A DNA stretch of 24,225 bases from a virus. Below are positions 1 through 24,225 of this stretch, in pieces. Location of the stretch: positions 1-24,225 of IMG/VR virus record IMGVR_UViG_3300048110_000157. One strand, 5' to 3'. A model generated the notes under the pieces. The model saw only the letters and a list, made by a program, of their open reading frames with translations, had not been told where the DNA came from and did no database searches. The translations under genes were made by a program, and so were the position numbers. Each line of letters begins with the position of its first letter. Position 1 is the first letter of the stretch.

Positions 1-374
1 TTGAAGACGCTATTTGTGCTACGAAAGCTGCTATAAAAGAAGGGATTGTTCCTGGTGGTGGTATTGCTTTACTTAATGCTGCTACAAACTTAAAAGCTAA
101 GTCTGTTGGCGAAACAGTTTTACTAGAAGCTATAAAAGCTCCTTTTAAAACTATATTAGACAACGCTGGTGTAGAAAATATAGATATACCGGCAAGAAAA
201 GGACAAGGCTACAATGTGGTTACAGGAAAAATGGTAAATATGATTAAACACGGCATTATAGACCCATTACTTGTCACCAAGAGCGCTCTTCAAAATGCAG
301 CTTCAGTAGCAACAACGATATTATCTACAGATTGTGTAATTAATAATTTAAGAATTAATGAAGGCAATAGGTAG
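1..374 (+). CDS. groEL: GroEL-like chaperonin (Hsp60), C-terminal part; 5' end outside window
   Basis: This is the last 123 codons of a group I chaperonin, read in the frame starting at base 3. It should form the ATP-driven folding ring that encloses non-native proteins. The fragment starts in the second part of the equatorial domain with EDAICATKAA, where the Asp (bases 6-8) matches the ATP-hydrolysing Asp398 of E. coli GroEL. GIVPGGGIALL follows (nucleotide-binding Gly415 region), then GIIDPLLVTKSALQNAASVA, whose Asp matches Asp495. All three nucleotide-contact landmarks visible here are intact, so an active ATPase is expected. The protein stops soon after TDCVINNL and lacks the Gly-Gly-Met tail of bacterial GroEL. 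Phage-encoded GroEL proteins are known. The phage origin of this copy is inferred from the unbroken gene train behind it. Confidence 0.93.
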   Translation, partial: EDAICATKAAIKEGIVPGGGIALLNAATNLKAKSVGETVLLEAIKAPFKTILDNAGVENIDIPARKGQGYNVVTGKMVNMIKHGIIDPLLVTKSALQNAASVATTILSTDCVINNLRINEGNR

Positions 375-618
375 AAACATTATTATAAAAAAAGCGAAAG
401 AAGGTACCACTAAAACAAAAGGTGGTCTTCTTTTAGCTGAGAATCACAGAGACGATATTAGATACGTTCAAGCAACAGTTTACTCTGTTGGTGATGAAAT
501 ACAAGGTTTAAAGCAAGATGACATTATTCTATATGACCGACACGCTGGGCATAAAATAGAAGTTGAAAAAGAGGCTTACCATGTTATCAAGGTCCAAGAC
601 GTTGTAGTTGTTTTATGA
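358..618 (+). CDS. groES: GroES-like co-chaperonin (Cpn10)
   Basis: An 86-residue co-chaperonin, expected to form the heptameric lid of the GroEL cage. Landmarks in order: the first strand AIGRNIIIKKA (1-14), a mobile-loop region with GGLLLAE at about 22-28 (Leu-Leu-Leu replaces the Ile-Val-Leu that touches GroEL), ATVYSVGDE (core strand), LKQDDIILYDRHAG (matching VGDIVIFNDGYG of E. coli GroES) and a closing strand HVIKVQDVVVVL. It is about ten residues shorter than E. coli GroES, mainly around the roof hairpin. The start lies inside the last codons of groEL (17-base overlap), so groES follows groEL, the reverse of the usual bacterial order. No Shine-Dalgarno is visible, and translation probably depends on coupling to groEL. 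Confidence 0.88.
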   Translation: MKAIGRNIIIKKAKEGTTKTKGGLLLAENHRDDIRYVQATVYSVGDEIQGLKQDDIILYDRHAGHKIEVEKEAYHVIKVQDVVVVL

Positions 619-1058
619 GAAGACTAGAGGCTGATGATATAAAAGACCTCAACCTTATGAAGCATTATCGCATTATAAGAAAATGGGCTTGTAGAAACAA
701 CGATCTAAACGATGCAGATCTAGAGTTATTAATTTACTTAGACTGTATAGACATGTTTAGAAAAAAAGACTTTCAAGATGGAAGTTACTCTTACAGTTGG
801 GACAATCGTCGGTGGAATAGATTATTAAAAGAAGGCTGGATAGTTGTGTGGCGTCATAGAAATAGAACCACACAGAAATACCATATATATAAAACATCTA
901 TTAAATGTAAGCAGCTTATAAAGCGTGTTTACAGAATGATGCTAGGTAAAGAAGATATACCTACGTCTGAATCTAATAGCATTATACGTGGTAATACATA
1001 TACAGACAAAGTTTTAACAAAAGCAATACATAACGTCAATAAAGACAAATACAGATAA
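615..1058 (+). CDS. Putative winged-helix DNA-binding protein
   Basis: A 147-residue, basic protein that I do not recognise by name. The order of elements resembles a MarR-like winged helix. There is a helical start (HYRIIRKWACRNNDL), a helix LNDADLELLIYLDCI at about 31-45, and SWDNRRWNRLLKEGWIVVWR at about 61-80. That last stretch looks like a recognition helix running into a wing strand. KYHIYKTSIKCKQLIKRVYRMMLGKEDIP (about 88-116) resembles the wing return and long C-terminal helix of MarR proteins. The start codon overlaps the groES stop as ATGA, so the two are translationally coupled. A role in transcription control, or in binding phage DNA, is inference from fold only. The last 30 residues are polar and probably disordered. 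Confidence 0.5.
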   Translation: MRRLEADDIKDLNLMKHYRIIRKWACRNNDLNDADLELLIYLDCIDMFRKKDFQDGSYSYSWDNRRWNRLLKEGWIVVWRHRNRTTQKYHIYKTSIKCKQLIKRVYRMMLGKEDIPTSESNSIIRGNTYTDKVLTKAIHNVNKDKYR

Positions 1059-1059
1059 A

Positions 1060-1458
1060 ATGAAAGGTAAACAATACGATTACAAAGAGGCGTATAATAA
1101 AAATCTAACGCCTAAAGCTAGATTACATTATCTAGAAAATGCTAGGCATGATCAGGACGCTCCTACGAATATGTGTTCACCAAATCATTATGATTCACCT
1201 GCCAAGCAGGTTGGTATAGTAGATCCACTAGCTCAACAGCAAATGGTTCAACCAATGACTAACGTAACCCCAGCTGGTTCTAGTTTAGTAAACCCATTTT
1301 CACCTCAAGCTCAAGCTAATGCTCAAGGTGTTTTTGGAACAACTCCAATGATGCAAAACGCAGTTGGCGCACCAGCTATGTTTAAAGATCAAACTGGTGA
1401 TGGTAAAATTACACAGGCAGATGTTATAAAAGCTAGAGTAGAAGGATATAAAAAATAA
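1060..1458 (+). CDS. Small Pro/Gln/Asn-rich protein with one EF-hand-like loop
   Basis: A 132-residue protein of unknown role. The N-terminus (KGKQYDYKEAYNKNLTPKARLHYLENARHD) is probably helical. The middle (about 50-105) is low-complexity, rich in Pro, Gln, Ala, Asn and Met, and looks disordered. Near the C-terminus DQTGDGKITQAD (110-121) matches a canonical 12-residue EF-hand or dockerin-type calcium loop: Asp at positions 1, 5 and 12, Gly at 6, Ile at 8. A short helix VIKARVEGYKK follows. A single loop could bind calcium only weakly or after dimerising. There is one base between the preceding stop and this ATG, so it belongs to the same operon. A virion role is possible but not shown by sequence. 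Confidence 0.72.
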   Translation: MKGKQYDYKEAYNKNLTPKARLHYLENARHDQDAPTNMCSPNHYDSPAKQVGIVDPLAQQQMVQPMTNVTPAGSSLVNPFSPQAQANAQGVFGTTPMMQNAVGAPAMFKDQTGDGKITQADVIKARVEGYKK

Positions 1459-1462
1459 AGAT

Positions 1463-1663
1463 ATGAAAGATATTAAACAACTAAAAGCTGACCTAGCAGG
1501 TCAAGTAGGTGAGAATGCTATATGGGACGGTCCATTAAGCAAAGAAGGTTTTCCAATGGGTAAAGGTTCTAGTTCAGGTAAAAATGGATTAGAAGTGTCT
1601 AAAGCGCCGTTTGAGTGTGGACACGGAACACCGATTACTTCACGAGCTAAAGCTTTTAAATAA
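1463..1663 (+). CDS. Small hypothetical protein
   Basis: A 66-residue protein not recognised as any family. It has an amphipathic start (MKDIKQLKADLAGQVG), a Gly/Ser/Lys-rich middle (FPMGKGSSSGKNG) and a basic end with KAPFECGHGTPITSRAKAFK. The single CGHG could contact metal but lacks partner ligands. It sits 4 bases after the previous gene, and its TAA shares a base with the next ATG (TAATG), so it is in a translationally coupled run. The coding call rests on packing, direction and frame continuity rather than homology. Confidence 0.6.
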   Translation: MKDIKQLKADLAGQVGENAIWDGPLSKEGFPMGKGSSSGKNGLEVSKAPFECGHGTPITSRAKAFK

Positions 1664-2049
1664 TGAGTTCTCCATTTGCATTTAAGTTTTTAGGTAAAAA
1701 ACCTTTTACTAAAAAAACAATAAACCCAGAGGCTGGTGGTAAAGACTATGAGGCTATGGGTGATGCCGCTAGAAAAAAAGAGCAAAAGCTTAGCGCTGAA
1801 ACCGGCGGTGTTGATTACGAAGCTAAATTAAAAGTTCAAAAAGAAATGTCACCACTTAAAGGCGCTTATTCTTCTGGAGCTGGTGGTTCTGTTTATGTAT
1901 CTACAGCTGGCGCTTTTCAAAATCTTCAAGATAAAATATCTGCAGGTATACAAACCAATATAGCAAACGAAAAGTTCAAAAACTTCTCATGTCCAGAAGG
2001 GCAGCGAAAAACCATTGATAAAAATGGAAACCTTACTTGCTCAACATAA
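1663..2049 (+). CDS. Small hypothetical protein with an internal 23-residue repeat
   Basis: A 128-residue protein of unknown function. A duplicated motif is visible: PEAGGKDYEA at 22-31 and AETGGVDYEA at 45-54, each followed by a charged, Lys-rich segment. The two copies use different codons, so the repeat is old or selected at protein level. KEMSPLKGAY (60-69) is a short basic motif, followed by a Gly/Ser/Ala-rich stretch. The C-terminus carries two cysteines (about 110 and 126) around EGQRKTIDKNGNLT, which could form a small disulphide or metal-stabilised hairpin. The start is coupled to the previous stop (TAATG). A minor virion or assembly role is only a guess from context. Confidence 0.62.
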   Translation: MSSPFAFKFLGKKPFTKKTINPEAGGKDYEAMGDAARKKEQKLSAETGGVDYEAKLKVQKEMSPLKGAYSSGAGGSVYVSTAGAFQNLQDKISAGIQTNIANEKFKNFSCPEGQRKTIDKNGNLTCST

Positions 2050-2051
2050 CA

Positions 2052-2360
2052 ATGGCATTTAAAATAACTCCACCTTACTCAATGGATAATACTCCAATTT
2101 ACAACGTAAACATGGAAGATGGTGTTATGGGTAAAGCTAATAAAAATGGTACTATAATTCTAAATAAAGATTTAGACGCTTCGCAGTGTGATAAAGTTAT
2201 CGCGCACGAGAAAGTTCATATAGACCAAATGAAACGTGGAGACCTTGATTACGACGATAAATACGTATATTGGAAAGGTAAAAAATATTCAAGAGCACAA
2301 ATGAAAGAAGGTGCTAAAAACTTGCCTTGGGAAGCTGAGGCTTATAGAAAAGTAAAGTAA
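2052..2360 (+). CDS. Minimal HExxH zincin-like protein (putative metallopeptidase)
   Basis: I start this at the ATG two bases after the preceding stop (MAFKITPPYS, 102 residues). An in-frame ATG at 2037 would add five residues inside the previous gene and is less likely. The zinc-peptidase motif HEKVH is at 52-56, in the helix KVIAHEKVHIDQM. Downstream, LPWEAEAY has Glu94 and Glu96, either of which could be the third zinc ligand, giving a gluzincin-like set of two His and one Glu. A strand-like IILNKDL precedes the helix, as in zincins where the edge strand lies over the active site. At about 100 residues it is near the smallest size for a zincin domain. The substrate is unknown: candidates are a virion precursor, host cell wall peptide or host protein. 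Catalysis is inferred from motifs only. Confidence 0.68.
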   Translation: MAFKITPPYSMDNTPIYNVNMEDGVMGKANKNGTIILNKDLDASQCDKVIAHEKVHIDQMKRGDLDYDDKYVYWKGKKYSRAQMKEGAKNLPWEAEAYRKVK

Positions 2361-2390
2361 CAAATAATATAAACAAGTAATAATAAGAAA

Positions 2391-2753
2391 ATGAACGGAC
2401 CATTTAAAATGAAGCCTGGAAGAGGTAATATGCCTAAAACAGGTAGAGATATTCCAACGAATATGGTAAATCCTAATACAAAGCAAACTGTTTCAGAGAA
2501 AACTGCCGCTGCTAGTAGAGCAAAAGGCAAAATGGCTTCTGTTAAAGCGGACATAAAAGCTGGAAAACATAAACCAGGTAAAAAGGTAAAAGTTACGACA
2601 ACCTCCGGTAGAGAAATAGAATTGGACACAAGAAGCTCATCATATAAAGCTTTGCAGCAAAGAAAAGCAAAAAAAGAAAACAAACCAAGCAAGGAGTTTA
2701 AAAATGTCGCTATTTCAAAAGACAAGACTATTGCAATGGAAGTTAGAGGGTAA
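2391..2753 (+). CDS. Highly basic small hypothetical protein
   Basis: A 120-residue, strongly Lys-rich protein of unknown family. It starts MNGPFKMKPGRGNMPKTGRDIP, a basic Gly/Pro/Met pattern, then has Ala/Lys-rich segments and the strand-like KKVKVTTTSGREIELD (about 63-78). The C-terminus is basic (KALQQRKAKKENKPSKEF) and ends AISKDKTIAMEVRG. The net positive charge suggests nucleic-acid binding or internal capsid packing, but this is inference. It lies 30 bases after the zincin-like gene, with an A-rich leader (AATAATAAGAAAATG) and no Shine-Dalgarno. The open reading frame on the opposite strand here is a shadow of its A-rich codons. Confidence 0.6.
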   Translation: MNGPFKMKPGRGNMPKTGRDIPTNMVNPNTKQTVSEKTAAASRAKGKMASVKADIKAGKHKPGKKVKVTTTSGREIELDTRSSSYKALQQRKAKKENKPSKEFKNVAISKDKTIAMEVRG

Positions 2754-2755
2754 TA

Positions 2756-3157
2756 ATGAAAAAGATTTGGCAATGGCTTACGGGTTCCGTCATAAAAGAA
2801 GTTGGCGAGGTTTTAGATAATCTTACAACAACTAAAGAGGAAAAACTAGAAGCACAACGTCTTATTACAGAAATTCTTGAGAAAGCTGACAAGGAGGCTC
2901 AAGAGCAAGTTACAAAAAGATGGGAGTCAGATATGCAGTCTGATTCTTTTTTGTCTAAAAATATTCGCCCAATGGTACTTATATACTTAACGGTTATATT
3001 TACTGTATGTGCGTTTTTTGATGGAAACATCGGAGAATTTAAAATAGCAGAAGAGTACATCCCAATATTCCAAACTCTTCTTGTTACAGTTTATGGAGCT
3101 TACTTTGTAGGTAGAACTTGGGAAAAAGCAAAATCAATAACAAATAACAAAAATTAA
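2756..3157 (+). CDS. Phage holin, 3TM family
   Basis: A 133-residue membrane protein of the phage holin 3TM type, which makes holes in the inner membrane at the end of infection. Order of elements: an N-terminal amphipathic helix (IWQWLTGSVIKEVGEVLDNL, 4-23), a charged coil (25-60), then RWESDMQSDSFLSKNIRPMV, the family's typical approach to the membrane. Next come a transmembrane segment LIYLTVIFTVCAFF (about 73-88), a short loop with Asp/Gly/Glu, and a second segment IPIFQTLLVTVYGAYFVG (about 102-119) that ends in GRTWEK. The order W-D-S-LS-NIRP then TM-loop-TM-GR is the family hallmark. The start is two bases after the previous stop. No endolysin gene is recognisable next to it. Confidence 0.82.
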   Translation: MKKIWQWLTGSVIKEVGEVLDNLTTTKEEKLEAQRLITEILEKADKEAQEQVTKRWESDMQSDSFLSKNIRPMVLIYLTVIFTVCAFFDGNIGEFKIAEEYIPIFQTLLVTVYGAYFVGRTWEKAKSITNNKN

Positions 3158-3167
3158 ATTTAATCAA

Positions 3168-3416
3168 ATGGCAAAAATTAAAGAAGAACAGTTAAAAGAA
3201 ATCGTTGAATTACAAGGTAAACTTGGTCAAATACTTTCTAACATCGGAGTTTTAGAATCACAAAAACACGGTTTACTACACGATGTGGCTGCAGCAAACA
3301 AAGAATTAGAAGACTTTAAAGCAAAACTAGAAGAAGAGTATGGAGCTATTTCTATAGATCTTTCAACTGGTGAGTATACTGAAGTTAAAGAAGAAGAGGC
3401 TAAAACAGAGGAATAA
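3168..3416 (+). CDS. Small coiled-coil protein
   Basis: An 82-residue acidic protein. Residues 4-58 form a clear heptad pattern (LKEIVELQGKLGQILSNIGVLESQ then LLHDVAAANKELEDFKAKLEEEYG) and should be a long coiled coil, perhaps a helical hairpin around the Gly at 36. The end is Glu-rich. It follows the holin after 10 bases (leader TTTAATCAAATG) and its stop shares a base with the next ATG. The position next to a holin makes a spanin-like or lysis accessory role conceivable, but there is no signal peptide, lipobox or membrane anchor, so I do not call it that. A structural or assembly role is equally possible. Confidence 0.65.
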   Translation: MAKIKEEQLKEIVELQGKLGQILSNIGVLESQKHGLLHDVAAANKELEDFKAKLEEEYGAISIDLSTGEYTEVKEEEAKTEE

Positions 3417-3643
3417 TGGATTCAGTCATTAGAAAAATCAGTATTGGATCTGATTACAAAAATGACGCCATGCACTATTCTGTAGGCCAACAGGTTTACG
3501 GAGGTCACGAGATAGCTTATATTTTATTTAACGAAAAAGATTCGTCATATAACATACATATTAAAAAAAATAACGAGGTTTTACCTTGGAAAAAGTTTAA
3601 TAAAAATATGGCGGTATCTATAGAGTATGATTTAGAGTATTAA
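3416..3643 (+). CDS. Small hypothetical protein
   Basis: A 75-residue protein, probably a compact beta-rich fold. Strands suggested by the sequence are VIRKISIGSD, HEIAYILFN, YNIHIKKN and AVSIEYDLEY, with MHYSVGQQVYGG between the first two. Its role is unknown, with no catalytic motif or membrane segment. It is coupled to the genes on both sides by single-base TAATG overlaps, so its amount is probably tied to that of the coiled-coil protein before it and the tandem-GroES-like protein after it. Confidence 0.62.
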   Translation: MDSVIRKISIGSDYKNDAMHYSVGQQVYGGHEIAYILFNEKDSSYNIHIKKNNEVLPWKKFNKNMAVSIEYDLEY

Positions 3644-4248
3644 TGAATTCTTTATATGACTTTATAGTAAAGCCAGTTGGAGACAAATATAGTAATACAA
3701 TTAAAGTTGGTGATAAAGACTTAGTTGTTAATACTAAAATTGAAAACTGGAAATTTGTAAACAGAATAGCAGAGGTAGTTCAAGTGCCTTTAGCTTTTAA
3801 ATCTGTTATTAGCAAAGGTGATGAAGTTGTAATACATCAAAATGTATTTAGAACTTTTTATGATATGAGAGGCGAAAAGAAAAAGAGTAGGTCGTTTTTA
3901 AAAGACGATCTACATCTTTGCGCCCTTGACCAAATATATCTTTGTAAAAACAATGGTGTTTGGCGTACTTTAAACGATAGATGTTTTATTTCACCTATAA
4001 AAGAAAAAGACAATCTAAAAGGCGATAAAGAACGCAGCCTTGTTGGTATATTAAAATATAGTAATAGCTCGCTAGAAGCGCTAGGAATAAACCCAGGAGA
4101 TATTGTAGGCTTCAAGCCTAATGGCGAATGGGAATTTTTAGTTGATGGTGAGCGTCTTTATTGTATGAAATCTAATGATATTGTAATTAAGTATGAACGT
4201 AAAGGAGACGAAGAAAAATATAATCCAAGCTGGGCGCAGAGCGGTTGA
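3643..4248 (+). CDS. Tandem GroES-like (double Cpn10 fold) protein, putative
   Basis: A 201-residue protein in which both halves can be aligned by eye to GroES. First half (about 1-105): YDFIVKPVGDKY matches the first GroES strand (HDRVIVKR), KDLVVNTK the mobile loop, FVNRIAEVVQVP the RGEVLAVG strand, ISKGDEVVIHQNVFR the VKVGDIVIFNDGYG segment, and DDLHLCALDQIYLCK the closing EEVLIMSESDILAIV segment. Second half (about 106-190): NDRCFISPIKEKD repeats the first strand. RSLVGILKYS, INPGDIVGFKPNGEWEF and ERLYCMKSNDIVIKY repeat the rest in order. This is the architecture of the double co-chaperonin Cpn20 of plastids. Assignment is by pattern, not a search. A plain structural role cannot be excluded. 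Its 3' end overlaps the next gene by 56 bases. Confidence 0.62.
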   Translation: MNSLYDFIVKPVGDKYSNTIKVGDKDLVVNTKIENWKFVNRIAEVVQVPLAFKSVISKGDEVVIHQNVFRTFYDMRGEKKKSRSFLKDDLHLCALDQIYLCKNNGVWRTLNDRCFISPIKEKDNLKGDKERSLVGILKYSNSSLEALGINPGDIVGFKPNGEWEFLVDGERLYCMKSNDIVIKYERKGDEEKYNPSWAQSG

Positions 4249-4468
4249 AGAGCTAATTAAAGTAGCTAAAGAACCTATTGTAGATTCAGATGATGATATC
4301 TCTGCAGACAGACTTAAAAACGCTGCAGCTACAAAGAAACTCGCTATATTCGATGCTTTTGAAATATTAACGAGAATAGAAAACGAGCAAGAGCTGCTAG
4401 AAGATAAACCTAAAGAAGTTAAAAAAGAAAAAACTTTTAGAGGGTTTGCAGAAGGGAGGTCTAAATAA
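4193..4468 (+). CDS. terS: Putative small terminase subunit
   Basis: A 91-residue, mostly helical protein directly before the large terminase gene and coupled to it by a TAATG overlap. Helices are suggested at IIQAGRRAVEELIKVAK (about 10-26) and at DRLKNAAATKKLAIFDAFEILTRIENEQELLED (about 40-72), followed by a Lys/Arg-rich tail. The size is at the lower limit for a small terminase and no clear helix-turn-helix is visible, so the call rests on position. The ATG at 4193 lies inside the previous gene. An AAAGGAG at 4201-4207 sits just after it, so a later start near 4220 (ATA) is possible, though I keep the ATG. Confidence 0.45.
   Translation: MNVKETKKNIIQAGRRAVEELIKVAKEPIVDSDDDISADRLKNAAATKKLAIFDAFEILTRIENEQELLEDKPKEVKKEKTFRGFAEGRSK
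4454..4459 (+). promoter_or_regulatory. Strong Shine-Dalgarno-like site for the terminase gene
   Basis: GGGAGG lies 8 bases before the terminase ATG at 4468. It stands out because nearly all other starts in the window have A/T-rich leaders without such a site. It also encodes part of the upstream protein, so it could be chance. Confidence 0.4.
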
Positions 4469-6678
4469 TGTACGAACAAACTTTATACAAGGTACTAGAT
4501 GACTATATAAAACCACATACTATAGCTAAAATGAATAAGGCTAAAAAGTGGGAGTATGGTTACAACGAAGACTATGATCTTATTATCATTAGTAAAACTG
4601 GTGAGATAGGTGAAATATACGAAATACAAAATCTTAGAATAGCCTTACCTAAAGCTAAGAACGTAAAAAAATTTGAAGGTAATAAGTGGCAATATACAGA
4701 ATATCCTAAAGAACTTAAAAAAATAAAGTCTGTGTTCGATTGGGAGGAATACCCAGTAGACTTTAAGGAAAAATGGTATGATTACATCGATAGTGAATTT
4801 AATAAAAGAGAACAAGGGTTTTGGTTCTATAATAAGAGTGTGGCTACTTACGTTACTGGCTCTCATTATATGTACTTGCAGTGGAGCAAAATTGACGTTG
4901 GGCAGCCAGACTTTAGGGAATCAAACAGATTATTCTTTATATTCTGGGAGGCTTGTAAAGCCGACGCACGATCTTATGGAATGTGTTATCTTAAAAACAG
5001 ACGTTCCGGATTTTCTTTTATGTCTTCAGCAGAAACCGTTAACGTGGCGACAATTACGTCAGATGCACGGTACGGTATCTTGTCTAAGTCTGGCCCCGAT
5101 GCTAAGAAAATGTTCACAGACAAGGTTGTACCAATATCAGTCAACTACCCGTTCTTTTTCAAACCAATACAGGACGGTATGGACAGGCCAAAGACAGAAC
5201 TTGCCTATAGAGTCCCAGCCACCAAGTACACCAGGCGTAAGCTTGAAACCAACGAAAAGCTTCAAGAGCTTGACGGTCTCGACACAACGATCGACTGGAA
5301 AAACACGGGGGACAACTCCTACGACGGGGAGAAACTAAAGCTACTAGTCCACGACGAAAGTGGTAAGTGGGAAAGACCTAATAATATATTAAATAACTGG
5401 CGAGTTACAAAAACTTGTTTAAGATTAGGTAGTAGAATTATTGGTAGATGCATGATGGGAAGTACATCAAACGCGCACGATAAAGGAGGTAAAAACTTTA
5501 AAAAACTTTATGATGACTCAGATGTTACCCAAAGAAACGCCAATGGACAGACTCGCAGCGGATTATATTCTTTGTTCATACCTATGGAATGGAACTACGA
5601 GGGATACATTGACGCTTATGGGTTACCTGTATTCGACACACCAAGTAAACCGGTTGAAGGACCTCAAGGTGAAAAGATAAAAATAGGTGTAATAGAATAC
5701 TGGGAGAACGAAGTAGAAGGTTTAAAGCAAGATCAAGATGGTCTTAATGAATTCTACAGACAGTTTCCTCGTACAGAAAAGCATGCTTTTAGAGATGAAA
5801 CAAAACAATCTTTGTTTAATCTAACTAAAATATACGAGCAAATAGATTTTAATGAAGACATGCGTAACTCTATAAATGTTACAAAAGGTAGTTTTCAATG
5901 GGAAAACGGTGAGCAAGACAGTAGAGTTGTGTTTGCCCCAAATAAAAATGGTAGGTTTTTAGTATCTTGGATACCACCTTTGCATTTGCAAAATAAAAAA
6001 TATAGTAAAAACGGTAGGTTTTACCCTGGCAATGAACATATAGGTGCGTTTGGATGTGACCCTTATGATATTTCAGGTACGGTAGATAAAAGAGGTTCTA
6101 ACGGATCTTTACATGGCTTAACTAAGTTTTCAATGGAAGACGCGCCGCCAAATCATTTTTTCTTAGAATATATAGCAAGACCACAAACTGCTGAGATATT
6201 TTTTGAAGATGTCTTGATGGCTTGTGCTTTTTACGGTATGCCGATACTTGCTGAAAATAATAAACCAAGACTTTTATATTACTTTAAAAAAAGAGGTTAT
6301 AGAGGTTTTGCAATGAATAGACCAGATAGAAGTAGAAACAAACTATCTGTAACAGAAAGAGAGATAGGTGGAATACCAAACTCTAGTGAAGACATTAAAC
6401 AAGCACACGCCGCGGCTATAGAATCTTACATAGAAAACTTTGTTGGATTAAAAGAAACTGGCTACGGTGATATGTACTTTCAAAGAACGCTTGAAGATTG
6501 GGCTAAGTTTAACATTAATAACAGAACATCGCATGATGCTTCTATTAGCTCTGGTTTAGCACTAATGGCTTGTAACAAACATAGGTATACACCTATAAAC
6601 AAAAGAAAAACGGAACCTGTTGACATAGGTATCAAAAGATACGACAACAGTGGATATACATCAAAAATAATAAGTTAA
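4468..6678 (+). CDS. terL: Terminase large subunit (DNA-packaging ATPase and nuclease)
   Basis: This 736-residue protein is the motor that pumps phage DNA into the procapsid through the portal and cuts it. ATPase half: KNRRSGFS (176-183) is a degenerate Walker A of the RRSG type seen in some Bacteroidota phage terminases. LKLLVHDESGKW (290-301) is Walker B with catalytic Asp296-Glu297, and MMGSTSN (329-335) fits the coupling motif. Nuclease half (RNase H-like): GAFGCDPYD gives Asp531, ILAENNKP gives Glu596, and SHDASISSGLALMA gives Asp690, the three expected metal ligands. All key residues are present. It starts in TAATG coupling with the putative small subunit and ends directly before the portal ATG. 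Bases 5041-5340, between Walker A and B, are far richer in GC than the rest. Confidence 0.9.
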   Translation: MYEQTLYKVLDDYIKPHTIAKMNKAKKWEYGYNEDYDLIIISKTGEIGEIYEIQNLRIALPKAKNVKKFEGNKWQYTEYPKELKKIKSVFDWEEYPVDFKEKWYDYIDSEFNKREQGFWFYNKSVATYVTGSHYMYLQWSKIDVGQPDFRESNRLFFIFWEACKADARSYGMCYLKNRRSGFSFMSSAETVNVATITSDARYGILSKSGPDAKKMFTDKVVPISVNYPFFFKPIQDGMDRPKTELAYRVPATKYTRRKLETNEKLQELDGLDTTIDWKNTGDNSYDGEKLKLLVHDESGKWERPNNILNNWRVTKTCLRLGSRIIGRCMMGSTSNAHDKGGKNFKKLYDDSDVTQRNANGQTRSGLYSLFIPMEWNYEGYIDAYGLPVFDTPSKPVEGPQGEKIKIGVIEYWENEVEGLKQDQDGLNEFYRQFPRTEKHAFRDETKQSLFNLTKIYEQIDFNEDMRNSINVTKGSFQWENGEQDSRVVFAPNKNGRFLVSWIPPLHLQNKKYSKNGRFYPGNEHIGAFGCDPYDISGTVDKRGSNGSLHGLTKFSMEDAPPNHFFLEYIARPQTAEIFFEDVLMACAFYGMPILAENNKPRLLYYFKKRGYRGFAMNRPDRSRNKLSVTEREIGGIPNSSEDIKQAHAAAIESYIENFVGLKETGYGDMYFQRTLEDWAKFNINNRTSHDASISSGLALMACNKHRYTPINKRKTEPVDIGIKRYDNSGYTSKIIS
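5041..5340 (+). other. GC-rich patch inside the terminase gene
   Basis: By hand count G+C is 144 of 300 bases (48%), and 50% over 5161-5340. Blocks elsewhere in the same gene fall far lower, for example 25% at 6241-6300. Codons shift to C- or G-ending forms (GTC, ACC, CTC, AAG, AGG, CGG). The patch encodes residues 192-291, exactly between Walker A and Walker B, and the reading frame stays open. Confidence 0.8.
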
Positions 6679-9066
6679 ATGAACGTTTACACTAATAACA
6701 ACAGTTCTTTTCCTAGTCAAGTTGTAAGTAACGAAGAAAAAGGCACTTTTGAATATGGAAGGCAAGTTGCTCAAGCTATAGAGTATGAGTGGTTTAGACA
6801 AGGTAGAACTAATGGAAATAGGTATTTAACTAATTGGAACAACTTTCATAATCTAAGATTATATGCTCGAGGCGAGCAATCAATACAGAAATATAAAGAT
6901 GAATTATCTATTAACGGTGATTTGTCTTATCTTAATTTAGACTGGAAACCAGTACCAATTTTATCTAAGTTTGTAGATATCGTTGTAAACGGTATATCTC
7001 AAAAAGCTTATGATATTAAAGCTTACGCTCAAGATCCTCAGTCAGTGAAGAAAAGAACAGACTACGCTTCTAAACTTTACGAGGATATGATAGCTAAAGA
7101 TTATATTGAAACTGTAAAGCAAACTTTAGGTATAGACTTATATCAATCACCTAGCATTGATGTTATACCTGAATCAAAAGAAGAGCTAGAGCTTAAAATG
7201 CAATTAAGCTATAAGCAGTCAATTGAAATAGCTGAAGAAGAAAGTATTAACACTGTATTTGCACAAAATAAATACGACTTGGTTAGACGTAGGCTTAATA
7301 TGGATTTAACTGTATTAGGTATTGCGGCTGCAAAAACTAATTTCAATATAGCTGAAGGCGTTAAGGTTGATTATGTTGACCCTTCTTATATGGTTTATTC
7401 TTACACAGAAGATCCTAACTTTGAAGATATATATTACGTTGGTGAAGTTAAATCGATAACAATACCAGAACTTAAAAAGGAGTTTCCTAATATATCTGAA
7501 AAAGAACTAGAGCGTATACAAAATATGCCAGGTAATAAATCATATATAACAGGTTGGGGACAATACGACGAGAATACAGTTCAAGTTTTATACTTTGATT
7601 ACAAAACATACCACAATCAAGTATTTAAAATAAAGCAAACTGATCAAGGGCTGATGAAGGCTATTGAAAAGCCAGATACATTTAATCCGCCAGAAAATGA
7701 TAACTTTGAAAGAGTATCTAGAACTATAGAGGTTCTTTACAATGGTGCTGTAGTTTTAGGAACAGACACGATGCTTAAGTGGGAATTGGCTGAGAATATG
7801 TCAAGACCATACGCTGATACTACCAAGGTTGCTATGAATTATGCTATATGTGCACCTAGAATGTACAAAGGTAGAATAGAGTCTATTGTTAGTAAGTGTA
7901 TTGGGTTTGCTGATATGATTCAAATAACTCATTTAAAACTACAACAAGTATTATCAAGAATGGTGCCAGATGGTGTTTATCTTGATATGGACGGTTTAGC
8001 AGAGGTTGATCTAGGTAATGGAACAAACTACAACCCAGCTGAAGCATTAAATATGTATTTTCAAACTGGTTCTATTGTAGGTAGATCTTTAACACAAGAT
8101 GGTGAATTAAACCACGGTAAAGTACCTATTCAAGAACTTAGTAGCTCAAGTGGTGGTGCTAAAATACAAAGTCTTATTCAAACGTATCAATACTATTTAC
8201 AAATGATACGCGATGTGACAGGGCTAAATGAAGCTAGAGACGGTAGTGTGCCTGATAAATCTACGCTCGTAGGTTTACAGAAACTAGCTGCTAACGCGTC
8301 TAATGTAGCGACTAGACATATTGTTCAATCTAGTTTATATTTAACTCTTAAACTAGCGGAAAATGTATCGCTTAAAATAGCTGATGCATTGCGTTTTCCA
8401 CTGACTAGAGCATCGTTACAAAACTCTATATCAACTTATAATATAAAATCACTAGATGAAGTTATAAACTTGAACTTACATGATTTTGGTATTTTCTTAG
8501 AATTAGAGCCCGATGAAGAAGAAAGAGCTCAGCTAGAGCAAAACATACAAGTCGCTCTGCAGTCTGGAGGTATTGACTTAGAAGATGCTATTGACATACG
8601 TCAAATTAAAAACCTTAAGTTAGCTAATCAAATGCTAAAAATTAAGCGTAAGGTTAAAATGGAGCGTGATCAAAAAACTCAACAAGCTAACATAGCAGCT
8701 CAAGCAGACGCTCAAGCGCAGACAGCTGAAAGAACTGCTATGGCTGAAGTTCAAAAACAAGAGGCTGTAGCATCAACTAAGGTTGATATTGAAAAAGCTA
8801 AGCAAGAAATGGAGATGCAAAAAATGCAAGTTGCAGCTCAAATAAAGCAAGCTGAGATGGAAAGACAGTTTCAGTATGACATGCAGCTTAAGCAAATGGA
8901 TATTCAAGTTGAAAGAAACAAAGAACAGTTTATAGAAGATCGCAAAGACAAAAGAACAAAAATACAAGCAACACAGCAAAGTGAAATGATAAGCCAAAGA
9001 AAAAACGATGGCTTACCTATAGACTTTGAAAATCAACCAGACCAAGGTCTTGGTGCCTTTATGTAG
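6679..9066 (+). CDS. Portal protein
   Basis: A 795-residue protein that should form the dodecameric portal at the unique capsid vertex, the channel for DNA packaging and exit. The call rests on its place after terL and on its make-up. There is an N-terminal clip/wing part with NWNNFHNLRLYARGEQSIQKY (about 51-71) and SYLNLDWKPVPILSKFVDIVVNGI, followed by long mixed regions. The helical crown-like part has SLIQTYQYYLQMIRDVTGLNEARDG (about 500-525) and NVATRHIVQSSLYLTLKLAE, the usual portal helix pattern. The C-terminus from about 655 to 780 is a long Gln/Ala/Lys/Met-rich coiled coil (AQADAQAQTAERTAMAEVQK and on), ending DQGLGAFM. That tail would form a barrel into the capsid. There is no gap between the terminase stop and this ATG (leader AGTTAAATG). 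Confidence 0.85.
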   Translation: MNVYTNNNSSFPSQVVSNEEKGTFEYGRQVAQAIEYEWFRQGRTNGNRYLTNWNNFHNLRLYARGEQSIQKYKDELSINGDLSYLNLDWKPVPILSKFVDIVVNGISQKAYDIKAYAQDPQSVKKRTDYASKLYEDMIAKDYIETVKQTLGIDLYQSPSIDVIPESKEELELKMQLSYKQSIEIAEEESINTVFAQNKYDLVRRRLNMDLTVLGIAAAKTNFNIAEGVKVDYVDPSYMVYSYTEDPNFEDIYYVGEVKSITIPELKKEFPNISEKELERIQNMPGNKSYITGWGQYDENTVQVLYFDYKTYHNQVFKIKQTDQGLMKAIEKPDTFNPPENDNFERVSRTIEVLYNGAVVLGTDTMLKWELAENMSRPYADTTKVAMNYAICAPRMYKGRIESIVSKCIGFADMIQITHLKLQQVLSRMVPDGVYLDMDGLAEVDLGNGTNYNPAEALNMYFQTGSIVGRSLTQDGELNHGKVPIQELSSSSGGAKIQSLIQTYQYYLQMIRDVTGLNEARDGSVPDKSTLVGLQKLAANASNVATRHIVQSSLYLTLKLAENVSLKIADALRFPLTRASLQNSISTYNIKSLDEVINLNLHDFGIFLELEPDEEERAQLEQNIQVALQSGGIDLEDAIDIRQIKNLKLANQMLKIKRKVKMERDQKTQQANIAAQADAQAQTAERTAMAEVQKQEAVASTKVDIEKAKQEMEMQKMQVAAQIKQAEMERQFQYDMQLKQMDIQVERNKEQFIEDRKDKRTKIQATQQSEMISQRKNDGLPIDFENQPDQGLGAFM

Positions 9067-9080
9067 GCAAAACAATTTTT

Positions 9081-9099
9081 TAAATTATATTATATTATG
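9081..9099 (+). promoter_or_regulatory. A/T leader shared with the gene at 11847 (copy 1)
   Basis: The 19 bases ending in the ATG of the scaffold-like gene match the 19 bases ending in the ATG at 11847 at 17 positions, with TATTATATTATG identical. It lies in a 30-base gap. It could be a translation leader or a promoter -7 region, and the sequence does not decide which. Confidence 0.4.
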
Positions 9100-10290
9100 T
9101 CAGAAGTAAAAAAAGAAGGTGAATTTACTTTAAAAGGTAAAAAGAAAACTACACCTAAAAAACTAGTTAAAAAAAACGAAGTAACTAAGGTTGATCTTAA
9201 AAAGCCCGTAGAAGAGCAAAAGGTTGAGCAAGATGTTACAAAAGTGGTTATACCAAAAGAAAAACAAGAAGATGCCGTTCAAACACAAAAGACAGATGAT
9301 AGCGATGTTGTTGTCGAAGAATCCAAAGACAGTGGCAACAGCGAAGCAGTGGTTGAAGAAGTACGGGCCACCGAAGAAACAGTAGAATCTCCAATAGAAA
9401 TCATTGAAGAAGCAGCTGAAGTAGAAAAAGAACTAAAAGAAGCTGTAAGAGATGAAAAAGTTTTAGGTAAGCAATTGCCTGAAAACATTGAAAAACTAGT
9501 TTCTTTTATGGAAGAGACTGGAGGTAGCGTAGAAGACTACGTGAGGCTAAACGCTGATTACTCTAGCGTAGACGATACTACATTGTTAAAAGAGTATTAC
9601 AAAAAAGAAAAACCATATCTTGATAGTTCAGATATTGATTTGTTGTTAGAAGATTTTCAATATGACGAAGATTTAGATGAAGATAGAGATATACGCAAGA
9701 AGAAACTTGCATTTAAAGAAGAAGTTGCAAAAGCCAGAAACTTTTTGGAAAGCACTAAGGAAAAATACTACGCTGATATCAAGTTGAAATCAAACGTAAA
9801 TCCCGAGGCTCAAAAAGCTATGGACTTTTTCAATCGATATAATAAGCAGCAAGAACAAGCTGAGCAAAACCGTAAAGTGTTTCAAGAAAATACTAAAAAA
9901 CTTTTTACTGAAGATTTCGAAGGTTTCGATATTAGTGTAGGTGAAAAGAAATATAGGTATAAATTACAAAACGCTGATGGTATTGCTGATAAACAATCAG
10001 ACATTAACAACCTAATCGGGAAGTTCCTAGATAAAAACGGTTCTGTTAGTGACTACAAAGGTTATCATAAAGCAATGTATGCTGCTGAAAACGTAGATAA
10101 AATAGCATCACATTTCTACGAGCAAGGTAAAGCTGATGCAGTCAAACAGGTTGTAGACACTTCTAAAAACCTAAGCGACACAAAAGCTAGACCTTCTGGT
10201 GGTGATGTATTCGTTAACGGCTTAAAAGTAAAAGCAATTAGCGGTGCTGATTCTACAAAACTAAAGATTAAAACAAGAAAATTTAACTAA
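9097..10290 (+). CDS. Putative scaffolding protein
   Basis: A 397-residue, highly charged protein between portal and major capsid genes, where phages encode the scaffold that guides procapsid assembly. Residues 1-60 are Lys/Glu/Val-rich. Residues 60-125 are very acidic and repetitive (VVVEES, AVVEEVRATEETVES, EIIEEAAEVEKELKEAV), probably disordered. Helical parts follow: LPENIEKLVSFMEETGGSVEDYV, LLKEYYKKEKPYLDSSDIDLLLEDF and KKLAFKEEVAKARNFLESTKEKY, then a shorter basic C-terminal domain ending STKLKIKTRKFN. Acidic body with a basic C-terminal end is typical of scaffolds, whose basic tail docks onto the coat protein. Function is inferred from position and composition. No protease motif is visible. 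Confidence 0.7.
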   Translation: MSEVKKEGEFTLKGKKKTTPKKLVKKNEVTKVDLKKPVEEQKVEQDVTKVVIPKEKQEDAVQTQKTDDSDVVVEESKDSGNSEAVVEEVRATEETVESPIEIIEEAAEVEKELKEAVRDEKVLGKQLPENIEKLVSFMEETGGSVEDYVRLNADYSSVDDTTLLKEYYKKEKPYLDSSDIDLLLEDFQYDEDLDEDRDIRKKKLAFKEEVAKARNFLESTKEKYYADIKLKSNVNPEAQKAMDFFNRYNKQQEQAEQNRKVFQENTKKLFTEDFEGFDISVGEKKYRYKLQNADGIADKQSDINNLIGKFLDKNGSVSDYKGYHKAMYAAENVDKIASHFYEQGKADAVKQVVDTSKNLSDTKARPSGGDVFVNGLKVKAISGADSTKLKIKTRKFN

Positions 10291-10304
10291 AAAAATTAAA
10301 AATT

Positions 10305-11768
10305 ATGGCTAATGTAAGTCCTGCGTTTGGAAGTATTATTCCATCGCAAAAACAACAAGCGTTAGAAACAAACTACCTTAACTTTACAGATGGTACTAGT
10401 GACTTCGCTCAGCAATATTTACCAGAAATCTACGAAGCTGAAGTAGAGCGTTACGGAAACCGTACGTTATCTGGATTCTTAAGAATGGTTGGCGCTGAAA
10501 TGCCAATGACTTCTGATCAAGTAATTTGGTCTGAGCAAAACCGTTTACACATCTCTTACAATGGAGTAACTGCTGCTATTTCTGGAACAACACCTAACAT
10601 TGTGTCAACATTGACTATCCCTGTTGGTGGAGCTGGAGCTACTTTAGTAGAAAACGTAGTATCTCCTGGTTCAACAATCGTTGTAACTAACGGAGCTAAC
10701 GGAGATGAGCTAAAGTGTTATGTTGTTGCCTCTGGCGCAACTCCAGGATCTGGGCTAGCTGCTGGTGAATTAACTGTAAAGCCTTACACTCAAGAAGCTC
10801 TTGACGGAGCTGGTGCAGGTGAAGTTGATTTGGTAACTGGTTCTCCAGCTTTAAAAATCTTTGTATATGGTTCTGAGTATGGAAAAGGAACAACAGATTC
10901 TAACAGAATTTCTGTAGATCCTTCTTTTACTCAATACTCTAACTCACCTATCATCATTAAAGACAAGTTTGCTATCAATGGTTCTGACACTGCTCAGATC
11001 GGTTGGGTAGAAGTTGCTACTGAAGATGGTACTGGAGGATTTTTATGGTATTTAAAAGCTGAGTCTGAAACAAGACTACGTTTTGAAGATTACCTAGAAA
11101 TGTCTGTAGTTGAAGGAGAGTTAAAATCTGGAACATCTACTGCTTCCGTTAAAGGTACTGAAGGTCTTTTTGCTGCTATCAAAGATAGAGGTAATGTATT
11201 GGCTGGATTCTCTGCAACACCTGCAAATGCTTTAAGTGAATTTGATTCAATTCTTAAGAACTTAGATACTCAGGGTGCTATTGAAGAGAACATGTTATTC
11301 TTAAACAGAAACACTGCTTTAGAATTTGACGATATGCTAGCTGGTATTTCTGCTGGAAACAACGGTGGTACTGCTTACGGTTTATTTGAAAACTCTGAAG
11401 AAATGGCTTTAAATCTTGGATTTAGCGGTTTCCGTAGAGGATCTTACGATTTCTACAAAACTGATTGGAAATATTTAAATGACGCTTCTACTCGTGGTGG
11501 TTTAGCAACATCTAGTATTGATGGTGTTTTAGTACCAGCTGGAACTTCAACTGTTTACGATCAAATCTTAGGAACTAATATCCGTCGTCCATTCTTACAC
11601 GTTCGTTACAGAGCTTCACAAGCTGACGATCGTAGAATGAAAAACTGGATCACTGGTTCTGTAGGAGGAGCATTTACTTCAGATCTTGATGCAATGGAAG
11701 TACACTTCCTTTCTGAAAGATGTTTAGTTGTGCAAGGAGCAAACAACTTTGTATTGTTTACTGCCTAA
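10305..11768 (+). CDS. Major capsid protein
   Basis: A 487-residue protein, called as the main shell subunit from position after portal and scaffold, size and composition. The N-terminal arm has LNFTDGTSDFAQQYLPEIYEAEVERYGNRTLSGFLRM (about 26-62). A Gly/Ala/Val-rich, strand-rich segment (about 85-185) probably holds the extended loop or an inserted domain, followed by NSPIIIKDKFAINGSDTAQIGWVE. ALSEFDSILKNLDTQGAIEENMLFLNR looks like the long helix region. The C-terminal part includes VGGAFTSDLDAMEVHFLSER and ends NNFVLFTA. I assume an HK97-type fold, as in all tailed phages. Arginine codons are CGT in 10 of 19 cases, unlike the AGA-dominated neighbours, as expected for a very highly expressed gene. 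Leader AAAAATTAAAAATT, no Shine-Dalgarno. Confidence 0.8.
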   Translation: MANVSPAFGSIIPSQKQQALETNYLNFTDGTSDFAQQYLPEIYEAEVERYGNRTLSGFLRMVGAEMPMTSDQVIWSEQNRLHISYNGVTAAISGTTPNIVSTLTIPVGGAGATLVENVVSPGSTIVVTNGANGDELKCYVVASGATPGSGLAAGELTVKPYTQEALDGAGAGEVDLVTGSPALKIFVYGSEYGKGTTDSNRISVDPSFTQYSNSPIIIKDKFAINGSDTAQIGWVEVATEDGTGGFLWYLKAESETRLRFEDYLEMSVVEGELKSGTSTASVKGTEGLFAAIKDRGNVLAGFSATPANALSEFDSILKNLDTQGAIEENMLFLNRNTALEFDDMLAGISAGNNGGTAYGLFENSEEMALNLGFSGFRRGSYDFYKTDWKYLNDASTRGGLATSSIDGVLVPAGTSTVYDQILGTNIRRPFLHVRYRASQADDRRMKNWITGSVGGAFTSDLDAMEVHFLSERCLVVQGANNFVLFTA

Positions 11769-11775
11769 TAACACA

Positions 11776-11818
11776 GGTAATGTTTACCCCTGATGTAATT
11801 TCAGGGGTAACTATTACC
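11776..11818 (+). terminator. Strong hairpin after the major capsid gene
   Basis: Arms 11776-11793 and 11801-11818 pair over 18 positions with two mismatches, around a 7-base loop (TGTAATT). The core is TTACCCCTGA against TCAGGGGTAA. It begins 8 bases after the capsid stop, and only a weak T-rich run (CTTATTAA) follows. It is probably an attenuating terminator or a 3' stability element that keeps capsid mRNA abundant relative to downstream genes. Confidence 0.72.
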
Positions 11819-11830
11819 CTTATTAACTAT

Positions 11831-11849
11831 TTAATTTTATTATATTATG
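11831..11849 (+). promoter_or_regulatory. A/T leader shared with the gene at 9097 (copy 2)
   Basis: Second copy of the 19-base leader ending in ATG (17 of 19 identical to 9081-9099). It comes directly after the capsid-gene hairpin, so transcription restart here is plausible, but the match may instead reflect translation-start preference. Confidence 0.4.
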
Positions 11850-12674
11850 GCTAAAAAAGCTAAAGCAGAAGAAACTGTTGAGGTTGCACCTCAAGAAACT
11901 GTTGTCAAGGCAACTAAAAAAGAAAATACAACACCACAAAAACCTCAATGGGAAATAAAAGATAGAACTTATATACTAAAAGGTAAATCACCATTAACTT
12001 ATACAATACCTTGTAGACATAGTTCTAAATACCCATTATTATGGTTTGACAAAGAAACAGGTGTTCAAAAAGAATTAAGATACGCTACTAATCAAAACTC
12101 TGTTTTTGTAAGTGAACAAAAAGGTGAATCAACACTTGGGCACATAATGTTTAAAGATGGTGCGCTTTACGTTCCAAAAGAAAAACAGAATCTTCAAAAA
12201 TTACTATCTTTGTATCACCCTTATAAAAATCAAAGATACTATGAATATAGCTCTGTTGCTATAGCTGAAGATGAATTAGACGTATTAGAAATACAAATTG
12301 ATGCTATGAACTTAGCTAGAGAAATTGATATCGATCAAGCAGAAGCTATACTAAGAGTAGAGCTAGGATCTAAAGTTTCTAACATGAGTTCAAAAGAATT
12401 AAAAAGAGATTTATTGTTGTTTGCTAAAAACAACCCGCAAACATTTGTTGCATTGGCTAATGATGATAATGTGCAGCTTAGAAATATAGCTATTAGAGCT
12501 ACAGAAGCTAAGATAATAAATCTTTCAGGTGATCAAAGAACTTTCACGTGGGCTTCAAATGGTAGAAAATTAATGAACGTTCCGTTTGATGAAAACCCAT
12601 ACTCAGCTTTTGCTGCTTTCTTAAAAACAGATGAAGGCGTTGAAGTTTTTAGATCTATCGAGAAAAAACTATAA
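11847..12674 (+). CDS. Hypothetical virion-associated protein downstream of capsid gene
   Basis: A 275-residue protein that I do not recognise. Residues 1-35 are a Lys/Ala/Glu/Thr-rich, probably flexible linker. Residues 36-115 look strand-rich (DRTYILKGKSPLTYTIPCR, KYPLLWFDKE, ELRYATNQNSVFV, HIMFKDGALYVPK). From about 125 it is helical: AEDELDVLEIQIDAMNLARE, DIDQAEAILRVELGSKVSNM, SKELKRDLLLFAKNN. The end (TFTWASNGRKLMNVPFDENPYSAFAAFLKTDEGVEVFRSIEKKL) is aromatic-rich. Hairpins lie on both sides, at 11776-11818 and 12696-12719, which suggests its transcript is set apart from the capsid and tail messages. The position suggests a head-completion or decoration role, which remains inference. Confidence 0.68.
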   Translation: MAKKAKAEETVEVAPQETVVKATKKENTTPQKPQWEIKDRTYILKGKSPLTYTIPCRHSSKYPLLWFDKETGVQKELRYATNQNSVFVSEQKGESTLGHIMFKDGALYVPKEKQNLQKLLSLYHPYKNQRYYEYSSVAIAEDELDVLEIQIDAMNLAREIDIDQAEAILRVELGSKVSNMSSKELKRDLLLFAKNNPQTFVALANDDNVQLRNIAIRATEAKIINLSGDQRTFTWASNGRKLMNVPFDENPYSAFAAFLKTDEGVEVFRSIEKKL

Positions 12675-12695
12675 AAACAAGTGATACTAATATGA

Positions 12696-12719
12696 TGGGG
12701 ACTACGAAAGTAGTCTCCA
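12696..12719 (+). terminator. Compact hairpin with GAAA tetraloop
   Basis: A ten-pair stem (12696-12705 with 12710-12719, one G-T wobble) is closed by a GAAA loop, a GNRA-type stable tetraloop. The core is GGGGACTAC-GAAA-GTAGTCTCC. It lies 21 bases after the stop at 12674 and is followed by CTATATTATAATAAAAATAT, A/T-rich but without a U-tract. It may be a terminator, an RNA-processing site or a 3' end stabiliser. Confidence 0.7.
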
Positions 12720-12743
12720 CTATATTATAATAAAAATATAAAA

Positions 12744-13499
12744 ATGGCAGTAAGCGTAGACACAGTATATAAAACAGTCTTGTATATATTAAACAAAGAA
12801 CAAAGAGGTTATGTTACACCCCAAGAGTTTAATAGTGTTGCTGACCAAGTTCAAAAAGAAATATTTAATTCTTACTTTCCGGATGGAAATCAACAAAATA
12901 GAAAAACTCAAAGCAACTCTCAAAACGATACTGAGTTTTTTAACATACAAAAAGACATAGCTTATAAACTTTATCCTTTTGAAAAAGAGATAACATTCAC
13001 ATATAACTCTAATAATGATGGTTTTATACAAACAGCTCCACCTACTCTTTACAAAATTGGTGAAGTTATTTCTATATATGATGACCAGCCAAGATATGAG
13101 TCTATAAGTCAATTGGTTAGTAAAAGTGATTTTAATAAAATATCTAGATCAAAACTAACTGCACCTACAAAGCAATATCCTATATACTACACAACTAACG
13201 CTGTTATAGCGCCATCTTCAGAGCAACAGCTTTTATTAAAAATATCTCCAACACCAAGCAGCTTAAGCGTAAACGGATTAACAAATCCCGTTTCACCTAA
13301 CTGGGCTTTCACTGTTGGCTCTCTAGGTCAATACGTGTATGACCCTAACAACTCTATAAATTTTGAGTTAGATATTTCAGAGCAAACAAACATAATAATA
13401 AGTATGTTAAAATATTTTGGAATTATTATAAATAATCCAACTATAATACAAGTTGCAGAGCAAGAGTCTCAAAGCGTAGAAATAAACGAAAAATCTTAA
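12744..13499 (+). CDS. Putative head-tail connector protein
   Basis: A 251-residue protein, probably part of the neck. The N-terminus (SVDTVYKTVLYILNKEQRGYVTPQEFNSVADQVQKEIFNSYF, about 4-45) is a helical bundle. It resembles the start of podovirus connector proteins such as those of the P22 gp4 type, though this is a pattern judgement. The middle is strand-rich: YPFEKEITFTYNS, TLYKIGEVISIY, QLLLKISPTPSSL. The C-terminus has a helix TNIIISMLKYFGIIINNP followed by a polar Gln/Glu/Ser tail. It is next to the ring-like protein (4-base gap), which supports the connector call. The start has an A-rich leader (ATAAAAATATAAAAATG) after the GAAA hairpin. Confidence 0.55.
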   Translation: MAVSVDTVYKTVLYILNKEQRGYVTPQEFNSVADQVQKEIFNSYFPDGNQQNRKTQSNSQNDTEFFNIQKDIAYKLYPFEKEITFTYNSNNDGFIQTAPPTLYKIGEVISIYDDQPRYESISQLVSKSDFNKISRSKLTAPTKQYPIYYTTNAVIAPSSEQQLLLKISPTPSSLSVNGLTNPVSPNWAFTVGSLGQYVYDPNNSINFELDISEQTNIIISMLKYFGIIINNPTIIQVAEQESQSVEINEKS

Positions 13500-13503
13500 T
13501 TAA

Positions 13504-14730
13504 ATGAGTTTAGTTACAGAAACAAATCAACAATATTATCAAGGCGCTCAAGGCTTTAGAGGAACTGGAGTAGCTCCTTTTGATAATCAAACTTTTCAAA
13601 CTACTTTTGATACTGATTTAGTTTTTGGATCTTACGATCCTAATGATATAAATTACACTTTAAACAACTTTAAGATATATACAAGTACAACCGGGTTGCC
13701 TGGATCTTGGAGTGAATATGAATCTGCTTATACAGTAAAAAATAATATTATAACTGTAACAGGTGCTTTAGGCGCTAATATATTTTTAGTTGTACAGCTT
13801 AAAAAGCTAGACGGAGGAAACTACGCTAGCACGCCTGCTGAAGAAGCTATTGGTGATACAGTAGAAGACAACTACGGAGGATATCAATATATAACACTTA
13901 ACGACGCTATAGATAACTTTATGGTAGGTTATGTTGGTGATGGAAAACTAATTCAAACAGCTAAAAAGTCAGATGTATTGTTTTTTGCTAAAAGAACCTT
14001 ACAAGAGTTTAGTTATGATACATTAAAAAGCATACACTCTCAAGAATTAACAATACCAGCTAGTTTAAATATTATACTTCCTCAAGACTATGTAAACTAT
14101 GTTAATGTTTCTTGGATTGATACTTACGGAGTAAAAAGACCTATATTTCCAACAAACAATTTAACTACTATACCCTACAATACACCTGTTCAAGACAACA
14201 AAGGAGTTCCAACTCAAGATAACTTTGGAGAAAATATAGAAGGTACTTCTATAACTAAAGAGCGTTTTGACAGTATGAACACTAATATCCTAAACAATAA
14301 CTTTGATTTAAACGACTGGGCGTATTTTAGCAACGCTTACGGTTACAATGGCAATTGGAATATGGGACAATTCTATGGTGCTGATCCTCAATATTCAAAT
14401 GTAAACGGCTACTTTACTATAGATGAAAGAGAAGGTAAAATGTCTTTTTCTAGTGATTTAGCTGATAAGTTAATTGTGCTAGAATATGTATCTGATGGCT
14501 TAGCCTACGACAAAGACACTAAAGTGCCTAAACTAGCAGAAGAAGCTTTATACGCTTCTATACTACATTACATAGTATCTACTAGAGCTAATCAACCTGA
14601 GTATTTAGTTCAAAGACTTAGAAAAGATAAAAGCTCTAAATTAAGAAATGCCAAGATTAGATTATCAAACATAAAGTTGACTGAAATAGTTCAAGTTATG
14701 AGAGGTAAATCTAAATGGTTAAAACACTAA
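13504..14730 (+). CDS. Putative tail ring / tubular adaptor protein
   Basis: A 408-residue protein, likely a ring of the short tail. The N-terminal 110 residues look like a beta domain (FQTTFDTDLVFGSYD, YTLNNFKIYT, NIITVTGALGANIFLVVQL). Their order recalls the N-terminal attachment domain of T7-like tail fibres. Residues 129-225 hold the core: ITLNDAIDNFMVGYVGDGKLIQ, KKSDVLFFAKRTLQEFSYDTL and LPQDYVNYVNVSWID, consistent with gp4/gp11-type tubular proteins. The C-terminus is helical and basic, LAEEALYASILHYIVSTR then RNAKIRLSNIKLTEIVQVMRGKSKWLKH. It is in close order with genes on both sides (4- and 6-base gaps; leader TTAATTAAATG). Family placement is inference from pattern and position. Confidence 0.6.
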   Translation: MSLVTETNQQYYQGAQGFRGTGVAPFDNQTFQTTFDTDLVFGSYDPNDINYTLNNFKIYTSTTGLPGSWSEYESAYTVKNNIITVTGALGANIFLVVQLKKLDGGNYASTPAEEAIGDTVEDNYGGYQYITLNDAIDNFMVGYVGDGKLIQTAKKSDVLFFAKRTLQEFSYDTLKSIHSQELTIPASLNIILPQDYVNYVNVSWIDTYGVKRPIFPTNNLTTIPYNTPVQDNKGVPTQDNFGENIEGTSITKERFDSMNTNILNNNFDLNDWAYFSNAYGYNGNWNMGQFYGADPQYSNVNGYFTIDEREGKMSFSSDLADKLIVLEYVSDGLAYDKDTKVPKLAEEALYASILHYIVSTRANQPEYLVQRLRKDKSSKLRNAKIRLSNIKLTEIVQVMRGKSKWLKH

Positions 14731-14736
14731 AATTAA

Positions 14737-17700
14737 ATGGCTCAAGTAAAAAATAGTTTTCTTAAGTCCAAGATGAATAAAGATCTTGACGACAGACTTA
14801 TACCTAATGGTGAATACAGAGACGCTGTTAATATAACCGTAAATCAATCTGATGGTGAAGATGTAGGTACAGCGCAGACAATATTAGGTAATACTGAAGT
14901 CATAGATTACAACACAGTTACAGGTCAATCTGGATTAAAAACTATAGGTATATTAAACCAAGACTCTACAAACACTATATTTGCTTTTGTTACAAATAAC
15001 AGTGTTAGTAATTATAACAAGCAAGCATACAACGCAATAATATCTTGGCAAACAGATTTAAATAATACTACTGCTAAAATTATAGTTCAAGGTAATTGGT
15101 TAAATTTTTCTACATTAAACCCAATAACTGGTATTAATCTTTTAGAAGATTTATTATTTTTTACTGACAACAGAAATCAACCTAGAAAAGTAAACATATC
15201 TAAGCAAGAGGGTTATTACACTACTGAAGATCAAATATCTGTAGCTAAATACTACCCATATCAAGCTATAGAGCTTTTTCAGCCAAGCGCTATTAGTGGC
15301 GCAGCTGTGGTTACTACAACAACAACCGCGGCTTCTACAACTAATATCATAGCTGTAGCTAGCAACTCAAACATAGATCAGGGTCAAGGGGTTTTAGGCA
15401 CTGGTATACCTTTAAATGTTTTTGTTATTGCTATAGATTCGCTGAACATAACGCTGAGTCAAGCTGTTAACGTTGTTAATGGGGCTTCTATAACTTTTTG
15501 TTTGGCAGAGTCATCTATGCAGGATGCTATTTCTGAGTATTTACCACCTCAAGGTCGAGGCACAGTCACAGGCGTTCCTCCGTCTACTACTCAATTTAAT
15601 TTATCACAATATAGTGGATATGTTAACCCAGTAGGTAACGTTTCTGGCGCAGCCGGATTTAGAGTTTATATAAAACAATTAGATGGCTCTTATTCCATTA
15701 CACCTGCTACAGTAACTGTATTTAACAAAGACTCTGCTAATGGCGGATTTTTAATTACTACAGACGTAGCTTCCGGAGTTACTAATACGGACGAAGTTCT
15801 TTTAGCGATACCAAACCCTTACTACGATTCAAACTTCGCTGCTACAGCCAACGTAGATTACTTAGAAGATAAATTTGTAAGATTTTCATATAGATTTAAG
15901 TTTGACGATGGAGAATACTCGTTAATAGCTCCCTTTACTCAAGCGTGCTTTATACCTAAACAAGATGGTTATTTTTTAGACGCCAGCTTTAGCGACGATG
16001 AAGCTTCAACGGATGTTGATAAAAATATAAGCGACTTTGCTAGAGCTTATCAAAGCACTGAGGTTAGCTTTATGGAAAATAAAGTTAACAAGATATTGTT
16101 AAATATACCACTACCTTACAAAGCAGGTGAGTTAGCAAATAGTTTAAAAGTAGAAGAATTAGAAATATTATATAAAGAATCTGATGAAATAGCTATAAAA
16201 GTCGTTGAATCATTACCTCTTAGTGATAATTTTTCAGGAGATGATTATTATTTTCAATACGAATATGGATCTAAATCTCCTTACAAATCTTTACCTGAAA
16301 AAGAAAATACTAGAGTTTACGATAAAGTTCCTGTAAAAGCACAGTCTCAAGAAATAATAAGCAATAGGGTTGTTTATGGCAACTATCAAGATAAGCATAC
16401 ACCACCTAACTTTTTAGATTATAATATATCGGCTAGAGAAAAAGCTTCCTTTGGCCCAGGTATAAATGGTTTAGGTTCTAGTAAAATAGAGTATCCTAAT
16501 GCTAACTTAAAGCAAAATAGAAATTATGAAGTAGGAATTGTTCTGTCTGATAGATTTGGTAGACAATCTACAGTCATACTATCAGAGTCGGAGTTAAATC
16601 AATTACCATCTTACCTAGCGTCGACAATATATTCTTCATATAGAACAAAACAAGATCAAGCTACGAATCCAGAGCTTTTTGATGGTGACTCTTTAAAAGT
16701 TACATTTAACAACTTTATACCTTCTTCATACCCTAATAGTCCTGGTTTGTATGAAGGTAACAAAGACTTAAGCAGTTACAATCCCCTTGGTTGGTACACG
16801 TTTAAAATTGTAGTAAAACAAACAGAGCAAGATTATTACAACGCTTACGTTGCTCCTATAATGCAAGGTTATCCTACAGATAACAATAAAGAAAAGTTTG
16901 ATACATCTCATATATCGCTATTCGGCGATAACATAAACAAAGTGCCTAGGGATTTGTCAGAGCTAGGGCCAACCCAAAAACAGTTTAGAAGTAGTGTTAA
17001 ATTATGGCCTAGAGTTGCTGGTGATGAAAACACAAACTCTCCTTTTTATAACGCTATTCAATTTTTTCCAGAAAGAACTGGAGATATAGCTTCAGCTATT
17101 GGTACGTTAGATGATTTGTTTGAATTACCAGACGCACCAGGTAACGTTATAGGTTCGTTTGGCATTAGCGGTGTAGAATCAAATACTACAAATACTTTAA
17201 CATTTAGTTTAGGAGCTAGCCCAAGTCCAGCATTACAAGGAATATTTTTAGGAATATCAGAAGGAGATGAAATTAGAGGTATTAATTTTGGCTATAAAGA
17301 CACAATAATAACAGACATAGTTACACCGCAAACTCCGCCTTTGTCTGGTGTTTTTAAATTGAGTGTTTCAAACCCACCCCAAGGATCACCTAACGGTAAC
17401 AATATTAGTTTTCATAGGTCTGGTGGTAAAAACTATTTTTACAACCAAGAGTCAGATCCATTGATAGCTAGAATTAGCACGACAAAGCAAGCTGGCGTTG
17501 AAATACCAGCAGAATATCCTGATAGTGGCGGCGCTTTAAATATATATGAAGTAGAAGCTCAAGAGTCTTTACTTGACATATATTGGGAGACATCAACTAG
17601 CGGGTTGATTAGTGAGCTTAACCAAGCAATAGCTGAAGGCCCTGGTGGTTTAATTTACGATAGAGTTCAAGGCTGGACACCTATAATTACAGAAGCAACG

Positions 17701-18708
17701 GATCAAAATGACAATCCTATTGTAAGCAATTTTAGAGCAGTGTTGTTAAATGGTACTCAAATAACCCCAGTCGCAGACGCAACAGCTACTATAGTAAGTG
17801 TTTACGAGCAAGGATCGCCTTCTAACACTAATAATCTTTTAGGAAACCCTTATAAAGACGCTTTTGCAGTAACTTCTTTAGGTACAGGTTATTTTAAATT
17901 AGATTTAAGTATTGACCCTAGTGAGCTTGTTTATACACAAGGCGTAAATACGTTGACTTTTGAAGTACTATTTAACCACACTAATGCTGACGCGCCTTTT
18001 ACGGCATATTTAGACATACCTGTTAACAACGTTGCTCCAGCAATTGGCAACAAGCCTAGTAACGATGCTGTTTTAATTACTTTTAAAACTCAAGCCGTGT
18101 ACAACGCTTTTACAGGTGTTAATGGAAGTGATACTTCTAGTTTAAATCAAGAAGGTTTAGTTTGGAGTTTTGGACCAAACGTCAACACTGCATTATTTTC
18201 AATAGACTCTTCAACAGGTGTTGTAACAGCTAATCAACTAGAGACGCCTAATGGATCTTACACTATAGACGTTATATTAACAGATGCTGGTGGGCTTCAA
18301 GATTTATATAGTTTTACAGTTACATATAATAGAGCCGCTACCATAGTTTGGAGTCCAAACGGAGATCAAATAGTAGATGTAAACAACGTTGATAACCCTG
18401 GAGGTGGAAATATAACCATAACTCAAACAGGTACAGTGACAATTACTAATGGAGATTTTAACATAAAACTAAGAGGACAGCACCAAGGATCTAATACATC
18501 AGCTTGGTCTACTAGTTTTAATGCATCTGTAGGTTCAACAAACTATAGCGAACCTTTATTTAATCAAACAGCGCCATCTATTATTGAGTCTTCTAATACT
18601 TTGTTTAGTAGCGGTGTTTACAATTTTTCAATAACGGTAGCAACAACCTCTTTACCAACAGGCGCTTTAGCTCAGTCGCTAGGTAGTTTAATAGCGACAG
18701 TCGCGTAG
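14737..18708 (+). CDS. Large tail stabilisation-like protein with cadherin-like module
   Basis: A 1323-residue tail protein and the largest complete gene here. The N-terminus has SKMNKDLDDRLIPNGEYRDAVNITV and GTAQTILGNTEV, the signature seen in P22 gp10-like packaged-DNA stabilisation proteins of podoviruses. Next are strand-rich, propeller-like repeats. A Thr-rich linker at about 191-201 leads into a small beta module (STTNIIAVASNSNIDQGQGV to about 254). VVYGNYQDKHTPPNFLDY and VGIVLSDRFGRQSTVILS lie near 545-612, and LLDIYWETSTSGLISELN near 945. Residues about 1098-1210 form a cadherin-like domain (LFSIDSSTGVVTANQ; YTIDVILTDAGGLQDLYSFTVTY), followed by a final beta-sandwich. It probably plugs the tail and forms the surface for fibres or receptor contact. 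It ends in tandem stops TAG TAA, in frame with the next gene. Confidence 0.65.
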   Translation: MAQVKNSFLKSKMNKDLDDRLIPNGEYRDAVNITVNQSDGEDVGTAQTILGNTEVIDYNTVTGQSGLKTIGILNQDSTNTIFAFVTNNSVSNYNKQAYNAIISWQTDLNNTTAKIIVQGNWLNFSTLNPITGINLLEDLLFFTDNRNQPRKVNISKQEGYYTTEDQISVAKYYPYQAIELFQPSAISGAAVVTTTTTAASTTNIIAVASNSNIDQGQGVLGTGIPLNVFVIAIDSLNITLSQAVNVVNGASITFCLAESSMQDAISEYLPPQGRGTVTGVPPSTTQFNLSQYSGYVNPVGNVSGAAGFRVYIKQLDGSYSITPATVTVFNKDSANGGFLITTDVASGVTNTDEVLLAIPNPYYDSNFAATANVDYLEDKFVRFSYRFKFDDGEYSLIAPFTQACFIPKQDGYFLDASFSDDEASTDVDKNISDFARAYQSTEVSFMENKVNKILLNIPLPYKAGELANSLKVEELEILYKESDEIAIKVVESLPLSDNFSGDDYYFQYEYGSKSPYKSLPEKENTRVYDKVPVKAQSQEIISNRVVYGNYQDKHTPPNFLDYNISAREKASFGPGINGLGSSKIEYPNANLKQNRNYEVGIVLSDRFGRQSTVILSESELNQLPSYLASTIYSSYRTKQDQATNPELFDGDSLKVTFNNFIPSSYPNSPGLYEGNKDLSSYNPLGWYTFKIVVKQTEQDYYNAYVAPIMQGYPTDNNKEKFDTSHISLFGDNINKVPRDLSELGPTQKQFRSSVKLWPRVAGDENTNSPFYNAIQFFPERTGDIASAIGTLDDLFELPDAPGNVIGSFGISGVESNTTNTLTFSLGASPSPALQGIFLGISEGDEIRGINFGYKDTIITDIVTPQTPPLSGVFKLSVSNPPQGSPNGNNISFHRSGGKNYFYNQESDPLIARISTTKQAGVEIPAEYPDSGGALNIYEVEAQESLLDIYWETSTSGLISELNQAIAEGPGGLIYDRVQGWTPIITEATDQNDNPIVSNFRAVLLNGTQITPVADATATIVSVYEQGSPSNTNNLLGNPYKDAFAVTSLGTGYFKLDLSIDPSELVYTQGVNTLTFEVLFNHTNADAPFTAYLDIPVNNVAPAIGNKPSNDAVLITFKTQAVYNAFTGVNGSDTSSLNQEGLVWSFGPNVNTALFSIDSSTGVVTANQLETPNGSYTIDVILTDAGGLQDLYSFTVTYNRAATIVWSPNGDQIVDVNNVDNPGGGNITITQTGTVTITNGDFNIKLRGQHQGSNTSAWSTSFNASVGSTNYSEPLFNQTAPSIIESSNTLFSSGVYNFSITVATTSLPTGALAQSLGSLIATVA

Positions 18709-18741
18709 TAATTAATTAAAAAATTAAGTGATAATAAAAAA

Positions 18742-20205
18742 ATGGCAGCTACAATAGAAGTTAAATATTTTAATAGTTTTCTGCTTAAAAACCAAGAAAG
18801 AACTACTGACACTGGTGTTATAGGTGGAGTTGTATGGAACGGGTCTTTTGGCATACCTCAACCTTTAGGCGGTTTTCAGCAGCAAGTAGTTACAGCTAAT
18901 GAGGTTTGGTATATAGAAGAAAGCAGAATTAGAGCTGGCTATAACAACACTTCTACGGATTACGGCGTAAGAGCTTATATAGTTGATGATAACCCAAAAC
19001 AGTCTACTAGGTTTAACTCTATGATATACTCAGGTATATTTAATTCTAGAACAGATATAAACCAAACTAATGTATTTAGCGTAGCTGATGATATAACTAA
19101 AAGTGTTGACCCTGCTAACGGCTCTATACAAAAACTTTACGCTGAAGATACTAATCTTATAATATTTCAAGAAAGTAAAGTATCAAGAGCATTGATAGAC
19201 AAAGATGCAATATACTCTGCTGAAGGCGGAGGAACTGTTACATCTTCTAATTTAGTTATAGGTGCTATACAGCCTTTTGGTGGTCAATACGGTATCGGGT
19301 TGCATCCTGAAAGCTTTGCTGTATATGGTTATAATAAATATTTTGTAGATTCTTACAAAAACACAGTGATGAGATTAGGTGCTGATGGCCTTAGTGAAAT
19401 ATCGTCTTACGGTATGAAAGCATTTTTTAGAAATGAAATATCTCAAATTGATTCACCAGTTTTTGGTAAAGGTGAAGCACAAGGTGGTTGGGATATACAC
19501 TCTAAAGAATATGTTTTATCTTTAAAAAAATCTAGCGATACAACGCAGTTTAAAACTTTAACGTTTGACGAAGGACCTAAAGGTTGGACTAGTTTTTATA
19601 GCTATAAGCCTGATCAAGTGTTTAGTGTTAGAAATAACTACTATACAGCTTTTAACGGTAAGATATTTAAACATCATGACTCTAACGCTAATTATAACGA
19701 CTTCTATGGAGTAGGACCTGTTTCTTCTTCTATAACTTTTGTATTTAATCCACAGGTTAGTAATGAAAAAATATTTAACACGGTTAACTACGAAGGTTCT
19801 AACGGTTGGAAAGTTGATTCTATAGTTTCAGATTCAACTGGTTTTATACCTGGTTATACTGGTACTTTCCCAGGTCAACCTGGTTTTGCATATGATACGT
19901 CAAATAGTATATACAGTTATGTTCAAGGCGCTTACGATTCTGCAACGCCGCCTAACACAGGTTTAGCAGCAGTTGTTCAACCAATATACAGAGCTGGATT
20001 CGATAGAAAAGAAAATAAATACTGCGCTAATATTGTAAATAGCTCTCAAGCATCTCAAGGCGAGATAATATTTGGTAGTAATATTTCTGGATTAAAAGGA
20101 TTTTTTACAACAATTACAATGTCTACGGACGCAGTGACAAACCCAGGTGGATACAAAGAAATTTTTGCAGTATCATCTGATTATACATTTTCAAATGGAT
20201 ATTAA
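18742..20205 (+). CDS. Tail protein, beta-propeller-like, companion of the stabilisation protein
   Basis: A 487-residue, strand-rich protein. ESRIRAGYNNTSTDYGVRAYI, LIYSGIFNSRTDINQTN-like text (MIYSGIFNSRTDINQTN here) and IQKLYAEDTNLIIFQESKVSRALI are followed by EGGGTVTSSNLVIGAIQPFGGQ and FAVYGYNKYFVDSYKNTVMRLG, a run typical of propeller blades in tail stabilisation proteins. No signal peptide or catalytic motif is visible. It starts 33 bases after the 1323-residue gene and in the same reading frame. I infer that the two were, or in relatives may be, one polypeptide separated here by a C-terminal adhesive module and stops. The start ATAATAAAAAAATG lacks a Shine-Dalgarno. Confidence 0.62.
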   Translation: MAATIEVKYFNSFLLKNQERTTDTGVIGGVVWNGSFGIPQPLGGFQQQVVTANEVWYIEESRIRAGYNNTSTDYGVRAYIVDDNPKQSTRFNSMIYSGIFNSRTDINQTNVFSVADDITKSVDPANGSIQKLYAEDTNLIIFQESKVSRALIDKDAIYSAEGGGTVTSSNLVIGAIQPFGGQYGIGLHPESFAVYGYNKYFVDSYKNTVMRLGADGLSEISSYGMKAFFRNEISQIDSPVFGKGEAQGGWDIHSKEYVLSLKKSSDTTQFKTLTFDEGPKGWTSFYSYKPDQVFSVRNNYYTAFNGKIFKHHDSNANYNDFYGVGPVSSSITFVFNPQVSNEKIFNTVNYEGSNGWKVDSIVSDSTGFIPGYTGTFPGQPGFAYDTSNSIYSYVQGAYDSATPPNTGLAAVVQPIYRAGFDRKENKYCANIVNSSQASQGEIIFGSNISGLKGFFTTITMSTDAVTNPGGYKEIFAVSSDYTFSNGY

Positions 20206-20223
20206 TAATAAAAACATAAAATT

Positions 20224-20946
20224 ATGCCTATAGGAGCAGTAATAGGAGCCGGTGCAAGTATAATCGGTGGTCTTTTTGGTTCTAGCTCAGCTAAGAAAAA
20301 AGCTAGAGCAGCTGCCAGAGAAAAAAGAAGGCTTCAAAGAAAGCTTGACGCTCTAGAACAAAGCAGACAGCAAATAATTAACCCTTTTGAAGACGTTAAA
20401 AGTTTAGCTGGTTATGCTCAAGATTTATCTAGCCAAATAAGCAATCCTTTTGCTAATCTAGGTGTTGCGACTAAATCCGCTGAGATACAAATGGAGCAAA
20501 GCGACTTAGCTTTAGCTGCTACACTTGATACATTAAGAGCTACTGGCGCTAGCGCTGGTGGAGCAACTGCTTTAGCTAACGCAGCATTAAAAAGCAAACA
20601 AGGTGTTTCTGCTAATATAGAACAGCAAGAGGCTCAAAATGAGAAATTAAGAGCGCAGGGTGAACAGCAGATGGAGCAAATGAAAATTGCAGAGCAAAGA
20701 CGTATGCAAAACATACTAATATCTGAAGGCGCTAGAGAGCAGTCTGCAGAAGCCGCTGGAAAACAATTTGTTTTTGGAGCTAAAGAACAAAGAGAAATGC
20801 AAGAGTTAGATAGAACAGCGGCTATGTTAGGTGCTGCTACACAGTCTCAAGCTCAAGCGCAAGCAGATCAAACATCAGCTATAACCGGTATGCTTGGAAC
20901 TGTTGCTCAAGCTGGGTTGTCTGGTGGTTTTGATGATTTATTTTAA
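20224..20946 (+). CDS. Putative internal virion / DNA-ejection protein (small)
   Basis: A 240-residue protein. The N-terminus PIGAVIGAGASIIGGLFGSSSAKKKA is a Gly/Ala/Ile-rich, membrane-active-looking segment followed by a basic cluster, the pattern of small ejection proteins such as P22 gp7 or T7 gp14. The rest is Ala/Gln/Glu/Arg-rich helix: REKRRLQRKLDALEQSRQQI (about 32-51), then long heptad-like stretches (EQQEAQNEKLRAQGEQQMEQ, AEQRRMQNILISEGAREQSA). The C-terminus TSAITGMLGTVAQAGLSGGFDDLF is again Gly-rich and hydrophobic. It probably leaves the capsid with the DNA and helps form a channel across the envelope. The call is by composition and position after the tail genes. Confidence 0.65.
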   Translation: MPIGAVIGAGASIIGGLFGSSSAKKKARAAAREKRRLQRKLDALEQSRQQIINPFEDVKSLAGYAQDLSSQISNPFANLGVATKSAEIQMEQSDLALAATLDTLRATGASAGGATALANAALKSKQGVSANIEQQEAQNEKLRAQGEQQMEQMKIAEQRRMQNILISEGAREQSAEAAGKQFVFGAKEQREMQELDRTAAMLGAATQSQAQAQADQTSAITGMLGTVAQAGLSGGFDDLF

Positions 20947-20956
20947 AAAATAAGAA

Positions 20957-22003
20957 ATGAGTAATAAAAATGTAATTACAAATCTTACTATAAAGCAAAT
21001 GGCAGAAAGTAGTGCTATGGGCTTTAATAAAGACTATATAGCTAGATCATCTGATGTTAACTTTGATATTTTGGGTAAAGCTTTTAGAGATACAGGTAAA
21101 GCCTATGCTAAGCTTAAAATAGCTATAGAAACAAACAACTGTACATCTGACTATTGTGAGTATGAAATAAATCAAGTAAAACAGCTAGAGCAAGCACCTC
21201 AGGCTGCTTTAGATTTTTTGTCTATGATTATTTCTAATGTTGAAATAACAGAAGAGCCAAACTTTGATCCTAACAACAATTTTGAATATACTGTAGTAAA
21301 CGCTATATTAAAAGAGCGTCCAGGCTTTTCTAAAACTGATGGCTACGATATCGCTTTACATTTATTAGAAGACGGTACACAAGACATTGTTTTCATTGGT
21401 CCAGCGTTTGAAAAACCGTTAGTTATAAATAACTCTTCATTAAATTCTTTAAACGAATCCGGAACTACAATAGTAGCATCGACACCAGATATTACTAAAG
21501 ACATGGTTAAACTATTAACTGGGGTTAATATATTTTCTTTAGAAGATATTAATGAAAACGGAGAGTTAAAATCAGGCGCTAAAATAAAAGAAGAGTTTGT
21601 ACTTAAAACTGCAGATGGTAAATTTGATTACGAAATAGTAGAAATAGGTGACGGTAAAGGTAGAAACATATTAAAATATGATATGGATAGAATAAAAAGA
21701 GTTTCTACTCCATTCATAGAGGCTGAGATAGCTGCTACGATGGCTTCTGAAGAAGAAACTATAGCTGCTTGGAACGTTTACTTGTCTGAAGGTAAATACT
21801 GGTCTTATACAGAAGATTTACCATTAGACCAAAAAAAGCAAGATGAGTTTTCTAAAAAATATAAAGATTACTTTATGAATAATTATTTACTTCAGTTTAC
21901 TAAAAATCAGTTACCTACAATACCAGAAGATGCTGCTATTTTTGACTTACAAGAAGCTAAAAAAGCTAAAGCACAAGCGTTTATCGAAGCTAATAACCTA
22001 TAA
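20957..22003 (+). CDS. Hypothetical virion protein between ejection-type genes
   Basis: A 348-residue acidic protein of unknown family. The N-terminus is helical (NLTIKQMAESSAMGFNKDYI; AFRDTGKAYAKLKIAIETNN), with two cysteines in NNCTSDYCEYE (about 56-66). The middle mixes strands and helices (YDIALHLLEDGTQDIVFIGPAF; DITKDMVKLLTGVNIFSLEDI; KFDYEIVEIGDGKGRNILKYD). The C-terminus is helical and charged, ending AKKAKAQAFIEANNL. There is no catalytic motif or transmembrane segment. It sits with 10-base gaps between the small ejection-like protein and the giant one, so a role in the internal core or as their chaperone-like partner is plausible. Confidence 0.62.
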   Translation: MSNKNVITNLTIKQMAESSAMGFNKDYIARSSDVNFDILGKAFRDTGKAYAKLKIAIETNNCTSDYCEYEINQVKQLEQAPQAALDFLSMIISNVEITEEPNFDPNNNFEYTVVNAILKERPGFSKTDGYDIALHLLEDGTQDIVFIGPAFEKPLVINNSSLNSLNESGTTIVASTPDITKDMVKLLTGVNIFSLEDINENGELKSGAKIKEEFVLKTADGKFDYEIVEIGDGKGRNILKYDMDRIKRVSTPFIEAEIAATMASEEETIAAWNVYLSEGKYWSYTEDLPLDQKKQDEFSKKYKDYFMNNYLLQFTKNQLPTIPEDAAIFDLQEAKKAKAQAFIEANNL

Positions 22004-22013
22004 ATTTAATTAA

Positions 22014-24225
22014 ATGAACGAATTAGAACTATACGTAGATTCTTTAGATCCATCGCTTTCTAATGAAGAAAAAGTTAGATTAGTTAAAAAGTGGAAAAAA
22101 GCTAATAAATGGGGTGAGCAAGAAGTTGAAGTTTCTGAAACTGTAGAGCTTGAAGAAGTAGATCTTGGTGCAGTAAAGAAAAAAGACGGTGTACCGGGTG
22201 CAGTTGCTCCGTCAATGGGACCTCAACAAGCACCAAAACCCGTTACGGAATTTGGTTTGGAAGATACTTTTTCGGTATCACCAGAACCTGAAATAACATA
22301 CAATATAGACGGTAAAGACGTAAGTAAAGACGAGTGGAAATCTTATTTAGATAAACAAGAAAAGAAAAGAGAAGCTGCTGAAATGGATTGGCTAGATAGG
22401 TTAGGTTTATCTTTTGAACTTGGTTCTATTGATTTAGGTAAAATGGCTGCTTCTATACCAGAAACATTATACGATATAGCTTCTATACCTCAAAACTTAG
22501 CCGCAGATCCAGATAGTTACCCTATAGCGCTAAGACCTTATATGGAAGCCTTGAAAGCTGAAGGATATTTAGATTTTGAAACATCTTCTAAAAGTTTTAA
22601 AGAAGAAGAAGGTTTATCAAATCCCATACTAGATTATTACGAGGAAGAAGCAAAAAAACTACAAAACGTAGTTGATATATATGATAATGAAAATTATGAT
22701 TCAAAAGGTATATACGAAAACTTTAAAAAAGGTAACTACAGTGATGGCTTTAAACTTTTAGCTCAAGGAATAACAAGAAGCGCGCCTGTAAGTTTAAGTA
22801 TGATGGCTGGTGGCGCTGTTACTACAACTGGTAAATTAGCTGCTGGATCAACTGTAGGTTTTGCTGGTCCAGAAATATCAGAAGAATTAACATCTAAACC
22901 TGGCCAATCAGAATTATTAAGCATAATTAACGGCTTAGGTATGGGTGCTGCAGAAGCTATTTGGGAGTCTGTTGGTACCTCTACTTTAGGTAAAGTATAT
23001 AAAGACATTATATCTAAAGAAGGTCTTGAAGCTGGTAATAAAATATTTAAAGAAGGGTTAATAGATATGTATCGAACTGCTTTAGTTAAATATGGTGCTC
23101 CAGTAGCTATGGTTGAAGGCGGTGTTCAAGAAGTAGGAACAAAAATCACACAAAACATGATAAAAGGTTTACCAACTTTTGAAGGTGTTAACGATGCTTT
23201 TATACAAGGCGTGGGAGGTAGTGGTCTTTATTCTTCACCTGTAAATATAGTAAAATCTAGAGCAGCGATAAAACAAGGTATAACTAACAACAAAATAAAT
23301 AAAGAACTAAAACAAACTGATTTTGACAAGGCTTCTCAAGCTTTTAACCCTGAATTTAAAACAACAGGTTTTGAAATAAAAGCCTCTCAAATACCTGGCT
23401 CTTTGCAGGTTATAGACGCGGAAGTTGACGTAGATTTAAGCAAAGGTGATATAACTCAAGAACAAGCTGATGGCATTAAGTTAAGAGCTAGAGAAGTTCA
23501 AGGCGCTACAAATCAATTAAAACCTCTTGGTGTTAGTATTGAAAATCAACCAGCAATAGTTGATTTAATGATTGAGCAAAAAAACCTAAAAAACACTATA
23601 AAACAAGTTGATAACACTAGTTTAACAAAAGCAGAATCTTCTAGGCTTACTGAAATAGACACGGAGCTTGGTGCTTTAATAACTAAAGATAAAGCAGCTA
23701 AAATAGATGTAGGTGCTAAAAAAATAGCAGAACAAATAGGAGTTGGATTTGAATCTTTTGACACGCAAGAAGACGTTGACTCAGCTATTGCTACGTTGCA
23801 AGAAGAAGGTGGAGAAATAGATACTAAAAACTCTGATAATTACGGTACGTTTGTAACTTTACCTGGAGATAGAAGTATTATTATACTTAACAAAGAAACA
23901 GCCACCGAGGACAATCAATTTGCAGTTGGAGAACACGAAACAGGTCATGCAGTGGTTTATGAAACTGTTAAAAATAAACCTGACGCGGCTATAGCTCTAG
24001 GTCAGTCTTTACTCAATGAACTAAGAACTAATAAAAACATAAATATAAAGCCAGAGTTTCAACAAAGATTAGATCAGTACGTAGAAGATGCTGATGTATC
24101 TGAAGCTGATACTATGGAAGAAGTAATGACACTTGCTAGTGAAGGTCTTAGTAATGGTACTATTGAAATAAATGAGACTATAGGTGTAAAACTTGGTAAT
24201 TATATACGCAGAGCACTTAGCGCTA
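22014..24225 (+). CDS. Large internal virion protein with HExxH zincin motif (3' end outside window)
   Basis: An open frame of at least 737 codons running off the window, starting 10 bases after the previous stop (leader AATTTAATTAAATG). The N-terminal 100 residues are acidic and charged. FELGSIDLGKMAASIPETLYDIAS (about 140-163) and RSAPVSLSMMAGGAVTTTGKLAAGSTVGFAGPEI (about 259-292) are Gly/Ala-rich and membrane-compatible, as in ejection proteins. Helical regions follow. At 641-645 is HETGH in GEHETGHAVVYE, preceded by a strand SIIILNKE (about 621-628), the edge-strand arrangement of zincins. Downstream EEVMTLASEGLSNG (702-715) offers Glu702 or Glu703 as the third zinc ligand. I infer a giant ejected protein carrying a metallopeptidase domain that may open a path through cell wall or cleave host protein. 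Confidence 0.72.
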   Translation, partial: MNELELYVDSLDPSLSNEEKVRLVKKWKKANKWGEQEVEVSETVELEEVDLGAVKKKDGVPGAVAPSMGPQQAPKPVTEFGLEDTFSVSPEPEITYNIDGKDVSKDEWKSYLDKQEKKREAAEMDWLDRLGLSFELGSIDLGKMAASIPETLYDIASIPQNLAADPDSYPIALRPYMEALKAEGYLDFETSSKSFKEEEGLSNPILDYYEEEAKKLQNVVDIYDNENYDSKGIYENFKKGNYSDGFKLLAQGITRSAPVSLSMMAGGAVTTTGKLAAGSTVGFAGPEISEELTSKPGQSELLSIINGLGMGAAEAIWESVGTSTLGKVYKDIISKEGLEAGNKIFKEGLIDMYRTALVKYGAPVAMVEGGVQEVGTKITQNMIKGLPTFEGVNDAFIQGVGGSGLYSSPVNIVKSRAAIKQGITNNKINKELKQTDFDKASQAFNPEFKTTGFEIKASQIPGSLQVIDAEVDVDLSKGDITQEQADGIKLRAREVQGATNQLKPLGVSIENQPAIVDLMIEQKNLKNTIKQVDNTSLTKAESSRLTEIDTELGALITKDKAAKIDVGAKKIAEQIGVGFESFDTQEDVDSAIATLQEEGGEIDTKNSDNYGTFVTLPGDRSIIILNKETATEDNQFAVGEHETGHAVVYETVKNKPDAAIALGQSLLNELRTNKNINIKPEFQQRLDQYVEDADVSEADTMEEVMTLASEGLSNGTIEINETIGVKLGNYIRRALSA

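Follow-up and report, generated by a model that had tools for sequence, protein, structure and literature searches.

A reduced zincin-like protein of 102 residues, fixed in one place of a marine podovirus lineage, and its possible role

The stretch of viral DNA analysed here, termed the window (24,225 nucleotides), encodes a 102-residue protein, P0001, which is a phage SprT-like/zincin homologue devoid of the N-terminal strand and helix of its longer relatives and fixed in one lineage and one genomic place. The explanation tentatively preferred for its function is limited proteolysis of the phage's own late or virion proteins by a reduced gluzincin-like zinc endopeptidase. The gene and its elements, in window positions, are as follows.

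2052 to 2360, + strand: zincin-like gene P0001, 102 residues, ATG start, supported by homologues and purifying selection
2052 to 2078, + strand: N-terminal start MAFK..., predicted to be disordered (mean pLDDT 46, residues 1-10)
2178 to 2237, + strand: predicted active-site helix, residues 43-62, with HEKVH at 52-56 and the conserved Q59 (AlphaFold2, alignment)
2325 to 2351, + strand: predicted second helix, residues 92-100, opening with P92 W93 E94 (AlphaFold2, alignment)

The initial annotation had described an HExxH protein of roughly 100 residues, and the open reading frame proved to be a real gene. Scanning IMG/VR with the window protein revealed at least 599 stretches encoding relatives, the best 80 of which display 75-100% identity to it and comprise 59 distinct sequences. 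Values of dN/dS, calculated for the window gene against each of eight loci out of the 80 recruited with the zincin, range from 0.05 to 0.21; thus, the protein sequence is under purifying selection. HEKVH spans residues 52-56 (positions 2205-2219) and PWEAEAY residues 92-98; the protein has no histidines besides H52 and H56. From the composition of 25 window proteins, HExxH is expected by chance 0.0004 times per 102 residues, and a chance motif is ruled out by its invariance: H52, E53 and H56 are retained in all 299 rows that cover them, of 302 in the profile alignment.

Relatives were collected from five large viral scans with zincin queries, a terminase-query scan, a cellular-genome scan and a tblastn search of phage genomes, while scans with homologues as queries were of small yield (one relative with pT24, none with Ochrobactrum). 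A profile search over all collected loci returned the 302 distinct homologous rows. The sets of 80, 251 and 105 loci, the second of which also drew on family phage matches, were recruited by zincin similarity and are biased toward presence and synteny. For the 251/252 loci, ORFs were chosen by a regular expression containing the motif; L152 is truncated, and the wrong ORF was taken at L249, which was later dropped.

Conservation also distinguishes the putative third zinc ligand, which the initial annotation had left as Glu94 or Glu96 beside His52 and His56. E94 is kept in 296 of 297 rows, and the sole exception, L363, is misaligned and carries KWE by direct reading; the column is gapped in four more rows, two of which (L340 and L357), read directly, end in KWE. 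W93 (296/297), P92 (291/297) and Q59 (293/300) are likewise conserved. In contrast, E96 is kept in just 243 of 297 rows, its substitutes including D, P, A and R, and was rejected as a ligand. Since E94 is near-invariant and E96 is not, the third ligand is probably E94. Homologues that would contradict this arrangement were sought among the eight of 302 rows without H-E-H-E in the profile alignment. Three (L334, L339 and L152) stop at a contig end, L340, L357 and L363 present HExxH and a KWE at the end when read directly, and the remaining two, L358 and L359, are relatives of L340. Among all the other rows, no homologue covering the sites was seen without the His or Glu residues. In L313, GYE replaces PWE and the Glu is retained.

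The AlphaFold2 model of the window protein (61-row alignment; mean pLDDT 78) comprises strands at residues 14-19, 27-29 and 35-38 before the active-site helix (block pLDDT values of 74-84) and at 65-67, 71-74 and 77-80 after it, and residues 35-38 correspond to the strand that had been predicted upstream of HEKVH. HExxH and E94 (codon 2331-2333, within the helix at 92-100) sit on two successive helices in the predicted model, as in gluzincins. The zincin core fold, as described in PMC5512222, comprises an N-terminal helix in addition to a three-stranded sheet placed ahead of the active-site helix; HExxH on a helix and a Glu on the next C-terminal helix are both found in the window model, which displays no helix before residue 43. 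The long relative L201 (153 residues; pLDDT 94.8) has a strand at 2-6 and a helix at 11-28 ahead of the sheet, in addition to a long C-terminal helix, and neither strand 2-6 nor helix 11-28 has a counterpart in the window model. As modelled, the window protein represents the usual zincin core in reduced form, without the N-terminal helix. The earlier view of a complete minimal gluzincin set in 102 residues is thus accurate as to the ligands and to the lack of any other domain matched in a Pfam scan of the protein, but not as to the core.

Structural similarity search of the PDB with Foldseek gave no significant match to the window model (best E about 0.6); rows 1, 2 and 4 were abylysin, jannalysin and selecase, all non-significant (E of 0.61, 0.74 and 0.95). 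Upon structural re-alignment the highest Z was obtained for PprI/IrrE (6.1; rmsd of 3.7 Å over 81 residues), with BepA at 4.5, abylysin at 4.2, Wss1 at 4.1 and selecase at 3.9, and 19 of the 25 rows shown are metallopeptidases, not all of them named as such in their titles. The Z of 6.1 proves little, because it lies below the 7-8 typical of this tool for models that have no clear match. Viral predicted structures contributed 10 matches at E ≤ 0.001, SprT-like by name in three cases. For L201, alignments were obtained with gluzincin aminopeptidases (ERAP1, PDB code 2yd0; Z of 9.5 and rmsd of 3.1 Å over 117 residues; others reach 10.6) and with Wss1 (5xbn; Z of 8.5, 2.8 Å over 104 residues). 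The non-peptidase YbeY family (1xm5; Z of 9.3) scores as high as gluzincins against it, and thus the fold alone leads only to a designation as zincin-like, while the conserved Glu points to a gluzincin. Foldseek with L201 returned nothing at E ≤ 0.001 (best E of 0.005, for TM1509), and its rows, listing YbeY, Wss1, astacin, bacterial toxin proteases and other zincins, are fold neighbours only. Sequence searches of solved structures likewise gave no significant match, selecase being the first, non-significant, sequence-profile row for one alignment.

At the sequence level, the best PHROGs of the window protein are 16532 (E 8e-12) and 10499 (E 7e-10), both without function. The sole peptidase row in Pfam is DUF6782, below threshold (E 5e-4), and neither SprT-like PF10263 nor ImmA/IrrE appears at E ≤ 1. 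Of 29 long relatives searched against Pfam at E 0.01, 11 match DUF6782, 10 SprT-like PF10263 and seven M91, with L201 scoring 25.8 bits against PF10263, just over the cut-off of 25.6. NCBIfam gave weak rows only for 61 members, three matching a type III effector family and one each matching four other families.

The closest known systems are the phage SprT-like/DUF6782-like metallopeptidases, which occur in Melnitz, Cr30, pT24, XacN1, Ochrobactrum OC and many metagenomic phages. They are homologous in sequence to the window protein and share with it HExxHxxQ followed by PWExxA, including E94; in contrast with the 102 residues found here, the five from named phages extend to 140-191 residues, and the window form lacks the additional N-terminal strand and helix, as well as the extended C-terminal helix, modelled for L201. 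Some of these genes are located near replication or lysin genes: a scan of neighbours, covering 122 of 136 ORFs at 35 of 38 loci, found a DnaB-type helicase for 6/122, a DNA ligase domain for 4/122 and a GH108 lysin for 3/122 (25 of 43 families listed), and the long relatives have no single genomic setting. The minigluzincins and selecase (abylysin 4jiu, jannalysin 4jix, selecase MJ1213) are likewise single-domain metallopeptidases of about 104-112 residues, but their matches to the window protein are non-significant (Foldseek E of 0.6-1, profile E of 0.67-1.1, Z of 2.5-4.2). They are archaeal cellular proteins, abylysin and jannalysin having been crystallised as zymogens, and they are not known to have a phage role. 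PprI/IrrE and ImmA, of 240-248 residues and with further domains, carry a HExxH...E zincin domain and cut repressors upon DNA damage; PprI/IrrE gives the highest Z for the window model. The zincin domains of polyvalent and virion proteins have the same ligand layout and, in PMC5512222, are proposed to process phage polypeptides; unlike the window form, they are embedded in multidomain proteins and their core has the N-terminal helix.

The window belongs to a lineage of marine podoviruses, and the isolates nearest to it have flavobacterial hosts. Its portal and capsid are, among the matches listed, 42-52% identical to those of ctfjg026 (MW202828), Maribacter phage Panino and the Flavobacterium elemo phages; Cellulophaga phages are also among those matches, and a crAss-type muzzle domain is present in related contigs. 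A marine member of the Bacteroidetes is the probable host. Six lineage contigs (L167-L172) were binned in Aliivibrio, Sphingobacteriales, Euryarchaeota, Bacteroidetes, Woesearchaeota and Alphaproteobacteria MAGs, a placement most likely due to mis-binning. The gene order comprises GroEL, GroES, a 147-aa gene, variable ORFs, the zincin, further variable ORFs, the holin, variable ORFs and fibre-like genes, and then 82- and 75-aa genes, a second GroES, the terminase and the portal. The window genes that frame the zincin are listed below.

3 to 374, + strand: GroEL, C-terminal portion, bordering the slot upstream; inferred from position and from related contigs (groeL lies in the same place in ctfjg026)
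358 to 618, + strand: small GroES-like gene, inferred from place and relatives
2391 to 2753, + strand: basic 120-aa ORF between zincin and holin, with only a sub-threshold Pfam row
2756 to 3157, + strand: 3-TM holin of the GTA-holin type (phrog_3427, E 4e-28; PF11351 at 23.1 bits, just under the cut-off of 24.8)
3643 to 4248, + strand: second GroES-like gene, downstream border of the slot (phrog_13932, E 4e-21)
4468 to 6678, + strand: terminase large subunit, inferred because it precedes the portal, in the same order as the annotated terminases of ctfjg026, Panino and elemo

The family-model scans covered window proteins other than GroEL, the small GroES, a 91-aa gene, the terminase and the portal. 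The arrangement of GroEL and the small GroES (1-618) with a larger second GroES-like gene (3643-4248) near the terminase recurs in the same order in related contigs; a 'chaperonin 10 kd subunit' follows groeL in ctfjg026, and GroES lies beside GroEL in elemo. The 120-aa ORF has no PHROG match at E ≤ 1, and tblastn with it fails in many related loci. A well-conserved 75-aa gene at 3416-3643 matches the N-terminal domain of argonaute below threshold (E 9e-4; 20.2 bits versus a cut-off of 27). Further downstream, the single virion-protein profile phrog_14478 (1474 positions) is represented by two ORFs, matching the start of ORF 14737-18708 and, at its positions 940-1186, ORF 18742-20205, an arrangement found by similarity also in G001 and G002. 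The giant virion protein (22014-24225), which runs off the window end, carries HETGH at 23934. As the giant proteins of G001 and G002 also hold HExxH (HELNH and HEGGH), a second zincin-like domain may be conserved in this protein.

Loci fetched with the zincin cannot show that it is universal, and contigs were therefore recruited with the terminase of L171. This unbiased set comprises 79 loci, L063, also returned, having been left out, and at least three of its contigs (L293, L300 and L350) recur in the first zincin-recruited set. In 23 of the 79, at least one gene is present on each side of the slot; the zincin was found in all 23 and a recognisable holin in 22. The zincin is thus a core gene of the lineage. 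Lineage genes also neighbour the zincin in every one of another 105 loci recruited with it, 97 of which have a holin match, and one contig, L058, holds two zincin copies (1341 and 2527). A tblastn of 50,697 phage records matched 10, none of them Cellulophaga or elemo phages, and a zincin profile search of ctfjg026, Panino and elemo, run without a positive control, gave no match; such a phage architecture can therefore be built without the zincin.

The slot at 1058-3168 and the related loci contain fast-changing small ORFs with common starts, such as MAFKIK and MAYKQSPGRMNMPKTGRG, as well as SP motifs. Starts of the form M[AGSP]?[FY][KR] were found in 49 of 516 slot ORFs versus 13 of 792 elsewhere (Fisher p 1e-10), and SP[FLMAY] within the first 45 residues in 137 of 516 versus 31 of 792 (Fisher p 7e-33); both p values are overstated, because related ORFs were thinned only by their first 25 residues and so are counted repeatedly. 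The 49 slot ORFs include the second zincin copy of L058, and the class counted as elsewhere holds a few slot genes and terminase fragments. A 366-aa ORF with no peptidase motif (L065, L178) opens MAFK...STPLFNIDP, near the MAFK...NTPIYNV of the zincin. The MAFK-like start could be a virion address, a translation-start preference or a trace of recombination. It is conceivable, if quite improbable, that the zincin is a dedicated protease of tagged small late proteins or of the giant virion protein: the MA[FY]K/SP slot ORFs would then be virion cargo with an N-terminal address, matured by the invariant enzyme. If true, a podovirus would possess a counterpart to the internal proteins and prohead protease of T4, with the peptidase reduced below the usual zincin core.

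The proximity of a holin raises the question of lysis. As proposed by the initial annotation, the zincin lies two genes before the holin, with the 120-aa ORF between them, and a holin on the same strand is found downstream in all 80 zincin-recruited loci. The suggestion that no endolysin is visible is correct within the window, which is a 24-kb fragment ending inside the giant virion protein, and fails beyond it. An M15 endolysin is encoded elsewhere in eight of 15 related records and an amidase in a ninth (G001), while the six records with no match, of 37-61 kb, may be incomplete. In G003 the giant virion protein is followed immediately by the endolysin; in G001 and G005 the endolysin is again downstream, separated from that protein by at least one ORF; and in the closely related G010 (portal 96%, terminase 91%) it is located 30 kb past the zincin, beyond the window end. 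In G004 (C1:12732-13033) the M15 endolysin match is in two pieces, which could reflect misassembly or a disrupted gene. A PF01510 search gave 0 of the 15 records, yet it missed the G001 amidase found by hmmscan and so is no evidence of absence. In the cultured relatives, the corresponding region holds a 'peptidase M15' (ctfjg026), an 'endolysin' (Panino) and a D-Ala-D-Ala carboxypeptidase (elemo). The zincin is therefore not the only cell-wall hydrolase candidate of these phages, and its identification as endolysin by default was rejected.

Comparison of pairwise identities over 91 loci gave a zincin-holin correlation of r 0.31, the same as that of the zincin with the 75-aa gene, while the zincin correlated with the second GroES at 0.53, with a 66-aa gene at 0.52 and with the terminase at 0.40. 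In 626 pairs of loci with close terminases, holins fall below 45% identity in 135 and zincins below 70% in 49. Zincin and holin are neighbours rather than partners, the holin being exchanged independently, and an obligate pair was rejected on these data. The hint that a peptidase replaces an absent endolysin is thus unsupported, since conventional endolysins occur elsewhere in nine records and zincin and holin do not travel together; the zincin is probably not what breaks open the host cell.

A more limited contribution to lysis, in which the protein is made with the holin and crosses or weakens the envelope, acting on proteins or on peptidoglycan cross-links beside a separate endolysin, is possible but unlikely. 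The holin found downstream in all 80 zincin-recruited and in 22 of 23 terminase-recruited loci, and the lysin in the corresponding region of ctfjg026, Panino and elemo, agree with such a role, as does Melnitz, where the zincin comes four genes after a GH108 lysin; PMC8235301 describes a phage-derived metzincin with a TIMP-like partner that sensitises Listeria to lysins. However, the endolysins encoded elsewhere (the six records that have no match may be fragments), the weak zincin-holin correlation and the greater divergence of the holins all argue against it. Moreover, the holin match begins at least 200 bp after the zincin in 60 of 80 loci (it lies within 40 bp in 14), and the slot also houses fibre-like genes. 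An ImmA/IrrE-like cleavage of host proteins, with a repressor or a protein of defence or DNA repair as the target, likewise seems unlikely. It would suit the top-ranking alignment of the window model with PprI/IrrE, and PMC7824862 proposes that the SprT-like peptidases of some jumbo phages cut host proteins; yet the zincin is universal, slow-evolving and located in the late region, unlike a patchy early gene, and no other domain was matched in it. The PF10263 matches of the long relatives, and the helicase and ligase genes near some of them, would be compatible with a SprT/Spartan-like clearance of proteins cross-linked to phage DNA ahead of packaging. This is nevertheless very improbable for the window protein, which has no SprT-like match at E ≤ 1 and no second domain and is encoded in the virion-gene half of the contigs, far from replication genes.

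Processing of late or virion proteins is ranked first because the zincin is universal in its lineage. PMC7824862 argues that conservation of a phage peptidase fits a role in maturation, and patchy occurrence an attack on the host, and by this reasoning a universal, slowly evolving gene in a late region suits self-processing. No head-maturation protease was identified among the 10 other window proteins scanned. The MAFK-like start found on other small slot proteins and the occurrence of separate endolysins also count in favour of processing. Against processing, replication genes rather than virion genes are found near the long relatives in other phages, the cultured relatives searched yielded no zincin, the window model has weak fold matches, the non-peptidase YbeY family rivals gluzincins in its score against L201, and the closeness of the zincin to the holin fits lysis. 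In the preferred explanation, the zincin would be a product of the late gene region, which serves virion and lysis functions, zinc would be held by H52, H56 and E94, and E53 would activate water. With less certainty, the protein might act in the cytoplasm, late in infection, and cleave late or virion proteins of the phage during assembly, rather than the cell wall as an endolysin.

Marine phage contigs commonly contain the zincin, which persists in a slot that exchanges most of its other ORFs, and thus it probably does something that these phages cannot spare. If active, it would represent a very small natural zinc-peptidase scaffold, in which the N-terminal backing helix of zincins would be dispensable or supplied by a partner or by a dimer.
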